Assembly (NCBI GenBank): GCA_018241785.1
Contig: JAFEDF010000232.1
Span: 1 to 64,000, forward strand
Reading direction: 5' to 3'
Origin: Pseudomonadota bacterium
GTDB lineage: Bacteria > Pseudomonadota > Gammaproteobacteria > Burkholderiales > Casimicrobiaceae
Length of the DNA: 64,000 nt
Shown here: in pieces, positions 1 through 64,000 of the stretch
How positions within the stretch are numbered: position 1 is the first letter of the stretch
Layout of the letters: every line of letters begins with the position of its first letter
Made by a program: the position numbers and the translations under genes
The notes under the pieces: model-generated
What the model was told of the DNA's origin: nothing
Database searches by the model: none
The model's input: the letters and a program-made list of their open reading frames with translations, nothing else

Positions 1-53
1 TACGGCGGAAGCCGCTCGATGCGTGCGAAGTGCGTCTGGGGAGAGGAGGCCAT
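1..53 (-). CDS. alaC: N-terminal fragment of an alanine/aspartate-type aminotransferase (AlaC-like)
   Basis: Reading leftward from an ATG at 53, the 17 complete codons give MASSPQTHFARIERLPP, with the next codon cut by the window edge. The stretch FARIERLPP closely resembles the start of AlaC-type PLP-dependent aminotransferases, which make alanine from pyruvate and glutamate. Such a gene facing away from a Mth938-domain gene is, from memory, common in Betaproteobacteria. The catalytic lysine region lies outside the window. A 6-bp hairpin (55-60 with 73-78) ends one base before the start codon. The identification rests on very few residues. Confidence 0.55.
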   Translation of the reverse strand, partial: MASSPQTHFARIERLPP

Positions 54-206
54 GCCGGGCTCTAGCGTAAGCGCCCGGAACCGTCCGAGCGACGTAGACG
101 TCGTGAGTTGCCGATTCTACGCGAATCGATCGTCGAGGCTGCGATAATGGCTTCCACAACGCCGGGATCGGCCGTGAGACATTGGCCGCCCCGGAGGCTC
201 GATGCG
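54..206. promoter_or_regulatory. Divergent intergenic region between alaC-like gene and Mth938-domain gene
   Basis: This spacer must carry start signals for two outward-facing genes. A GATAAT box at about 143-148 could be a rightward -10, and TAGAAT on the minus strand near 117-122 could be a leftward -10. Neither has a convincing -35 box at 16-18 bases. The inverted repeat CCGGGC/GCCCGG (55-60, 73-78) would fold in the leftward transcript just before the alaC start. Promoter positions are weak guesses. Confidence 0.25.
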
Positions 207-590
207 ATGAAATTTCACCTGCAGGCGCCGGGCGCGCACGTCGTGACGGGGTTCGGCGATGGCTGGATCCGCGTCGGGGTCGACGAGTACCGCGAAGGCG
301 TCGTGCTCCTGCCCGATCGCGTCGAGCGCGGCTGGGCGCCAGCCGGGTTCGACGCGTTGACCGCCGAAGACTTCGCCCGCCTCCTCGAATCGCAGCCCGA
401 GATCGTTCTCCTCGGCACCGGAGCGAGGCAGCGCTTTGCGCATCCGCGCCTGTTGCGGGCGCTCTACGAGGCGCGCGTCGGCGTCGAGACGATGGACACG
501 CACGCCGCGTGCCGCACGTTCAACATCCTGGCGGCGGAGTCGCGGCGGGTCGCGGCGGCGCTCGCGCTCGAATTGGAGGCCATACCGTGA
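207..590 (+). CDS. Mth938-like domain protein (DUF498 family)
   Basis: The 127-residue product beginning MKFHLQAPGAHVVTGFGDGW matches the small single-domain Mth938/NDUFAF3-like family: a beta-rich start, the segment PEIVLLGTGARQRF, and an ending with VETMDTHAACRTFNILAAE. Eukaryotic relatives assist respiratory complex I assembly. The bacterial role is not established. The ATG at 207 was chosen because similarity begins there, although the frame stays open to 108. The stop TGA overlaps the GTG start of the next gene, a cytochrome, so the two are probably translated together. This pairing fits a membrane or respiratory role, but that is inference. Confidence 0.8.
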   Translation: MKFHLQAPGAHVVTGFGDGWIRVGVDEYREGVVLLPDRVERGWAPAGFDALTAEDFARLLESQPEIVLLGTGARQRFAHPRLLRALYEARVGVETMDTHAACRTFNILAAESRRVAAALALELEAIP

Positions 591-1072
591 CTCAACAGGG
601 CAAACTGCGCGCGAGCCTCGTGGTGATCGCGCTCCTCGTCATCGCGCTCGTCGCGCTTCTCGTCAAGTTCGTCGTCATCGGCTCGACACTGCCGGCGCAG
701 GACGGCCGCATCGTCGTCGCGCTCGATCCCGGCGAGCGCGCGCTGATGCTTCGCGAGATGCGCGGCTTCGTCGACGCGCTGCAGCGAATCACCGATGGGC
801 TCGCGCGCGGGGACTCGAAGGAGGTCTCCGAGGCGGCGCGCGCGGTGGGCGTTGCGGCCGCGCACAACGCCCCGGTCACGATGCTCGGGAAGCTCCCGCT
901 CGAATTCAAGCGCCTCGCCTTCGGCGTCCACGGCGGATTCGACCAGCTCGCGACCGACGCCGCCAACGGCGCCCCGCGCGAGCAGTCGCTGAAGGAGCTC
1001 TCGACGATCCTCGGCGGCTGCGTCGCCTGTCACGCGAGCTACCAGGCCGCAGCGCCCGCCGCCTCGCGCTAG
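587..1072 (+). CDS. Membrane-anchored cytochrome c'-like protein
   Basis: The 161-residue protein starts at a GTG that overlaps the previous stop (GTGA). A hydrophobic segment at about residues 10-30 should act as an uncleaved anchor or signal, placing the rest in the periplasm. The only heme motif, CVACH, lies close to the C-terminus behind a helix-rich region. That is the arrangement of four-helix-bundle cytochromes c' and c556 rather than of class I cytochromes, which have the motif near the N-terminus. Heme would be attached by the cytochrome c maturation machinery. Function could be electron transfer or gas binding; the partner is unknown. A long palindrome starts 8 bases after the stop. 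Confidence 0.75.
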   Translation: MTQQGKLRASLVVIALLVIALVALLVKFVVIGSTLPAQDGRIVVALDPGERALMLREMRGFVDALQRITDGLARGDSKEVSEAARAVGVAAAHNAPVTMLGKLPLEFKRLAFGVHGGFDQLATDAANGAPREQSLKELSTILGGCVACHASYQAAAPAASR

Positions 1073-1080
1073 GAAAGCTT

Positions 1081-1351
1081 GGCGAGCAACGCGCCACGCG
1101 GACTGCATTTCATTCGTTCGCCGCGCCGGGTTGAGCGATCGGAGTGCGGCGGTGCGCTCTGCACCGACCGTGGAGGCAGGGAGTGGGACACCGTGACGCG
1201 CGAGTTCGGCTGCGGAACGCGGCCGGTGTAGAGCGCGTCACGGTGCCCCACTCCCTCGGCCTCCGCGGTCGAACTCGCGCACCGCAGCACCCCCACCGCT
1301 TCCCGGCGCGGCGAATCCCTGAAATGCGTTCCGCGTGGCGCGTCACTCGCC
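1081..1351. repeat. Long imperfect palindrome (about 120-base arms) at a convergent gene junction
   Basis: The left arm 1081-1201 and the reverse complement of 1233-1351 align over nearly their whole length. Near-identical blocks include the outer ends (GGCGAG..ACGCGCCACGCGGA), TTCGCCGCGCCGGG, and the inner blocks AGGGAGTGGG and CACCGTGACGCGC. The loop is about 31 bases. It fills the space between the cytochrome gene and the leftward ABC permease, and its right end covers the permease's TGA stop (1343-1345). It may be a bidirectional terminator-like fold or a short non-autonomous palindromic element. No transposase or clear target-site duplication was seen. Confidence 0.8.
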
Positions 1352-2164
1352 CATCTGCAGCAGCGTGCCGCGCCGGCGCGCTGCGTGCACGGCAGCGGCG
1401 AACAGCACGACGCCGGCACCGAGATAGAGGGCGTCGAGCGCGAACGCCCGGTACAGGAGCGTCGCGTCGAACACGCCGTGCAGGAGCACGCCCCGCATGC
1501 CTTCGAACACGTGTGCGGCGGGAATCGCCTGCGCGATCGCCCGCAGCGGGGCCGGCAGCACGGCGATCGGGTAATAGACGCCCGAAACGGGAGCAATCAG
1601 GAAGATCGCCGCCCATGCGAGCTCCTCGGCGCCGAGCCCGTAGCGCAAGAGCATCGCCGCCACCGCGAGGCCGATCGACCAGCCGAACACCAGGAGGCCG
1701 CTGAAGAACGCGACCAGCGGCAACCCCATCGAGAAGATCGAGTAGCGGAAGAGCAGCCACGCGAACAGGCACGCCCCGCCGACGCCGATCAGCGTACGCA
1801 CGATGCTGAGCGCGAGCTGGCCGAGGATCAGCTCCTGCAGGCGTAGCGGACTCACGAAAAGGTTGCCGAGGTTGCGCGAGTAGATCTCCTCGACGAAGGT
1901 GAGGGAGACGCCGAGCTGGCCGCGGAAGAGGACGTCCCACAGGAGCACCGCGCCGATGAAGAATCCGGGCGCGCTCGCGAGGAAGCTGTTGGTCGGCGCG
2001 AGGTAGATCGTCACGAACGCCCACAGGATCATCGTGACCGTCGGGTAGTACGCCATCGACACGAGCCGCGGCCAGCTCCGCAGCAGCAGGTACATGTGAC
2101 GGCGGCAGATCGCGCGGATGCGCCGCAGCGACAGCGCGAGTTCCCGGCCCTCGCCCGGCGTCAC
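1343..2164 (-). CDS. ABC-2 type transporter permease
   Basis: This 273-residue integral membrane protein has about six hydrophobic segments, roughly at residues 35-60, 65-90, 115-140, 145-175, 180-205 and 240-265, as in ABC-2 exporter permeases (NodJ/drug/polysaccharide type). The region YSRNLGNLFVSPLRLQELIL is the conserved ABC-2 cytoplasmic loop. The GTG start overlaps the stop of the ATPase gene (GTGA), so the two form one export system. The substrate cannot be told from sequence. The final codon and stop lie inside the 1081-1351 palindrome, so the palindrome may have supplied or altered the C-terminus. Confidence 0.85.
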   Translation of the reverse strand: MTPGEGRELALSLRRIRAICRRHMYLLLRSWPRLVSMAYYPTVTMILWAFVTIYLAPTNSFLASAPGFFIGAVLLWDVLFRGQLGVSLTFVEEIYSRNLGNLFVSPLRLQELILGQLALSIVRTLIGVGGACLFAWLLFRYSIFSMGLPLVAFFSGLLVFGWSIGLAVAAMLLRYGLGAEELAWAAIFLIAPVSGVYYPIAVLPAPLRAIAQAIPAAHVFEGMRGVLLHGVFDATLLYRAFALDALYLGAGVVLFAAAVHAARRRGTLLQMGE

Positions 2165-2943
2165 CGCAGCATGCCCTCGGCGTGCAGGCCAGGAGCGGCC
2201 TCGTCGACGTTGCCGCGCGCGATGTCGAGAAACACCTCCTCCATCGAGTCGCGCCCGTAGCGCAGGATGAGCTCAGCCGGCGAACCCTGATCGACGATGC
2301 GTCCCGCGCGCAGCATCAGCACGTCGCTGCACATCCGCTCGACTTCGCCCATGTTGTGCGAGGCGAGCAGCATCGTGCAGCCGCTCGCCTTCTGGTAGCG
2401 CTCGAGGTAGCTTCGCATGCGGTCGCCGGCGTCGGGGTCGAGCGACGCCGTCGGCTCGTCGAGCAGCAGCAGTTCCGGCCGGTTGAGCAGCGCCTTGGCG
2501 AGCGAGACGCGCGTGCGCTGCCCGGCAGACAGTTCGCCGTAGGGTCGGCGGAGGATCGGTGCGAGGTCGAACTCGGCAGCGAGCTCGTCGATGCGCAGCG
2601 ACGGCTGCGCGACGCCGTAGAGGTCGGCGAAGACCGCGAGGTTCTCGCGCACGGTGAGCCGCTTCGGCAGGTCGACGTAGGGTGACGTGAAGTTGAGCCG
2701 CGGCAGCACGCGGTGGCGCTCGCGCAGCATGTCGCAGCCCAGCACCTCGATGCTGCCTCCGGTGGGCAGGAGGACGCCGAGCAGCATCGACAATGTCGTC
2801 GTCTTGCCGGCACCGTTGCCGCCGAGGAGCGCAGTGGTCGTGCCGGCGACGACGTCGAAGCTGATGCCGGCCACCGCCTCGACGCGCGCGTAGCGCTTGA
2901 CGAGCCCGCGCACCGAGATCGCGGCGGCCGGCGCGGTGGTCAG
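2161..2943 (-). CDS. ABC transporter ATP-binding protein
   Basis: This is the nucleotide-binding subunit of the exporter encoded with the next gene. Walker A reads GGNGAGKT, with Gly where Pro is usual. The signature is LSAGQRTR, and Walker B is LLLLDEPTASLDPD, followed by an H-loop in LLASHN. The family match starts around ISVRGLVKRYARVEAV. No ATG/GTG/TTG lies just upstream of it. I place the start at CTG 2943, which overlaps the deacetylase stop (CTGA). GTG at 2994 is the alternative and would add 17 residues. It is the middle gene of a tightly coupled three-gene leftward operon. Confidence 0.85.
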   Translation of the reverse strand: MTTAPAAAISVRGLVKRYARVEAVAGISFDVVAGTTTALLGGNGAGKTTTLSMLLGVLLPTGGSIEVLGCDMLRERHRVLPRLNFTSPYVDLPKRLTVRENLAVFADLYGVAQPSLRIDELAAEFDLAPILRRPYGELSAGQRTRVSLAKALLNRPELLLLDEPTASLDPDAGDRMRSYLERYQKASGCTMLLASHNMGEVERMCSDVLMLRAGRIVDQGSPAELILRYGRDSMEEVFLDIARGNVDEAAPGLHAEGMLR

Positions 2944-3863
2944 GCGATCACCAGCTCGCGCAGGTGCGCCACCGCGCTGCGTCCGAGGGCCGACAGCGCG
3001 TATCCCCCCTCGAGCGACGAGACGATCCGCGCATGACCGCAGCGCCTCGCCGCGGCGATCATCTCGCGCGTCACCCACGCGAAATCGTCCTCGGTGAACG
3101 AGAGGTTCGCGAGCGGGTCCTCATGATGGGCGTCGAATCCGGCGGAGAACAGGATCAGTTCCGGGCGGTGGGCTTCGAGCGCGGGAAGCCAGCGCTCGCG
3201 CACCGCGTCGCGCAATTCTCGCCCACCGCTGCCGGGCGGCAACGGAACATTCACCATGTTCGGTGCGGGATTGTCGAGCCCCGAGTAGGGATAGAGGGGA
3301 TACTGGAACGTCGACACCATCAGCACGCGCGGGTCGTCCGCGAAGATGTCCTCGGTGCCGTTGCCGTGGTGGACGTCGAAATCGACGATGGCCACACGCT
3401 CGAGGCCGTGCATGTCGAGCGCGTGGGCTGCGCCGACGGCGACGCTGTTGAATACGCAGAAGCCCATCGCGCGCGCCCGCTCGGCGTGATGGCCCGGCGG
3501 GCGCACCGCGCAGAACGCGTTCTGACAGCGCCCGGCCATGACGAGGTCGACCGCCTGGACGACCGCCCCTGCCGCATGCCTTGCAGCAGCGATCGAATGC
3601 GGGTTGAGCGCGGTGTCGGGATCGAGCCACGCGTGGCCGTGCGCCGGAGACGCCTGCGTGACGGCCTCGATGTAGTCGCGGCGATGCACGCGGGCGAGCG
3701 CGTCGTCGCTCGCCGGCTTCGCCGTGACGTGCGTGACGAGTGCGTCGAGCCCCGAGGCAATCAGCCGGTCGCCGATCGCCGTCAGCCGCTCCGGGGATTC
3801 CGGGTGCCCGGACCCCATCTCGTGCAGGAGGCAGGACGGGTGAGTGATGTAGGCGGTGGTCAA
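2940..3863 (-). CDS. Class II histone deacetylase-like / acetylpolyamine amidohydrolase family protein
   Basis: The 307-residue protein carries the zinc-dependent deacetylase fold. HPESPERL is near the N-terminus, followed by RPPGHHAE, DFDVHHGNGT (zinc ligands Asp and His), FSAGFDAHHEDPL (second zinc Asp) and EGGY (catalytic-site tyrosine of bacterial class II enzymes). It should remove acetyl groups from protein lysines or small amines in the cytoplasm. The start is TTG at 3863, giving LTTAYITHPS, where family similarity begins. It is the first gene of an operon with an ABC exporter, which hints at a small-molecule substrate, though similar enzymes also occur as general housekeeping genes. 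Confidence 0.85.
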   Translation of the reverse strand: MTTAYITHPSCLLHEMGSGHPESPERLTAIGDRLIASGLDALVTHVTAKPASDDALARVHRRDYIEAVTQASPAHGHAWLDPDTALNPHSIAAARHAAGAVVQAVDLVMAGRCQNAFCAVRPPGHHAERARAMGFCVFNSVAVGAAHALDMHGLERVAIVDFDVHHGNGTEDIFADDPRVLMVSTFQYPLYPYSGLDNPAPNMVNVPLPPGSGGRELRDAVRERWLPALEAHRPELILFSAGFDAHHEDPLANLSFTEDDFAWVTREMIAAARRCGHARIVSSLEGGYALSALGRSAVAHLRELVIA

Positions 3864-3997
3864 GGGTCGTCGTGCCGGTGGCAATCGGAGGTGCCGGAAG
3901 GTACAGGCGCCAGTGTACCGCCGACGACCTGCGGTGACGGCGCGCGCGGCCGCGCGGTAGAGTGCAGCATCGCCGTCACCGCCGTCGCGAGGATCCG

Positions 3998-4966
3998 ATG
4001 ACCGTCCGTTCCGTTTCGCAGAGCCTGCCGACCTCGCGACGTCTTGCCGGCGTTCTGCAGCAGGTCGCACAGGTCGTGGTCGGCAAGCACGAGCCGATCC
4101 GCCTCGCGCTCGCCTGCCTCGTTGCCCGTGGGCACCTCCTGATCGAGGACATTCCCGGCGTCGGCAAGTCGACGCTCGCGCAGGCGCTCGCTGCGGTCCT
4201 CGGGCTCCCGTACGCACGAATCCAGTTCACGAGCGACCTCCTGCCCGCCGACCTCCTCGGCGTGTCGATCTTCGACACCCAGTCGAGCGCGTTCCGCTTT
4301 CATCCGGGGCCGATCTTCCACTCGGTGGTGCTCGCGGACGAGATCAACCGCGCGCCGCCGAAGACGCAGAGCGCGCTGCTCGAGGCGATGGAGGAGCGCC
4401 AGGTGTCGCAGGACGGCGAGACGCGGCCGCTGCCCGACCCGTTCTTCGTGATCGCGACGCAGAATCCGGTCGAGCAGATCGGCACGAATCCGCTTCCCGA
4501 GTCGCAGCTCGACCGCTTCATGCTGGCGATCGAGCTCGGCTACCCCGACGCTTCGGCCGAGCGTGATCTGCTTGCCGGCGGCGACCGGCGCCGGCACCTC
4601 GACACGATCGTGCCCCAGGCCGACGCACCGACGCTGCGCGAGTGGCAGCGCGAAGCAGCGTCGGTTCACGTTGCGCCGGCGCTGCTCGACTACCTGCAGG
4701 CGATCCTCGCGGCGTCGCGCGGCCATGCCGCCGGAGCGCGCGGCGAGCAGCCCGGAGGAACGCCGCGACGAGGCCTGAGCCCGCGCGCCGGGCTGATGCT
4801 CGTCGCCGCTGCCCGCGCGTACGCGCTGATCGAAGGGCGCGCGATGGTGGTTCCCGAGGACCTGCAGGCGGTGTTCCCGGCAGTGGCCGGGCATCGCCTC
4901 GCCGGGGGTGCCCGCGCGGGTGCGGCGCTCGCACAGGCGCTGCTGCGTGCCGTGCCGCTGCCGTGA
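3998..4966 (+). CDS. MoxR-family AAA+ ATPase
   Basis: The 322-residue protein has Walker A GVGKST in IEDIPGVGKSTLAQAL, Walker B VVLADEINRAPPKTQSALLEAMEE, sensor 1 FVIATQNP and an arginine-finger region PESQLDRFML, all diagnostic of MoxR ATPases. These act as chaperone-like ATPases with von Willebrand-type partners. It is followed by a DUF58 gene and a transglutaminase-like membrane protein, the standard MoxR/DUF58/TgpA set. The ATG at 3998 (MTVRSVSQ) was preferred over an upstream in-frame ATG at 3962 because the family begins there. It diverges from the deacetylase operon. Confidence 0.92.
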   Translation: MTVRSVSQSLPTSRRLAGVLQQVAQVVVGKHEPIRLALACLVARGHLLIEDIPGVGKSTLAQALAAVLGLPYARIQFTSDLLPADLLGVSIFDTQSSAFRFHPGPIFHSVVLADEINRAPPKTQSALLEAMEERQVSQDGETRPLPDPFFVIATQNPVEQIGTNPLPESQLDRFMLAIELGYPDASAERDLLAGGDRRRHLDTIVPQADAPTLREWQREAASVHVAPALLDYLQAILAASRGHAAGARGEQPGGTPRRGLSPRAGLMLVAAARAYALIEGRAMVVPEDLQAVFPAVAGHRLAGGARAGAALAQALLRAVPLP

Positions 4967-5031
4967 CCCTTCGCATCACCCTCGGCGCTGCCGCGCAGTG
5001 AGCGCCTTCCGGCCGTGAGCGTCGTGCTGCC

Positions 5032-6000
5032 ATGACGACTGCGGCCATGCCGTGGACAGCGCGGCTTCGCCAGCGCGCGTTTCGCTCGCAGCCGGCCGAC
5101 CGTGCGCCGGTCATCCTGCGGCACTCGCGCATCTACATCCTGCCGTCGCGGCGTGGGCTCGCCATCATCGCGACGCTCGTGCTGATGCTCCTGACTTCGC
5201 TCAACTACGCGCTGTCGCTGGGCCTCGCGCTGACGTTCTTCCTCGGCGGCCTCGCCGCTGCCGCACTGCTGCACACGTTTCGCAACCTCGCGGGGCTCGA
5301 GATCAAGCCGCTCGCGGCCGGTGACGCGTTCGCCGGGGAGCCGCTCGCGTTCTCGGTGGCGCTCGCCGCCGGCGCACTCGCACGGCGCGCGATCGAACTC
5401 CGTGCGGCGGGCGCGACGGCGAGCGTCTCGCTCGCTTCGCACGCCACGCAGGCAATCGAGCTGCGCGTCCCGACGACCACCCGCGGGCGCATCGCCCTCG
5501 GGCGGATCACGTTGTCGTCGGACCAGCCGTTGGGGCTCTGGCGCGGCTTCGCCTACGTTCATTTCCCGCTCGCCGGGGTCGTCTTCCCGGCGCCCGAGCT
5601 CAACGCCCCTCCTCCTCCGGCGGGCGCCGAAGGCCTGGGCGAGCTCGCAGCCGGCGCGAACACCGAATCGGACCTCGCCGGATTGCAGGACTATCGGCCC
5701 GGCGACCCGCTGCAACGCGTCGCGTGGAAGGCAGTCGCACGCGGCGCGGGATGGTTCAGCAAGGCATTCGAGGGAAGCGGCGGCCGTGGCGCCGTGGAAC
5801 TCGCCTACCGGTCGCTTCCGGCGGCGCTGACCGCCGAGGAGCGGCTCGCACGGCTGAGCGCGTGGGTGCTCGCCTGCGAGCGCGCCGCGCGGCCGTTCGC
5901 GCTGGCCCTTCCGGGCGTTCACCTGCCTGCTGCGCTGTCGCGCGAGCACCTGCATGAAGCGCTGACCGCGCTCGCCTTGTTCGATGCGGGCGAATCGTGA
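5032..6000 (+). CDS. DUF58 family membrane-associated protein
   Basis: The 322-residue protein has two adjacent hydrophobic segments at about residues 40-80 ([23 protein letters not shown]), then a soluble beta-rich region. The DUF58 signature is [26 protein letters not shown] at about 207-235. DUF58 proteins are thought to be partners of MoxR ATPases and to carry a vWA-like portion. The product lies between MoxR and the TgpA-like protein, and its stop overlaps the next start by 1-4 bases, so the three probably form one complex at the inner membrane. The molecular function of the family remains poorly defined. Confidence 0.9.
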
Positions 6001-8039
6001 TGGCGGCGAGCCCGCCGCGCCCGCTCGGCCCGGCGCAGATCCGCGCGCTCGGCGTGCTGCTCGTCGCCGCGCAGTTGCCGCTCGTCGTGCACCTGCCGGT
6101 CTGGGTGGCCGCGTTCGGTCTCTTCCTCGCCGGGCTCCGCTTCGCGCTCCTGCGCCGCGACGAGCGGCTTGCCCGCCTGCGCCCGGCGCGCATTCCGTCA
6201 TGGGCGCTCGCGCTCTTTGCCGTCGCGATCGCGCTGGCGCTGCGCAAGTCGTACGGCTATTTCGTCGGGCGCGACCCGTGCGTCGCCTTCCTGTTCGTGC
6301 TTGCCGGCATCAAGTTCCTCGAAATCCGCACGACCCGTGACGGCACGCTGCTCGCATGCCTCGCGATGTTCGTCGCGCTGACGCCGTTCTTCTATTCGCA
6401 GTCGCTGCTCGGTGCTCTCGCGATGCTTCCTGCGATCGTCGCGGCCGGGGTGGCGCTCGAAGCGCTCGCAGTGCGCGACCCCGGCGCGGCCGGGCCGTCG
6501 ATACGCGCGGCATGGACGCGCAGCGCGTCACTCGTCGCGCAGGGACTGCCGATCGCCGCGGGCCTGTTCCTCGTGTTCCCGCGGCTCGCGACCCCGCTCT
6601 GGGGCCTCCCCGCCGATCACGCCGCGCGGTCCGGACTGTCCGATCGCATGGCGCCGGGGTCGATCAGCGAACTGTCGCTCTCCGATGCGGTCGCGTTTCG
6701 CGTCAGCTTCGACGGCCCGCCGCCCCGCCCCGAAGACCGCTACTGGCGCGGGCCCGTGTTGTCGCTCTTCAACGGCCGCGAGTGGAGCGCGCTGCCTCCG
6801 CGTCCGGGCGGCAGCCTCGCGCGCGGCGACCGCACGATCCGCTACACGGTGACGCTCGAGCCCGACGATCATCGATGGCTCTTCGCGCTCGACCTGCCTT
6901 CGTCGCTGCCGGCGATCGAGGCGGACAGTTCGGTCAACGCCCCGAAGGTGGGCAGCCTCGCGCGCGACCTGCAGCTCGTCGCGCGGGCGCCGGTCACACA
7001 GCCGCTGCGCTATGTGCAGGAATCGGTGCTGGGCGATCGCCATCCGGCCGCCTCGGCCGGCGAGCTGCGCATCGACGCGAGGATGCCGCCGAGCAACCCG
7101 CGGGCGGTCGCGTTCGCGCAGTCGCTGCGCAGCCGCTACCCCAACGATCGCGAGTACATCGGCGCGGTGCTGCGCTGGTTTCGCGATCAGCCGTTCCACT
7201 ACACGCTGCAGCCGCCGCTCCTCGAGGACCATCCGGTCGACGCGTTCCTGTTCGACACGCGCCGCGGGTTCTGCGAGCACTTCGCGAGCGCGTTCGTCGT
7301 GCTGCTGCGCGCCGCCGGCATCCCGGCGCGGGTCGTCACCGGCTACCAGGGTGGCGAGATCAACCCGCGCGGCGGCTACATGATCGTGCGCCAGTCCGAT
7401 GCCCACGCATGGGCGGAGGCGGTCGTCGACGGACAGTGGCAGCGGTTCGATCCGACCGCAGTCGTCGCACCGTCGCGCATCGAGCGCGGCCTCTACGGGT
7501 CGGTGCCGGCGAGCGATCCGGTGCCGCTGTTCGCGCGCGGCGACACCGGGTGGATCAACCACGTCCAGCTCGCGCTCGATGCGATCAACTACCGCTGGCG
7601 GCGCAACGTGATCGAGTTCGACCACGATCGCCAGCGCGCGCTGTGGCGCGACTGGGGTGTCGATCGCTTTCCGCCGTGGCAGGCTGCAATGGCGGTGACA
7701 GCCGCAGTGCTCGCGTGGGCGGTAGCCGTGTTCGCGACGTTCGCGGTGCGGCGAAGACGCGGCGAGCGGACCGCGCGCCTGTGGAGCGCGCTCTGCCGCC
7801 GCCTCGCCCGCGCCGGGCTTCCGCGGCCGCCGTGGGAGGGGCCGATCGCTTACGCCGGACGCGCGGCGCAACGCTGGCCGCAGTTCGCCATCGCGTTCGA
7901 CGCGATCGGCAGTGCCTATGCAATGCTGCGCTTCGGCCCGGTGTCGGAGGACGAGCGCTCGGCGCTCGTCGCGACCCTCGCGCGGGCGATCGAGGTGCTG
8001 CCGTCGCCGGCGTCGCTGCGCGCCACCGCGCACTCGTGA
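5997..8039 (+). CDS. TgpA-like membrane transglutaminase-family protein (DUF3488/transglutaminase/DUF4129)
   Basis: The 680-residue protein has about six N-terminal membrane helices (residues 15-50, 68-83, 95-160, 178-196). A large periplasmic region follows, with a transglutaminase-like triad: Cys426 in RRGFCEHFA, His470 in DAHAW and Asp485 in FDPT. A last helix lies at about 558-582, before a cytoplasmic tail. This is the architecture of Pseudomonas TgpA, an essential periplasmic transglutaminase-like protein. The start is GTG 5997 or ATG 6000, both overlapping the DUF58 stop. It completes the MoxR-DUF58-TgpA operon. Downstream is a repeat-filled gap rather than a fourth gene. Confidence 0.92.
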
Positions 8040-8067
8040 CCTGCGGCGGCGGGTAGCGCGTGCGCGC

Positions 8068-8297
8068 GTTGCAGCGGGGCGCGCACGATTCGCTGCGGCG
8101 GCGGACGGTGCGTGCGCGCTCGGAGTCCGCAAACGCCTGCCTGCGGGGACCCGGCGCCGCTTCGCAAGGTGTGCATCGCGGAGATATCTGCAGTGTCGCG
8201 GTGCTCGCGGCGCCACCCGCTGCGGCAGGCGCTCCCACTCGCGCGCACGCACCGTCCACCGCCGCAGCGAATCGTTACTGCAGGCCGCCGCTGCGAC
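8068..8297. repeat. Large imperfect palindrome A in the tgpA-nlpD gap
   Basis: Bases 8087-8119 and 8241-8273 are 33-base inverted repeats with one mismatch, and pairing continues inward around ACGCCTGCC/GGCAGGCGC and GGCGCCGC/GCGGCGCC. The centre is near GATATC at about 8183-8188. Outer parts (8068-8086 with 8274-8297) pair less well. Segment 8203-8243 is, in reverse, almost identical to 8384-8424 of palindrome B, so A and B belong to one repeat family. No reading frame here has coding character. Confidence 0.75.
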
Positions 8298-8356
8298 ACG
8301 GTACGCCCGCAGGGCTGCATTGGCCGCTGATTCCCGGCGACGCGCCACGGGCGCAA

Positions 8357-8540
8357 GCGCAGCCGGGCGGGAAACAGGCGCTCGCGCGAGTGGCAGTGCC
8401 TGCCGCAGCGGGTGGCGCGACGAGCGAGCCCGAGGGCGAAGTCAGGTCGCCGTCTTCGTCGAGCGACGTCGCGCCGGGCACCCGCCGGCAGGCGTTCACG
8501 GACCTTCGAGCGCGAGCGCCTGTTTCCCGCCCGGCTGCGC
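8357..8540. repeat. Large imperfect palindrome B in the tgpA-nlpD gap
   Basis: Bases 8357-8387 and 8510-8540 are perfect 31-base inverted repeats (core CGGGCGGGAAACAGGCG). A second block pairs TGCCTGCC..GGGTGGCGCGACG (about 8397-8422) with CGACGTCGCGCC..GGCAGGCG (about 8465-8494). A central loop holds 8425-8460. It is related to palindrome A over about 41 bases. Together they fill most of the 583-base space between convergent genes. Possible roles are a structured RNA end or terminator, or copies of a short palindromic element. The sequence alone does not decide. Confidence 0.75.
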
Positions 8541-8550
8541 CTGTGCGGAA

Positions 8551-8608
8551 GTGCGGCTGCGCGGACGCTGACGTGCGGCTGCGCGGACGCTGACGTGCGG
8601 CCGCACAG
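8551..8608. repeat. 22-bp tandem duplication plus partial third copy
   Basis: The unit GTGCGGCTGCGCGGACGCTG+AC occurs perfectly at 8551-8572 and 8573-8594. A third partial start (GTGCGG) then runs into the short palindrome GTGCGGCCGCAC. It lies between palindrome B and the end of nlpD (stop at 8623). Such a repeat can change copy number between strains. Confidence 0.8.
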
Positions 8609-8622
8609 ATGTCGGAGCGAGA

Positions 8623-9837
8623 CTACGCCGGAGGCAGGAACTTCTCCGGATCCATCGGCTTGCCGTAGCGCCGGATCTCGAAGTGAAGCTTCACCTGGTC
8701 CGAATCGGTGTTGCCCATCTGCGCGATCTCCTGCCCGCGCGCAACCTGCTGGCCCTCCTTCACGAGGAGCGCGCTGTTGTGCGCATAGGCCGACAGATAC
8801 ATCGCGTTGTGCTTGATGATGATGAGCTTGCCGTACCCGCGCAAACCGGAGCCTGCATAAACGACCTTTCCTGCCGCGCTCGCGTACACCGGCTCGCCCA
8901 TCGCGCCGGCGATGTCGATGCCCTTGAGATTCGCCGAATCGGAGAACTGCGCGATCACCTTGCCCTTCGCGGGCCACACCCAGCCGAGCTGGTCGTCGGT
9001 GCCGGTCGCAGCACCCGCCGGCGCAGCCGCGGCGGCAGCAGCGGGCGCCGGTGCCGCTTCATTCGCGCCGCTTCCGGATGCGGTCGATGCGGGAGCCGGC
9101 GCCGCGGGCTGCGTCGCAGCTTGCGCGGGTGCCGGCACCGACGCCGCGGCGAGATTGAGTTCGCGTACCGCGCGATCGGAGTACGGCAGCTTGACCGCCT
9201 TGGGCTCGGTCTCGATCGCCCCACCTGTGGGCGCTGCCGCCGACACTCCCGGCGTGGGCTGCGAAGGTGCGCCGCCCGCCGGACTCGCGCCGCCCGCGGG
9301 CGAGGACGCTCCGGGGCTTGCGACCGTCGCGCCGGGTTGCGACGGCACCGTCGACGCGACGATCGGCGGCTCGGTTCGAAGCGGCGTCACGGTCACTCCG
9401 GGTCCGGGCTGCGCGGTCGCGACGCTTCCGGCTTCAGGCGCCGCGGCGAGCGCGGCCGTGCCGTTCGCCGCGGTGCCCGCCGCCGCCGCGGCCTGGCCGG
9501 GTGCGGCAAGCTGCAGCACTTCGCCGACGTAGATTCGATCGATGTTGACGATGTGGTTCCACGCCGCGAGCTCGCGGTAGTCGAGGCCGTTGTCGAGCGC
9601 GATCTGGTAGAGCGTGTCGCCGCGCTTCACCGTGTAGGTCGCCGCGCGCCCGCCTTCCTGCGAACTTGCGCGCGCGCCGCCCGGCTTGCGCGCGCCCGCA
9701 GCCTTCACGGCGGGACGCTCCTCCACCGGCGCCGGATTGGGCGTCGCACATCCGGCGACGATCGAAGCGGCCACGATCAAAAGCGCAGCCGAGCGCACGG
9801 CGCACACGAAGGCGCCGGCTGGAAGTCGCGGAATCAT
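8623..9837 (-). CDS. nlpD: NlpD-like lipoprotein, LysM plus degenerate LytM/M23 domain (murein hydrolase activator)
   Basis: The 404-residue protein starts at ATG 9837, 31 bases after pcm. A lipoprotein signal ends in the lipobox IVAGC (about residues 26-30). A LysM domain (YTVKRGDTLYQIA..LDYRELAAWN) binds peptidoglycan. A long Ala/Pro-rich linker then leads to a C-terminal M23/LytM domain from about 285. The metal ligands are degenerate: the usual HxGID is LKGID and the HLHFE motif is KLHFE. This is expected for NlpD, which activates amidase AmiC at division rather than cutting peptidoglycan itself. It ends the surE-pcm-nlpD run; the usual next gene, rpoS, is not here. Confidence 0.9.
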   Translation of the reverse strand: MIPRLPAGAFVCAVRSAALLIVAASIVAGCATPNPAPVEERPAVKAAGARKPGGARASSQEGGRAATYTVKRGDTLYQIALDNGLDYRELAAWNHIVNIDRIYVGEVLQLAAPGQAAAAAGTAANGTAALAAAPEAGSVATAQPGPGVTVTPLRTEPPIVASTVPSQPGATVASPGASSPAGGASPAGGAPSQPTPGVSAAAPTGGAIETEPKAVKLPYSDRAVRELNLAAASVPAPAQAATQPAAPAPASTASGSGANEAAPAPAAAAAAAPAGAATGTDDQLGWVWPAKGKVIAQFSDSANLKGIDIAGAMGEPVYASAAGKVVYAGSGLRGYGKLIIIKHNAMYLSAYAHNSALLVKEGQQVARGQEIAQMGNTDSDQVKLHFEIRRYGKPMDPEKFLPPA

Positions 9838-9868
9838 GGTTGAAGCGACTGATGCACGCGGCAAAGGT

Positions 9869-10585
9869 TCAGGCGAGACCCGCAAGGAGGGGCACGAAGC
9901 GAACGGCTTCGAACGTCTGCTCGCGCACGCCCGTCGGTCCGAGCTCGATCACCGTGAGGTGCTGCGTGCGGCGATCGTCGGCATCGCCCCCGGTGAGCGG
10001 CAGCACCATGCGCCCCCCCGGCTTCAGGCATTTCAGCAGCGGCGTCGGCACGTGTGCCGTGCCCGCCGTCACCACGATCGCATCGACCTCGAGCTTCTCG
10101 CCGAGATCGGCGCTGCCGTCGGCGTGAGCGAGGTGGACGTTCTTGATCTTCAGCGCCTGCAGGTGGCGCCGCGCCTTGTTGACCAGTGCGCCGATGCGCT
10201 CGACCGTGTAGACGGTGCCGGCGAGGTGCGCGAGCACGGCGGTCTGGTAGCCGCATCCGGTCCCGATCTCGAGCACGCTTTCGAGATCGCGGCCGTTTCG
10301 CGCGAGCTCGGTCATCCGCGCGACCACCCACGGCTGCGAGATCGTCTGCCCGTGCCCGATCGGAAGGGGCTCGTTGTCGTAGGCGCGGATCGCGAGCGCC
10401 TCCTCGACGAAGATGTGGCGCGGCACCGCGTTCATCGCCGCCAGCACGACCTCGTCGCGAATGCCGTCGGCGCGCAGGCGCTCGATCATCCGCGCGCGTG
10501 TCCGGTCGGACGTCATGCCGATGCCGCTCGTGCCGCTGCGATTGCCGGTCCCCGCCCCGCCCATTGCCAGCCCGTCCCCTCTCAT
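9869..10585 (-). CDS. pcm: Protein-L-isoaspartate O-methyltransferase
   Basis: The 238-residue enzyme repairs isoaspartyl residues in damaged proteins using S-adenosylmethionine. Motif I is [16 protein letters not shown]. The family signatures [23 protein letters not shown] and [13 protein letters not shown] are present, and the C-terminal PGGRMVLPL strand is clear. The ATG at 10585 overlaps the surE stop (ATGA), which explains the somewhat long Gly-rich N-terminus ([14 protein letters not shown]). An alternative start would be the internal Met in [13 protein letters not shown]. The coupling with surE is the widespread surE-pcm pair. Confidence 0.93.
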
Positions 10586-11331
10586 GCCCGACGCCGGTCG
10601 AGCCACGCCGCGACGCCCGCCATCTGGTCGCGATTCGTGAGATCGATCTGCAGAGGCGTCATCGAAACGTAGTTGTTGACGACCGCGTGGAAGTCGGTGC
10701 CCTCGGCGGAATCTGCAGCGGGGCCGGCGGCGCCGACCCAGTAGACGGTCTCGCCGCGCGGTGTCTGCATGCGCACGACGTCCTCGGCCTTGTGGCGCCG
10801 GCCGAGCCGCGTGATGCGGTATCCGTTCAGCATCGCCTGCGGCACGTCGGGAACGTTGACGTTGAGCAGCCACGGGCCGGCCGAGTGCTCCTGGTGCCGG
10901 TCGAGGATCTCGAGCGCGACCGCAGCCGCGGTCTCGAAGTGCGCGGCAGTCTTCGACGCGAGCGAGATCGCGACCGATGGGACGCCGAGCAGGTATCCCT
11001 CGGTCGCCGCGGCGACGGTCCCGGAGTAGATCGTGTCGTCGCCCATGTTGGCGCCGAGGTTGATGCCCGAGATCACCATGTCGGGAAGGTCGTCGAGCAG
11101 GCCGGTGACGGCGAGGTGAACGCAGTCGGTCGGCGTGCCGTTGACGAACAGGAAGCCGTTCGGCGCGCGCCGAACGGAGAGCGGCCGGTCGAGCGTCAGC
11201 GAGTTGGACGCTCCGCTGCGATCGCGCTCCGGCGCAACCACGGTGACCTCGGCCCGCGGCTTCAATGCCGCAGCGAGATGTTCGAGCCCGGGCGCGAAGT
11301 AGCCGTCGTCGTTGGAGAGGAGAATGCGCAT
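10582..11331 (-). CDS. surE: 5'/3'-nucleotidase SurE
   Basis: The 249-residue protein begins [15 protein letters not shown], the SurE metal site (the paired Asp residues of the NDDG motif). It continues with the family segments [32 protein letters not shown] and [23 protein letters not shown]. It dephosphorylates nucleoside monophosphates, and in some bacteria polyphosphate, in stationary phase. It is the first gene of the leftward surE-pcm-nlpD group and overlaps pcm by 4 bases. A 42-base gap separates it from the ppc stop upstream. Confidence 0.95.
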
Positions 11332-11373
11332 CGTCCTGAAGCCGCGGCGCGGATTATACCGTGAGGACCCTGG

Positions 11374-14169
11374 TCAACCGCTGTTGCGCAGCCCGGCGGC
11401 GAGTCCGTTGATCGTGAGGTGGATCGCGCGCTGGGTGCGCACATCGGTGGCGCCCGCGCGATAGCGTCGCAGGAGCTCGACCTGCAGGTGATTGAGCGGG
11501 TCGAGATACGGAAAGCGGTTGCGGATGCTCCGCGCAAGGGTCGGGTTGTCCTCGAGCAGCGTCGCCTGCCCGACGATCGCCAGATAGTGGTGCAGCGTCC
11601 TCGCGTGCTCGGCCACGATGCGCGGGAAGATGCGCTCGCGCAGCGGGGAATCGGCAACGAGGTCGGCGTAGCGCGAGGCGATCGCGAGATCGGTCTTCGC
11701 GAGCACCATGCCCATGTTCGAGAGCATCGAGCGGAAGAACGGCCAGCGCCGGTGCATCTCGGCGAGAAGCTCGATGCGCCCCGAGTGCGCGCGCTGCCAC
11801 GCGTCGACGGCGGCGCCGAAGCCGTACCATCCCGGCAGCATCAGGCGGCACTGGCCCCAGCTGAACACCCACGGGATCGCGCGCAGGTCCTCGATGCGGT
11901 TCGAGGCCGTGCGCGACGCCGGGCGGCTGCCGAGATTGAGGAGCGCAATCTCGGCGATCGGCGTCGACGCCCTGAAGTAATCGACGAACCCCGGCGTGCC
12001 GTAGACGAGGTCGCGGTACGCTGCGTACGCGCCGGCCGAGAGTTGCTCCATCACGTCGTGGTAGGCGCCGGCCCGGTCGTCGAGGCGCTCGGTGTCGTGC
12101 AGCCCCGCCTCGAGCGCCGCGGCGACCAGCGACTCGAGGTTGCGCCGGCCGAGCGCGGGGTCGGAGTACTTGCTCGCGATGATCTCGCCCTGCTCGGTCA
12201 GGCGCAGCCCGCCCGCCACGCTGCCGGGAGCCTGCGCGAGGATCGCGTCGTGGCTCGGCCCGCCGCCGCGGCCGACGGTCCCGCCGCGTCCGTGGAAGAG
12301 GCGCAGCCGCACGCGCTCCGATGCGAAGGTCCCGACGAGTGCGCGCTCGGCGCGGTAGAGCGCCCAGTTGGACGTCACGTAGCCCCCGTCCTTGTTGCTG
12401 TCGGAGTATCCGAGCATCACCTCCTGCAGGCCGCCTGCGCTCGCGACGAGCGCGCGATACGCAGGCACGGCGAACGCGGAGCGCATGACGTCCGCGCTGC
12501 GGGCGAGGTCGTCGATCGTCTCGAAGAGCGGCACCACCTTCACCGGCGGCGCATCGGGTTGCACGAGCCCGACTTCCTTCAGCAGCACCGCGGCTTCGAG
12601 CATGTCGGAGACCGACTGGCACTTCGAGATCACGTACTGCGCGATCGCGTCCGGGCCGTAGCGTGCGCGAAACCCGGCTGCGGCCGCGAGGATCGCGAGC
12701 TCGCCCGCAGTGCGTTCCGTGTAGCGCGCCCACGGCGTGTGCAGCAGGCGAGGCGTTTCGAGCTCGCGCGCGAGCAGCGCGACGCGCGAGGCTTCGTCGA
12801 GCGCTGCGTAGTCGGAGACCTCCCCTGCCTTGGCGAGGAGCTCCGCGACGACCGTCTCGTGGACTTCGCTGTTCTGGCGCAGGTCGACCGTCGCAAGGTG
12901 GAAGCCGAACACGTCGATCGCGCGGCCCAGCGGGTCGAGCCGCTGCGCGGCGAGCACCGTCGCGCCGTGGCCGGTGAGCGACGCGGCGATGACGTCGAGG
13001 TCGGCGCGAAGCTCCTGCGGGGTCGCGTACGCGGCGGCCGCGACCTGCGGCGGGGGCTGCGCGTCGACGCCCGCCAGCTCGCGCGCGGTCGCGGCGAGCC
13101 TCGCGTAGATGCCGATCAGCGCCTGCCGGTAGGGCTCGTCGCTGCGGTGCGGATTGGTGTCGTGGGCGCCCGCGGCGAGCGCGAGCAAAGCCTCCGACGG
13201 ATGCACGAGCCGCGTCGACAGCGACAGCTCGCTGCCGAGCCGATGGATCTCGGCGAGGTAGTGCGTCATCGCGACGGCCGCCTGTTCACGCATCGCGTAG
13301 GCGAGCGTGTCGGCGTCGACGTGCGGATTGCCGTCGCGGTCGCCGCCGATCCACGAGCCCATGCGCAGGAACGCGGGGGCGCGCCAGCCTGCGCCCTCCC
13401 CGGCGCCGAGGAGGCGCTCGAGCGACATGTACAGGCGCGGCACCTCGGCGAGGAACGTATAGCGGTAATACGCGAGGCCGTTGTCGATCTCGTCGCGCAC
13501 GCGCAGGCGCGTCAGCCGCAGCATGGCGGTCTGCCACAGGCCGAGCACGAGCGCATCGAGCTGCGCGGCGGCCTCGGCCCGCTCGTCGGGCGTCGCATCG
13601 GCGCGATCACGCGAGGCGAGCAGGCGCGCGATCTCGCGCTCGGCGTCGAGAATGCTGCGGCGCTGGACCTCGGTCGGATGCGCAGTCAAGACCGGACTCA
13701 CCAGCGCGGCGTCGAACCAGCGCCGGATTGCGTCGTCCCCGATCCCCGCGTCGTTTAGCGCAGCGAGCGCCGAGGCGAGATCGCCCGCCCGCGCCGGCGA
13801 TCCGGCGATCGCGTGGATGCGCCGGCGCCGGTTCTGGTGGACGTCCTCGGCGAGGTTCGCGAGGTGCGAGAAGTAGCTGAACGCGCGCACGACGTCGAGC
13901 ACCGCGGCAATCGGCAGCGGATTGAGGAGCGCGACGAGCTCCGCGCGCGATGCGGCGGCGGCTTGCGCATCGCCGCCTTCGGCCTCGGCCCGGCGGAAAC
14001 GGATCGCGGTGCGGCGAATCGCCTCGATGCGCTCGAACGCCTCGCTTCCGGCATGCTCGCGCAGCACGTCGCCCAGCACGCGGCCGAGCAGCCGCGTGTC
14101 CTCGCGCAGCGGCAGATCCTTGTCGCCCGCGGCGTCAGGCTGGCCGGCGGCAACCGTTTCCGAAGTCAT
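11374..14169 (-). CDS. ppc: Phosphoenolpyruvate carboxylase
   Basis: The 931-residue enzyme carboxylates phosphoenolpyruvate to oxaloacetate, refilling the citric acid cycle. Seen in order are VLTAHPTEVQRRS (catalytic His), GSWIGGDRDGNPHV, GYSDSNKDGGY, the glycine-rich loop FHGRGGTVGRGGGPSH, and the C-terminal segment ending INGLAAGLRNSG, where the last residues contribute to catalysis. The length matches the bacterial family. The start is ATG 14169 (MTSETVAAGQ); an upstream in-frame ATG at 14229 would overlap the divergent pgi. ppc and pgi are divergent with only 80 bases between them. Confidence 0.96.
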   Translation of the reverse strand: MTSETVAAGQPDAAGDKDLPLREDTRLLGRVLGDVLREHAGSEAFERIEAIRRTAIRFRRAEAEGGDAQAAAASRAELVALLNPLPIAAVLDVVRAFSYFSHLANLAEDVHQNRRRRIHAIAGSPARAGDLASALAALNDAGIGDDAIRRWFDAALVSPVLTAHPTEVQRRSILDAEREIARLLASRDRADATPDERAEAAAQLDALVLGLWQTAMLRLTRLRVRDEIDNGLAYYRYTFLAEVPRLYMSLERLLGAGEGAGWRAPAFLRMGSWIGGDRDGNPHVDADTLAYAMREQAAVAMTHYLAEIHRLGSELSLSTRLVHPSEALLALAAGAHDTNPHRSDEPYRQALIGIYARLAATARELAGVDAQPPPQVAAAAYATPQELRADLDVIAASLTGHGATVLAAQRLDPLGRAIDVFGFHLATVDLRQNSEVHETVVAELLAKAGEVSDYAALDEASRVALLARELETPRLLHTPWARYTERTAGELAILAAAAGFRARYGPDAIAQYVISKCQSVSDMLEAAVLLKEVGLVQPDAPPVKVVPLFETIDDLARSADVMRSAFAVPAYRALVASAGGLQEVMLGYSDSNKDGGYVTSNWALYRAERALVGTFASERVRLRLFHGRGGTVGRGGGPSHDAILAQAPGSVAGGLRLTEQGEIIASKYSDPALGRRNLESLVAAALEAGLHDTERLDDRAGAYHDVMEQLSAGAYAAYRDLVYGTPGFVDYFRASTPIAEIALLNLGSRPASRTASNRIEDLRAIPWVFSWGQCRLMLPGWYGFGAAVDAWQRAHSGRIELLAEMHRRWPFFRSMLSNMGMVLAKTDLAIASRYADLVADSPLRERIFPRIVAEHARTLHHYLAIVGQATLLEDNPTLARSIRNRFPYLDPLNHLQVELLRRYRAGATDVRTQRAIHLTINGLAAGLRNSG

Positions 14170-14249
14170 TCTCGCAACCGCCCGAAGCCCTGGTGTGCCG
14201 TCGCGCACGCGCAGCGGCAATGCTAGCATTGCCTCCCGTCGAGCGCCCG

Positions 14250-15935
14250 ATGTCCGATTCCGACCTGCCTCACTGCGCTTCGCTGCACGAGCACGCGCGG
14301 CGATTGCGCGCGATGCCCCTGCTGCGCCTGTTCGAGGCGGATCCCGGCCGCGCGGCGACGCTCGCGTTCGAATGGGAGGACTGGTACGCCGACCTCTCGA
14401 AGCTCCGCCTCGATGCCGCTGCGCTCACGACCCTCGTCGATTGTGCGCACGCGCGCAATCTCGCGCACTGGATCGCGGCGCTCTTCGCCGGAGAAAAGAT
14501 CAACCAGTCGGAGCAGCGCGCCGCCCTGCACCCCGCGCTGCGTGCGCCGGCGAGCGAGTCGGTCGTCGTCGACGGCGTCGACGTGGTGGCACAGATCGCT
14601 GCGACGCGCGCCCGCATGGAGGCGCTCTGCCGCGACCTGCGCAGCGGCGCCCGGCGCGGGGCGAGCGGGCGAGCGCTGACGCAGATCGTCCACCTCGGCA
14701 TCGGCGGATCGCATCTCGGACCGCTGCTCGTCTGCGACGCTCTCGACGCCCTCGCAACGGCGGGCGGCGACGGAGCGCCGAACGTACCCTCGGTGCGCTT
14801 CGTCTCCAACGTCGACCCGGCGGAGCTCGCGCGCGCGGTCGCCGGAATCGATCCGGCCGAGACCCTCTTCGTCGTCGCGTCGAAGTCCTTCACGACCGTC
14901 GAGACGCTCGCCAACGCACATGCGGCGCGGGCATGGCTCGAGCGGGACCCGGCGATCATCGCAGGAGCCTCGAAGCACTTCATCGCCGTGACGGCCAGCG
15001 TGGCCGAGGCGAGACGCTTCGGCGTCGCCGACGACGCGATCCTGCCGATGCCCGAAGAGGTCGGCGGCCGCTACTCGCTGTGGTCGGCAGTGGGGATCAG
15101 TGCGGCGGCGAGGCTCGGCTGGCCTGCGTTCGCCAGGCTCCTCGACGGGGCGCACCGGATGGACGTCCACTTCCGGACGGCGCCGCTCGCCCGCAACCTT
15201 CCGGTGGTCCTCGCGCTCGCCGGGTGGTGGAACGCGCGCTGGCTCGGCCACGAGCAGCGCATCGTGGTGCCCTATGCGCGCGCGCTCGCCCATCTGCCGG
15301 CGTGGCTGCAGCAGCTCGAGCTCGAGAGCAACGGCAAGAGCGTCACGCGCGACGGGGCGGCCATCGACGGGCCGACAGCTCCAACGGTCTGGGGCGGTGC
15401 CGGCACCGACAGCCAGCACTCGTTCTTCCAGTGGCTGCACCAGGGCGGCCACGAGGTTCCGGTCGAATTCATCGTGCCGGTCGCGGCGGCCGGCGCCGGC
15501 GGCGCCCTCCTCGGCGACGCGGAGCGGCAGCGCATGCTCGTCGCCAACGCGCTTGCGCAGGCCGAAGCGCTGATGTGCGGGCGCGACGGCGAACCGCTGC
15601 GGCGCGAGCTCGCCAGCCAGGGCCTCGAAGGAACGCGCCTCGAAGCGGGGATCGCGGCTCGCCGCTGCCCCGGCAACCGCGCTTCGATGACGCTGCTGAT
15701 CCCGCGGCTCGACCCCCGCGCGCTGGGGGCACTCCTCGCGCTCTACGAACACCGCACGTTCGTCGAAGCGATCATGTACGGCGTCAACCCGTTCGACCAG
15801 TGGGGCGTCGAGATCGGCAAGGCCCTCGCGAAGCCGATCGAAGCGGCGCTCGCAGGTCGCGCCGCAGCGATCGACGGTACCGACGCCTCGACGCGCCGCC
15901 TCGTCGAGCGTGCACGCAGGCTCATGCACAGTTAG
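14250..15935 (+). CDS. pgi: Glucose-6-phosphate isomerase
   Basis: The 561-residue protein interconverts glucose 6-phosphate and fructose 6-phosphate. Family motifs include VHLGIGGSHLGP, FVVASKSFTTVETLANA, the signature GGRYSLWSAVGISAA, and ESNGKSVTRDG plus GTDSQHSFFQWLHQG, with the catalytic Glu-His-Lys region distributed as usual. The end shows the second signature as NPFDQWGVEIGKALA. The ATG at 14250 (MSDSDLPH) was chosen; ATG 14220 is also in frame. Its TAG stop shares bases with the TAA stop of the convergent mltB (15932-15935), leaving no space for a terminator. Confidence 0.96.
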   Translation: MSDSDLPHCASLHEHARRLRAMPLLRLFEADPGRAATLAFEWEDWYADLSKLRLDAAALTTLVDCAHARNLAHWIAALFAGEKINQSEQRAALHPALRAPASESVVVDGVDVVAQIAATRARMEALCRDLRSGARRGASGRALTQIVHLGIGGSHLGPLLVCDALDALATAGGDGAPNVPSVRFVSNVDPAELARAVAGIDPAETLFVVASKSFTTVETLANAHAARAWLERDPAIIAGASKHFIAVTASVAEARRFGVADDAILPMPEEVGGRYSLWSAVGISAAARLGWPAFARLLDGAHRMDVHFRTAPLARNLPVVLALAGWWNARWLGHEQRIVVPYARALAHLPAWLQQLELESNGKSVTRDGAAIDGPTAPTVWGGAGTDSQHSFFQWLHQGGHEVPVEFIVPVAAAGAGGALLGDAERQRMLVANALAQAEALMCGRDGEPLRRELASQGLEGTRLEAGIAARRCPGNRASMTLLIPRLDPRALGALLALYEHRTFVEAIMYGVNPFDQWGVEIGKALAKPIEAALAGRAAAIDGTDASTRRLVERARRLMHS

Positions 15936-17044
15936 CGCGGCAGCGCGTCCTGCGCGACGCGCAACTCCTCGGCGAGCTTCGTCACCGCGGCCGCGTAGAG
16001 GCGGCTGCGGTTGTAGCGCGTGATCGCGTAGAAGTTCGGGAACACGATCCACAGGCTTACGCGCTCGCCGGCGAGGGTTTGCCCGCCTGGATCATCCGCC
16101 GCCGGATCCTCCTCGAGCATCAGGAGGCCGACCGGCTGCGGCGCCATCGACGCCGGCGTCCGCTCGGCACCGACGCCGTCGGCGTTCCACGCCTCGAGCG
16201 GCCGCCGCTCGCTGATGCCGCCGTCGAGGCGCGCCATCGCGCCTGCCGCAGCCGCCCCGTCCAACACGGCGCGCGACCACACCGGCTGCCCGCGCAGCCA
16301 GTCGTGCCGCGCGAGGTAGTTCGCAACGCTGCCGATCGAGTCGGCGGCGCTGTTCCAGAGGTCGATGGTGCCGTCACCGTCGTAATCGAGCGCGTAGTGG
16401 CGTACGTTGCCCGGCATGAACTGGGGAAGCCCCATCGCGCCCGCGTACGATCCCAGCGGAGCGAGCGCCGGCAGGCCCTGCTCGCGAGCGAACAGCAGGA
16501 ATTCACGCAACTGGCCGCGAAAGTACGCGGCGCGGCGCGGATAGTCGAAGGCGAGCGTCGAGAGTGCGTCGAGGACGCGGTAGCCCCCGGTGTTGCGCCC
16601 CCAGTAGGTCTCGACGCCGAGGATGGCCACGACGATCTCGGCGGGCACTCCGAACTCGCGTTCGGCGCGGGCGAGCGTCGCCTCGTTCGCGCGCCAGAAT
16701 TCGATCCCGCTGCCGAGCCGGCCTGCGTTCAGGAAGCGCGGCGCGTATTCGTACCACTTCGGCGGCGCGACGAGCGGCCGATCCATCGCCTCGACGATCG
16801 AGGCGCGAAAGCGCGCATCGCGAAACGAGCGAACGAGCTTCGCCCGCGAGAAGCCGTCCGCGGCGACCAGCTCGTCGACGAAGCGCAGCACGTCGGGGCG
16901 GCCGCCGTAATGCCCGGGGCCCGCGGGGGCGCCTGCGTCGCGCGCACGCGCAATCGCCCCTCGCGGAAGCGACCACGATCCGCCGAGCGCCGCGAGCATC
17001 GCGAGCGATCGCGCAAGGAGGAGGCGGCGATTCGGCTCGGTCAC
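15932..17044 (-). CDS. mltB: Membrane-bound lytic murein transglycosylase B (MltB family)
   Basis: The 370-residue protein has an N-terminal export signal (RRLLLARSLAMLAALGGSW, about residues 6-24) without a lipobox cysteine, so it may be soluble in the periplasm. The MltB/SLT-like core shows the catalytic glutamate in AILGVETYWGRNTGGY, then SYAGAMGLPQFMP and a calcium-site-like DYDGDGTIDLW. It cleaves glycan strands to 1,6-anhydro-muropeptides. It converges on pgi with overlapping stops and diverges from pyrD. The product is near the expected length. Confidence 0.92.
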   Translation of the reverse strand: MTEPNRRLLLARSLAMLAALGGSWSLPRGAIARARDAGAPAGPGHYGGRPDVLRFVDELVAADGFSRAKLVRSFRDARFRASIVEAMDRPLVAPPKWYEYAPRFLNAGRLGSGIEFWRANEATLARAEREFGVPAEIVVAILGVETYWGRNTGGYRVLDALSTLAFDYPRRAAYFRGQLREFLLFAREQGLPALAPLGSYAGAMGLPQFMPGNVRHYALDYDGDGTIDLWNSAADSIGSVANYLARHDWLRGQPVWSRAVLDGAAAAGAMARLDGGISERRPLEAWNADGVGAERTPASMAPQPVGLLMLEEDPAADDPGGQTLAGERVSLWIVFPNFYAITRYNRSRLYAAAVTKLAEELRVAQDALPR

Positions 17045-17147
17045 GGTTTCGGCGGCCCGGCGGAGTCCGCCGGAGCCGTGCGGCCGATGGTATCATCGCG
17101 CGCCGCGCGAATCGCGTCGCGCGTCGCCCGAAGTATCCGCGCCACAC

Positions 17148-18176
17148 GTGTCGGTCCATCGCCTCTACCCGCTGTTCCGGCCGCTCCTCTTCGCTGCCGA
17201 CCCGGAGCTCGCGCACGACGTGGCGCTCGCGGGGCTCGACACGGCCGCCCGCCTCGGAGTCGCACGCCTCGCAGCGCCCAGGCTGCCCGAGGCGCCGATC
17301 GAAGTGATGGGCTTGCGCTTTCCCAACCGTGTCGGCCTCGCCGCCGGACTCGACAAGAACGCCGCGCACCTCGACGGACTCGCGACGCTCGGCTTCGGCT
17401 TCCTCGAAGCCGGAACGGTGACGCCGCGTGCGCAGCCCGGCAACGCGCGACCACGCCTCTTCCGGCTCGTCGAGGCACAGGCGCTGGTGAACCGCCTAGG
17501 CTTCAACAACGACGGCGTCGACGCCTTCGTCGCGAACGTCCGGCGCACGTCGTGGCACGGCGTGCTCGGCATCAACATCGGCCGCAACTTCGACACGCCG
17601 AACGAGCGCGCTGCCGACGACTACGTCACCTGCCTGCGTGCGGTCGCGCAAAGCGCCTCGTACGTCACGATCAACGTGTCTTCGCCGAACACGCGCGGAC
17701 TGCGCGAGCTGCAGGCCGAGGAGGCGCTCGCCGCGCTGCTGGCGCGCGTCACGGCCGAGCGCGACCGGCTCGCCGACCGGCTCGGCAGGCACATCCCCCT
17801 CGCGCTCAAGGTCGCCCCCGACCTCGACGACGACGCGCTGCGCGCGATCGCCGCGCTCGTCGTCCACACGCGCGTCGACGCGGTGATCGCCACCAACACG
17901 ACGATCGCCCGTGACGGCGTCGAAGGCGTTCGCCACGCGTCGGAAACGGGAGGATTGTCGGGGGCCCCGCTTCGGGCACGCGCGCTCGCGGTTCTCTCGG
18001 TGCTCGCGAAGGCGCTCGACGGCGCAGTCCCGATCATCGGGGTCGGCGGCATCCTGTCGGGCGCCGACGCGCGCGACCGCATCGCCGCCGGCGCAACGCT
18101 GATCCAGCTCTACACCGGCCTCATCTACCGCGGCCCCGAACTCGTCGCCGAGTGCGTCCGCGCAACGGCCGGCTGA
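17148..18176 (+). CDS. pyrD: Quinone-dependent dihydroorotate dehydrogenase (class 2)
   Basis: The 342-residue flavoenzyme oxidises dihydroorotate to orotate in pyrimidine synthesis and passes electrons to membrane quinones. The class 2 N-terminal helix region (YPLFRPLLFAADPELAHD) precedes GLAAGLDKN, the catalytic-serine signature INVSSPNTRGLRELQ, and the FMN-phosphate motifs GVGGILSG and GATLIQLYTGLIY. GTG at 17148 is the start. Upstream (17057-17073) is a perfect 17-base palindrome. The stop lies only 3 bases from the convergent livF stop. Confidence 0.95.
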   Translation: MSVHRLYPLFRPLLFAADPELAHDVALAGLDTAARLGVARLAAPRLPEAPIEVMGLRFPNRVGLAAGLDKNAAHLDGLATLGFGFLEAGTVTPRAQPGNARPRLFRLVEAQALVNRLGFNNDGVDAFVANVRRTSWHGVLGINIGRNFDTPNERAADDYVTCLRAVAQSASYVTINVSSPNTRGLRELQAEEALAALLARVTAERDRLADRLGRHIPLALKVAPDLDDDALRAIAALVVHTRVDAVIATNTTIARDGVEGVRHASETGGLSGAPLRARALAVLSVLAKALDGAVPIIGVGGILSGADARDRIAAGATLIQLYTGLIYRGPELVAECVRATAG

Positions 18177-18179
18177 CGG

Positions 18180-18890
18180 TCAGTGCTGCGCGGTTGCTCC
18201 GGCGAGGCGCTCGACGAGCTCCTCGTTCGCCGAGAGCTCGGCTGCCGTACCTGAATAGACGACCTTGCCGTCGTCGAGGATGTAGGCACGGTCGGCGACG
18301 CCGAGTGAGAGCGGCACGTTCTGCTCGACCAGGAGCACCGAGAGCCCCTCGTCGCGCATTGTGCGCACGACCTGCATCACTTCCTGCACGACGAGCGGCG
18401 CGAGTCCCTGCGACGGCTCGTCGAGCAGCATGATCCGCGGGTTGAGCAGGAGCGGCCGTGCGATCGCCAGCATCTCCTGCTCGCCGCCGGAGAGCTGGCG
18501 GCCGAGCTGCCCCTTGCGCTCGCCGAGACGGGGAAAGAGCTCGAAGACGCGGTCGAGGTTCCACTTCCCCGGGCGCGCCTCAGACACCATCAGGTTCTCG
18601 AGCACGGTGAGGTGGCCGAAGATCTTGCGCCCCTCGGGGACGTAGCCGACGCCCAGCCGTGCGATCCGGTACGACGGCCAGCGCGTGACGTCGCTGCCGA
18701 GCATCGTGACGCTGCCTCCCCGCGGCGGCGTGAGTCCCATCAGGGCGCGCATCGTCGTCGTCTTGCCGGCGCCGTTGCGGCCGAGCACAGTGACGATCTC
18801 GCGCTCGGCGACCGACAGCGACACGCCGTGGAGGATGTGGCTCTTGCCGTAGTAGGCCTCGACGCCCTTCGCCTCGAGTACCGTGCTCAT
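18180..18890 (-). CDS. livF: Branched-chain-amino-acid-type ABC transporter ATPase LivF
   Basis: The 236-residue ATPase has Walker A GRNGAGKT, the LivF-typical VPEGRKIFGHLTVLENL, signature LSGGEQEM, Walker B IMLLDEPSQGL and an H-loop replaced by LLVEQN, as is normal for LivF. It powers uptake with LivG. ATG 18890 overlaps the livG stop (ATGA). It is the last gene of a leftward five-gene importer set. The substrate is likely an amino acid or a related amide, or an aromatic or dicarboxylic compound. The family is broad and sequence does not decide. Confidence 0.93.
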   Translation of the reverse strand: MSTVLEAKGVEAYYGKSHILHGVSLSVAEREIVTVLGRNGAGKTTTMRALMGLTPPRGGSVTMLGSDVTRWPSYRIARLGVGYVPEGRKIFGHLTVLENLMVSEARPGKWNLDRVFELFPRLGERKGQLGRQLSGGEQEMLAIARPLLLNPRIMLLDEPSQGLAPLVVQEVMQVVRTMRDEGLSVLLVEQNVPLSLGVADRAYILDDGKVVYSGTAAELSANEELVERLAGATAQH

Positions 18891-19732
18891 GCGGCCTCTC
18901 CAAGGTAGGCGGCACGCACCTTCTCGTCCGCGGAGATCTCGCCCGGAGTGCCCTCGGCGAGGAAGCGTCCCTGGTCGAGGACCATGATGCGCTGCGCGAT
19001 GCCGAACACGATGCCCATGTCGTGCTCGATGAACAGGATCGACAGTCCGTGCTCGGCGTGCAGCCGGCGCACGAGCTCGACCATGTGCTCGGTCTCGCGG
19101 TCGCCCATTCCTGCGGTCGGCTCGTCGAGGAGGAGCAGGCGCGGGTTCATCGCGAGCGCGAGCGCGATCTCGACGACGCGCTGGTCTCCGTGTGCGAGCT
19201 CGCCGACCAGACGGTGAGCTTTGTCGGCGAGCGCGACGGTGACGAGGAGCTCGTCGACGCGCTCGGCGACCTCGCGCCGGCGCGCGCGCGCGAGCCACGC
19301 GCGCCCGTTGAGCCTCGCCGCGGTCTCGACTGCGACCCGCGTGTTCTCGTAGACGGTGAGATCGGGGAAGATCTCGGTGATCTGGAACGTGCGGACGATC
19401 CCGCGCCTCACGCGACGCACGACCGACTCGTCGCCGATGTTCGCGCCGTCGAACCAGATGTCGCCCGCCGTCGGCGCAACGAAGCCGGTGATCAGGTTGA
19501 AGAACGTCGTCTTGCCCGCGCCGTTGGGACCGATGACCGCGCGAAGCTCGCCTTCGCGCATCCCGAACGAGACGTCCTGCACCGCCTGCAGGCGGCCGAA
19601 ATGCCGGCACACGCCGTCGAGCCGCAGGAGATCACGCCGGCCGGCGTCCGCAGCAGCACCCGCCACCGCTGCGCCTGCCGCGCCCGCAGCAGCGCCCGCC
19701 ACCATTGCGGCCGCCGCCGCGCCCCCGCTCAC
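18887..19732 (-). CDS. livG: Branched-chain-amino-acid-type ABC transporter ATPase LivG
   Basis: The 281-residue ATPase has Walker A GPNGAGKT, LITGFVAPTAGDIWFDG, the LivG motif RTFQITEIFPDLTVYEN, a modified signature LAHGDQR, Walker B LLLLDEPTAGM and H-loop FIEHDM. The first 32 residues are an unusual Ala/Gly-rich stretch before the ABC core (LLRLDGVCRHFG). The GTG start at 19732 overlaps the livM stop (GTGA), and an internal ATG could be used instead. It pairs with LivF as the energising subunits. Confidence 0.92.
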   Translation of the reverse strand: MSGGAAAAAMVAGAAAGAAGAAVAGAAADAGRRDLLRLDGVCRHFGRLQAVQDVSFGMREGELRAVIGPNGAGKTTFFNLITGFVAPTAGDIWFDGANIGDESVVRRVRRGIVRTFQITEIFPDLTVYENTRVAVETAARLNGRAWLARARRREVAERVDELLVTVALADKAHRLVGELAHGDQRVVEIALALAMNPRLLLLDEPTAGMGDRETEHMVELVRRLHAEHGLSILFIEHDMGIVFGIAQRIMVLDQGRFLAEGTPGEISADEKVRAAYLGEAA

Positions 19733-20691
19733 GCGGCCTCCTTCCCGCGCCGGCCGAGCATGCCGAGCAGTCCCTTCGGGAACAGTAGCACGATGAGCAC
19801 GAACAGGAGCCCGATCGCGGTCATCCAGTTGTCGGTCACGCTGGAGAGGTAATCCTGCGCGACGACGAAGATGGCGACGCCGATCAGCGGCCCCCAGAAT
19901 TTACGCATTCCTCCCAGCACGATCATGATCACGAAGTTTCCAGACAGGATCCAGTGCAGGTCCTGCGGTGAAGTGAAGTTGAACAGCAGCGCGTTCAGCG
20001 TCCCTGCGAGCGCGGTGAGCGTTCCCGAGATCGCGAACGCGGCCCAGATGTAGAGATCGATTCGCACACCGAGGAACTGCAGCCGGCGCCGGTTCTCGCG
20101 GATCGCGACCCAGGTGTGCCCGAGCGGCGAGGCGAGGAGCAGCTTCATGATCACGACGGCGACCGCGAAGCACGCCAGCACGACGTAGTAGTACTTCGCG
20201 TCGTGGTGGATGTCGTAGACCCATGGCCCGATGTGCAATGGCGCGCGCTCGAACCCGGCGAGCCCGTCCTCGCCGCCGGTCACGTTGTTCCAGCGTACCG
20301 CGATGAAGTAGAAGAGCTGCCCGATCGCGATCGTGATCATCGCGAAGTAGATGCCGCGCCGGCGCATGACGAGCGGGCCGAGCAACGTGGCCGCGACCCC
20401 GCCGACGACGGTCCCGACGAGGATCGCAAGCGGTGTCGACGGCGCCAGGTACTTCAGCGTCATGCCGGCACCGTAGGCGCCGAGGCCGAACCAGGCAGCG
20501 TGCCCGAACGACAGGCCGCCGGTGAAGCCGAGCAGCAGGTTGAGCGCGAGCGCGGCGATGCCGTAGACGAGAATCTTGGTGCCGAGCGCCGTGTAGCCGC
20601 CGACGTGCGTCAGCCACAGCGGCAGGGTGAGGAGCGCGAGCCAGAACACCGCCGACCCGGCGACGCGCAGGCTTCGCCGCGCGGCGCTCAT
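19729..20691 (-). CDS. livM: Branched-chain-amino-acid-type ABC transporter permease LivM
   Basis: The 320-residue integral membrane protein has about eight to ten hydrophobic segments. The LivM signatures are LNLLLGFTGGLSFGHAAWFGLGAYGAG near residue 50 and HTWVAIRENRRRLQFLGV, the cytoplasmic loop that contacts the ATPase. The start ATG 20691 overlaps the livH stop (ATGA). It forms the transmembrane channel with LivH. An upstream in-frame extension exists only as an antisense or shadow frame over livH. Confidence 0.92.
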   Translation of the reverse strand: MSAARRSLRVAGSAVFWLALLTLPLWLTHVGGYTALGTKILVYGIAALALNLLLGFTGGLSFGHAAWFGLGAYGAGMTLKYLAPSTPLAILVGTVVGGVAATLLGPLVMRRRGIYFAMITIAIGQLFYFIAVRWNNVTGGEDGLAGFERAPLHIGPWVYDIHHDAKYYYVVLACFAVAVVIMKLLLASPLGHTWVAIRENRRRLQFLGVRIDLYIWAAFAISGTLTALAGTLNALLFNFTSPQDLHWILSGNFVIMIVLGGMRKFWGPLIGVAIFVVAQDYLSSVTDNWMTAIGLLFVLIVLLFPKGLLGMLGRRGKEAA

Positions 20692-21557
20692 TCGAACAGC
20701 CCTTCCTGGCCGAGGAGGCCGCGCGGCCGCAGCACGAGCACGACCAGCATGATCAGGTAGATGACGGCATCGCTCGCCGCCGGGTAGTAGGTCGTCGTGA
20801 TCCCGGCGGCCACGCCGATGATGAGTCCGCCGAGAACCGCCCCGACGAGGCTGCCGACACCGCCGACGATGATGGCGACGAAGCTCGGCATGATGAGGCT
20901 GCTGCCCATCGGCGGGGTCAGCCCGAGGATGCCCGCCGCGAGCACGCCGGCGAGCCCGGCGAGCAGGCAGCCGAGCGCGAAGTTGAGCGCGCGCAGCAGA
21001 TAGATGTTGACGCCGAGCGACGACACCGTCTCGAGATCGAGCGTGCCGGCGCGGATGCGGATGCCGAGCCGCGTGTAGCGCAGCATTGCCCACAGTCCGA
21101 GGACGACGAGCAGCGTGATGCCGACCACCAGCACGCGATAGCCGGTGATGAAGAACAGCACCGAGCTCACCGACGAATTGAGGATGTCGGGAATCTGGAA
21201 GGGCAGGCCCTGCGCGCCCCAGATCGTTCGCGTCAGGTCCTCGATGATGAGCGCGAGCCCGAAGGTGAGCAGCAGCGTGTAGAGCGGATCAGGGCGCTTG
21301 TACAGCGGCCGCACGAGGAAGCGTTCGACGACGAGCCCGATCACCGCCGCGCCCAGCGGGCCCGCGACGAGCGCCCCCCAGAACCCGAGATAGGGAGCGA
21401 GCGTGTAGGCGAGGTAGGCGCCGATGACGAGGAATCCCCCGTGCGCCATGTTGATCACCGAGTTGAGCGAGAGAATCAGCGCGAGGCCGAGCGCCATCAG
21501 TGCGTAGAAGACGCCCTGGATCAGACCGTTGAACGCGTTGAACAGCAGAAGCTGCAT
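20688..21557 (-). CDS. livH: Branched-chain-amino-acid-type ABC transporter permease LivH
   Basis: The 289-residue permease begins MQLLLFNAFNGLIQGVFYAL and has about eight hydrophobic segments. It contains the LivH segment LSLNSVINMAHGGFLVIGAY near residue 30 and the coupling loop RYTRLGIRIRAGTLDLETVSSLGV near 150. Residues GSSLIMPSFVAIIVGGVGSLVGAVLGGLI match the family's C-terminal half. ATG 21557 was chosen over an in-frame upstream ATG because that extension would run through the terminator-like hairpin. It follows livK by 98 bases that contain this hairpin, unlike the tight livH-M-G-F spacing. Confidence 0.93.
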   Translation of the reverse strand: MQLLLFNAFNGLIQGVFYALMALGLALILSLNSVINMAHGGFLVIGAYLAYTLAPYLGFWGALVAGPLGAAVIGLVVERFLVRPLYKRPDPLYTLLLTFGLALIIEDLTRTIWGAQGLPFQIPDILNSSVSSVLFFITGYRVLVVGITLLVVLGLWAMLRYTRLGIRIRAGTLDLETVSSLGVNIYLLRALNFALGCLLAGLAGVLAAGILGLTPPMGSSLIMPSFVAIIVGGVGSLVGAVLGGLIIGVAAGITTTYYPAASDAVIYLIMLVVLVLRPRGLLGQEGLFE

Positions 21558-21585
21558 GCGAGCCCCCTCATCGCATCGAACCAGC

Positions 21586-21620
21586 AAAAACCCGGCGGCG
21601 GACGAAAGTCCGCCGCCGGG
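21586..21620 (-). terminator. Terminator-like hairpin between livK and livH
   Basis: On the minus strand, a perfect 13-bp stem CCCGGCGGCGGAC/GTCCGCCGCCGGG (21591-21620) with a 4-base loop is followed directly by TTTTT (21586-21590), the form of a rho-independent terminator. It sits after livK and before livH. It probably lets only part of transcription continue, so the binding protein is made in excess over the membrane subunits, as in other ABC importers. Confidence 0.85.
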
Positions 21621-21655
21621 CATCATGCCATACGCCGGCCGCGGCCGGCGCGGGG

Positions 21656-22900
21656 TCAGGCCGGAAAGTCGAGCTTGCAGCCGGTCTCGGACGCCGGCAG
21701 TGCAGTCTTGTCGCCCGGAACGACCTCCGCGACCTTGAACAGATCAGGATACTTGCCGTCGTGCTTGATCTCGCCGGGGAACTCACCCGACATCAGCTGG
21801 TGGTCCTCCTTGCGGAAGTAGACCTTGTGCGGCTGCAGCTTGATCTCGGGTGGAAGCTCCATGCCTTCGAGGGCATGCGCGAGTTTCACCGGGTCGATGC
21901 TCTTCGCGTGCGCGGCGCCGAGGGCCAGCGAATGCACGCCGGCGTAGCCGAACCAGGTGCGCGCGCTCGGGTAGCTGCCGTCGGTATGGATCTTCCTGTA
22001 TTTCGCGACCCACTCCTTGACGTGCGGAACGTTCGGCTGGTCCCAGTACCACTCGAGGGTCCACCAGCCGAGGCGCGCTTCGGGCGGCAGCGCCTTCAGC
22101 ACTTCGAGCTCGGAGAGCCCGCCGCCGATCGGGATCTTCTTCTGCAACCCGAACTGCACCGCCTGCTTCATGCAGTTGACGAGATCCTGGCCGTCGACGA
22201 GCAGGATCAGCACGTCGGGCTTCGTCGACTGCGCCTTGATCAGGTACGACGAGAAGTCGGTGGTGCCGAGCGGCGACAGCGAGTTGCCGAGGACGGTGCC
22301 CCCGAGGCTCGTCAGGATCTTCGCGTAGGCTCCCTGGAACGTGTGGCCGAACGCGTAGTCGGGGGTGATGAAGTACCACTTCTTGCCGAACTTCGACGCC
22401 AGCGTGTTGACGAGCCCCGCCGCCAGCATGTAGGTCGTCGTGCAGATGCGGAAGGTCGTCCAGTGGCATTCCGACCCGGTCACCGGATCGGTGTGCCCGC
22501 CGGTCACCATGTACGGAATGCGCTTCTGCGCCGCGACCTGGTTCACCGACAGCGCCGTCGCCGACGACACCGCCCCCATGATCATCGAGCAGCCGTCCTT
22601 CTCGATCAGCTTGTGCGCCTTCTGCGCCGCGAGGCCGGCATTGGCGTTGTCGTCCTCGACGATCAGCTCGACCTTGCGCCCGAGGATGCCGCCCTTCGCG
22701 TTCACCTCGTCGACCGCCATCTTCGCGCCGCGGACCTCGCTCTCGCCCTCGGCGGCATAGGTGCCGGTCAGGGGATCGTGCATGCCGATCTTGATCGGCG
22801 ATTCGCCCTGCCCGAAGGTCAGGATCGGGTGGGCGACGAGCGGCGCCGCGCCCAGTGCGAGACCGGCCTTGAGCGCCCTGCGCCGGGTGAACTCTTCCAT
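21656..22900 (-). CDS. livK: Periplasmic substrate-binding protein of a branched-chain-amino-acid-type ABC transporter
   Basis: The 414-residue protein starts at ATG 22900 with a strong ribosome site (GGAGGAGAACC) upstream. The signal MEEFTRRRALKAGLALGAAP carries an RRxxL stretch that looks Tat-like. The mature protein has the type I periplasmic-binding fold: IKIGMHDPLTGTYAAEG near the start, MAVDEVNAKGGILGRKVELI, and WYFITPDYAFGHTFQGAY in the middle. The ligand is not predictable; amides, aromatic acids and amino acids are all possible. It is the first and most strongly translated gene of livKHMGF and is followed by the hairpin at 21586-21620. Confidence 0.92.
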   Translation of the reverse strand: MEEFTRRRALKAGLALGAAPLVAHPILTFGQGESPIKIGMHDPLTGTYAAEGESEVRGAKMAVDEVNAKGGILGRKVELIVEDDNANAGLAAQKAHKLIEKDGCSMIMGAVSSATALSVNQVAAQKRIPYMVTGGHTDPVTGSECHWTTFRICTTTYMLAAGLVNTLASKFGKKWYFITPDYAFGHTFQGAYAKILTSLGGTVLGNSLSPLGTTDFSSYLIKAQSTKPDVLILLVDGQDLVNCMKQAVQFGLQKKIPIGGGLSELEVLKALPPEARLGWWTLEWYWDQPNVPHVKEWVAKYRKIHTDGSYPSARTWFGYAGVHSLALGAAHAKSIDPVKLAHALEGMELPPEIKLQPHKVYFRKEDHQLMSGEFPGEIKHDGKYPDLFKVAEVVPGDKTALPASETGCKLDFPA

Positions 22901-23081
22901 GGTTCTCCTCCTCCAGTGTGATTCGCCCGAGGCCGTGGCCGGCGTCGGCTCCGCGGGTCAGACCGCGGCCACCCGGCCGTGGTTCCTGCCGCCCCAATCA
23001 TCGTAGCACGACATGTTCGCGCCTTCGCGCGGCATGTTCACGCGTCCGGACGAGGGGGGGTTCGCAGGTGCCGGCCCGGCG

Positions 23082-23528
23082 TCAGCGCCCTCCTACAAGG
23101 ATCTTCGCGTCCGCCTCGGCCACCTCACTGCCGTCCTGGATCGACGCCCGCCCGGAAAGCGTCACGATGCCGCCGCCGTGCTTGGGCTTGGGCTCGAGGG
23201 CCGTGATCCGCCAGCGCGCCGTCAGGGTGTCGCCGGCGCGGACCGGCGCGGTGAAGCGCACACGGTGCTCGAGGTAGGCGATCGCCGTCCCGTGGAAGTA
23301 CATGCCGACCGCGGCGCCCATGATCGCCGACGTCATCATGCCGTGCAGGATCGGTGTGCCGAATCGGGTTCCCTTCGCGTACTCGGCGTTCACGTGGTGG
23401 GGGTTGAAGTCGCCGATCAATCCCGCACCGAGCACGAGATGCGTCTCGGTGATGGTGACCGCGCTCTCGAAGCGGTCGCCGATCGCGACCTCGTCGAAGC
23501 GCTTCCCGCTTCCGGTGAGGCCGTTCAC
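23082..23528 (-). CDS. MaoC family hot-dog dehydratase
   Basis: The 148-residue single hot-dog-domain protein contains the hydratase-2 motif as GDFNPHHVNAEYAKGTRFG (Asp and His active-site pair), then ILHGMMTSAIMG. Such proteins are (R)-specific enoyl-CoA hydratases or related acyl-CoA dehydratases. The substrate is unknown. It lies 13 bases after a DUF1631 gene, in the same leftward group. The 181-base space to livK contains a CCGCGGCC/GGCCGTGG stem (22963-22982), and only a weak -10-like TACGAT (23000-23005) could serve livK. Confidence 0.87.
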   Translation of the reverse strand: MNGLTGSGKRFDEVAIGDRFESAVTITETHLVLGAGLIGDFNPHHVNAEYAKGTRFGTPILHGMMTSAIMGAAVGMYFHGTAIAYLEHRVRFTAPVRAGDTLTARWRITALEPKPKHGGGIVTLSGRASIQDGSEVAEADAKILVGGR

Positions 23529-23541
23529 GCTGCGCGCGCAG

Positions 23542-25818
23542 TCAACCCGCAGCGGTTGCGAGCTCGTAGCGGCCCGAGAGTTCGCTGATCACGCTCGTGA
23601 ACGCGCGGTCGATCAGCGGCTCGGCCTCGACGAGCCGCGCGCGATTGTCGCGGAACTGGCCGGCGAGCTCCTCCGCGGTCATCGACAGCGCCTTCTGTCC
23701 CTGCCGATTGGTGAACAGGTAGGTGCCGCGCAGGGGGCTCACCCAGGCGAGCTTGGCGAACGACAACTGGCCTTCCTCGCTCTCGAATTCGACCCACTGC
23801 CCGCGCTCGAGGCTCGACGCGATCTCCAGGTACTCGTCGTCGAGCACCGAAAGCGGCTCCTCGACCGGAGCCGCAGGCGCCATCGCGGCTGCGAGCGCCT
23901 CGGCGCGCGCGGCCGCGTCGGCATCGCCCGACGCCTTGGCCGCCTCCGCGTCGGCGCGCGCCGCGTCGGCCATCGCCGCCGTGGGCGACGGGGCCGACGC
24001 GAACGACGGCTTGACCGCCGCCGCGTGCGCCTCGACGAGGTGCGACATGAACGTGTCGCGCTCGCCCGGCTCCCACTGTTCCGCCGGGACGTTCGCGCTC
24101 ATGCGCTTCAGCAGCGACGGCAGCAGCGCGACGAGGTGGCGCCGGTCTTCGGACGCCTTCTTCGGCTGGATGCTCCACACGAGGTCCTCGAGCGTGGCAA
24201 CGCTCGACGACCACGCGTCGCTGTCCTGCCCTTCGCGCAGATAGGCGTTCTCGAGCGCCTGCTGCCAGTGCCGGCGCAGGAACTCGGCGAGGAACTGCGG
24301 GATCGGATAGCTCTCGATGCGCCGCTCGACCTCGGCCCGCGCGACCGCCGCCGCGAGATCACGCCGGTCGCTCTCGTTGATCGCGTCGGTCGATGGCGCG
24401 AACGTCGCCTCGGCCGCCTGCTCCTCGGCGGAGAGAAACGCCTCGAGCTCGCCGCGAAGCTGGTCGAAGATCGCGAGGTCCTCGGCGAAGCCGTCGATGA
24501 TGCGGTGGACGATCCGGTCGATGATCCGGTACAGGGGATCGTCCTGCCCCATCTCGGGCGCCCACCCGAGCCCCGCCGCCGCCAGCGCATTGACGAGCAG
24601 GCGTGCCGGATGGGACTTCTTCGCGAAGAACGCGCCGTCGAGCATCGCGACCTTGAGCACCGGGATCTGCAGGCGCGCGAGCAGTGCCTTGATCCCGTCC
24701 GGCAGGTCGCGCGTCTCGAACACGAAGTCGAACAGCATCGCGACCATCTCGATGGTCATCGCCTCGAGCTGGTTCGCGCGCTGGCCGAGCGGCGACTCCT
24801 GCAGATCGCGAAGGACGTTGTGCGTGCCGATCGGAATGCCGGCGAACGTGATCGCCTGGCCTTCGATGTCGAAGCCGGTCTGCCCGGCCTGCAGGCGCGT
24901 CAGGCCCTCGTGCAGCGCGCTGCTCGCGAGAATCGGCGGCCCCGGGATGTAACCCGATGGCGTGGGAGGCATCGGCGGCAGCACCATCGATGCCGGCGAC
25001 GGCGGAGCCGGGTGCCGCGCGAACGCGGGGCCGGCGTGCGCGGCGATCTCGCGGAACATCGCCATGATGTCCATCTCGGAAGGCGGCGGCGCCTCCGGCG
25101 CCTTCCCCTGGCGCCGCTGGGGCGGCGTCCGGTCAGCGCGCCGGCGCCCGCTCCGTGCCGGCACGATGTGCAGGCTCGCGAGGTGCCGATTGACGTCGGC
25201 GTAGATCGCGCCGATCTCAGCGAGCGGCGCGAGGTTCAGCTCCTTCAGGATCTGGAACTTGACCTGCGACTGCACTTCGAGGCCGTCGATGGCGCGCGCG
25301 TAGGCGTCGATGACGGTCGCCGGGCCGAGCGGGTTATCGTGCGATTCGAGCTCGGGCCGCGCGAGCAGATGGCCGATGCCGCGATTGAGCGTGACGAGCT
25401 CGTCGTGACACAGGTTCTCGACGCTGCGAACGATGTTGCCGACGACCACCGACTGGTTCAACGTCGTGAGATCGACGAGCGAGAGCTCGTCGGCCTCGAG
25501 CTGGGAGAAATCGGTCCTCGAGCCCGGCTCGCTCGCGACGCGCGCCTCGATCCCGGCGCGCAGGAGCTTCTCGAACGCCGCCATCAGCGCCGGCCGCTCG
25601 ACTTTCAGCGTCTGCCGCGCCTCGAGGAAGAGCTGCTGCTCCTCGCGCACGTACGACTTGCCCGCGCGCTCGAGCAGCATGTCGCCGACGCGATCCTGCA
25701 GCGACGTGAAGGTGAGGAGCAGCCGGTGGACGGCGAGGTCCCGGCAGTCGGACAGGATGCGCGCGAATTCCCCGGGAATCGGGCGGCGCGCCTGCGCCGC
25801 ACTGGACGTCGCGTTCAC
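23542..25818 (-). CDS. DUF1631 domain-containing protein
   Basis: The 758-residue, mostly helical protein of unknown function matches DUF1631: an N-terminal VHRLLLTFTSLQDRVGDMLLERA, a middle segment SQVKFQILKELN, a conserved LPDGIKALLARLQIPVLKVAMLDGAFF, and HPARLLVNALAAAG. A low-complexity Ala-rich linker (about residues 600-640) precedes a beta-rich end (GQWVEFESEEGQLSFAKLAWVSPLRGTYLFTNRQG) that resembles a PilZ-like fold but lacks an obvious RxxxR. The GTG start at 25818 (VNATSSAAQ) is where similarity begins; the frame stays open far upstream as a shadow over hrpA. It has no signal or membrane segment. Confidence 0.85.
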   Translation of the reverse strand: MNATSSAAQARRPIPGEFARILSDCRDLAVHRLLLTFTSLQDRVGDMLLERAGKSYVREEQQLFLEARQTLKVERPALMAAFEKLLRAGIEARVASEPGSRTDFSQLEADELSLVDLTTLNQSVVVGNIVRSVENLCHDELVTLNRGIGHLLARPELESHDNPLGPATVIDAYARAIDGLEVQSQVKFQILKELNLAPLAEIGAIYADVNRHLASLHIVPARSGRRRADRTPPQRRQGKAPEAPPPSEMDIMAMFREIAAHAGPAFARHPAPPSPASMVLPPMPPTPSGYIPGPPILASSALHEGLTRLQAGQTGFDIEGQAITFAGIPIGTHNVLRDLQESPLGQRANQLEAMTIEMVAMLFDFVFETRDLPDGIKALLARLQIPVLKVAMLDGAFFAKKSHPARLLVNALAAAGLGWAPEMGQDDPLYRIIDRIVHRIIDGFAEDLAIFDQLRGELEAFLSAEEQAAEATFAPSTDAINESDRRDLAAAVARAEVERRIESYPIPQFLAEFLRRHWQQALENAYLREGQDSDAWSSSVATLEDLVWSIQPKKASEDRRHLVALLPSLLKRMSANVPAEQWEPGERDTFMSHLVEAHAAAVKPSFASAPSPTAAMADAARADAEAAKASGDADAAARAEALAAAMAPAAPVEEPLSVLDDEYLEIASSLERGQWVEFESEEGQLSFAKLAWVSPLRGTYLFTNRQGQKALSMTAEELAGQFRDNRARLVEAEPLIDRAFTSVISELSGRYELATAAG

Positions 25819-25949
25819 GGTTTCCGGGGCGGCTGCGCAGTGGGCATCGTGGCGAAGGCGAACCCGGCCGGTTCGGGAGGTTGGCGCGTGTGCGGGCGCA
25901 CCGACTCTAGCATGGGCCCTGCCACGATGCCAATGCCGGCCATCCCCGA

Positions 25950-28900
25950 TCACCTCGAAAGCGCGGTCCAGGCGCGCTCGATTCGCCTGAATGACACAGG
26001 TACCGGCGTGCGCAGCTCCTGGGCGAACAACGACACCCGCAGCTCCTCGATCATCCAGCGGAACGCCTCGAGTCCGGGCGAATGGCGATCGTCCCGGCGT
26101 TCGGCGGCCGCGCGGTCGACGTAGCGTGCCCACCAGAGCGCGACCTCGGCAGCGTGCCGCGCGTCGCGCTCGGGATGGTCGCGAACGCGCTGCAGCCGCC
26201 GCTGGAGCGCCTGCAGGTAGCGCGGCAGGTGGCGCAGGTGTTCCCACGGCGTGGCCGCGAGGAATCCCGGATAGACGAGCGCGTCGAGCTGCGCACGCGC
26301 TTCGCGGGCGAGCCCGCGCTGACCCGGCGCAAGCGCGTCGACCTGCCGCAACACCGACAGGTACTCGGTGGCCACCTCGGAGACGACGGCGCGGGCCGAG
26401 TCGACGACGGCCGGCAGGCGCACGCGCGCCCGCGCGACGAGCGCCGCGAACGCGTCCGCGTCGCGCGGCAGCGGGTCGTCGCCGACGAACGCGCGGTCGG
26501 CGACCGCAGCCGCCAGGTCCTCGTGCAGGCGCTCGGGGGTCATCGCCGTGCGAAGCTTCAACGCGACGCCTGCAACGCCGGACGCAGCCGCGAGCCGCTT
26601 GCGCAGCGCCCCGCCGATCGCCAGCGCAACGAGCCGCGCGACGCCGCGTCGCGACAGCGCGGCCGCGGCATCCTCCCGGTCCTGCAGCGTCAGCGCTACG
26701 CTCTCGCCTTCGTCGACGATCGCCGGCCACGCGACCGTCCGGCCACCGGCGGCCTCGATGGCGAGCGACTCGGGCAACGTCCCGAAGTCCCAGGCAACGA
26801 GCCCGCTTCGTTCGAAGGCGGGCGTCGAGGCCGCGAGGGAGAGGCGCAGCGTCTCGCCAAGACGCGCGCGCAGCGCAGCGAGGTCGCGGTCGGAGTCGAT
26901 CTCGGTGCCGTCGGCGTCGACCGCCTCGACGTTCATCCGCCACTGGACAGGCACCGCGCGGGCGTCGAAGCAGGTGGCGGGAGGCGTCTCGCCGAGACGG
27001 CGCCCGAGGAACGCGCGCAGCGCTTCGGTCACCGGAACGCTGCGGTCGGGCTCGCCGACGAGAAACTCCGTCACCGTCTCGGCCATCGGTGCTGCGCGCT
27101 GCCGCCATGCCTTGGGCAGCGCCTTCAGGTGGTGGGTCAGCTTGTCGCGGATCATGCCCGGGACGAGCCAGTCGAGCGCGGCCGCGTCGACCTGGTTGAG
27201 GAGGGCGAGTGGCACGACGACGGTGACGCCGTCGCGCGGATCGCCCGGAGCGAACCGGTAGCGAAGCGCGAGGTCGTTTCCGGCGACGTGCAGCGTCGGC
27301 GGAAACAGCTCCTCGGTCACCAGCTCGGCCGCATGACGCATCAACTCGTCGCGCGTGAACACAAGGCAATCGGGATCGGCCGCCTCGGCGCGCCGGCGCC
27401 AGTGCTCGAAGGCGGCGCGCGTCGCGATGTCCTGCGGAATCCGCGCCGCGTAGAGCGCGACGAGCGCCTCCTCGTCGACGAGGACGTCCTGCCTTCGCGC
27501 CTTGTGCTCGAGCTCGATCACCTCGTCGATCAGCGTGCGGTTGCGAGCGAGAAACGGCGCGTCGACGCCGAGCTCGCCGCCGACCAGCGCTTCGCGTACG
27601 AACACCTCGCGGGCGAGCGCGGGATCGATCCGGCCAAACGAAACGGGCCGCCTCGCGCACAGCGTGAGACCGTAGAGCTTCACGCGCTCGCTCGCCACGA
27701 CCTCGCCGCGCGCACGGTCCCAATGGGGCTCGAAGTGCTCGCGATCGACGAGCGATCCCGCCTCGGACTCGATCCACGCCGGCTCGACCAGGGCCGCGCA
27801 GCGCGCGTAGAGCCGCGTCGTCTGCGTAAGCTCGGCGGCGACGACCCAGCGCGGGGGCTTCTTCGCGATGCCCGAGCCCGGATGCAGCCGGAAGACGAGG
27901 CCGCGCGCACCGTCGTACTGCCCGGGTGCGGCACCCTGCACGGTGGCGCGCGTTCCGACGTTGCCGAGGAGCCCCGCGAGGAGCGCCCGATGCAGCGCCT
28001 CGTAGCGCGCGGCGTCGATCGTCGGCGGCAGCGATGTGTCGACCCGCCATCCCGCTTCGACGAGCGCCTGGCGCAGCTGCGCATGGACATCGCGCCATTC
28101 GCACAGACGCAGGAACGACACGAAGTGCGCGCGGCAGGCTTCCACGCGGCGCCGGTGGGTCAGGCGCTCGCGCAGCGCATCGTCGAAGAACTCCCACAGC
28201 GCAAGGAGCGACAGGAAATCGCTGCGCGCGTCGCGGAAGCGAAGCTGGGCCTGGTCGGCGGCCTGCGCGCGCTCGAGCGGGCGCTCGCGCGGATCGGGCA
28301 CGGCAAGCGCGCTCGCGACGACGAGCGCCTCGGCGAGGCAGCCGCGGTCGCGCGCAGCCTGCACGATGCGCGCGACGCGCGGATCGAGCGGGAGCCTCGC
28401 GAGCTCGCGCCCGCCCGCGGTCAGCCGGCCCGTGGCGTCGAGCGCGCCGAGCTCTTCGAGCTGCCGGCGGCCGTCGGCGATCGCGCGCGGCAGCGGCGGA
28501 TCGACGAACGGGAACGCAGCCGGATCGCCGAGGTCGAGCGCCGCCATGCGCAGGATCACTCCGGCGAGCGAACTCCTCTGGATCTCGGGGTCGGTGTGCG
28601 TCGGACGCGCCGCATAGTCGTCCTCGGCGTAGAGCCGCACGCAGACGCCGGGGCCGAGGCGGCCGCAGCGCCCGGCGCGCTGGTCGGCCGAGGCGCGGGA
28701 GATTTTCTCGATTGCGAGCTGTGTCGTCCGGTTGCGCGTCGAATAGCGCTTGATGCGCGCCTGTCCGCTGTCGATCACGTAGCGGATACCGGGCACCGTG
28801 AGCGAGGTCTCGGCGACGTTGGTGGCGAGCACGATGCGCCGGCCCCGCGACGGCGCGAAGACGCGCTGCTGCACGTCGAATGCGAGCCGCGCGTACAGCG

Positions 28901-29921
28901 GCAGCACTTCGACCGAGGCCGCCCACGGGCGCGCGGTGAACGCCGCGCGCAGCACGTCGGCGGTCTCGCGGATCTCGCGCTCGCCGGGGAGGAACGCGAG
29001 GATGTCGCCGGGGCCCTCGCGCCACAGCTCTTCGGCGGCGGCAGCCATCGCGTCCTCGAGCGCCTCCTCGTCGTCGGGCTCGTCGGAAGTCCCGGAGAGC
29101 GGCCGGTAGCGGACCTCGACCGGATGACCGCGGCCCGATACCCGGATCACCGGGGCGGGGCCGGCTGCTCCGGCGAAGTGATGCGCGAAGCGCTCGGTGT
29201 CGAGTGTCGCCGAGGTGATCACGACGCGAAGGTCGGCGCGCCTTCGCACGAGCTCGCGCAGGTAGCCGAGCAGGAAGTCGATGTTGAGGCTGCGCTCGTG
29301 CGCTTCGTCGATGATGATCGTGTCGTAGCGCAGCAGGTCGCGATCGCGCTCGGTCTCGGCGAGCAGGATGCCGTCGGTCATCAGCGTCACGTAGCCTTCG
29401 CGCCGCGCCCGCTCGGCGAAGCGCACGCGGTAGCCGACCGCGCCGCCGATCTCGGTGTGGAGTTCCTGCGCGACGCGCGCGGCGACCGAGCGCGCGGCGA
29501 GCCGGCGCGGCTGCGTATGCGCAATCTGGCCGCGCTCGCCGCGCCCTGCGGCGAGGCAGATCTTCGGGAGCTGCGTCGTCTTGCCCGAACCCGTCTCACC
29601 GGCGACGATCACCACCGGGTGCGCGCGGATCGCAGCGGCGATCTCGTCGGCCCTTGCGGATACCGGCAGCTCGGGCGGGAGATCGAAAGCCGGCTTGCCC
29701 GCCGCGCGCAGGTCGCGCAGCCTGCGCGAGCGCTCGATCTCGGCGGCGATCCTCGCGAGCGCAACGGCACCCGCACCGGCACCCGCACGCTGCCGCTCGC
29801 AGCGATCGATGCGCACGCGAAGACGCGGCGCATCGACTGCCATGACGCCGGCGAGCGCCGCGCGCAGCGCGCCCATCGAGGGTGGTGCCGCCCCGGCGCG
29901 GGCACCTCGCTCTTCGGTCAC
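25950..29921 (-). CDS. hrpA: ATP-dependent RNA helicase HrpA (DEAH box)
   Basis: The 1323-residue helicase is the full HrpA size. Motifs are GETGSGKTTQLPK (Walker A, about residues 108-120), TQPRRLAARSVA (Ia), DEAHERSLNIDFLLGYL (DEAH box), ITSATLD (III), ATNVAETSLTVPGI (V) and DQRAGRCGRLGPGVCVRLY (VI). The HA2, OB-fold and long C-terminal DUF3418-like regions follow. HrpA rescues stalled ribosomes and processes some mRNAs in other bacteria. GTG 29921 overlaps the stop of the upstream CPBP gene (GTGA); ATG 29876 is an alternative. The gap to the following DUF1631 gene is 131 bases. Confidence 0.95.
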   Translation of the reverse strand: MTEERGARAGAAPPSMGALRAALAGVMAVDAPRLRVRIDRCERQRAGAGAGAVALARIAAEIERSRRLRDLRAAGKPAFDLPPELPVSARADEIAAAIRAHPVVIVAGETGSGKTTQLPKICLAAGRGERGQIAHTQPRRLAARSVAARVAQELHTEIGGAVGYRVRFAERARREGYVTLMTDGILLAETERDRDLLRYDTIIIDEAHERSLNIDFLLGYLRELVRRRADLRVVITSATLDTERFAHHFAGAAGPAPVIRVSGRGHPVEVRYRPLSGTSDEPDDEEALEDAMAAAAEELWREGPGDILAFLPGEREIRETADVLRAAFTARPWAASVEVLPLYARLAFDVQQRVFAPSRGRRIVLATNVAETSLTVPGIRYVIDSGQARIKRYSTRNRTTQLAIEKISRASADQRAGRCGRLGPGVCVRLYAEDDYAARPTHTDPEIQRSSLAGVILRMAALDLGDPAAFPFVDPPLPRAIADGRRQLEELGALDATGRLTAGGRELARLPLDPRVARIVQAARDRGCLAEALVVASALAVPDPRERPLERAQAADQAQLRFRDARSDFLSLLALWEFFDDALRERLTHRRRVEACRAHFVSFLRLCEWRDVHAQLRQALVEAGWRVDTSLPPTIDAARYEALHRALLAGLLGNVGTRATVQGAAPGQYDGARGLVFRLHPGSGIAKKPPRWVVAAELTQTTRLYARCAALVEPAWIESEAGSLVDREHFEPHWDRARGEVVASERVKLYGLTLCARRPVSFGRIDPALAREVFVREALVGGELGVDAPFLARNRTLIDEVIELEHKARRQDVLVDEEALVALYAARIPQDIATRAAFEHWRRRAEAADPDCLVFTRDELMRHAAELVTEELFPPTLHVAGNDLALRYRFAPGDPRDGVTVVVPLALLNQVDAAALDWLVPGMIRDKLTHHLKALPKAWRQRAAPMAETVTEFLVGEPDRSVPVTEALRAFLGRRLGETPPATCFDARAVPVQWRMNVEAVDADGTEIDSDRDLAALRARLGETLRLSLAASTPAFERSGLVAWDFGTLPESLAIEAAGGRTVAWPAIVDEGESVALTLQDREDAAAALSRRGVARLVALAIGGALRKRLAAASGVAGVALKLRTAMTPERLHEDLAAAVADRAFVGDDPLPRDADAFAALVARARVRLPAVVDSARAVVSEVATEYLSVLRQVDALAPGQRGLAREARAQLDALVYPGFLAATPWEHLRHLPRYLQALQRRLQRVRDHPERDARHAAEVALWWARYVDRAAAERRDDRHSPGLEAFRWMIEELRVSLFAQELRTPVPVSFRRIERAWTALSR

Positions 29922-32900
29922 CCCGGATGCGCTGCGGCCGCCGCCGCGGACGCCACCGGCTGCGTGCGCAGCCACGCCGTCATGCGCCAGGCGACGACGA
30001 GCATGACCGCGGCTTCGACGACGAACCACGAAAGCGTGCCGGCACGCGTCGCCTGCGCCAATCCGTCGAGGAGCGCGACCGTCGCCGCGAAGGCGGGCAC
30101 GTAGCGAAGATCGAAGCGCAGGAAGAGGAGCACGACGGCCGACGCGGCGACGCCTCCGGCGAGCCCCGCCGCGAGCGACGCCACCGGTGCGCTGCGACCA
30201 TGCGCGAGCGCGGTCGCGCACTCGAGTGCGATCACGATCGCAACAGCCAGCCACACCCTGCGCGTCCAGCCGCGCGTCAGGAGCGACGCTGCGTGAACGA
30301 CGAAGAGCTCGATGCAGGCGACCACGAGGAATGCCGCTCCGGAGAGCGCCGCGGCGATCCACGGCGAATAGGCCGCGCGCCACGCGAGGTCGGGCCACAA
30401 CGGAACGTCGCGCGCACCCGGTGCGGCGAGCAGCGCCTGTGCGCCGACGACCAATGCGCCTGCCGCAACCGCAGCGGCCATCGGCGGGAGCCTGCCGGCG
30501 AGGCGAAACGGAGCGAGCGCACGGGCGCCGTATCCACCGACCCCGGCACACAGTCCGACGACGAGCGCGACGACGAGCGCCGACACGAGCACACCGAGCG
30601 CCTTGATGGCGATCTGCGCCGGCACCGGCTCGGTCGTCGACAGTCCCATCGCGGCTTGTGGCCAGCCGTTTGCCGCCGCCAGCACGACGAGCGCGAACGT
30701 CACCCCGGCGACCGACTTCAACGCACGGCCATCGACGCGACGCGCGATCCAGCTCCGGATGCCGACGATCAGTGCGGCGAGCGCCGCCGCGCCGAACACC
30801 GCAAGCGCACCGAGCTCGAGGATCTGCAGCCAGTTGTCGCGCGCCTGCTCTCCGCGCAGCCACGTCTGCGGCAGATGTACGAAGCGCCCCGCGGCGATCG
30901 GCCGGTCACCGCCGATGCCGATCACGTAGCGAGCTTCGGCACCCTTGCCGACGTCCGCTTTCGGGTCCGCCCAGACGAACGACCAGTCGACCCGCGCCGG
31001 CCGCCGCTGCTGTTCGGCCGCAACCTCCTTCAGCGTGTCGGCATCGACGCCGAACTCGGTAGCGAGCTCCTTCGCGGCGAGCGAGCGGGCGGCATCCTGC
31101 GTGAGGCTCGCGCCCGCGCGCCCCTCGGGGAGCACGTGCACGAAGCTTCGCACGCTGCCGTCGTTGTCGATGCCGATGCGCCATTCCTCGGCGCGCGCCG
31201 AGACGTCGCCGTCGAAGCGCGCGTAGCGCACCTCCCATACCGGCGGCGCGAGGACACCGCCGACGAGCCCGCGGTAGGCCTTCGCTCCCGCTTCCTGCCA
31301 CACGAAGCGATGCCATGCCCACTGTTGCGGATCGGCGTTCGCGAGCTTCTCGCCGGCGAAGCGATGCCAATCGGGCGCCAGCGTCACGCCGCGCGCGGCG
31401 AGCGCTGCGTCGGCGGCACGGATCGCGCCGGCGCGATCGAGGGTCAGGGGTGCGACGTCGGCGCGAAACGGCGTGAAGGCCGCCCACGCGACGAGCCCGG
31501 CCAGGCCAAGCGCCGGAAGCACGCGCTGGAAGCTCGTTGCGAGCGAGCCGGCCACCGTCGCCTGCGCGGCGGCGGGCGGCGGCTGGGAAGCATCCTTGCG
31601 CGCATGCCATCCGCCGTTCAGCAACGCGTCGGGGAGCGGCCTCCATCCACCCGCCTGCAGCCTTCGCCAGGCGACGACGGCGAGCGGCACCAGCGCCGCG
31701 GCGATCACCAGCGCCTGCTGCAGGTGTGCGCCGCGCCCGGCGTAGAGGAAGAGCGGAATCGAGAAGAGCGAGAGGTCGAAGCACGCGTGGAGCACGATCG
31801 TCGGCAAGAGACCGAAGCGCAGGAAGATCAGCGCCCAGACGATCGCCGGCCCGAACAGCTCGACCGGACGCGACCACGCCGGAAAGCCCGGGTAGTTCGC
31901 ATGCGCCGAGCCAAAGACGAGCGCCTGCAGCACGACGGCGATCGCGATGCCGAGCCCGCGCCGCCCGTAGCGCGCGCCGATCAGCGCGCCGAGCGAGAGC
32001 GGAATCGCGCGGAACACGCACTCCTCCATGAAGCCCGCCTGCAGCGAGATCGCGATCGGAGCTGCCGCCGGCACCGCCGAGCCGAGGATGTTGGGATCGG
32101 TCAGCACTTCGGAGGGCTGCCACCAGCCGAGCCAGCGGTTGGTCGCGTAGTAGAAGGCCGCGATCAGCGCGAGCTCGATCGGCACGAAGAGGTAACCGCC
32201 GAGCGTGCGGCCGAGCACCTGCGGCGTCGCTGCGGCGTCGCGCGACCACACGCGCCAGAGCTGCGGCTGCTTCGGAAACGCCGATCGCGACAGGCTCTCG
32301 GCGGCGAGAAAGGCGAGTGCGTACGCAAGCCCGCCGCCGATCGCGATCAGCAGCGCGGTCGCCGCCTGGCGAGTCCAGAAGCTCGCGACCGTCTGCGTCG
32401 TGTCGGCGCCGAACCACGCGACCGGCGCCGCCGCGAGCGACGATCCGGCGAGCAGGACCCCGACGCAGAGTCCCGCCACGAGCGCAGGGCGAATCACCAG
32501 CGCGTGCCTGCGCGCGAGCCAGAGCACGCCCAGCACGCAGCCGCCGATGCCGTAGAGCACGCCGGCGGCGACGTCGGCGAGCTGGGCGATGAGGTCGTTC
32601 GCGCTGCGCAGTTCGGCATAGCGCCGCGCAAACGACTCCGGCACGTGGACGAACGGTGTGATGCCGACGAGCGTGTCCCCGGCGACGTCAAGGCGCAGGC
32701 GCACGCGGGCCTCGCCGAGCGCCTCCGGCTGCTCATAGGTGAAGCGGTGATCGACACGGCCGCCGGGCTCGGTCTGCTGCGAATGCTCGAGGAAGCGATA
32801 GCGAGCAAGGTCGACGCCCCAGTCGCGCATCGCGGCCGCTTCGGCGATCGCGCGCGCCTCCGTCTCGTCGAGCGCCTTGCGCGCCGGGTCGCGAACCCAC

Positions 32901-33349
32901 GTCTCGGGCACCTTGCGGGCGAAGCCGTCGACGCGCCCGTCGGGCGCAAGACGGACCACCGTCTCGTCGATCGCGCCGGGCGTGAAGAGGCGCACGTCCC
33001 ACCAGTAAGGCGCGTAGACGTTACCGCGTGTCAGCTTGGCGAAGGCCGCCTTGCCTCCGCCTTCGAGCTCGATGTAGTTCTGCGTCGCCGAATCGTGCGC
33101 GAAGCGCACCGTGTCGCGCGCGTCGGCGGGTGCGAGATGCAGCCGTGCCGCGATCGCGCGCGCCTTCGCGATCGCGTCGGTCCGCGACATCGTGATGTCG
33201 AGGTTGACGATCGGGATCGCGCGCGGAAAGAGCTCGAGTGCGACGGCGAGCGCGACGAGCGACGCGACCGCGTAGACGACCCAGAACGCCGGCGTGCGGG
33301 TGATCGGTCGGTTCGCCGTCGAAGGATCGGGCGTGGCGCGCGGGGTCAT
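29918..33349 (-). CDS. Giant CPBP-family intramembrane metalloprotease with duplicated extracytoplasmic domain
   Basis: The protein has 1143 residues, versus roughly 200-300 for ordinary CPBP (Rce1/Abi-like) proteases. The CPBP motifs are clear: EECVFR (442-447), FGSAH (479-483) and HACFD (521-525), within about eight hydrophobic segments (255-570). A first helix lies at 21-42. Flanking the protease are two related soluble regions, about 48-252 and 634-840. Shared features are WWDVRLFTPGA/VWEVRYARFDG, VVRLAPDGRVDGF/EWRIGIDNDGSVRSF and FVHVPESF/FVHLPQTW. About eight more hydrophobic helices follow (840-1130). The substrate is unknown. It is the first gene of a leftward group with hrpA, whose start overlaps its stop. 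Confidence 0.85.
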   Translation of the reverse strand: MTPRATPDPSTANRPITRTPAFWVVYAVASLVALAVALELFPRAIPIVNLDITMSRTDAIAKARAIAARLHLAPADARDTVRFAHDSATQNYIELEGGGKAAFAKLTRGNVYAPYWWDVRLFTPGAIDETVVRLAPDGRVDGFARKVPETWVRDPARKALDETEARAIAEAAAMRDWGVDLARYRFLEHSQQTEPGGRVDHRFTYEQPEALGEARVRLRLDVAGDTLVGITPFVHVPESFARRYAELRSANDLIAQLADVAAGVLYGIGGCVLGVLWLARRHALVIRPALVAGLCVGVLLAGSSLAAAPVAWFGADTTQTVASFWTRQAATALLIAIGGGLAYALAFLAAESLSRSAFPKQPQLWRVWSRDAAATPQVLGRTLGGYLFVPIELALIAAFYYATNRWLGWWQPSEVLTDPNILGSAVPAAAPIAISLQAGFMEECVFRAIPLSLGALIGARYGRRGLGIAIAVVLQALVFGSAHANYPGFPAWSRPVELFGPAIVWALIFLRFGLLPTIVLHACFDLSLFSIPLFLYAGRGAHLQQALVIAAALVPLAVVAWRRLQAGGWRPLPDALLNGGWHARKDASQPPPAAAQATVAGSLATSFQRVLPALGLAGLVAWAAFTPFRADVAPLTLDRAGAIRAADAALAARGVTLAPDWHRFAGEKLANADPQQWAWHRFVWQEAGAKAYRGLVGGVLAPPVWEVRYARFDGDVSARAEEWRIGIDNDGSVRSFVHVLPEGRAGASLTQDAARSLAAKELATEFGVDADTLKEVAAEQQRRPARVDWSFVWADPKADVGKGAEARYVIGIGGDRPIAAGRFVHLPQTWLRGEQARDNWLQILELGALAVFGAAALAALIVGIRSWIARRVDGRALKSVAGVTFALVVLAAANGWPQAAMGLSTTEPVPAQIAIKALGVLVSALVVALVVGLCAGVGGYGARALAPFRLAGRLPPMAAAVAAGALVVGAQALLAAPGARDVPLWPDLAWRAAYSPWIAAALSGAAFLVVACIELFVVHAASLLTRGWTRRVWLAVAIVIALECATALAHGRSAPVASLAAGLAGGVAASAVVLLFLRFDLRYVPAFAATVALLDGLAQATRAGTLSWFVVEAAVMLVVAWRMTAWLRTQPVASAAAAAAHPG

Positions 33350-33417
33350 CGGCGTCGATTCATCGGAAACGCGAGGACCGCGTATGATACCGAGACCCCC
33401 CGTACCGGGATTCGTCG

Positions 33418-35403
33418 ATGCCGGAAGTGCCCCGCGGAACGGTCACGCTCCTCTTCACCGACGTCGAGGGAAGCACGCGGCTGTGGGAGACCCACCCGGA
33501 GGCGATGCGCGCAGCGCTCGCGCGCCACGATGCACTCTTGCGCCAGTGCATCGGCGGCCACGACGGCCACGTCTTCAAGACCGTCGGCGACGCGTTCTGC
33601 GCGGCGTTCCACACGGCGCCCGACGCGCTCGCCGCGGCGCTCGAAGCCCAGCGCGCGCTGCAGCGCGAGCCGTGGCCCGAGGGCGCAAGGCTTCGCGCGC
33701 GGATGGCGCTCCACAGCGGCGCGGCGGAGCATCGCGACGGCGACTACTTCGGCGCCCCGCTCAACCGGGTCGCGCGGCTACTCGCCACCGGCCACGGCGG
33801 ACAGACGCTCCTCTCCGAGGCCGCCCACGACCTCTGTCGCGACCAGCTGCCGCCGCTCGCGAGCACCCGATCGCTCGGCGTTCACGGGCTGAAGGACCTC
33901 GGCCGGCCCGAAGCGGTGTTCCAGCTCTGCCACCCCGAGCTTCCCGACGATTTCGCGTCGCTGCGCTCCGAAGTGACGCCGGCGGAGACCGAGACGCCCT
34001 CGATCGCCGTGCTGCCGTTCGTCAACATGAGTCGCGACGAGGAAAACGAGTACTTCGCCGACGGATTGTCCGAGGAACTCCTCAACGTGCTGGCGAAGAT
34101 CCGCGGCCTGCGCGTCGCGTCGCGCACCTCCGCATTTTCGTTCAAGGGCAAGGACGTCGACATTCCGACGGTCGCGCGCAAGCTCAACGTCGCGACGGTG
34201 CTCGAAGGCAGCGTGCGCAAAGCCGGCAAGCGCGTGCGCATCACCGCCCAGCTGATCGACGTGGCTTCCGATTCGCACCTCTGGTCCGAGACCTACGACC
34301 GCGAGCTCGACGACATCTTCGTGGTCCAGGACGACATCGCGCAATCGGTGGTCAAGGAGCTGCGCACGACCTTGCTCGGAACCTCGGCCGATGCCCCGGC
34401 GGCGGCGATGGCGGCAGAAACGATGGCAGCGGCCGCCGTGCGCAAAGCTGCGAGCGGTCGCACCGGCAATCCGGAAGCGTTCCAGCTCTACCTGCAGGGG
34501 AAGGTCCTCGGCGAACGCGTGACGCAGGCGGACACCGACAAGGCCATCGCGCTCTTCGAACGCGCGCTCGCGCTCGATCCGCGCTTTGCGCTGGCGTGGG
34601 CCGGACTGTCGCGCGTGCACCAAACGCAAGCGGGGTTCGGTTTCGCGCCGATCGACGAAGGCTACGAGCGCGCGCGCGAGGCCGCGCAGCAGGCGCTGCG
34701 TGCGGATGCCGACCACGTCGAGGGCCATCTCGCGCTCGCGGCGGTCCTCGAGCTACACGACTGGAACTGGCCGGCAGCCGACGCGGCGCTCCGGCGCGCG
34801 CTCGAGCTCGCACCGGGCGACGCGAATGCGCTGCAAGCGGCAGCAGGACTCGAGCGGATCCTCGGCCACATCGAACGCGCGCTCGAGCTGGTCGCGGCAT
34901 CGATTACGCTCGATCCACTCTCGGCGCACGCGCAACGGCAGGCCGGACTCATCTACCTGATCGCCGATCGCCCTGGCGACGCGGCGGCCGCGCTCCAACT
35001 CGCGCTCGACCTCAGCCCGGGCAGGGGCCTCAACCACGCGTTCCTGGCGATCGCCCGGCTCCGGCAGGGGCGCGCCGAGGAGGCCCTCGGCATCGCGGCG
35101 GCCGAAGTGCACGACGTGTTCCGCAATCTCGCGCTCTCGATGTGCCATCACGCGCTTGGGCACCGCGAGGAGTCGGACGCGGCGCTCGCGACACTCGCCG
35201 CCGATTTCGGCTGGACCGCCGCCTACCAGGTCGCCGAGGCCCATGGGTACCGCAATGAAGTCGGCGCGGCGTTCGAATGGCTCGATCGCGCATGCGCGCA
35301 GCGCGATCCCGGAGTGATTTTTGCCGCGACCGATCCGCTCTTCCGGCCGCTCCACGCCGACCCGCGCTGGCCGGCGTTCCTGCGCCGCATCAACCTCGGG
35401 TAA
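33418..35403 (+). CDS. Class III adenylate/guanylate cyclase with TolB-like domain and TPR repeats
   Basis: The 661-residue soluble protein begins with a class III nucleotide cyclase domain (7-170). Its metal aspartates are Asp15 in FTDVEGST and Asp58 in KTVGDAF, and the NRVAR segment (116-120) holds the transition-state pair. Residues about 195-330 resemble the TolB/FlgO-like N-terminal domain (SIAVLPFVNMSRDEENEYFADGLSEEL). After a linker, several TPR-like helical pairs run from about 350 to 610 (AIALFERALALDPRFALAWAGL). It probably makes cAMP in response to protein contacts. No signal or membrane helix is seen. It diverges from the CPBP gene; a TATGAT box (33383-33388) could be its -10. An 8-bp stem (35408-35415 with 35443-35450) lies in the gap after its stop. 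Confidence 0.85.
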   Translation: MPEVPRGTVTLLFTDVEGSTRLWETHPEAMRAALARHDALLRQCIGGHDGHVFKTVGDAFCAAFHTAPDALAAALEAQRALQREPWPEGARLRARMALHSGAAEHRDGDYFGAPLNRVARLLATGHGGQTLLSEAAHDLCRDQLPPLASTRSLGVHGLKDLGRPEAVFQLCHPELPDDFASLRSEVTPAETETPSIAVLPFVNMSRDEENEYFADGLSEELLNVLAKIRGLRVASRTSAFSFKGKDVDIPTVARKLNVATVLEGSVRKAGKRVRITAQLIDVASDSHLWSETYDRELDDIFVVQDDIAQSVVKELRTTLLGTSADAPAAAMAAETMAAAAVRKAASGRTGNPEAFQLYLQGKVLGERVTQADTDKAIALFERALALDPRFALAWAGLSRVHQTQAGFGFAPIDEGYERAREAAQQALRADADHVEGHLALAAVLELHDWNWPAADAALRRALELAPGDANALQAAAGLERILGHIERALELVAASITLDPLSAHAQRQAGLIYLIADRPGDAAAALQLALDLSPGRGLNHAFLAIARLRQGRAEEALGIAAAEVHDVFRNLALSMCHHALGHREESDAALATLAADFGWTAAYQVAEAHGYRNEVGAAFEWLDRACAQRDPGVIFAATDPLFRPLHADPRWPAFLRRINLG

Positions 35404-35470
35404 TGGGGACGACGCGGCGCTCGGACGGCGACTGCTCGACCTGCGTCGTCTGCGCGCGGCCCGACGGCGA

Positions 35471-36868
35471 TCAGTCGATCGCTTTGACGATGTCCTCGAC
35501 GACCTTCTTCGCGTCGCCGAACACCATCATCGTCTTGTCCATGTAGAAGAGCGGGTTGTCGAGTCCGGCGTAGCCCGCGGCCATCGAGCGCTTGTTGACG
35601 ATCACCGTGCGCGCCTTGTACGCCTCGAGGATAGGCATGCCGTAGATCGGGCTCCCCTTCTCCTCGGCGAGCGGGTTGACGACGTCGTTGGCGCCGAGAA
35701 TCAGCGCGACGTCGGTCGTGCCGAACTCGCCGTTGATGTCGTCCATCTCGAACACCTGGTCGTACGGAACCTCGGCCTCGGCGAGGAGCACGTTCATGTG
35801 TCCCGGCATCCGGCCTGCGACGGGGTGGATCGCGTAGCGGACGTTGACGCCCTTCTCGCGGAGCTTCGTCGCCATCTCCTTCACCGCGTGCTGCGCGCGC
35901 GCGACCGCGAGACCGTAGCCGGGAACGATGATGACGCTCTCGGCGTTGCCCATTACGAACGCAGCGTCGTCGGCCGAGCCCGACTTCACCGTCTTCTTCT
36001 CGCCGCCACCCGCCGCCGCCGCCCCGGGCTCGGCGCCGAAGCCGCCCAGGATCACGTTGACGAACGAGCGGTTCATCGCCTTGCACATGATGTACGACAG
36101 GATCGCGCCCGACGAGCCGACGAGCGACCCTGCGATGATCAGCATCGGGTTGTTGAGCGAGAAGCCGATGCCCGCCGCCGCCCAGCCCGAGTAGCTGTTC
36201 AGCATCGAGATCACCACCGGCATGTCGGCGCCGCCGATCGGGATGATGATCAGCACGCCGAGGACGAAGGCGATCGCCGTCATCACGATGTACGGCAGCC
36301 ACTTCGACTCGTCGCCGGCGAGGAAGAACATGATGCCGAAGCCGATCATCACCAGCGCGAGCACGAGGTTCAGCCAGTGCTGGCCCGCGAACACCACCGG
36401 CGCGCTGCGGATCTTGCCCGAGAGCTTCCCGAACGCGATCACCGAGCCCGAGAAGGTGATCGCGCCGATGAAGGTGCCGATGAAGAGCTCGAGGCGGTTG
36501 CCGGAGGGCAGCGGAACCGGGAGGCCGAACGCCGCCGGGTCGTGGATCGCCGAGATCGCGATCAGTACGGCGGCCATGCCGACCAGCGAATGGAACGCCG
36601 CGACGAGCTCGGGCATCTGCGTCATCTGCACGCGGCGCGCGACGACGACTCCGATCGCCCCGCCGACGACGATGCCGGCGAGGATCATCCCGACGTTCTT
36701 CGTATGCGAGTAGACGAGCGCCAGCGTGACGACGACGGCGATCACCATGCCGACGATGCCGAGCAGGTTCCCGCGCCGCGCCGTCGACGGATGCGACAGG
36801 CCCTTCAGCGCGAGGATGAAGCAGATCGACGCGACGAGGTACCACAGCGCGACCTGGTTCGCACTCAT
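35471..36868 (-). CDS. pntB: NAD(P) transhydrogenase subunit beta
   Basis: The 465-residue subunit has about eight N-terminal membrane helices (domain II) and a C-terminal NADP(H)-binding domain III. That domain shows the GYGLAVARAQ motif near residue 320, IHPVAGRMPGHMNVLLAEA, LILGANDVVNPLAEEKGSPIYGMPIL and SMAAGYAGLDNPLF. Together with PntAA and PntAB it couples hydride transfer from NADH to NADP+ with inward proton flow. It is the last gene of the operon, 66 bases after pntAB. Its ATG overlaps the stop of a 17-codon reading frame (36865-36918). Confidence 0.95.
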   Translation of the reverse strand: MSANQVALWYLVASICFILALKGLSHPSTARRGNLLGIVGMVIAVVVTLALVYSHTKNVGMILAGIVVGGAIGVVVARRVQMTQMPELVAAFHSLVGMAAVLIAISAIHDPAAFGLPVPLPSGNRLELFIGTFIGAITFSGSVIAFGKLSGKIRSAPVVFAGQHWLNLVLALVMIGFGIMFFLAGDESKWLPYIVMTAIAFVLGVLIIIPIGGADMPVVISMLNSYSGWAAAGIGFSLNNPMLIIAGSLVGSSGAILSYIMCKAMNRSFVNVILGGFGAEPGAAAAGGGEKKTVKSGSADDAAFVMGNAESVIIVPGYGLAVARAQHAVKEMATKLREKGVNVRYAIHPVAGRMPGHMNVLLAEAEVPYDQVFEMDDINGEFGTTDVALILGANDVVNPLAEEKGSPIYGMPILEAYKARTVIVNKRSMAAGYAGLDNPLFYMDKTMMVFGDAKKVVEDIVKAID

Positions 36869-36918
36869 CGGCCCGCACTCCGCCGTGTGGCTCGCCCGCA
36901 GGCTGCGCTCGTCTTCAT
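36865..36918 (-). CDS. Possible 17-codon leader reading frame coupled to pntB
   Basis: ATG at 36918, preceded by GGGGGCGGGCCG, reads MKTSAACGRATRRSAGR and stops at TGA 36867-36865. That TGA overlaps the pntB ATG (ATGA). The 12-base string GCGGGCCGATGA occurs at both start sites, so the arrangement may come from a small duplication. If translated, it would couple pntB to pntAB. The peptide itself looks non-functional. This is a weak call. Confidence 0.25.
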   Translation of the reverse strand: MKTSAACGRATRRSAGR

Positions 36919-36934
36919 CGGCCCGCCCCCAGTC

Positions 36935-37246
36935 TCAGTGCCCGCCGGCGCGCTTCGCCGCGGGCTCCTTGCGCTTGAACATCTCGAGCATCCGCTGCGT
37001 GACGAGGAACCCGCCGACGGCGTTGATCGATGCGAGCACGACCGCGGCGACGCCGACCCAGCCGCCCCAGTCGAATGCGGCGGGACCCGCAGCGAGCATT
37101 GCGCCGACGAGCACGATGGCCGAGATCGCGTTGGTCACCGACATCAGCGGCGTGTGCAGCGCGGGCGTCACGCTCCAGACGACGTGGTAGCCGACGAAGA
37201 CCGCCAGCACGAAGATGATGAGGTAATAGACTATGTGATCGACCAT
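36935..37246 (-). CDS. pntAB: NAD(P) transhydrogenase subunit alpha part 2 (membrane)
   Basis: The 103-residue small membrane subunit begins [41 protein letters not shown], the conserved PntAB core with the loop between helices, and has three to four hydrophobic segments. The ATG at 37246 follows a good ribosome site (GGAGGACACGAG). The separate PntAA/PntAB arrangement is that of the three-subunit Rhodospirillum-type enzyme rather than the fused E. coli PntA. A 79-base hairpin element lies between it and pntAA. Confidence 0.94.
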
Positions 37247-37304
37247 CTCGTGTCCTCCGAACACTTCCGACTGCTGCTTGGCCCGTGATAGATGCCCGGC
37301 CCGT

Positions 37305-37383
37305 GGGTGTATTGGAGCGTCGTCGCCGGGTCAGTCATCGCGCCGCACGTGCGCGTCGATTTGCGACGACGCTCAATACACCC
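37305..37383. repeat. 79-base hairpin plus short direct repeats between pntAA and pntAB
   Basis: Bases 37305-37326 (GGGTGTATTGGAGCGTCGTCGC split by one extra G) pair with 37363-37383, giving a 21-bp stem with one bulge. The inner part CGCACGTGCG can fold again. Next to it, at 37384-37410, the 10-base unit GCGTGCCGTT is repeated about 2.5 times. It interrupts an operon in which the other junctions are shorter. It could be an mRNA-stabilising or attenuating structure, or a REP-like element. Confidence 0.7.
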
Positions 37384-37442
37384 GCGTGCCGTTGCGTGCC
37401 GTTGCGTGCAACTCGACGCCCCCGCGTGCCGCGATGTCCGCC

Positions 37443-38567
37443 TCATTTGGATGCCACCGGCTGGCCGCCCTCGCACAGCAGCGCGGCCTTCACGATCTCG
37501 TCGTCGCGGGCGAGCGCGTAGTCGCCTGTCTTGAGGTTGAGCGACAGCGCTACGAAGTTCAGCACGTTCCTCGCATAGAGTGCCGACGCGTCGGCCGGGA
37601 CGAGCGCCGCGAGATTGGGCAACCCGACGATGGTGACGCCGCCCTTCGCGACGACCTTGCCGGCTTCCGAGCCCTCGACGTTGCCGCCCTGCTCGACGGC
37701 GAGGTCGACGACGACGGCGCCGGGCTTCATCGCGGCGACGGTGTCGGCGCGGACGAGCTTCGGCGCCGGGCGTCCGGGAATCAGCGCGGTGGTGATGACG
37801 ATGTCCATCTGCCGGCAGCGCTCGGCGATGATCGCCGCCTGTCGCGCCATCCACGCCGGCGGCATCGGTCGCGCATAGCCGCCGACGCCTTCGGCGATCT
37901 GGCGCTCCTCGTCGGTCTCGTAGGGAACGTCGACCCACTTGCCGCCGAGCGACTCGACCTGGTCCTTGACCGACGGGCGCACGTCGGACGCCTCGATCAC
38001 CGCGCCGAGGCGCTTCGCGGTGGCGATCGCCTGCAGGCCTGCGACGCCGACGCCGAGCACGAGCACGCGCGCAGCCTTCACCGTGCCCGCCGCAGTCATC
38101 AGCATCGGCATGAAGCGCCGATATTCGTTGGCGGCGAGGATCACCGCCTTGTAGCCGGCGATGTTCGCCTGCGACGAGAGCACGTCCATCGACTGCGCGC
38201 GCGTGATCCGCGGCAGGCGCTCGAGTGCGAAACCGGTGACGCCGGTGGCGGCGAGCGCCTGCACGCCGGCAGTGTCGAACGGATCGAGCATGCCGACGAG
38301 CGTGCTCCCGGATGCGAGCCGTCCGAGCTCGTCGTGCACGGGTGCGCGCACCTTGAGCACGAGGGCTGCGCCGAGTGCGTCGGCCGCCGATCCGATGCGC
38401 GCACCGGCCGCAGCGTATCCGTCGTCGGGAAGGCTGCTCGCGTCACCGGCCCCCGCCTCGACGACGATCTCGTGCTTCCCGCTCGCCGCGAGCTTCTTCA
38501 CCGTCTCCGGTGTCGCGGCGACCCGGGTCTCCCCCGGCCGCGTCTCGCGGGGAATGCCGATCAGCAT
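37443..38567 (-). CDS. pntAA: NAD(P) transhydrogenase subunit alpha part 1 (NAD-binding)
   Basis: The 374-residue soluble NAD(H)-binding domain I begins MLIGIPRETRPGETRVAATP. It has VLVLGVGVAGLQAIATAKRLGA (nucleotide-binding glycine motif near 175), the mobile-loop region around YARPMPPAWMARQAAI, and the substrate-side RITRAQSMDVLSSQANIAGYKAV. It differs from alanine dehydrogenase, a close relative, in these loops and in its pnt neighbours. It is the first pnt gene, 178 bases after a tartrate/malate dehydrogenase-type gene on the same strand. Confidence 0.94.
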   Translation of the reverse strand: MLIGIPRETRPGETRVAATPETVKKLAASGKHEIVVEAGAGDASSLPDDGYAAAGARIGSAADALGAALVLKVRAPVHDELGRLASGSTLVGMLDPFDTAGVQALAATGVTGFALERLPRITRAQSMDVLSSQANIAGYKAVILAANEYRRFMPMLMTAAGTVKAARVLVLGVGVAGLQAIATAKRLGAVIEASDVRPSVKDQVESLGGKWVDVPYETDEERQIAEGVGGYARPMPPAWMARQAAIIAERCRQMDIVITTALIPGRPAPKLVRADTVAAMKPGAVVVDLAVEQGGNVEGSEAGKVVAKGGVTIVGLPNLAALVPADASALYARNVLNFVALSLNLKTGDYALARDDEIVKAALLCEGGQPVASK

Positions 38568-38745
38568 GGTGTGGTCCCCTGTTGCGCTCGACGTGACGCT
38601 GCGGCGCAGTCCGCGGGCGACAGGATGTCGAGGGCGCTATCGTGCCACAACTCGCGCAAAACAACCGCATCCCGCGCGTGCATTCCCTTCCGGTGCGTGC
38701 ACCGGGTTGCGCTCCGATGCATGTGCGAGCCGCGGCGCCGCGTGG

Positions 38746-39810
38746 TCAGACCAGCGCCGCGATCGCGCGGCCGACCTCCTCGGTGCGCGCGTGGCCGCCG
38801 AGATCGGGCGTGCGCGGCGCGGCAGGATCGGCGAGCACGCGCTCGATCGCCGCAACGACCGCTTTCGCCGCGTCCGCATGGCCGAGAAAGTCGAGCATCA
38901 GCGCGGCCGACCAGATCTGCCCGATCGGGTTGGCGATGCCCTGCCCCGCGATGTCGGGCGCCGACCCGTGCACGGGCTCGAACAGCGACGGATGCCTTCG
39001 CTCCGGATTGAGGTTCGCCGACGGCGCGATGCCGATCGTCCCGCAGACGGCGGGCCCGAGGTCGGAGAGGATGTCGCCGAACAGGTTCGACCCGACGACG
39101 ACGTCGAACCGGTCCGGAAATCGCACGAAATGCGCGGCGAGGATGTCGATGTGGAACTGGTCGGTGCGAACGTCCGGATACTTCGTGGCCATCGCCTTGA
39201 AGCGCTCGTCCCAGTACGGCATCGTGATCGCGATGCCGTTCGACTTCGTCGCGGACGTCAGGTGCCGCGCCGGGCGCGTTTTCGCGAGCTCGAATGCGTA
39301 CTTCAGCACGCGATCGACGCCCTGCCGCGTGAACACCGACTCCTGCACGACGAGCTCGCGCTCGGTACCGTCGAACAGGCGCCCGCCGATCGACGAATAC
39401 TCGCCTTCGGTGTTCTCGCGCACGACGACGAAATCGATGTCGCCGGGATGGCGATTGGCGAGCGGCGACGCGATGCCCGGCATCAGCCGGCACGGGCGCA
39501 GGTTCACGTACTGGTCGAAGCGCCGCCGGAACGGGATCAGCGAGCCCCACAGCGAAACGTGGTCGGGCACCTTCGCCGGCCAGCCGACGGCGCCGTAGAA
39601 GATCGCCTCGAACGACGACAGCGTCTCGTACCAGTCGTCGGGCATCATGCTGCCGGTGCGCAGGTAGCGGTCGCAGTTCCAGTCGAAGTGCGCGAATTCG
39701 AGCGCGACGCCGCAGCGGGCCGCCGCGGCCTCGAGCACGCGCAGGCCCTCGGGGACCGTTTCCTTGCCGATGCCGTCGCCGGGGATGACGGCGATTCGAT
39801 GGGTTGCCAT
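38746..39810 (-). CDS. Tartrate dehydrogenase / D-malate dehydrogenase family (TtuC-like)
   Basis: The 354-residue decarboxylating dehydrogenase of the isocitrate/isopropylmalate family begins [24 protein letters not shown]. The substrate-loop segments [10 protein letters not shown] and [20 protein letters not shown] are seen, then [31 protein letters not shown] and [21 protein letters not shown] (NAD site). These details fit the tartrate dehydrogenase/decarboxylase and D-malate dehydrogenase branch rather than LeuB. It oxidises D-malate, tartrate or a related 2-hydroxy diacid with NAD+. The pnt genes follow downstream, which suggests, but does not prove, a link to NADPH balance. Confidence 0.85.
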
Positions 39811-39968
39811 GGCGGCTCCGTTCCGGGAGCGGGCCGTGCCGCGCCCGCAATCCGGCAGCGATTATAGGCGCGCCACCGCGGGCGCGGCACCCGCGCGCGG
39901 CTGCCCATCGACAGGGGCAGCTGCGCTATGATGCGCGCGACGCTCGAGCCGTCCCGCGCGTTTCCACG

Positions 39969-40937
<969 letters not shown>

Positions 40938-42325
40938 TCGCTCGTCGCCGGACGTTGCGCCCGTGCGCGCGGCCGTCGCAGCGGCGCTGCGTGCCGCCGG
41001 GCTCGGGGGCTCGTGCGTCGCCGTTGCCCTCTCCGGTGGCCGCGACTCGACCGCGCTCGTCGACGCGGCGGCCGCCGTCCGCGGCGAAACGCGCATCGCG
41101 CTCGTCGCGTTCCACGTCCATCACGGGCTCTCGCCCCATGCCGACCGGTGGGCCGAGGCGTGCGGCACCCTCTGCGCGGCGCTCGAGGTGCCGCTCGAGG
41201 TGCGCCGCGTCGAGGTTGCGCGCGGGCCGCGCACGAGCGTCGAAGCGGCAGCACGCGATGCGCGCTACGAAGCGCTCGCCGGACTTGCCCGCGCGCATGC
41301 CGCCGGCGCCGTGCTCCTCGCGCATCACGCCGACGACCAGGCCGAAACCGTGCTGCTGCAACTCGCGCGCGGCGCAGGACCCCGCGGCCTCGCGGCGATG
41401 CCGGCGAGCGCGGTCGAGCGCGGCGTTCACTGGGTGCGCCCGCTGATCGGCCTCCCGCGTGCCGCGATCGACGCCTACGTGGCGGTCCGCGGCCTCGGCT
41501 ACGTCGACGACGACAGCAACGCCCACTCGCGCTATCGCCGCAACGCCCTTCGCGCGGGGGTGGTTCCGGCACTGCGCCCGATCGCCCCCGGGTATCCGTT
41601 CACGCTCGCGCGCGCGGCGCGCCTGCAGGCGGACGCCGCAGCCCTGCTCGACGATCTGGCCGCCATCGACGCACGCTCGGCCTGCGACGGCGCCTCGCTC
41701 GCGCGCAGTGCGCTGCGCACGCTCGAACCGCGGCGCGCCGCCAATCTGCTGCGCTGGTTCCTTCGCGAGCGCGGCCTGCCGGCGCCGCCGGCGGCACGTC
41801 TCGCCGAGATGCTGCGCCAGCTCGTGTGCGCGGGCGACGATGCGCAGGTGCGGCTCGCGCATGCCGGCTGCGAGCTCGGCATCCATCGCGGACGCATCGT
41901 GGTCCATCGGCCGCAACCGGCATCGTGGGCGCAGGTGTGGAGCGGCGCCGACGCGGTCGAGCTGCCGCACGGCACGCTGCGCTTCGCTCCCGCCGCGGGG
42001 GACGGCATCGCCGTTCGCCTCCTCGAAGCGTCGCGCGTGACGATCAGGCCGGGCGAGCCGGGCGAGCGGCTGCGCCTGGCCGGCCGGCCGCGGCGCCCCG
42101 TCGCGGATCTGCTGCGCGAGGCGGCCGTTCCGTCGTGGGAGCGGCCTGCGCGGCCGCGCGTGTACTGCGACGGCGCATTGGCCGCGGTGGCCGGGATCGG
42201 GGTCGACGCCGCCTTCTGCGCGGCCGCCGGCGAGGCCGCCCGCAGGCTCGAATGGCGGCCCGCCGCCGACCGTCCGCTATGCTAAAATCCGCTGTTTATT
42301 CAGGATCATCCAGCGGAGCCGGCAC

Positions 42326-42766
42326 ATGGCAGTCGAGCGCACCCTTTCGATCATCAAACCCGACGCGGTGGCGAAGAACGTCATCGGCGAGATCATCAGC
42401 CGCTTCGAGCGCGCCGGGCTGCGGATTGCCGCGGCGAAGATGGTGCGGCTGTCGCGCGCCGATGCCGAGGGGTTCTACGCCGTACACCGCGAACGGCCCT
42501 TCTTCCGCGACCTCGTCGACTTCATGACGACCGGCCCGGTGCTCGTCCAGGTGCTCGAAGGCGAGAACGCGATCGCGAAGAACCGCGAGCTGATGGGCGC
42601 AACCGATCCGAAGAAGGCCGGCCGCGGCACCATCCGCGCCGATTTCGCCCAATCGATCGACGCCAACGCCGTGCACGGCTCGGACAGCACCGATACAGCC
42701 ATCGCGGAGATCGCGTATTTCTTCCCCGCGCACAACGTCTACGCCCGCCACGAACGCGGGGCATGA
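42326..42766 (+). CDS. ndk: Nucleoside diphosphate kinase
   Basis: The 146-residue enzyme begins [18 protein letters not shown] and has the phosphohistidine site NAVHGSDS near residue 118, with [16 protein letters not shown] and [17 protein letters not shown] in their usual places. It equalises nucleoside triphosphate pools through a phospho-His intermediate. A TATGCTAAAAT string straddling the tilS stop (42278-42288) may be its -10 region; no good -35 is visible. Length is normal. Confidence 0.97.
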
Positions 42767-42782
42767 CGCGGCGCCGCCGCAG

Positions 42783-43892
42783 ATGATCAACCTGCTCGAC
42801 CTCGAACCGGCCGCCCTCGCACAGTTCTTCGCCGGTCGCGGCGAGAAGCCGTTTCGCGCGCTGCAGGTGTCGCGCTGGCTGCACCAGCGGTTCGTCGACG
42901 ACATCGAGGCGATGACCGATCTCGCGCGCCCGCTGCGCGCGGCGCTGGCCGCCGACACGCTGATCGGCGCACCGCGGGTGCTTCGCGACACGACCGCCCC
43001 CGACGGCACGCGCAAGTGGCTGCTCGACGCCGGCCACGGCAATGCCGTCGAAACCGTCTTCATTCCCGAGGACGACCGCGGGACGCTGTGCATTTCGTCA
43101 CAGGCCGGCTGCGCGCTCGACTGCGCCTTCTGCGCGACCGGCCGCCAGGGCTTCAATCGCAACCTCGACACCGCCGAGATCGTCGGCCAGCTCTGGCTCG
43201 CCAACCGCACGCTCCTCGCCGACGGGGTCCGCGCCCCCTGGGTCGACGCGGGCCGCGCGCCGATCACCAACGTGGTGATGATGGGCATGGGCGAGCCGCT
43301 CGCCAATTTCGACCGCGTCGTTCCGGCGTTGAGGCTGTTCCTCGACGACCATGCCTACGGCCTCTCGCGCCGGCGCGTGACGCTGTCGACCTCGGGGCTC
43401 GTGCCGTGGATCGACCGGCTCGCCGCCGAGTGCCCGGTCGCCCTCGCGGTATCGCTGCACGCGCCCGACGACGAGCTGCGCAACCGGCTCGTCCCGATCA
43501 ACCGCAGGCATCCGCTCGCCGAGCTGATGGCGGCCTGCCGGCGCTACCTCGAGCACGCCCCGCGCGATTTCGTCACCTTCGAGTACGTGATGCTCGACGG
43601 CGTCAACGACCAGCCCCGCCATGCGGCGGCCCTCGTTGCGCTGGTGCGCGAGGTCCCCTGCAAGCTCAACCTGATCCCCTTCAATCCCTTTCCGGGCACG
43701 GCGTTTCGCGTCTCTCCGCGCCCGCGCATCGAAGCCTTCGCGCGGACGCTGCAGGATGCGGGTATCGTCGCCACGATCCGCCGGACGCGCGGCGGCGACA
43801 TCGACGCCGCATGCGGCCAGCTCGCGGGCCAGGTGCACGATCGCACGCGTCATCGGCTGGCCGCGCGCAACGCCCCGGCGGAGGCACACTGA
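42783..43892 (+). CDS. rlmN: 23S rRNA (adenine-2503-C2)-methyltransferase / tRNA methyltransferase RlmN
   Basis: The 369-residue radical SAM enzyme has the cluster motif CALDCAFC (Cys110, 114, 117), [32 protein letters not shown] and [12 protein letters not shown]. The methyl-carrying cysteine lies near the end in DIDAACGQL. It methylates A2503 of 23S rRNA and A37 of some tRNAs, supporting decoding accuracy. It follows ndk by 16 bases, the usual betaproteobacterial order. Confidence 0.96.
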
Positions 43893-43900
43893 GCGACACG

Positions 43901-44746
43901 ATGGACGCGATTCGAGCAGCGCTTTGCGGACGCGGCCACCGGCGGCTGCGGAAGGGGCTTGCCGTCGCCGGCGCCGTGGCGACGCTCGCCGCCGCCGGAT
44001 GCGCGACGAACAAGCCCGCGACGCCGCAACTGCCCCCACCGCCCGACAACACACCGGTCCGCGAGCAGCAGGCGACACCGCGCCAGCGCGCCGAGATCCA
44101 TCGCGAGCTCGCCGCGGGTTACTACCAGCGCGGGCAGATGGACGTCGCGCTGCAGGAGCTCGCGACCGCCAAGTCCTTCGACCCATCCAACCCGAAGATC
44201 TACGACGTCTACGGCCTCGTCTACGCGATGCTCGGCGAGGAGCAGAAGGCGCGCGACAACTTCCAGCAGGCGCTGTCGCTCGCCCCGCACGATTCGGACA
44301 TCCGCGAGAACTGGGGCGCGTTCCTCTGCGGCACCGGGCACGCGAAGGAATCGATTCCCGAGTTCGAGCAGGTGCTCGCCGATCCGCTGTTCAAGAAGCC
44401 CGAGATCGCGCTCATCAACCTCGGCAAGTGCACCGCGGTGCTCGGCGACGTCGCGAAGGCCGAGGGGTACCTGCGCCGCGCGCTGACGGTCTCGCCGGGC
44501 AACCCGGTGGCGGCGTACAACCTCGCGCTGCTCGCCTACCGCAGCGGGCGCTACGGCGAGGCGCTCGCGTGGATGCGGCCGGCGGTTCGCGAGGCGTCAC
44601 CTCCGCCCGAGGTGCTCCACCTCGGCATGTGCATCGCGCGCAAGCACGGCGACGCCGACGCCGCACAATCGTATCAATCGCAGCTCCAGAATCGCTATCC
44701 GCATTCCGCCGAGGCGGCCAACACCGGCCCCGCGGCCTGCCCGTGA
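43901..44746 (+). CDS. pilW: Type IV pilus biogenesis/stability lipoprotein PilW (PilF-like, TPR)
   Basis: The 281-residue protein has a lipoprotein-type signal ending AAAGC, followed by TNKPAT. Several TPR units then run through the rest: [57 protein letters not shown], and more up to about 260. This is the pilotin PilF/PilW, which helps assemble the PilQ secretin in the outer membrane. The ATG at 43901 is 8 bases after the rlmN stop. Its stop overlaps the rodZ GTG (GTGA). The rlmN-pilW-rodZ-ispG order supports the call. Confidence 0.9.
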
Positions 44747-45705
44747 CCGCGGCGACCGGCGGCGACGCCGGCCTGGGCACGGCGGCTTCCGCGTCGCGCG
44801 CGAACGCGGGCGCGAAGCTGAAGGCGGCGCGCGAAGCGCAGTCGCTGACGATCGAGGCGGTCGCGCAGCAGCTGAAGCTCGCTCCGCGCCAGATTCTTGC
44901 GCTCGAGAACGACGACTACGGAAGCCTCCCGGGGCGCACGTTCGTGCGCGGCTTCGCCCGCAATTACGCGCGCCTCGTGCACCTCGATCCCGACGCAGTG
45001 GTCGCACTGCTGCCGACCGCCGATGCGGCGCCCGCGCTCGAGCGCCCGGGCTTCGGCCCGGTACGGCGGGCGATGGGCGAGCTGCCGATCGAGCGCGCAC
45101 CGCGGCGCTCGCCGCTGCGCTGGTTCTTTCCGCTCGTTCTCATCGTGATCGTCGGCGCCGCCGGCTATTACGAGTACCTGCGCCAGCACGGCATGCTGCA
45201 CCCGATCGCCAACCGTGCCGCCGACCTGCCGGCGGGCGCGCCGGCTGGAGCCGCCGGGGCGCCGGCGACCGAGCCCGCGAGCCTGCCCAACCCGCTCGCG
45301 GCACGCGAGCCTGGCGCATCGCCGCGGGCGAGCCCGACGGCACCTGCGGCGCCTCCGGCGCAGCCGGCGCCTGCCGCCGACCAGGCGACGGCAGCCGCCG
45401 CGCCACCGAGCCCCGCTGCGCCCGGAGCTGCGGCGAGCGTGGGTGCCACTCCTGCGGCGGGCGGAGCCACCGCGCCCCTCGTGCTGACGTTCAACGGTGC
45501 CTCGTGGGTCGAGGTGCGCGACGCCAGCGGACGCGTGATCCTCAAGGCGACCGAGGCCGCGGGCACGACGCGCAGCGTCGACGGCACGCTCCCTTTCCAG
45601 CTCACTCTCGGCGACGCTCCCAAGGTCACCGTCACCTTCCGCGGCCAGCCGTTCGACCTCGGACCGTACACGCGCGGCGACGTCGCGCGCGTCACACTGA
45701 AGTGA
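44743..45705 (+). CDS. rodZ: Cytoskeletal cell-shape protein RodZ
   Basis: The 320-residue protein has an N-terminal helix-turn-helix ([45 protein letters not shown], about 20-90). A single membrane helix lies near 125-145 ([20 protein letters not shown]), then a long Ala/Pro-rich periplasmic linker, and the DUF4115 C-terminal domain ([22 protein letters not shown]). RodZ links MreB to the membrane and controls rod shape. Both its ends overlap neighbours (GTGA with pilW, GTGA with ispG). Confidence 0.92.
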
Positions 45706-47024
45706 CTGTACGCGCGGACGTGGCGCCGCACGCCATCGAGCTGCCGCGGATCGTCCGTCGCGCGAGCCGCCGCGTCGACGTGGGCGGCGTCGCGGTCGGT
45801 GGCGGCGCGCCGATCGTCGTGCAGTCGATGACCAACACCGATACCGCCGACGTCGGCGCGACCGTCGAGCAGGCCGCGGCCCTTGCGGCAGCCGGCTCCG
45901 AGCTCGTCCGCATCACCGTCAACACGCCCGAGGCCGCGGCGGCCGTACCGGCGATCCGCCGCCGCCTCGACGACCTCGACTGCCGCGTGCCACTCGTCGG
46001 CGACTTCCATTTCAACGGCCATCGACTGCTCGCGCAGTCGCCGGAATGCGCGCAGGCGCTCGCCAAATACCGCATCAATCCCGGCAACGTCGGCCGCGGC
46101 AGCAAGCGCGACGCGCAGTTCGCGGCGCTGATCGAAACCGCGATCCGCCACGCGAAGCCGGTTCGCATCGGGGTCAACTGGGGCAGCCTCGACCCGGAGC
46201 TCCTCGCGCGGATGATGGACGCCAACGCGCACGCGACGGCGCCCTCGGATGCCGGCTCGGTGCTGCGCGAAGCGCTCGTCGAGTCCGCGCTGGCGAGCGC
46301 GCGCGAGGCCGAGTCGCTCGGCCTGGCCGGCGACCGGATCATCCTGTCGTGCAAGGTGAGCAGCGTCCAGGACCTGATCGCCGTCTATGGCGAACTCGCG
46401 CGCCGTTGCGACTACCCGCTGCATCTCGGCCTCACCGAGGCGGGAATGGGCAGCAAGGGCATCGTCGCGTCGTCCGCGGCGATGGCCGTGCTGCTGCAGC
46501 AGGGGATCGGCGACACCATCCGCGTCTCGCTCACCCCCGAGCCTGGCGGCGACCGCGCGCGCGAAGTGATCGTCGCGCAGGAGCTATTGCAGGTGATGGG
46601 CCTGCGCGCGTTCACCCCGATGGTGAGCGCGTGCCCGGGCTGCGGGCGCACGACCAGCACGACCTTCCAGGACCTCGCGGCGCGCATCCAGGCGTTCCTG
46701 CGCAGGTCGATGCCCGAATGGCGTGCGCGCTACCCCGGCGTCGAGACGATGCACGTCGCCGTCATGGGATGCGTCGTCAACGGTCCGGGCGAATCGCGGC
46801 TCGCGAACATCGGCATCTCGCTGCCGGGCACCGGCGAATCGCCGGTGGCGCCCGTCTACGTCGACGGATGCAAGACGGTCACGCTGCGCGGCGAGCGTAT
46901 CGCCGAGGAGTTCGAGGCGATCGTCACCGAGTACGTCGAGGCGACCTGGGGCGGCAAGGCGGCGACGCCGCGCCTCCTGCCGCAGCACGGTGCGGGCGCT
47001 CCGGCGCAGGTGCTGCGGCGATGA
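45702..47024 (+). CDS. ispG: (E)-4-hydroxy-3-methylbut-2-enyl-diphosphate synthase IspG
   Basis: The 440-residue enzyme catalyses the penultimate step of the MEP isoprenoid pathway. The N-terminal TIM-barrel has [24 protein letters not shown] and [10 protein letters not shown]. The C-terminal iron-sulfur domain has the cluster cysteines in [14 protein letters not shown] and [11 protein letters not shown]. The GTG start at 45702 overlaps the rodZ stop. Residues beyond the family end (about 420-440, [16 protein letters not shown]) form a short tail. Confidence 0.96.
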
Positions 47025-47040
47025 ACGGGCAGGCGCTGCG

Positions 47041-48360
47041 GTGACGGGTACGACGGCGACGACGCGGCCCCAGGCGCTGCAGGCGGTGCGCGGGATGAAC
47101 GACGTCCTTCCCGCCGAGACGCCACTGTGGGAGTTCTTCGAGGACACGACGCGCGACGTGTTCCGCCGCTACGGCTACCGCAACCTGCGCACGCCGGTGG
47201 TCGAGCCGACGCCGCTCTTCGTGCGGGCGATCGGCGAGGTGACCGACGTCGTCGAGAAGGAGATGTACACGTTCAGCGACCGGCTGAGCGGCGAGAGCCT
47301 GACGCTGCGCCCGGAGGCGACGGCGGGCATCGTGCGCGCGTCGATCGAGCACAGTCTGATCCACGAGCGTCCCCTGCGCGTGTGGACGTCGGGCCCGATG
47401 TTCAGGCACGAGCGCCCGCAGAAGGGGCGCTACCGGCAGTTCCACCAGTTCGACGTCGAGGCGCTCGGCTTCGCCGGGCCCGACGTCGATGCGGAGCAGA
47501 TGGTGATGCTCGCGCGGCTGTGGCGCGAACTCGGCGTCGCCGACGGCATCAGGCTCGAGATCAACTCGATCGGCGACGCCGCCGAGCGCAAGGCGCACCG
47601 CGCGGCGCTGATCGGCCATTTCGAGGCGAGTGTCGGGCTCCTCGACGACGATTCGAAGCGACGCCTGCACACGAACCCGCTGCGCATCCTCGACAGCAAG
47701 AATCCGTCGCTGCGCGACGTGATCGAGAGGGCGCCGAAGCTCGTCGACCGCCTGTCCGGCGAGACGCGCGCGCACTTCGAAGGGGTGCAGGCGCTGCTCG
47801 CCGAAGCAGGGCTCGCGTTCACGATCAATCCGCGCCTCGTGCGCGGACTCGATTACTACAATCGCACGGTGTTCGAATTCGTGACCGACCGTCTCGGCGC
47901 CCAGGGCACGGTCGCCGGCGGCGGCCGCTACGACGGTCTCTTCGGGGAACTCGGCGGCAGGCCGACGCCCGCCTGCGGCTTCGGCATGGGCGTCGAGCGG
48001 ATGGTCCTGCTCCTCAGGGAAGCGCGGAAGGAGGTGTCCGCGGCGCCGCTCGCCTATGTCGTGTACGCCGGCGAGCGGGCGGGCACGCTCGCCCGGCGTA
48101 CCGCCGAGGAGCTGCGCAGCGCGGGACTCGCCGTCGTCACCAACGCCGGCGGCGGGAGCTTCAAGGCACAGATGAAGCGTGCCGATGCGAGCGGCGCCGA
48201 ATTCGCGCTGATCGTCGGCGACGACGAAGCTGCGGCGGGAACCGTCGCAGTCAAGCCGCTGCGCGCGGATGCCTCGCAGGTCGGGGTACCCGCCGCGGCG
48301 ATCGCAGCCTGGCTGCGCGAACGAATCGGTCGAACAGGGGATCGCGATGCCGGCGTATGA
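47041..48360 (+). CDS. hisS: Histidine-tRNA ligase
   Basis: The 439-residue class II synthetase begins at GTG 47041, with the family core from [13 protein letters not shown]. Motif 2 is [20 protein letters not shown], the histidine-A loop [15 protein letters not shown] follows, [14 protein letters not shown] binds substrate, and motif 3 is [13 protein letters not shown]. The C-terminal anticodon-binding domain is complete. It charges tRNA-His. The hisS stop overlaps the next gene's start by 14 bases. A paralogue lacking the anticodon domain, hisZ, lies at 55623. Confidence 0.96.
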
Positions 48361-49111
48361 CCACGAAGAGCAGGACCAGCTCGAAGAGCTCAAGGCATGG
48401 TGGGAGCGCTGGGGCGCGCCGATCACGATTGCCGTGGTCGTCGCCGCGATCGTCATCGTCGGCTATCAGGGCTGGCGCTGGTGGGACGCGCGGCACACGC
48501 TCGAGGCCTCCGCGCTCTACGCCGCGGTCGACGCCGCGTCCACCGCCAAGGACGTGGCGAAGGCGAAGGACGCCGTCGCCGACCTCACCGACCGCTACGC
48601 GCGAACCGGCTACGCCGCGCGCGCCGAGCTCGTCTACGCGAAGATGCTCTACGATGCCGGCGACCACAAGGCTGCGCTGACGCAGCTCGGCTGGGCGCTC
48701 GATCACGCATCGGATGATGCGCTGAAGGCGATCGCACGCTACCGCATCGCGCAGATCCACGTCGACGACGCGCAGTACGACGCCGCGCTCGCCGCGCTCG
48801 ACGCCGCGCACCCCGCTGCCTTCGACGGCATGTACGCCGACCTTCGGGGCGACGCGCTCGCCGCAGCCGGCCGCAGCGCCGACGCGCGCAAGGCGTACCA
48901 GACCGCGCTCGCCAAGCTCGACGCGAAGTCACCGTATCGCAATTACGTGCAGTTGAAGCTCGACTCGCTGCCCGTCTCCGCGCAGGCGGCCGCACAGAAC
49001 GCCGCGATCGCGCAGGGTGCCGCCGCGGCCGCACCCGCGGGCGCTGCGCCGCCCGCGCCCGCCAGCGCCGCGCCCGCGGCGCCCGCCACCTCCACCGCGG
49101 GCAAGCCATGA
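48347..49111 (+). CDS. yfgM: YfgM-like inner-membrane TPR protein
   Basis: The 254-residue protein has the YfgM N-terminus [23 protein letters not shown]. One membrane helix (about 26-43) and periplasmic TPR-like repeats ([27 protein letters not shown]) follow, ending in an Ala/Pro-rich tail. YfgM is an ancillary SecYEG/PpiD-associated chaperone factor in E. coli. Its place between hisS and bamB is conserved and supports the name. ATG 48347 lies within the end of hisS. Confidence 0.9.
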
Positions 49112-50301
49112 CACGATCGACCGCCTTGCCGGGGCTCGCGGTCGCGCTCGCTGCGGCCGTGCTCGTCGCCGGCTGCAATAGCCTGTCGTCGGACTCCCTC
49201 ACGCTGCCGACGATTCCGCCGCCTTCGTTCGACTGGCTGACCGGAGGCTCGAACAAGCCGGGGCCGCTGCCCGCGGTGACCACCCGCGCGACGGCGAGCG
49301 TCATCTGGCGCGCGGAGGTCGGCAAGGCCGGCCCGGGATTCGCGCCGGCGATCACTCCCGATGCCGTCTACGCCGCCGCGCAGGACGGCACGCTCGCGCG
49401 CTTCGACCCGGCGACCGGACGCACGGTGTGGCGCATCAACGCGGGACAGAAGCTCGAAGCGGGTCCCGGCGCGGGAGCATCGCTCGTCGTCGTCGGCACC
49501 GACAAGGGCAAGGTGCTCGCGTTCGACGGTGACGGCAAGCCCCGTTGGACGGGGCAGGTGTCGAGCGAGGTGATCTCGCCTCCGATCGTCGCCGGCGACG
49601 TCGTCGTCGTCCAGTCCGGCGACGGACGAATCTACGGGCTCGCCGGCGACACCGGCAAGACGCAGTGGGTCGATCCAAGGACGCTGCCGCCGCTCACCAT
49701 CCGCAACAGCGCGGGGGGCATCGAGACGCGCGGAGGGGTGTTCATCGGCACCGCGGGCGGGAGGCTCATCGCGCTCGCCTCCGAGACCGGCGCGATCGGC
49801 TGGGACGGGACGGTCGCCGTGCCGAAGGGTTCGACCGAGCTCGACCGGATCGCCGACGTCACCAGCCTGCCGTTCATCGACGAGAACGAGGTCTGCGCCG
49901 CGGCCTATCAGGGCAGGATCGCCTGCTTCGATCTCGTCCGCGGCACGCTCCTGTGGACGCGCGACATCTCGAGCCTCGCCGGCATCAGCGGCGACACGTC
50001 GCGGATCTACGTCGTCGCCGCCGACGGCAGCGTACAGGCGCTCGACCGCTCGAACGGCGCATCGGTGTGGAAGCAGGACGCGCTCGCGAAGCGCCGGATC
50101 GGCGGACCGCAGGTGATCGGCGACGACGTTGCGGTGATCGACGTCGAAGGCTACCTGCACCTCATCGCGCGCTCCGACGGCCGCTACGTCGGCCGGCTCG
50201 CCACCGACGGCAGCGCGGCGACCGCCCAGCCGGCACGGTTCGGCGGCGGCATCCTGTGGCAATCGCGGAAGGGCGATCTCTACGCCGTCACCGCGAGGTG
50301 A
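49108..50301 (+). CDS. bamB: Outer membrane protein assembly factor BamB
   Basis: The 397-residue lipoprotein has a signal ending AVLVAGC (Cys23). A PQQ-like beta-propeller follows, with repeats such as [49 protein letters not shown] and [16 protein letters not shown]. BamB is a scaffold of the BAM complex that inserts outer-membrane barrels. It overlaps the previous stop by 4 bases and precedes der, as in most Betaproteobacteria. Confidence 0.95.
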
Positions 50302-50350
50302 CGGCGCAGCCGCGCCGCCGTCTCTCGACGGACGGCGGAGGACGACAGCG

Positions 50351-51721
50351 ATGCTCCCGACCATTGCCCTCGTCGGCCGGCCCAACGTCGGCAAGTCGAC
50401 GCTCTTCAACCGGCTGACGAAGAGCCGCAACGCGCTCGTCGCCGACATTCCGGGCCTCACGCGCGACCGGCATTACGGCCGCGCGCGTGCCGGCGAGCGC
50501 GACTACCTCGTCGTCGACACCGGCGGCTTCGAGCCGGTCGCGACCTCGGGCATCCTGTTCGAGATGGCGAAGCAGACGCGCACGGCGATCGCCGAGTGCG
50601 ACGCCGTCGTGTTCGTCGTCGATGCTCGCACGGGCCTGACGCCGCAGGACCGGACGATCGGCGAGCTCTTGCGCCGCTGCGGACGCCCGGTGATCGTCGC
50701 CGTGAACAAGGCCGAGGGGATGCCGCGCGAGCGCGCGACGGCCGAGTTCCACGAGCTCGCACTCGGCGAACCGTGGCCGGTGTCGGCGGCGCACGGCGAG
50801 AACGTCCGCGACCTCGTCGAGATCGCGCTCGACCGCTGCGCAATGCCCGCCGAATCGGCGCCGCCCGCGGCCGGCGACGCGAGCGACGCGGACGCCGCCA
50901 CCGGCGGCCGGATCGTCGTGGCGATCGTCGGCCGGCCCAACGTCGGAAAGTCGACGCTCGTCAACGCGCTCGTCGGCGAGGAGCGCGTGATCGCGTTCGA
51001 CGAGCCGGGCACGACGCGCGACTCGATCCGCCTCGACTTCGACGCGCGCGGACGCCGCTACACGCTGATCGACACCGCGGGCGTGCGCCGCCGCGCCAGG
51101 ATCGACGGCACGATCGAGAAGTTCTCGGTGATCAAGACGCTGCAATCGATCGCCGATGCGCACGTGGTCGTCCTGCTGCTCGACGCCGTCGACGGGATCA
51201 GCGAGCAGGACGCTCACCTTGCGGGGCACGTGCTCGAGGCCGGACGCGCGCTCGTCGTCGCGATCAACAAGTGGGATGCCGCCTCGCGCGAGCAGCGCGA
51301 GGCCGTGCGAAGCGACATCGCGCGCAAGCTCGCGTTCGTCGACTTCGCACAGCAGCAGGCGATCTCCGCCCGCGCGCGCCAGGGGCTTGGCGAACTGCTC
51401 AACGCCGTCGACGCCGCGTACGCAGCGGCGATGGCGCGGCTGCCGACGCCGCGCCTGACGCGAACGCTGCAGCAGGCCGTGCTGCGCCAGCAGCCGCCGC
51501 GCGCGGGCATGGTGCGCCCGAAGCTCCGCTACGCCCACCAGGGCGGCATGAACCCGCCGATCGTCGTGATACACGGCTCGGCCTTGCGCCACGTCCCGGC
51601 CGCCTACCGGCGCTACCTGGAACATTTCTTCGCCGACGCGTTCCAACTGCGCGGCACCCCGCTTAGGATAGAATTCAGGACGGGTGCCAACCCTTGGGCG
51701 GACACTACCGCACGCCGCTAG
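50351..51721 (+). CDS. der: Ribosome biogenesis GTPase Der
   Basis: The 456-residue protein has two tandem GTPase domains, each with the P-loop GRPNVGKST (about residues 8-16 and 197-205), DTGGF/DTAGV switch II motifs and NKAEG/NKWDA G4 motifs. A C-terminal KH-like domain ends with [11 protein letters not shown]. Der is essential for 50S subunit maturation. The spacing of the tandem domains is normal, with an Ala/Asp-rich linker near 170-190. It is 49 bases after bamB. Confidence 0.97.
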
Positions 51722-51824
51722 CGCGACCCGTGCCACAGCGTGGCGAATCGCGCAGGCCCGCCGGCCGACTGCGCCGCGCGAGCCGGGTGCAAGACGCGGG
51801 ACAATCGAGACGCGGAGCCGATCG

Positions 51825-52073
51825 ATGAGCAACAAAGGGCAAATGCTACAAGACCCGTTCCTCAACACCCTGCGCAAGGAGCACGTGCAGGTCTCGATCT
51901 ACCTGGTGAACGGAATCAAGCTCCAGGGCCAGATCGAGTCGTTCGACCAGTACGTCGTGCTGCTCAAGAACACCGTCACGCAGATGGTCTACAAGCACGC
52001 GATCTCCACCGTGGTCCCGTCGCGGCCGGTCGCGATGCCGCACCCGAATCACGGCCACGAAGCAGAATCCTGA
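51825..52073 (+). CDS. hfq: RNA chaperone Hfq
   Basis: The 82-residue protein begins [21 protein letters not shown] (proximal-face residues). Sm1 is [25 protein letters not shown] and Sm2 is [14 protein letters not shown]. The C-terminal tail is short. It forms hexameric rings that pair small RNAs with mRNAs. The preceding 103-base gap presumably holds its own promoter, but no clear boxes are visible. It is followed by hflX. Confidence 0.97.
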
Positions 52074-52118
52074 GTTGCGCGGGCTCGCTGAACTCGCGAC
52101 GCCCGCGGGCGCCTGAGC

Positions 52119-53249
52119 TTGTTCGAGCGTCCGGCAGGCGGTGACCGGGCGCTCGTCGTCGCGCTCGAAGTCGACGGCGAGCGCCGCTCCGGACGGCGCG
52201 AGGAGATCGCCGCGCTCGCCGCCTCGGCCGGAGCCACGGTCGTCGGCGAGCTCGGCGGACGCCGCGCGCGCCCCGATCCTGCCCTGTTCGCAGGCCGCGG
52301 CAAGGTCGAGGAAATCGCCGGCCGCAGGCGCGAGTCGGCGGCCGATCTCGTCATCTTCGATCACGCGCTCTCCGGCGTCCAGCAGCGCAACCTCGAGCGC
52401 GCACTCGAGTGCCGCGTCGTCGACCGCACGAGCCTCATCCTCGACATCTTCGCGCAGCGCGCGCGCAGCGCCGAAGGGAAGCTGCAGGTCGAGCTCGCGC
52501 AGCTGTCGCACATGGCGACGCGCCTCGTCGGAGGCTGGACCCACCTCGAGCGCCAGAAGGGCGGGATCGGCCTGCGCGGCCCGGGCGAGACCCAGCTCGA
52601 GACCGACCGGCGCCTGATCACGCACCGCGTGAAGCTGCTGCGCGAGAGGCTGCGCCGCGTCGCGACGCGGCGCTCGACGCAGAACCGCGCGCGCCAGCGC
52701 GCCGACCTTCGCACCATCGCGCTGATCGGCTACACCAACGCCGGCAAGTCGACGCTCTTCAACCGGCTGACCGGGGCCCGCGTCTATGCTGCCGACCAGC
52801 TCTTCGCGACACTCGACACCACGCTGCGCCGCGTGCACGCGCCGGGAGCGCAGCCGCTCGTGCTGTCGGACACGGTCGGCTTCATCCACGACCTGCCCCA
52901 CGATCTCATCGCGGCCTTCGCGGCGACGCTCGCCGAGGCGGGCGAAGCCGATCTCCTGCTGCACGTCATCGACGCAAGCGCGCCCGACCGCGACCTGCAG
53001 GTCGCTGCCGTCCAGCGGCTGCTCACGGAGATCGGCGCCGCCGGGGTGCCGCAGATCAGGGTGCTCAACAAGTGCGACCTCGCCGGGCTCGAGGCGGGCC
53101 TGGAGCGCGACGGCTGTGGTACCATCTGCGCCGTTCGTGTCAGTGCCGCGACCGGCGCCGGGATCGACCTGCTGCGCGCCGCGCTGGCCGAACGCTTTCC
53201 GCTCGACTCCAACGTTCACGCAACGTCCACGACTGCGCCATCCGGCTGA
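52119..53249 (+). CDS. hflX: Ribosome-splitting GTPase HflX
   Basis: The 376-residue protein has the HflX domain (FAGRGKVEEIAGRR, FDHALSGVQQRNLERAL, VDRTSLILDIFAQRARSAEGKLQVELAQL), the glycine-rich helical linker GGIGLRGPGETQLETDRR, and a GTPase domain with GYTNAGKST, DTVGFIHDLP and NKCDL. It rescues stalled or heat-damaged ribosomes. Start TTG at 52119 (LFERPAGGDRALVVAL). The hfq-hflX-hflK-hflC order is conserved. Confidence 0.94.
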   Translation: MFERPAGGDRALVVALEVDGERRSGRREEIAALAASAGATVVGELGGRRARPDPALFAGRGKVEEIAGRRRESAADLVIFDHALSGVQQRNLERALECRVVDRTSLILDIFAQRARSAEGKLQVELAQLSHMATRLVGGWTHLERQKGGIGLRGPGETQLETDRRLITHRVKLLRERLRRVATRRSTQNRARQRADLRTIALIGYTNAGKSTLFNRLTGARVYAADQLFATLDTTLRRVHAPGAQPLVLSDTVGFIHDLPHDLIAAFAATLAEAGEADLLLHVIDASAPDRDLQVAAVQRLLTEIGAAGVPQIRVLNKCDLAGLEAGLERDGCGTICAVRVSAATGAGIDLLRAALAERFPLDSNVHATSTTAPSG

Positions 53250-53306
53250 CCGGGGTCCGCGCAACTCGTCTTCGCCGCCCATGCAGAACACCTCGATGGC
53301 TCCGTC

Positions 53307-54506
53307 GTGTCGCTGAACGACCCGCAGTGGGGGAAGCGCGGCGGCGGTGGCCCGCCAGATCTCGACGAGATCTGGCGCAACGTCAACCGGCGAATGAGCG
53401 AACTCCTCGGCCGCAAGCCGCCGCAGGACCCGGGCGAAGGAGGAACTCCGACGGGCGGCGTCCCGCTCGCGGGACTCCTGTGGCTCGTCGCGCTCGTCAT
53501 CGTGATCTGGGTCGCCAGCGGCTTCTACATCGTCGACGCGGGACGACGCGGCGTGGTGACACGCTTCGGCCGCTACACCGAGACGACGCAGCCGGGCCCG
53601 CGCTGGCACCTGCCGTGGCCGATCGAGGCCGTCCAGCTCGTCGACTTCTCGCAGGTCAAGACGATCGAGATCGGCTACCGCAACACCCCGAAGAACAAGA
53701 TCGACGCGGAAGCGGTGATGCTGACCGAGGACGAGAACATCGTCGACATCGAGTTTGCGGTCCAGTACAACCTGAAGAGCGCCGAGGACTACGTCTTCAA
53801 CAACCGCCGGCCCGACCAGATCGTGTCCTACGTCGCCGAATCGGCGATTCGCGAGGTGGTCGGCAAGAGCAAGATGGACTTCGCACTCTACGAGGGCCGC
53901 GAGCAGATCGCGAAGCAGACCGAGCAGCTGATGCAGCAGATGCTCGACCGCTACCGCACAGGCGTGTTCGTGCAGAAGGTGACCCTGCAGAACGTGCAGC
54001 CGCCCGACAAGGTGCAGGCCGCGTTCGACGATGCCGTCAAGGCGGGCCAGGACCGCGAGCGGCTGAAGAACGAGGGCCAGGCGTACGCCAACGACGTGGT
54101 GCCCCGGGCGCGCGGCGCAGCCGCGCGGCTGCTCGAGGAAGCCAACGGCTACGCGGCGGAGGTCGTGCAGCGCGCCGAAGGCGACACGCAGCGCTTCGAC
54201 AAGGTGCTCGCCGAATACCGGAAGGCTCCCGGAGTCACCCGCGAGCGCCTCTACCTCGACACGATGCAGTCGGTGCTCGGCAGCACGAACAAGGTGATCA
54301 TCGACCAGAAGAGCGGTGGAAACCTCCTCTATCTCCCCCTCGACAAGCTGATCGAGAAGGCGGCCGCGGCTCCGGCGGGACCGGAGCCTTCGCCGAGCCC
54401 GGCGACGACGCGGAGCCCTGCGCCCGCCACGAGCTCGCCCGACAGCGGCGCCGGCTTCGACCCGTCGCGCTCGCGCGAAGCGCTGCGCAACCGCGAGGGG
54501 CGCTGA
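53307..54506 (+). CDS. hflK: FtsH protease modulator HflK
   Basis: The 399-residue SPFH-domain protein begins MSLNDPQWGKRGGGGPPDLDEIWR, with the usual Gly-rich start. One membrane helix lies near 53-74. The band-7 domain (GVVTRFGRYTETTQPGPRWHLPWPIEAV) is followed by a long helical region with VPRARGAAARLLEEANGYAAEVVQRAEGD and a Pro/Ser-rich tail. HflKC cages FtsH at the inner membrane. GTG start; four bases separate it from hflC. Confidence 0.95.
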   Translation: MSLNDPQWGKRGGGGPPDLDEIWRNVNRRMSELLGRKPPQDPGEGGTPTGGVPLAGLLWLVALVIVIWVASGFYIVDAGRRGVVTRFGRYTETTQPGPRWHLPWPIEAVQLVDFSQVKTIEIGYRNTPKNKIDAEAVMLTEDENIVDIEFAVQYNLKSAEDYVFNNRRPDQIVSYVAESAIREVVGKSKMDFALYEGREQIAKQTEQLMQQMLDRYRTGVFVQKVTLQNVQPPDKVQAAFDDAVKAGQDRERLKNEGQAYANDVVPRARGAAARLLEEANGYAAEVVQRAEGDTQRFDKVLAEYRKAPGVTRERLYLDTMQSVLGSTNKVIIDQKSGGNLLYLPLDKLIEKAAAAPAGPEPSPSPATTRSPAPATSSPDSGAGFDPSRSREALRNREGR

Positions 54507-54510
54507 TCCG

Positions 54511-55407
54511 ATGAAGCTGACGCTCCCCGCCATCGCCGCCGTCGTCGCCGTGCTGTTCGTCGCGTCGCAATCGATCTACACGGTCGACCAGCGCAAGTAC
54601 GCGATCAAGTTCCAGCTCGGCGAGATCGTCGAGACGCAGTCGCAGGCCGGCCTCTACTTCAAGTGGCCGTTCATCCAGAACGTCAAGTACTACGACAAGG
54701 TCAACCTGACGCTCGACAACCCCGAGCCCGACCGGATGACGACCTCCGAGAAGAAGCCGCTCCTCGTCGACTTCTTCGTGCTGTGGAGGATCACCGACGT
54801 CCGCCAGTACTACGTGTCGGTGCAGGGCGACGAGGAGGCGGCACGGCGCAGGCTCGCGCAGACGGTGCGGGCGAATCTCGCCGAGGAATTCAACAAGCAC
54901 GACGTCCATGAGGCGATCGCTTCCGCGCGCGACAAGATCACCTCGATCACCCAGCAGAAGGCGAACGTCGACGCGAAGTCGATCGGCGTCGAGGTCGTCG
55001 ACGTGCGCCTGCGCCGCGTCGAGCTCCCCCCCGACGTCACCAGCCCGGTCTATCAGCGGATGGAGTCCGAGCGGCGCCGCGTCGCCAACGAGTTGCGTTC
55101 GACGGGCGCGGCCGAATCCGAGCAGATCCGCGCCGACGCCGATCGCCAGCGCCAGGTAATTCTCGCCGACGCCTACCACCAGGCGCAGAAGATCAAGGGT
55201 GACGGCGACGGCAAGGCTTCGCTGATCTACGGGCAGGAGTACAGCAAGGATCCCGAGTTCTATTCGTTCTACCGCAGCCTCGACGCGTACAAGGCGACGC
55301 TGCAGGGCCGCCACGACTTGCTGGTGCTCGACCCCAGCTCGCAGTTTTTCCAGTACTTCAAGCAGGACGGCATCGCAAAATCGCCCGCCGGCGCCCGGGC
55401 CAGGTAG
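54511..55407 (+). CDS. hflC: FtsH protease modulator HflC
   Basis: The 298-residue partner of HflK has an N-terminal helix (about residues 4-22), the band-7 core (KYAIKFQLGEIVETQSQAGLYFKWPFIQNVKYYDK) and the conserved ESERRRVANELRSTGAAESEQIRADADRQ helix. The end DPSSQFFQYFKQ is typical. It forms the alternating HflK/HflC vault around FtsH. It is closely linked to hflK and precedes a small DUF2065 gene. Confidence 0.95.
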   Translation: MKLTLPAIAAVVAVLFVASQSIYTVDQRKYAIKFQLGEIVETQSQAGLYFKWPFIQNVKYYDKVNLTLDNPEPDRMTTSEKKPLLVDFFVLWRITDVRQYYVSVQGDEEAARRRLAQTVRANLAEEFNKHDVHEAIASARDKITSITQQKANVDAKSIGVEVVDVRLRRVELPPDVTSPVYQRMESERRRVANELRSTGAAESEQIRADADRQRQVILADAYHQAQKIKGDGDGKASLIYGQEYSKDPEFYSFYRSLDAYKATLQGRHDLLVLDPSSQFFQYFKQDGIAKSPAGARAR

Positions 55408-55438
55408 GCCCGCGGCGCGGGGGACCGACGGGGGGCGC

Positions 55439-55630
55439 GTGTCTGGGACACTGTGGACCGCACTGGCGCTTGTCCTGGTCCTCGAGGGGCTGCTGCCGTT
55501 CGTCGCGCCGCGCCTTTGGCGCGACAGCTTCAGGCGCCTCACCGAGCTCACCGACGGCCAGCTCCGCTTCGTCGGCATGATCTCGATCGGCATCGGGCTC
55601 ATCGGCCTCTATCTGACCGGCAATGCATAA
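55439..55630 (+). CDS. DUF2065 (YjeT-like) small membrane protein
   Basis: This 63-residue protein has two hydrophobic helices (about residues 4-22 and 44-60) around a polar loop, WRDSFRRLTELTDGQLRFVG, which is the DUF2065 signature. The function is unknown. It is regularly encoded after hflC in proteobacteria. The GTG start is at 55439. Its last codons overlap the hisZ ATG by 8 bases, suggesting translational coupling. Confidence 0.9.
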   Translation: MSGTLWTALALVLVLEGLLPFVAPRLWRDSFRRLTELTDGQLRFVGMISIGIGLIGLYLTGNA

Positions 55631-56597
55631 GTGGCTTCTCCCTGACGCGATCGACGACCTCCTCCCGGACGAGGCGATCGTCGTCGAGCGGCTGCGCCGC
55701 GTCCTGCTCGATCACTTCGGCGGCGCCGGGTACCGCCTCGTGCGCCCGCCGCTCGTCGAGCATCTCGAGTCGCTGCTGACCGGAAGCGGCCGCGACCTCG
55801 AGTTGCAGACGTTCAAGGTCGTCGATCCGCTGTCGGGGCGCCTTCTCGGAGTGCGTGCCGACATCACGCCGCAGGTGGCGCGCATCGACGCCCACCTCCT
55901 GAACGAGCCGGGGCCGACGCGCCTCTGCTATGCCGGGAGCGTGCTGCGCACGGCCGCGGACGGGCCGGGTGCAACGCGCGAAGTCATGCAGGTCGGAGCC
56001 GAGCTCTTCGGCGTTGCGGGCATCGAAGCCGATCGCGAGGTGCTGAACCTCCTCGCGTCGGCGCTCGCCGCCGCAGGCGTCGTTCGCGTCCACCTCGACC
56101 TTGGTCACGTCGGCATCTATCGCGCGCTCGCCGCCGGTGCGGGCCTGTCGGGCGACGGCGAGAGCGAAGAGATCTTCGACGCGCTGCGGCTGAAGGACCG
56201 GCCGGCGGTCACCGAGCTGACGGCGCGGCTGCCGCGCGCCTGGGGCAATGCGCTCGCCGCGCTGACGACGCTCTACGGACCGTCGACCGAGATACTGCCC
56301 GCCGCGCGGCGCGTGCTCCCCGACATCCCGGCCATCGCCAACGCGCTCGCGGCACTCGACGACCTCGCGGCGTCGGCGGCGCAGTACGTGGATGCGCTGC
56401 ACGTCGATCTCGGCGACGTGCGCGGCTATCATTACCACAATGGCGTGATCTTCTCGGCCTATGCGTCGGGCTCGCCGGTTGCCGTCGGGAACGGGGGACG
56501 CTACGACGGCATCGGCCGGGCGTTCGGGCGCGCGCGGCCGGCAACCGGCTTCACGCTTTATCTGCGCCAGCTGACCGACCTCGTCGCCGGCGCCTGA
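55623..56597 (+). CDS. hisZ: ATP phosphoribosyltransferase regulatory subunit HisZ
   Basis: The 324-residue protein resembles the catalytic core of histidyl-tRNA synthetase but lacks the anticodon domain. It shows LQTFKVVDPLSGRLLGVRADITPQVARID, a weakened motif 2 region (RLCYAGSVLRT) and a GNGGRYDGIGRAFGRARPATGF end. HisZ activates the short form of HisG in histidine synthesis. It is shorter than many HisZ proteins, which I recall as about 380 residues, and stops soon after the core. The DUF2065-hisZ-purA order is typical. Confidence 0.92.
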   Translation: MHKWLLPDAIDDLLPDEAIVVERLRRVLLDHFGGAGYRLVRPPLVEHLESLLTGSGRDLELQTFKVVDPLSGRLLGVRADITPQVARIDAHLLNEPGPTRLCYAGSVLRTAADGPGATREVMQVGAELFGVAGIEADREVLNLLASALAAAGVVRVHLDLGHVGIYRALAAGAGLSGDGESEEIFDALRLKDRPAVTELTARLPRAWGNALAALTTLYGPSTEILPAARRVLPDIPAIANALAALDDLAASAAQYVDALHVDLGDVRGYHYHNGVIFSAYASGSPVAVGNGGRYDGIGRAFGRARPATGFTLYLRQLTDLVAGA

Positions 56598-57920
<1,323 letters not shown>

Positions 57921-57947
57921 GCGCAAGGCTGCGCAGGGAGGCGCCCT

Positions 57948-58460
57948 TTGAGCCTGCACGTCGACTGGCACCAGTACCATCGATGCGTCGAGCGTCTCGC
58001 GCTCACCGTCTACGAGTCGGATTTCCGGTTCGACCAGATCATCTGCATCGCGCGCGGGGGCTTGCGCGTCGGCGACGTGCTGTCGCGGATCTTCGATCAG
58101 CCGCTCGCGATCCTGTCGACGCACTCGTATGCCGCCGAAGGCGGAACGATCCGCGGCGAGCTGGTGATCGCCGAGCACATGACGATGACGCGGCCGCGCC
58201 TGGGCTCGCGCGTGCTGCTCGTCGACGACATGGTGGACTCCGGCCACACGCTCGCCGCCGTGCACGCCGAGCTGCCGCGCCGCTTCCCGCACATCGTCGA
58301 GCTGCGTACCGCCGTGCTGTGGTGGAAGGCGAGGTCGGTGTTCAGGCCCGACTACTGCGTCGACTACCTCGCCGACAGCCCGTGGATCCGCCAGCCGTTC
58401 GAGGTGTACGACAGCCTCGATCCGGCGATGCTGCGCGAGCGGCTCGCCGCCCCTGCATGA
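57948..58460 (+). CDS. Phosphoribosyltransferase family protein
   Basis: The 170-residue type I phosphoribosyltransferase has the PRPP-binding motif VLLVDDMVDSGHTL near residue 90 and IICIARGGLRVGDVLSRIF near 30. It resembles hypoxanthine/xanthine-type enzymes placed after purA in Betaproteobacteria. The base acted on (xanthine, guanine or hypoxanthine) cannot be fixed from sequence. TTG start at 57948, preceded by GGGAGGCGCCC, a good ribosome site. The 277 bases after its stop hold no gene I can support. Confidence 0.88.
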   Translation: MSLHVDWHQYHRCVERLALTVYESDFRFDQIICIARGGLRVGDVLSRIFDQPLAILSTHSYAAEGGTIRGELVIAEHMTMTRPRLGSRVLLVDDMVDSGHTLAAVHAELPRRFPHIVELRTAVLWWKARSVFRPDYCVDYLADSPWIRQPFEVYDSLDPAMLRERLAAPA

Positions 58461-58737
58461 GGACGCGGCGACTTCACCACCGCCGACCGCGGGGCTCCGG
58501 GTGCCCGGCATCGCGAAGGGGCTAGACGCGCACCTGCGGCCACACCGCGCCGCGTCGGACCGCCGTCGCATGCTATGCTCGACGCCGCTCCACGGGTGCC
58601 GCCGCCGATCGGCGCTGCTTGGGCAATCACGGTCGGCCGGTCAGCGTGCCCGTGAACGCGCGGCCGCTGCCTGCCCCGAAGATCCGCTGCGCTCATCCGA
58701 ACGCCCGCGCGAGCGCACGAGCGAGCTAAACACCGAT

Positions 58738-58824
58738 TGGTGCCCAGAAGAGGACTCGAACCTCCACAGTGTTGCCACCGCCAGGACCTGAACCTGGTGC
58801 GTCTACCAATTCCGCCATCTGGGC
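58738..58824 (-). tRNA. tRNA-Leu (anticodon CAG)
   Basis: On the minus strand an 87-base tRNA with encoded CCA runs from 58824 to 58738. The acceptor stem is GCCCAGA/TCTGGGC, the D-loop region GGTAGAC, the anticodon stem CCAGG/CCTGG with loop TTCAGGT (anticodon CAG), a long variable arm (GGTGGCAACACT) as in class II leucine tRNAs, and the T arm GAGGTTCGAGTCCTC. It reads CUG codons. No other tRNA is adjacent. Confidence 0.96.
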
Positions 58825-58847
58825 AGGCGTGACGACTCGAACCGCGC

Positions 58848-58876
58848 ATTTTAATTTTATCGAATATCCTTGTCAA
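58848..58876 (-). promoter_or_regulatory. Near-consensus sigma-70 promoter of tRNA-Leu
   Basis: On the minus strand, a -35 box TTGACA (58876-58871), a 17-base AT-rich spacer and a -10 box TAAAAT (58853-58848) place the start near 58841, about 16 bases before the mature tRNA. It is the best promoter match in the window and stands out as AT-rich in GC-rich DNA. Its -35 overlaps the TTG start of rnr on the other strand. Confidence 0.9.
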
Positions 58877-61095
58877 AAAGCATACCCATTCGCCGCCGTG
58901 CTGCGACGACCCCGCGTGCGCCCCACGCGCGCGGCTCCGGCGCACGATCGCGAGTCGCGCCATCGCGCCGGACGAACAGCCGTCGCGGCGACGCGCTCTC
59001 GAGCGACACCCTTCTCGACGCGCTGATCGTCGCAGGTGAGCCGCTGACGCCCGCCGAGCTCGCTGCGAGACTCGGTGTCAGCGGCCGCTCGAAGCGCGCG
59101 CTCGATGCGCCGCTCGCCGAGCTCGAGCGTGCCGGCCGGCTCTTCGTCAACCGCAAGGGCGAGCTTTGCGTCGCAGCGAAGCTCGACCTCGTCACCGGAA
59201 CGGTCCAGGGTCACCCGGACGGATTCGGCTTCCTCGTCCCGGACATCGGAGGCGACGACCTCTTCCTGCCGCCATCCGAGATGCGCAAGGTGCTGCACGG
59301 CGACCGCGCGAGCGCGAAAGCCGTCGGCATCGACCGGCGCGGGCGCCCGGAAGGCGAGATCGTCGAGGTGCTGCAGCGGGCCAACCTGAGGATCGTCGGC
59401 AGGCTTCACGAGGAGCGCGGCGTGTGGTTCGTCGAGGCGGAGAACCGGCGCATCAGCCAGGATCTCGTCGTGCCGCCGGCCGAGCGCGGCGATGCCGCGC
59501 GCGGACAGGTCGTCGTCGCGGAGATCCTCGAGCAGCCGAGCGCGCAGCGCGAAGCGATCGCTCGCGTGGTCGAGGTCCTCGGCAACGCCACCGATCCGGG
59601 CATCGAGATCGAGATTGCGCTGCGCAAGCACGCATTGCCCTTCGAATGGAGCACGGCTGCCGCGCGCCTTGCGGAGAAGCTCCCTGATGCAGTGAGGCCT
59701 GCGGATCACCGCGGCCGGCGCGACCTCACGGGACTGTCCCTCGTCACCATCGACGGCGAGAACGCACGCGACTTCGACGACGCCGTGTACTGCGAGCCGG
59801 CAGGCCGCATGTACCGCCTCGTCGTCGCGATCGCCGACGTGTCGCACTACGTCAAGGACGGCGATGCGCTCGACGCCGACGCGCGCGAGCGCGGCACGTC
59901 GGTGTACTTTCCGCGCCGCGTGATCCCGATGCTGCCCGAGGCGCTCTCGAACGAGCTCTGCTCGCTGAAGCCCGACGTCGACCGGCTCTGCGTCGCCTGC
60001 GACATGCAAATCGACGCCGACGGGACGATCGCGTCGTACGCGTTCTACCCGGCGCTCATGCACTCGCGCGCCAGGCTCACCTATACCGAGGTGCATCGCT
60101 GGCTCACCGAGCGTCCGGCCGAGCGCGCGCGCCTGCCGCGCGCGGTCGAGGCGAGCCTCGGCCATCTCGGCCACGTCTACCGCGCGCTCCTCGCCGCGCG
60201 CGGGCGCCGCGGAGCGATCGACTTCGACACCGCGGAGCTCGAGATCGCGTTCGACGAGGCCGGACGGATCGACCGCATCTTCCCGTCGCCGCGCAACGAC
60301 GCCCACCGGCTGATCGAGGAATGCATGCTCGCGGCGAACGTCTGCGCCGCGTCGTTCCTCGAAGAGCGCGGACACCCCGCGCTCTACCGCGTGCACGAAG
60401 GCCCGCCCGCGGACAAGCTCGCCGCCCTGCGCGAGTTCCTCGCGACGTCGGGCCTCGTGCTGGCCGGCGGCGATGCGCCGCAGGCCGGCGACTACGCCGC
60501 GCTGATGGCGAGAATCGGCGAGCGCCCCGATCGCGCACTGTTCGAGACGGTGCTGCTGCGCTCGCTGTCGCAGGCGCGCTACAGCCCGGACAACGTCGGC
60601 CACTTCGGCCTCGCGTACGAGCGCTACGCGCACTTCACGTCGCCGATCCGGCGCTACCCGGACCTCCTCGTCCACCGCGCGCTGAAGGCGGCGCTGGCAG
60701 GCAAGAGCTATGCGCCGAAGGGGCTGTCGCTCGCCGAGCTCGGCGTCCACTGCTCGATGACCGAGCGGCGTGCCGACGAGGCGTCGCGCGACGTGCTGCA
60801 GTGGCTGAAGTGCCACTACATGCAGGATCGCGTCGGCGAAGTCTTCGCGGGAACGATCAGCGGCGTCGCGAGCTTCGGGATCTTCGTCACGCTCGACGGC
60901 CTCGCGATCGACGGCCTCGTGCACGTGACCGACCTGCCGCGCGACTACTTCCACTTCGACTCCGCGAGGCACGCCCTCGTCGGCGAGCGCAGCGGCCGCG
61001 TGTTCCAGCTCGCCGGGCGCGTGCAGGTGCGCATCGCCCGCGTCGACCTCGAGCAGGCGAAGATCGATTTCACGCTCGATGACGGACGGCGCTGA
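58870..61095 (+). CDS. rnr: Ribonuclease R
   Basis: The 741-residue 3'-5' exoribonuclease has a basic N-terminus with a helix-turn-helix-like region (TPAELAARLGVSGRSKRAL, 60-78) and cold-shock domains with FGFLVPD and DLFLPPSEM. The RNB catalytic domain holds the metal aspartates in ENARDFDDAVY (298-307), YSPDNVGHFGLAYERYAHFTSPIRRYPDLLVHR, and a C-terminal S1 domain. It degrades structured RNA. TTG at 58870 is the only in-frame start that keeps the N-terminus. There is no clear ribosome site and no long Lys-rich tail. It overlaps serB by 17 bases. Confidence 0.93.
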   Translation: MSKSIPIRRRAATTPRAPHARGSGARSRVAPSRRTNSRRGDALSSDTLLDALIVAGEPLTPAELAARLGVSGRSKRALDAPLAELERAGRLFVNRKGELCVAAKLDLVTGTVQGHPDGFGFLVPDIGGDDLFLPPSEMRKVLHGDRASAKAVGIDRRGRPEGEIVEVLQRANLRIVGRLHEERGVWFVEAENRRISQDLVVPPAERGDAARGQVVVAEILEQPSAQREAIARVVEVLGNATDPGIEIEIALRKHALPFEWSTAAARLAEKLPDAVRPADHRGRRDLTGLSLVTIDGENARDFDDAVYCEPAGRMYRLVVAIADVSHYVKDGDALDADARERGTSVYFPRRVIPMLPEALSNELCSLKPDVDRLCVACDMQIDADGTIASYAFYPALMHSRARLTYTEVHRWLTERPAERARLPRAVEASLGHLGHVYRALLAARGRRGAIDFDTAELEIAFDEAGRIDRIFPSPRNDAHRLIEECMLAANVCAASFLEERGHPALYRVHEGPPADKLAALREFLATSGLVLAGGDAPQAGDYAALMARIGERPDRALFETVLLRSLSQARYSPDNVGHFGLAYERYAHFTSPIRRYPDLLVHRALKAALAGKSYAPKGLSLAELGVHCSMTERRADEASRDVLQWLKCHYMQDRVGEVFAGTISGVASFGIFVTLDGLAIDGLVHVTDLPRDYFHFDSARHALVGERSGRVFQLAGRVQVRIARVDLEQAKIDFTLDDGRR

Positions 61096-61930
61096 TCTCG
61101 TCGTCCAGGCGCCGTATCTGGCGCCCGAGGATGTCGACCTCCTGCGCGCACTCGCCGGGGCATCCGACGTCGTTCCCCTCGATCGCGCGCACTGTGCGGC
61201 GTTCAGGCTCGTCGCGCCGCGGGAGCTCGGCGGCGTCACCGAGGCGCTCGCCGCCGTCGGCTGCGACTGGGCGCTCGTGCCGCGCGCGCGTACGCTCGAG
61301 CGCCTGCGGCTCGTCGCGATGGACATGGACTCGACCTTGATCACGATCGAGTGCATCGACGAGATCGCCGCGGCGCGCGGAATCAAGCCCGAGGTCGCGG
61401 CGATCACCGCCGCGGCGATGCGCGGCGAGATCGACTTCCGCGAAAGCCTCGTGCGCCGCGTCGCGCTGCTCGAGGGCCTGCCGGTGGAGACGCTGCAGCG
61501 CGTGTACGACGAACGCCTGCAGCTTTCACCGGGAGCTGCACGGCTGTTCGAATCGCTGCGCGCGCGCGGGGTCGAGACGCTGCTCGCCTCGGGGGGCTTC
61601 ACCTTCTTCACCGACCGCCTGCAGGCAGCGCTGTCGATCGACTGGACGATCGCCAACGAGATCGAAGTGACGGCGGGCAGGCTCACCGGGCGCGTCGCGG
61701 GCACGATCGTCGATGCCGCGGCCAAAGCCGCGCTGATCGCGGCCCGCGCACAGCGCCTGCGAGGCGACGACGGGCTCGTCGCGGTGATCGGCGACGGTGC
61801 GAACGACCTGCCGATGTTCGCCGCCGCCGACGTCGCGGTCGCGTGGAGGGCGAAGCCAGCCGTGCGTGCGCGGGCAACGCACGCGATCGATCACTGCGGG
61901 CTCGACGCGGTGCTGAACCTCTTCGCCTGA
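61079..61930 (+). CDS. serB: Phosphoserine phosphatase SerB
   Basis: The 283-residue HAD-family enzyme makes serine from phosphoserine. Motif I is MDMDSTLI with the nucleophile Asp, then ECIDEIA, RGEIDFRESLVRRVALLEGL, motif II LLASGGFTFFT and motif III AVIGDGANDLPMFAAADVAVA. A short N-terminal regulatory-like region (residues 1-75) precedes the catalytic domain. It converges on iscA with 15 bases between stops. Confidence 0.94.
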   Translation: MTDGADLVVQAPYLAPEDVDLLRALAGASDVVPLDRAHCAAFRLVAPRELGGVTEALAAVGCDWALVPRARTLERLRLVAMDMDSTLITIECIDEIAAARGIKPEVAAITAAAMRGEIDFRESLVRRVALLEGLPVETLQRVYDERLQLSPGAARLFESLRARGVETLLASGGFTFFTDRLQAALSIDWTIANEIEVTAGRLTGRVAGTIVDAAAKAALIAARAQRLRGDDGLVAVIGDGANDLPMFAAADVAVAWRAKPAVRARATHAIDHCGLDAVLNLFA

Positions 61931-61945
61931 CCGCGGCGGGTCAGG

Positions 61946-62269
61946 CTAGACGTTGAACGACTGCCCGCAGCCGCACTGGTCCTTCACGTTCGGATTGTTG
62001 AACGTGAAGCGCTCGTTCAGCCCTTCCTTCGCGAAGTCGAGCTCGATGCCTTCGACGAACGGAAGGCTCTTCGCGTCGACGAGCACGCGCACGCCGTGCG
62101 ACTCGAACTGCATGTCGTCGGAGCGGATCTCGTCGGCGTACTCGACGTTGTAGGCGAAGCCCGAGCAGCCGGACGTGCGGACGCCGAGCCGCAGGCCCAC
62201 GCCCTTTCCGCGACGGGCGAGGTGCGCGGCGACGTGGCGCGCCGCGGATTCGGTGAGGGTGATCGACAT
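61946..62269 (-). CDS. iscA: Iron-sulfur cluster assembly protein IscA
   Basis: The 107-residue A-type carrier begins [21 protein letters not shown] and has the three conserved cysteines at Cys35 (SGCSGFAY), Cys99 and Cys101 (CGCGQSF). The numbering matches E. coli IscA exactly. It delivers iron or Fe-S clusters to target proteins. It follows iscR by 55 bases on the same strand; the usual iscS and iscU between them are absent here. Confidence 0.9.
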
Positions 62270-62324
62270 CGTGGGCAATCCGGTTGCGACCGAGCGTGCA
62301 TTGTACCGCCGCCGCGGCGACTGC

Positions 62325-62831
62325 CTACACCGCTGCAGCCGGCTCCCGCGGGTGAGCGTCGCCGCCCATCTTCTCCGCGTGCGCGCCCCCTTCTCGCGGT
62401 GACGCATGGATTGCCGTGGTGCCGGCCTCGTCCGATCGGCGCACGAGATCGGCCAGCGTCACCGACTGCAGGTAGCCGAGGATGTGGGCGTCGAGGCCCG
62501 CCCACAGCCGGTGCGTCGGCATGCAGCGATCGTCGGTGCAATGGTCTTCGCCGCCCCGTGGCGTCGCGTCGATCGGCGCGTCCACCGCAGCGATGACGTC
62601 GGCGACGCTTATCGCCGCGCTGTCGCGGGCCAGGCGATAGCCTCCGCCCGGACCGCGCACGCTGTCGACGAGGCCGTGGCGGCGCAGCTTGCCGAAGAGC
62701 TGCTCGAGATAGGAAAGCGAGATCTTCTGCCGCCCCGAGATCGTCGCCAGGGTGACGGGAGCGGACCCGCCGTGCAGCGCCACGTCGAGCATCGCCGTCA
62801 CCGCGAAGCGCCCTTTCGTCGTCAGGCGCAT
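62325..62831 (-). CDS. iscR: IscR-like Rrf2-family transcriptional regulator (one cluster cysteine missing)
   Basis: The 168-residue regulator begins [20 protein letters not shown], the IscR start, with the winged-helix recognition region [19 protein letters not shown] and [12 protein letters not shown]. In E. coli IscR the [2Fe-2S] ligands are Cys92, Cys98, Cys104 and His107. Here I see Cys98, Cys103 and His107 ([14 protein letters not shown]), with Arg at 92 and no third cysteine. The start ATG at 62831 follows GGGGGTGTCG. An IscR-type operator lies upstream at 62889-62913. The neighbours cysE and iscA support the identity; the altered ligands suggest changed cluster binding. Confidence 0.88.
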
Positions 62832-62885
62832 CGACACCCCCCCGCCGCCGGCGGGGACACGATCTCGAAACGTGATCGATTCGAT

Positions 62886-62914
62886 CGCATACCTGACCGG
62901 ATTAGTCAGGTCAG
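62886..62914 (-). promoter_or_regulatory. iscR promoter with overlapping IscR type 1-like operator
   Basis: The minus strand has CTGACC (62914-62909), 17 bases, then TATGCG (62891-62886). Lying over it, 62889-62913 reads TGACCTGACTAATCCGGTCAGG+TAT, with a 7-base perfect dyad ACCTGAC/GTCAGGT. It matches 21 of 25 positions of the published E. coli IscR type 1 consensus as I recall it (ATASYYGACTRWWWYAGTCRRSTAT). Autorepression of iscR-iscA by IscR is the likely role. The inferred transcript start is near 62879, about 48 bases before the ATG. Confidence 0.75.
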
Positions 62915-62927
62915 GCGAAGGCAAAGT

Positions 62928-63683
62928 TCATTCGAGCATCTTGTTGATCCCGCTCGGGTCGAAGGCTTCTCCGACGGTCTTGTCGGCGTCGCATTCGACG
63001 CCCCCGCGCCGCAACTGCTCGACGAGTTGCGCGAAACGCTCGTCGACCGCCGAAGCGTGGTCGAGGAGCTTGTGAATGGCGTCGGCGAGCGGATCGTCGG
63101 CGCCGCGGGTCACCGCGTAGGCGGAGAAGCCGAGCTTGGTCGCCTGCGCCTCGCGGCGCTCGTGGTCGTCGCCGCCAACCGCCCTGGCAGGGATGCCTAC
63201 AACCGTCGTTCCGCGAGGAACATCCTTGATCACGACGGCATTTGACCCGATTCTGGCCTCATCTCCAACGATTATCGGCCCAAGTACCTTTGCGCCGGCG
63301 CCGATGACCACGCCCCGGCCGAGGGTCGGATGACGCTTTCCCTTGTTCCACGAGGTGCCTCCCAGCGTGACGCCGTGGTAGAGCGTGGTGTCATCGCCGA
63401 TCTCGGCCGTCTCGCCGATCACGATGCCCATGCCGTGGTCGATGAACACGCGACGTCCGATGACCGCGCCCGGATGGATCTCGATGCCGGTCGCAAAGCG
63501 GCTCCAGTGAGCGAGCCAGCGCGCGAGCCAGCGGAATCCCGCGGTCCACAGCCGGTGCACGATCGCACGGTGCCAGACGAGCGCGTGCAGGCCCGGATAG
63601 CACGTCAGGACCTCCCACGTGGTCCGCGCCGCGGGGTCGCGGTCGAAGACGACCCGGATGTCCTCGCGAAGTCGTTCGAGCAT
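62928..63683 (-). CDS. cysE: Serine O-acetyltransferase
   Basis: The 251-residue enzyme acetylates serine for cysteine synthesis. The N-terminal helical domain ([22 protein letters not shown]) precedes a left-handed beta-helix of hexapeptide repeats. Its active-site segments are [34 protein letters not shown] and [25 protein letters not shown] 63683 matches the family start (MLERLREDI), though ATG 63713 is also in frame. A CATAAT box (63695-63690) would place transcription start almost on the 63683 ATG. It lies just upstream of the iscR promoter. Confidence 0.94.
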
Positions 63684-63787
63684 CGGGGCATTATGCCAGC
63701 CGGGCGCATCCATCCCGCCGAGCCGCCGGCGCGGCGGGCTCGCTGCCCCGTACCCGCGGCTCGTCCGGTGCGCGTCGGAACGCCCGG

Positions 63788-64000
63788 TCAGCGCAGCAGG
63801 ATGGCAGCGATGAGCGTGCCCACGAGGACGACGATGAGCACCGCGAAATGGAGCGCGCTGACGAGCGCCGCACGTCCGATCACGCCGCTCCAGCGGCCGC
63901 CGTACACCTTCTTCATCGACACCAGCGCGTAGAAACACGCCCAGAGGAACAGCGGGAGCCGCAGCCAGCCGGGGGCGACGGCATACAGCATCGCCAGCGC
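63788..64000 (-). CDS. C-terminal part of a membrane protein, DUF3667-like (partial)
   Basis: The frame is open to the window edge (71 codons, ending IAAILLR). It has two hydrophobic segments, about [22 protein letters not shown] and [21 protein letters not shown], separated by a short basic loop. The pattern of a helix, then KKVYGGRW, then a last helix recalls the end of DUF3667 membrane proteins, but too little is present for certainty. It runs toward cysE with about 104 bases between. Confidence 0.45.

What the first reader, a model, noticed from the sequence alone, without database searches (positions are those of the whole stretch)
8068..8540. Two related large palindromes side by side in the tgpA-nlpD gap
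Seen: 33-base arms with one mismatch (8087-8119/8241-8273), perfect 31-base arms (8357-8387/8510-8540), and a 41-base block shared by both in opposite orientation (8203-8243 and 8384-8424). The family relation suggests duplication or insertion of a mobile palindromic unit. This is a second convergent junction filled this way, out of six in the window.
Basis: seen in the sequence. Interest (0 to 1): 0.6.

Follow-up and report, generated by a model that had tools for sequence, protein, structure and literature searches.

The report
Paired giant DNA hairpins, dispersed repeat
The two palindromes are one copy of a newly recognised, probably mobile non-coding DNA element made of two long hairpins facing each other; some 26 such hairpins lie between genes in this bacterium, and their outer stems have a different sequence at each site yet still pair.

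Summary
Window 8085-8275 (+) and 8351-8546 (-) are two ~190-bp hairpins, inverted to each other. They share a ~125-nt core (8118-8242, 8386-8511) but not their arms. The core is a dispersed repeat family: 26 hits at E<=1e-5 in the own genome, present in 6 of 21 other genomes of the genus, in a second genus of the family and in a genus of another family; absent from most relatives and from Rfam, and one copy each found nothing in plasmid and phage records. In G008, where copies are recent, the whole element is ~400-450 bp with sharp ends: hairpin A, spacer, inverted hairpin B, in either orientation, without target duplication. Neighbouring hairpins face each other in 29 of 30 cases. Of 55 loci, 32 lie between convergent genes, none between divergent genes. 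In this genome the arms pair at 85-90% of positions yet are no more alike between copies than shuffled sequence; cores are 77-83% identical. Arm mismatches show no strand bias. Best reading: a REPIN-like non-autonomous palindromic element, a new variant of a known kind. The proposed TnpA-REP link fails: five carriers, this genome included, lack Y1 transposase. The mobiliser is unknown. The junction at 1073-1342 holds a different family.

The parts
8085..8275 (+). Hairpin unit 1: arms 8085-8117 and 8243-8275 around the core
8118..8242 (+). Conserved core of unit 1: type A foot, but an apical part (TCGCAAGGTGTGC) like that of type B copies
   Evidence: CM hit E 1.0e-18; alignment
8276..8350 (.). 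Spacer between the ends of the inner arms
8351..8546 (-). Hairpin unit 2, inverted to unit 1: arms 8351-8385 and 8512-8546 around the core
8386..8511 (-). Conserved core of unit 2 (type A)
   Evidence: CM hit E 1.7e-18
8041..8067 (+). Partial direct copy (85%) of the left arm of unit 1, just outside the unit
   Evidence: D2
8532..8597 (+). 22-bp tandem repeats next to the outer arm of unit 2
   Evidence: D1
6000..8039 (+).
   Evidence: product not retested
8623..9726 (-).
   Evidence: product not retested

Best explanation
This is one copy of a non-coding, REPIN-like mobile element of roughly 400-500 bp, made of two long imperfect hairpins, A and B, in inverted orientation. Shown: a dispersed family; a facing pair as the usual unit; sharp ends at the outer arms with no convincing target duplication in the recent copies; location behind genes, mostly between convergent ones; covarying core stems; arms that pair but differ from copy to copy. 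Inferred: it is moved in trans by an unidentified enzyme, perhaps as single-stranded DNA, because the ends are hairpins and there is no target duplication. It survives where it disturbs no promoter. After insertion the arms drift in sequence but are kept complementary, most likely by template switching across the hairpin (quasipalindrome correction). The same process would homogenise A and B within a locus, which would explain the A/A pairs of this genome. The cores keep their asymmetric internal loops, so they are probably what the mobilising protein recognises.
For: Copies: 26 hits at E<=1e-5 in G000; carriers in the genus and family and in family f11; 5-21 hits in each of ten other carriers. 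Element ends and spacer are shared by unrelated loci of G008 in both orientations, over 405-450 bp. No target duplication in 4 of 6 copies; the other two show only AACA and an A-run. 29 of 30 neighbours are + then -; most pairs outside G000 are A/B. 32 of 55 loci convergent, 0 divergent, against 6 and 5 of 53 junctions in the window. Core covariation: 97.2% of cells paired, 33 double-sided cells, 0 of 500 shuffles as high. G000 arms: self-pairing 0.90 (A) and 0.85 (B), identity between copies 0.61 and 0.60 against 0.57 and 0.58 shuffled, core identity 0.77 and 0.83. Mismatches G.T 49, A.C 62: no strand bias. At orthologous locus C132, 4 of 7 left-arm changes between G000 and G011 are mirrored exactly on the right; P 0.004 for the overlap of changed positions.
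Against: No movement was observed and no transposase was identified: Y1, Y2 and IS110 are each missing from several carriers. In the G012/G017 orthologs the arm changes I read by eye are mostly one-sided, so correction is not strict. Sites without units in G011 could be losses: at C233 and C242 a single outer arm plus about 5 core bases remains. Genomes are draft assemblies, and many copies sit at contig ends. The C132 test is one locus, chosen because it could be aligned.
Confidence: 0.66

Rival explanations
1. A structured RNA or 3'-end element (terminator, mRNA stabiliser or sRNA), spread by duplication and kept by selection for RNA pairing.
For: Lies behind genes, never between divergent ones; very stable folds; core covariation.
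Against: Arm mismatches show no wobble bias for either strand (G.T 49, A.C 62). No T-run follows the stems I read. No Rfam family matches. Patchy presence at orthologous sites.
Confidence: 0.13
2. A classical MITE derived from a DDE transposon, with the two units as terminal inverted repeats.
For: Inverted ends, a non-coding spacer and sharp boundaries.
Against: No convincing target duplication in G008. Each end is itself a full palindrome. No larger copy enclosing a transposase gene was seen in the fetched loci.
Confidence: 0.1
3. The arms are copied from the target at insertion (an inverted target duplication) rather than brought by the element.
For: In G011 the right outer arm sequence of C233 and C242 is present without the core (0 of 500 shuffles). 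Arms are locus-specific in G000.
Against: About five core bases remain beside that arm in G011, as after a deletion. In G008 arms are shared between sites (identity A 0.74, B 0.87). At C147 the match to the G011 gap is not significant.
Confidence: 0.15
4. A TnpA-REP (RAYT) mobilised REP/BIME.
For: Inverted doublets in extragenic space resemble REPINs (PMC3116915).
Against: PF01797 absent from G000, G005, G011, G017 and G021. No unit near the searched Y1 genes. Units are about 190 nt, not 20-40.
Confidence: 0.05

Closest known systems
REPINs / REP doublets of Pseudomonas and others (PMC3116915)
   Same: Two inverted palindromic units with a spacer; extragenic; dispersed; singlets read as remnants.
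   Different: Units are about 190 nt instead of 20-40; two distinct hairpin types; arm sequence differs at each locus; no RAYT in several carriers.
CGTC-tagged REPs (PMC3733652)
   Same: Dimers, often heterodimers; no dedicated transposase found.
   Different: Their stems are 8-9 bp with a 4-5 base loop; here the stem is many tens of bp with internal loops.
ERIC/RU intergenic repeats of enterobacteria (PMC2229807, PMC2759123; abstracts read only)
   Same: Small intergenic mobile repeats of 100-170 bp, described as MITE-like.
   Different: Other sequence; here two units form an element and the arms are locus-specific.
PATE elements of Haloquadratum walsbyi (PMC3119063; found by term search, details from memory)
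   Same: Palindrome-associated non-coding elements.
   Different: Archaeal; relation not tested.

Membership tests
REPIN / RAYT-associated REP | Inverted doublets as the unit | tested here: met
   29 of 30 neighbours + then -
REPIN / RAYT-associated REP | Extragenic, dispersed, many copies | tested here: met
REPIN / RAYT-associated REP | Associated Y1 tyrosine transposase in the genome | tested here: not met
   PF01797 absent in G000, G005, G011, G017, G021
REPIN / RAYT-associated REP | 20-40 nt palindrome with a GTAG or CGTC tag at one end | tested here: not met
   Units ~190 nt; no such terminal tag seen by eye in the alignments
MITE | Terminal inverted repeats, no coding capacity | tested here: met
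MITE | Target-site duplication | tested here: not met
   None convincing in 6 full copies of G008
IS91 (Y2) or IS110 derived element | Matching transposase in carriers | tested here: not met
   Y2 in 2 of 11 and IS110 in 4 of 11 carriers
Known RNA family | Rfam match at gathering score | tested here: not met
   0 matches in five loci; in the window only sub-threshold hits

The most novel reading that the evidence does not exclude
A class of mobile DNA whose recognised part is the apical core, while the outer stem is defined only by complementarity and is rewritten at each site by hairpin-templated copying, so that stem sequence is free but stem pairing is not.
Probability: 0.2. Interest if true: 0.7.

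Novelty: new variant of a known kind. Interest (0 to 1): 0.45.

Why it matters
It adds a large, two-type hairpin family to the REP/REPIN world, in uncultured Burkholderiales relatives, without the transposase usually invoked. Its arms are a natural record of how palindromes keep their pairing while the sequence turns over, which can be tested against template-switch models.

Tried and rejected
Y1, Y2 and IS110 transposases as linked mobiliser: each is missing from several carriers. Rfam: nothing. Plasmids (one G000 copy) and phages (one G008 copy) by distant blastn: no match. Viral contigs: two pattern hits that are chance matches inside a phage gene. A shared gene next to the elements: none recognised; the protein matches found are mostly orthologous neighbourhoods. 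Relation to the 1073-1342 palindromes: no cross-hit. At first I read the arms as target-derived; the shared arms of G008 argue against that. A scar of the C147 element in G011 was tested and is not significant.

Full report
Observation. Each unit is a ~190-nt imperfect hairpin. Unit 2 is an inverted homologue of unit 1 over a ~125-nt core, but the arms of the two units are unrelated.

A repeat family. blastn with each unit found many places in the own genome. A covariance model of 19 cores gave 26 hits at E<=1e-5. Carriers in a first survey: six of 21 other genomes of the genus, two genomes of another genus of the family, and one genome of another family. A model spanning both hairpin types hit 3 of 399 order genomes: the own genome and two of one genus in family f11; there only nine candidates per genome were scored, so absence is weak evidence. 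With fuller scoring, ten carriers gave 5-21 hits each.

Anatomy. Aligning the recent copies of G008 defines the element: outer arm, core A, inner arm, spacer, inner arm, core B, outer arm, 405-450 bp in all, in both orientations, with flanks unrelated beyond the arms. Six full copies show no convincing target duplication. Outside G000 most pairs are heterotypic, A with B; in G000 many are A/A. A and B share a core motif GGGT-CCCGG ... CCACCC with an asymmetric internal loop.

Location. My own codon-usage gene calls place 32 of 55 loci between convergent genes, 23 between tandem genes and none between divergent genes. The window has 6 convergent and 5 divergent among 53 junctions. Orthologous loci are counted separately and loci are not independent, so the binomial P-values overstate the case; the direction is clear.

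Arms. In G000 the arms self-pair at 85-90% of positions, but their identity between copies is close to that of shuffled arms, while cores are 77-83% identical. In G008 arms are shared between copies. Arm mismatches of the G.T and A.C kinds are about equally frequent, so there is no sign that pairing is maintained on one strand as RNA. At locus C132, shared by G000 and G011, five of seven left-arm changes fall at positions changed on the right too, four of them exact mirrors. This is one locus, chosen because it is alignable. In the copies of G012 and G017 changes look mostly one-sided. Template switching is reported to homogenise inverted-repeat arms (PMC8604942, PMC7202029; abstracts read).

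Sites without units. The tgpA-nlpD gap is 96 bp in the closest relative G011 and 3-30 bp in five others. C233 and C242 lack the units in G011, G012 and G017, and C233 also in G005; C132 is occupied in G011 but lacks a unit in G012 and G017. In G011, C233 and C242 keep one outer arm and about five core bases, which suits loss by deletion at least as well as an empty target; at C147 no such trace is significant. The direction of change at this locus is therefore open.

Mobiliser. Y1 is absent from five carriers, Y2 from nine of eleven, IS110 from seven of eleven. No gene sits inside an element pair; the only genes listed as inside (L137, C70) lie between two separate loci. Movement by an enzyme acting in trans is inference.

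Verdict. A new palindromic repeat family of REPIN-like design, without the defining transposase and tag of REPINs.

Noticed in passing
   Followed up: partly
L149, L150, L155, L157 (G017 and G012 intergenic regions): Another short palindromic repeat, around AAAAACAGGGACGTACCACG...CGTGGTACGTCCCCGTTTTT, recurs in intergenic regions of G012 and G017.
   Followed up: no
L251 1501-1605 and L257 1501-1606: At what look like orthologous sites of G069 and G406 the unit lies in opposite orientation relative to the flanks, as if inverted in place or inserted twice.
   Followed up: no
G000 C151:90 and C200:240: These two contig ends probably flank one and the same element, since their flanking genes are adjacent in G005; the assembly seems to break at the hairpins.
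   Followed up: partly
L127 (G000 C185), L136 (C248), L135 (C132), window 8532-8597: Tandem repeats of arm or flank sequence lie next to many hairpins, suggesting replication slippage at the stems.
   Followed up: no
G012 and G017 orthologous units (L142/L218, L141/L220): The apical part of the hairpin differs far more between close relatives than the rest of the core.
   Followed up: no

Follow-up and report, generated by a model that had tools for sequence, protein, structure and literature searches.

The 64,000-nucleotide stretch of DNA analysed here (the window) carries on its minus strand a gene for a 1143 aa membrane protein, which we read, with a probability of about 0.55, as an intramembrane glutamic protease with the CPBP (Rce1-like) fold that is under the control of a signal and arose by fusion of two copies of one unit. 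The open reading frame begins with ATG and runs without an internal stop, and residue k is encoded by positions 33349-3k+1 to 33349-3k+3. The AlphaFold2 model of the complete protein has a mean pLDDT of 93.2 and a pTM of 0.90. The following features are used throughout, all of them on the minus strand:

29918..33349, minus strand: whole gene, duplicated PepSY2-CPBP membrane protein (reading frame and AlphaFold2 model)
33218..33292, minus strand: residues 20-44, the transmembrane helix that opens half 1 (model)
32642..33208, minus strand: soluble copy R1, residues 48-236, with two PepSY-type subdomains (~56-146 and ~162-235), predicted extracytoplasmic
31652..32638, minus strand: residues 238-566, the membrane bundle of nine helices in half 1, which holds the CPBP core (Pfam and model)
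32009..32026, minus strand: EECVFR, the EExxxR motif, residues 442-447
31901..31915, minus strand: FGSAH, the FxxxH motif, residues 479-483, followed by the conserved loop ANYPGFP
31775..31789, minus strand: HACFD, the HxxxD motif, residues 521-525
31475..31546, minus strand: residues 602-625, the transmembrane helix that opens half 2 (model)
30875..31435, minus strand: soluble copy R2, residues 639-825, with the element order of R1, predicted extracytoplasmic
29966..30868, minus strand: residues 828-1128, the membrane bundle of nine helices in half 2, which lacks the catalytic residues (predicted pseudoprotease half)
25953..29747, minus strand: HrpA-type DEAH helicase, downstream (reading frame examined; Pfam)

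The first-pass annotation described a protease with a copy of a soluble domain on either side. The two soluble copies are indeed related: BLASTP on the window sequence alone aligns R1 and R2 over 162 columns with 28% identity (E 5e-11), and a profile-profile comparison of residues 48-246 and 632-836 gives E 1.5e-28, against 0.017 for the reversed-column control. What is doubled, however, is the whole sensor-plus-protease unit, the second time without its catalytic set. We compared the halves by the number and order of their structural elements and by profile alignments. In the model, each half consists of one transmembrane helix, a predicted extracytoplasmic PepSY-type pair and nine further helices, so that nine helices and not about eight, as had been counted, come after the second copy. 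The profiles of the two halves align over 393 columns (residues 50-473) with E 1.3e-35 (reversed 0.026); aligned by themselves, the membrane parts give E 4.3e-9 (reversed 0.16). Judged from its sequence, the 1143 aa protein is a fusion of two copies of one sensor-like plus CPBP membrane unit. The tree of halves supports one ancestral duplication, after which half 2 evolved faster, with end branches of 0.54-2.61 versus 0.22-1.31 in half 1. Mean column identity is 53% in R1 versus 40% in R2, and the membrane part of half 2 has few conserved columns.

The full CPBP motif set reported for this unusually long protein is present, and the 326 aa fragment which holds it matches the Rce1-like family (Pfam: PF02517) with E 3.6e-11 and 43.7 bits, above the cut-off of 22.4. 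Motifs were counted in an alignment of 52 rows, namely the window protein and 51 of 79 loci; the other 28 were left out as cut by contig ends, broken in frame or near-duplicates. The catalytic set is complete in 52 of 52 rows of half 1 and in 0 of 52 rows of half 2. All six catalytic-type positions are kept in the 52 half-1 rows and in all 10 single-unit relatives. The count for H483 in the 52 rows is partly by construction, as the pattern AHANYPGF, one of the two seeds with which the family was collected, covers this residue; this bias does not affect the single and SpoIIE forms, which were found by searches with PepSY profiles. The single units tested also reach the Pfam Rce1-like cut-off. 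By fold, residues 259-531 of the model match SpdC (6u0o_A) with Z 7.6 and an rmsd of 4.5 over 170 aligned residues, which is under the safe level for helical bundles. The window fragment scores 12.3 bits against the NCBIfam equivalog MroQ (NF046050; cut-off 270), and ABC_perm_CPBP (NF041647; cut-off 435) is matched only by two relatives, L138 and L178, with 18.8 and 12.8 bits. From the alignment, half 2 is a predicted pseudoprotease that has kept the membrane scaffold and the PepSY pair and lost the catalytic residues.

The soluble domain, which had been called uncharacterised, has a recognisable fold of the PepSY/YpeB type. When the R1 model alone was searched with Foldseek, the C-terminal part of YpeB (PDB: 5boi) was the sole row below 0.001 (E 4.3e-4), and VIA aligned 141 residues of the two structures with Z 11.6 and rmsd 4.7 (R1-model residues 6-193; second row Z 7.3). 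R2 within the full model gives a PepSY fold match with Z 11.4. Foldseek with the full 1143-residue membrane model returned zero rows under E 0.001, which is uninformative at such size. By sequence, neither R1 nor R2 of the window protein matches a Pfam PepSY-type profile at E<=0.01. At this threshold R2 of 7 and R1 of 1 of the 52 rows match YcdB/YcdC (Pfam: PF16244), and two relatives, L061 (30.2 bits) and L162 (27.2 bits), pass the family cut-off of 27. The 52-row profile found no relative among solved structures by sequence (best E 0.45). We call the subdomains PepSY-like by fold and not by mutual sequence similarity, because the match between subdomains a and b is weak (probability 6% for R1a/R1b, 47% for R2a/R2b and 73% for R1b/R2a); an internal repeat within each soluble copy was rejected on the same ground. 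The positive-inside rule places the N-terminus in the cytoplasm, and helix alternation then puts R1 and R2 outside, so both are predicted to be extracytoplasmic. Despite the lost catalytic set, the PepSY R-x-D motif, R198/D200 in R1 and R786/D788 in R2, persists in half 2 (R in 52/52 and D in 51/52 rows), and H738, R786 and G814 of its PepSY pair are invariant in all 52.

The duplicated architecture, ~1,100-1,145 aa long, occurs patchily over many phyla, and the length of half 2 is constant across them. Besides the duplicated form there are single-unit relatives of ~550-650 aa, 10 of 10 with a complete catalytic set. The PepSY2-plus-membrane unit is also the N-terminal part of SpoIIE phosphatases (Pfam: PF07228) in 22 of 22 examined proteins; the single-unit and SpoIIE examples were picked by reading-frame length, which partly explains the universal SpoIIE domain and has no bearing on the status of the catalytic residues. 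The catalytic set is found in 0 of these 22 fusions, and R-x-D is mostly kept (R in 18/22, D in 16/22). Among 14 fetched loci, L140 and L145 were not counted as single units, since they match R2 best and resemble pieces of the duplicated form, and the second reading frame of L147, which the contig end cuts, was not counted with the SpoIIE fusions. A PepSY-profile survey of the phylum to which Clostridium carboxidivorans belongs gave hits in 7 of 299 genomes, a strong one only in C. carboxidivorans and weak ones in the other six (E 2e-6 to 6e-5). Because the SpoIIE fusions lose catalysis and mostly keep R-x-D, the unit appears to serve a purpose even without proteolytic activity, which would suit a sensor, and its position at the head of the phosphatases lends the sensor idea indirect support, as fusion to a phosphatase suggests sensing. 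The unit stands singly with the catalytic set and SpoIIE-fused without it, which suggests a sensory module whose output can be swapped.

Pfam bears out the grouping of the gene with downstream genes for an HrpA-type helicase, DUF1631 and MaoC, which is real among close relatives: HrpA lies downstream on the same strand in 16 of 26 such loci, and 8 of the 10 misses have less than 600 bases of downstream sequence. Clustering of the neighbouring reading frames found no neighbours common across phyla. Since the neighbours differ between phyla, the grouping says little on function, and we rejected the neighbourhood as a guide to it, the shared families occurring within close groups. Nine near-identical Gemmatimonadetes-type loci share neighbour families, and the families found in at least three protein clades come mostly from Dependentiae/Babeliales-type loci and show nothing general. 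A few of the latter families also include L093, titled Epsilonproteobacteria, and L097 and L057, both titled Eisenbacteria. Three Clostridium loci have common downstream genes that were not found at the other loci, and which we take, by eye, to be a GntR-type regulator and an ABC transporter. Mobile spread was likewise considered and rejected, as plasmids gave no match, nor did viral contigs searched with six peptide patterns.

In the mechanism that we favour, each unit would combine a transmembrane helix, a PepSY-type pair on the outer side of the cytoplasmic membrane and a CPBP-type bundle of nine helices. The protease would be half 1; in the model its EE, H, H and D lie within the membrane, towards the outer helix ends on the side of the PepSY pairs. 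The PepSY pairs most likely bind a ligand, a peptide or a protein outside the membrane, and binding would move the helix leading into the bundle and thereby grant or deny a membrane-bound substrate access to the active site. With its scaffold and PepSY pair kept and zero catalytic residues, half 2 may act as a built-in regulatory partner and second sensor.

A constitutive processing protease, in which the PepSY pairs dock or chaperone an exported, membrane-anchored substrate without any signal, as in CPBP protein sorting, seems unlikely. The myxosortase MrtX is indeed a CPBP protease for which exported, membrane-anchored proteins have been proposed as substrates (PMC11980579). R1, which adjoins the active half, is the better conserved copy, as a docking surface might be, and the gene is chromosomal, patchy and without a regulator common across phyla. 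The SpoIIE fusions speak against this explanation, as docking for proteolysis would be senseless in proteins of which none has the catalytic set, and a target gene was not recognised among the adjoining genes. A still smaller chance goes to a CPBP-fold enzyme or scaffold that is not proteolytic, for example a lipid or lipoprotein modifier that puts E, H and D to other use. One component of a two-component lipoprotein N-acyltransferase system is reportedly a CPBP protein. The system itself (PMC7387801) and the kinase regulator SpdC (PMC5854430) point to other roles of the fold; retention of all six catalytic-type positions in half 1 and the single units, and the passing of the Rce1-like cut-off by the window fragment and the single units tested, argue for a protease.

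That the duplication is structural only, with half 2 a leftover folding scaffold without a regulatory part, appears most doubtful of all. The faster evolution of half 2 and the few conserved columns of its membrane part would fit such a leftover, yet its PepSY pair is whole, with the three invariant residues, and its length is constant, none of which a mere scaffold would need.

Beyond the signal-controlled protease, we propose, at somewhat less than even odds, that the PepSY2-nine-helix CPBP unit constitutes an unrecognised class of bacterial transmembrane receptors with exchanged output: proteolysis in the single units and half 1, a partner-switching phosphatase in the SpoIIE proteins, where the protease site is dead, and a fused live/dead receptor pair in the window protein. 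To our knowledge, little has been established about the control of bacterial CPBP proteases. The natural series of active protease, live/dead tandem and dead phosphatase input would make this control testable by chimeras and point mutants. The series would also assign PepSY domains a definite role in feeding signals to membrane proteases, and it outlines how an intramembrane protease could evolve into a membrane receptor.

Usual CPBP/Rce1-like proteases (Pfam: PF02517) are far shorter than 1143 aa. The window protein shares with them EExxxR, FxxxH and HxxxD, and its half-1 fragment passes their Pfam cut-off, but it differs in its length, the doubled unit, the two predicted extracytoplasmic PepSY pairs and the dead second half. 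The full-length protein matches zero Pfam families at E<=1 and zero NCBIfam families, so that no curated family of such length was found, nor was a described family of the duplicated PepSY2-CPBP architecture found in Pfam, NCBIfam or the literature searched. MrtX is described with seven transmembrane helices and has neither a duplicated unit nor a PepSY pair. The tandem PepSY-type fold is shared with the C-terminal part of YpeB, whose PepSY domains match best and which is proposed to keep the enzyme SleB inactive outside the membrane (PMC13393411), and the repeated domain of YcdB/YcdC is matched above cut-off by the two relatives named above; the window PepSY pairs differ in sitting between the membrane helices of the protease unit and below the Pfam PepSY-type cut-offs. 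A CPBP-type membrane fold in signalling is likewise known from the CPBP/Abi protein SpdC, which regulates histidine kinases by way of transmembrane contacts, and from Abx1, which binds CovS (PMC5854430). The fold match to SpdC is the one under the safe level given above; SpdC and Abx1 are separate from their output and are not described there with a PepSY pair, whereas the catalytic set is intact in half 1 of the window protein. The same PepSY2-CPBP unit forms the N-terminal part of SpoIIE/RsbU-type PP2C phosphatases in all 22 relatives examined. The SpoIIE/PP2C domain is present only in such unit-sharing relatives and absent from the window protein in the full-length Pfam search, and it is the window protein whose first unit carries the complete protease set.

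The window protein, 1143 residues long, carries the CPBP motif set that the first-pass annotation had reported:

29918-33349, minus strand: gene for the duplicated PepSY-CPBP membrane protein, 1143 aa (reading frame)
Residues 442-447, minus strand: EECVFR (sequence)
Residues 479-483, minus strand: FGSAH (sequence)
Residues 521-525, minus strand: HACFD (sequence)

A 326-residue fragment of the protein matches the Rce1-like Pfam family PF02517 (3.6e-11, 43.7 bits, cut-off 22.4). With the whole protein as query, no family was matched in Pfam or in NCBIfam.

The two soluble regions, R1 and R2, had been described as apparent copies of one another, and this is confirmed by BLASTP (E 5e-11, 28% identity) and by profile-profile comparison (E 1.5e-28; reversed control 0.017). 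The same comparison of half 1 with half 2 gave E 1.3e-35 across residues 50-473 (reversed 0.026), and the membrane parts alone gave E 4.3e-9 (reversed 0.16). At the level of these profiles, the copying reaches beyond the soluble regions into the membrane part. Thus the earlier picture of one protease between two soluble copies holds for the copies, but not for the membrane part, which is duplicated too. An AlphaFold2 model built from 52 sequences, the window protein and 51 duplicated-form relatives (mean pLDDT 93.2, pTM 0.90), shows one set of elements twice, in order, along the protein. This unit consists of a transmembrane helix, a PepSY pair and a nine-helix CPBP-type bundle. The helix limits were read from the model, with short within-helix breaks bridged by hand:

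Residues 20-44: first helix of half 1, followed by the soluble pair R1
Residues 238-280, 287-313, 321-357, 376-407, 429-460: half-1 membrane helices 1-5
Residues 464-482, 493-512, 514-529, 541-566: half-1 membrane helices 6-9
Residues 602-625: first helix of half 2, followed by the soluble pair R2
Residues 828-868, 874-900, 909-944, 956-975, 996-1024: half-2 membrane helices 1-5
Residues 1032-1050, 1055-1077, 1081-1103, 1106-1128: half-2 membrane helices 6-9

Further helices do follow the second copy, but the model gives nine (828-1128) instead of the roughly eight annotated.

Mean net charge over the 52 rows alternates from the N-terminus to R1 to the next loop (+1.8, -4.7, +3.3) and along the half-1 loops thereafter (-1.0, +2.1, -1.9, +2.8), the later short ones being close to neutral (+0.9, +0.5, -0.2, -0.1). 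R2 has -4.7 and the loops after it +2.8, -0.3, +1.1, -0.4 and +2.7, with the last short loops again close to neutral. Both PepSY pairs are therefore predicted to lie outside. Judged from where the helices end, E442/E443, H483, H521 and D525 are nearer to the outer ends of theirs, so the active site probably opens toward the PepSY side.

The structure prediction proposed for the flanking regions led to one PDB entry for both, 5boi, the C-terminal domain of YpeB. R1 modelled by itself (pLDDT 95.3, pTM 0.90) found it as its top match and as the only Foldseek row below 0.001 (E 4.3e-4), with a VIA Z of 11.6, rmsd 4.7 and 141 aligned (next row Z 7.3), and R2 within the full model reached Z 11.4. 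Sequence profiles agree weakly with a PepSY-type fold: at E<=0.01, PF16244 (YcdB/YcdC) was found in R2 of 7 and R1 of 1 of the 52 rows, with no match for the window protein's own R1 and R2. Its curated cut-off (27) is passed by one KSB1 relative (L061, 30.2) and one SpoIIE fusion (L162, 27.2).

The catalytic set (E442, E443, R447, H483, H521, D/N525) was scored in an alignment of 140 units. It is complete in half 1 of 52/52 duplicated-form rows, where H483 is partly selected for, being covered by one of the two peptide patterns that gathered these rows, and in half 1 of 2/2 members of a second duplicated subfamily. The full set is absent from all second halves (0/52 and 0/2). Among units collected by the PepSY profile, it is present in 10/10 single units and in 0/22 SpoIIE fusions. 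In the second PepSY subdomain, the R-x-D motif persists in every unit class. Its R is found in half 1 (52/52 and 2/2), half 2 (52/52 and 2/2), single units (10/10) and SpoIIE fusions (18/22), and its D in 52/52 and 2/2, 51/52 and 2/2, 10/10 and 16/22, respectively.

Besides the duplicated form, the unit occurs singly in proteins of about 550-650 aa (L136-L139, L141-L144, L178, L179), of which three of three tested matched PF02517, and in fusions of about 800-880 aa, 22/22 of which have SpoIIE (PF07228) as their C-terminal part. About 70 matches in the KSB1-type phylum, counted by eye, fall in frames of 797-902 aa, and 18/18 of the long frames retrieved are SpoIIE fusions. Three fusions pass the PF02517 cut-off of 22.4 (L163 29.2, L164 28.4, L165 32.9), direct evidence that the membrane part of these three is related to CPBP; the remaining fusions tested fell below the cut-off. 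Locus L147 has two adjoining minus-strand frames (1930-4437 and 2-1816), each with a PepSY2-membrane unit; the first is a SpoIIE fusion, and the second begins a SpoIIE-like part truncated by the locus end. Just upstream of the duplicated gene in L061, a separate 306-aa membrane protein (8954-9871) resembles a small CPBP protein by eye.

In a midpoint-rooted tree of 63 units with several long rows, all first halves cluster together (20/20, 100/100), and all second halves cluster separately from them (20/20, 100/100). In the second duplicated subfamily, each half falls in with the matching group (99/97 and 100/99), and four active single units group with the first halves (100/98). The simplest reading of these groupings is one ancestral duplication that preceded the spread across phyla, with half 2 losing catalysis. 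Neither SpoIIE fusions nor single units form one group, so fusion and loss may each have happened once or several times. Units from different-phylum records are close in two cases (L079 with L089, 100/100; L107 with L070, up to 100/100), which suggests transfer or misassigned bins.

Among the window's relatives, the duplicated protein is present in 27/100 genomes and 3/47 genera; in the phylum samples, the window's own genome alone has it (1/398; 1/299 with the unit profile). Scanning genome contigs with a profile yielded at least 79 loci, most full-length frames being 1,100-1,145 aa long, under titles that include Betaproteobacteria, Gammaproteobacteria, Acidobacteria, Gemmatimonadetes, Eisenbacteria, KSB1, Opitutia, Kiritimatiellaeota, Cloacimonadota, Dependentiae/Babeliales, Clostridium and others. 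PepSY profiles matched 39/297 in the phylum of L072 (titled Acidobacteriota), 24/150 in that of L089 (Gemmatimonadales), 60/82 in that of L061 (KSB1) and 7/299, six of them weak, in that of L103 (Clostridium carboxidivorans). A plasmid search for the duplicated protein gave no match. The record titled Bordetella parapertussis (L042), whose protein is 54% identical to the window's, is probably a mislabelled metagenome bin. In genome G664, R1-type and R2-type gene halves (L118/L140) are separated by about 650 kb within a single 5.1-Mb contig, resembling a gene cut by rearrangement or assembly error.

The grouping with hrpA, DUF1631 and maoC holds, as HrpA-type helicase, DUF1631 and MaoC genes all lie downstream on the same strand. 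HrpA keeps this position and orientation in 16/26 betaproteobacterial-type loci; eight of the ten others have less than 600 bases of downstream sequence, and L040 and L055 have 2,065 and 6,385 bases. No neighbouring gene recurs across phyla around the relatives' loci. A divergent gene (33418-35403, plus strand), which starts 69 bases from the start codon, encodes an adenylate/guanylate cyclase domain with TPR repeats after it. Three Clostridium loci (L102, L103, L108) have an apparent chemoreceptor-type protein before the gene and apparent GntR-type regulator and ABC transporter genes after it.

Sequence comparison establishes the architecture, the pattern of live and dead catalytic sets and the unit's reuse; fold and topology are predicted from the model. 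The protein is best read as a signal-gated intramembrane protease, in which half 1 would be the gated protease and half 2 its built-in pseudoprotease partner; its activity, signal, gating and substrate are inferred. A search of the open-licence literature found no report of CPBP together with SpoIIE and, for CPBP or CAAX together with PepSY, only papers that are unrelated by title; for RsbU, CAAX protease and sensor it gave only the SpdC paper (PMC5854430). As described there, SpdC is a CPBP/Abi protein whose transmembrane contacts control histidine kinases, and Abx1 binds CovS (PMC5854430). YpeB has been proposed to hold SleB inactive (PMC13393411). The sorting protease myxosortase is itself a CPBP enzyme (PMC11980579).
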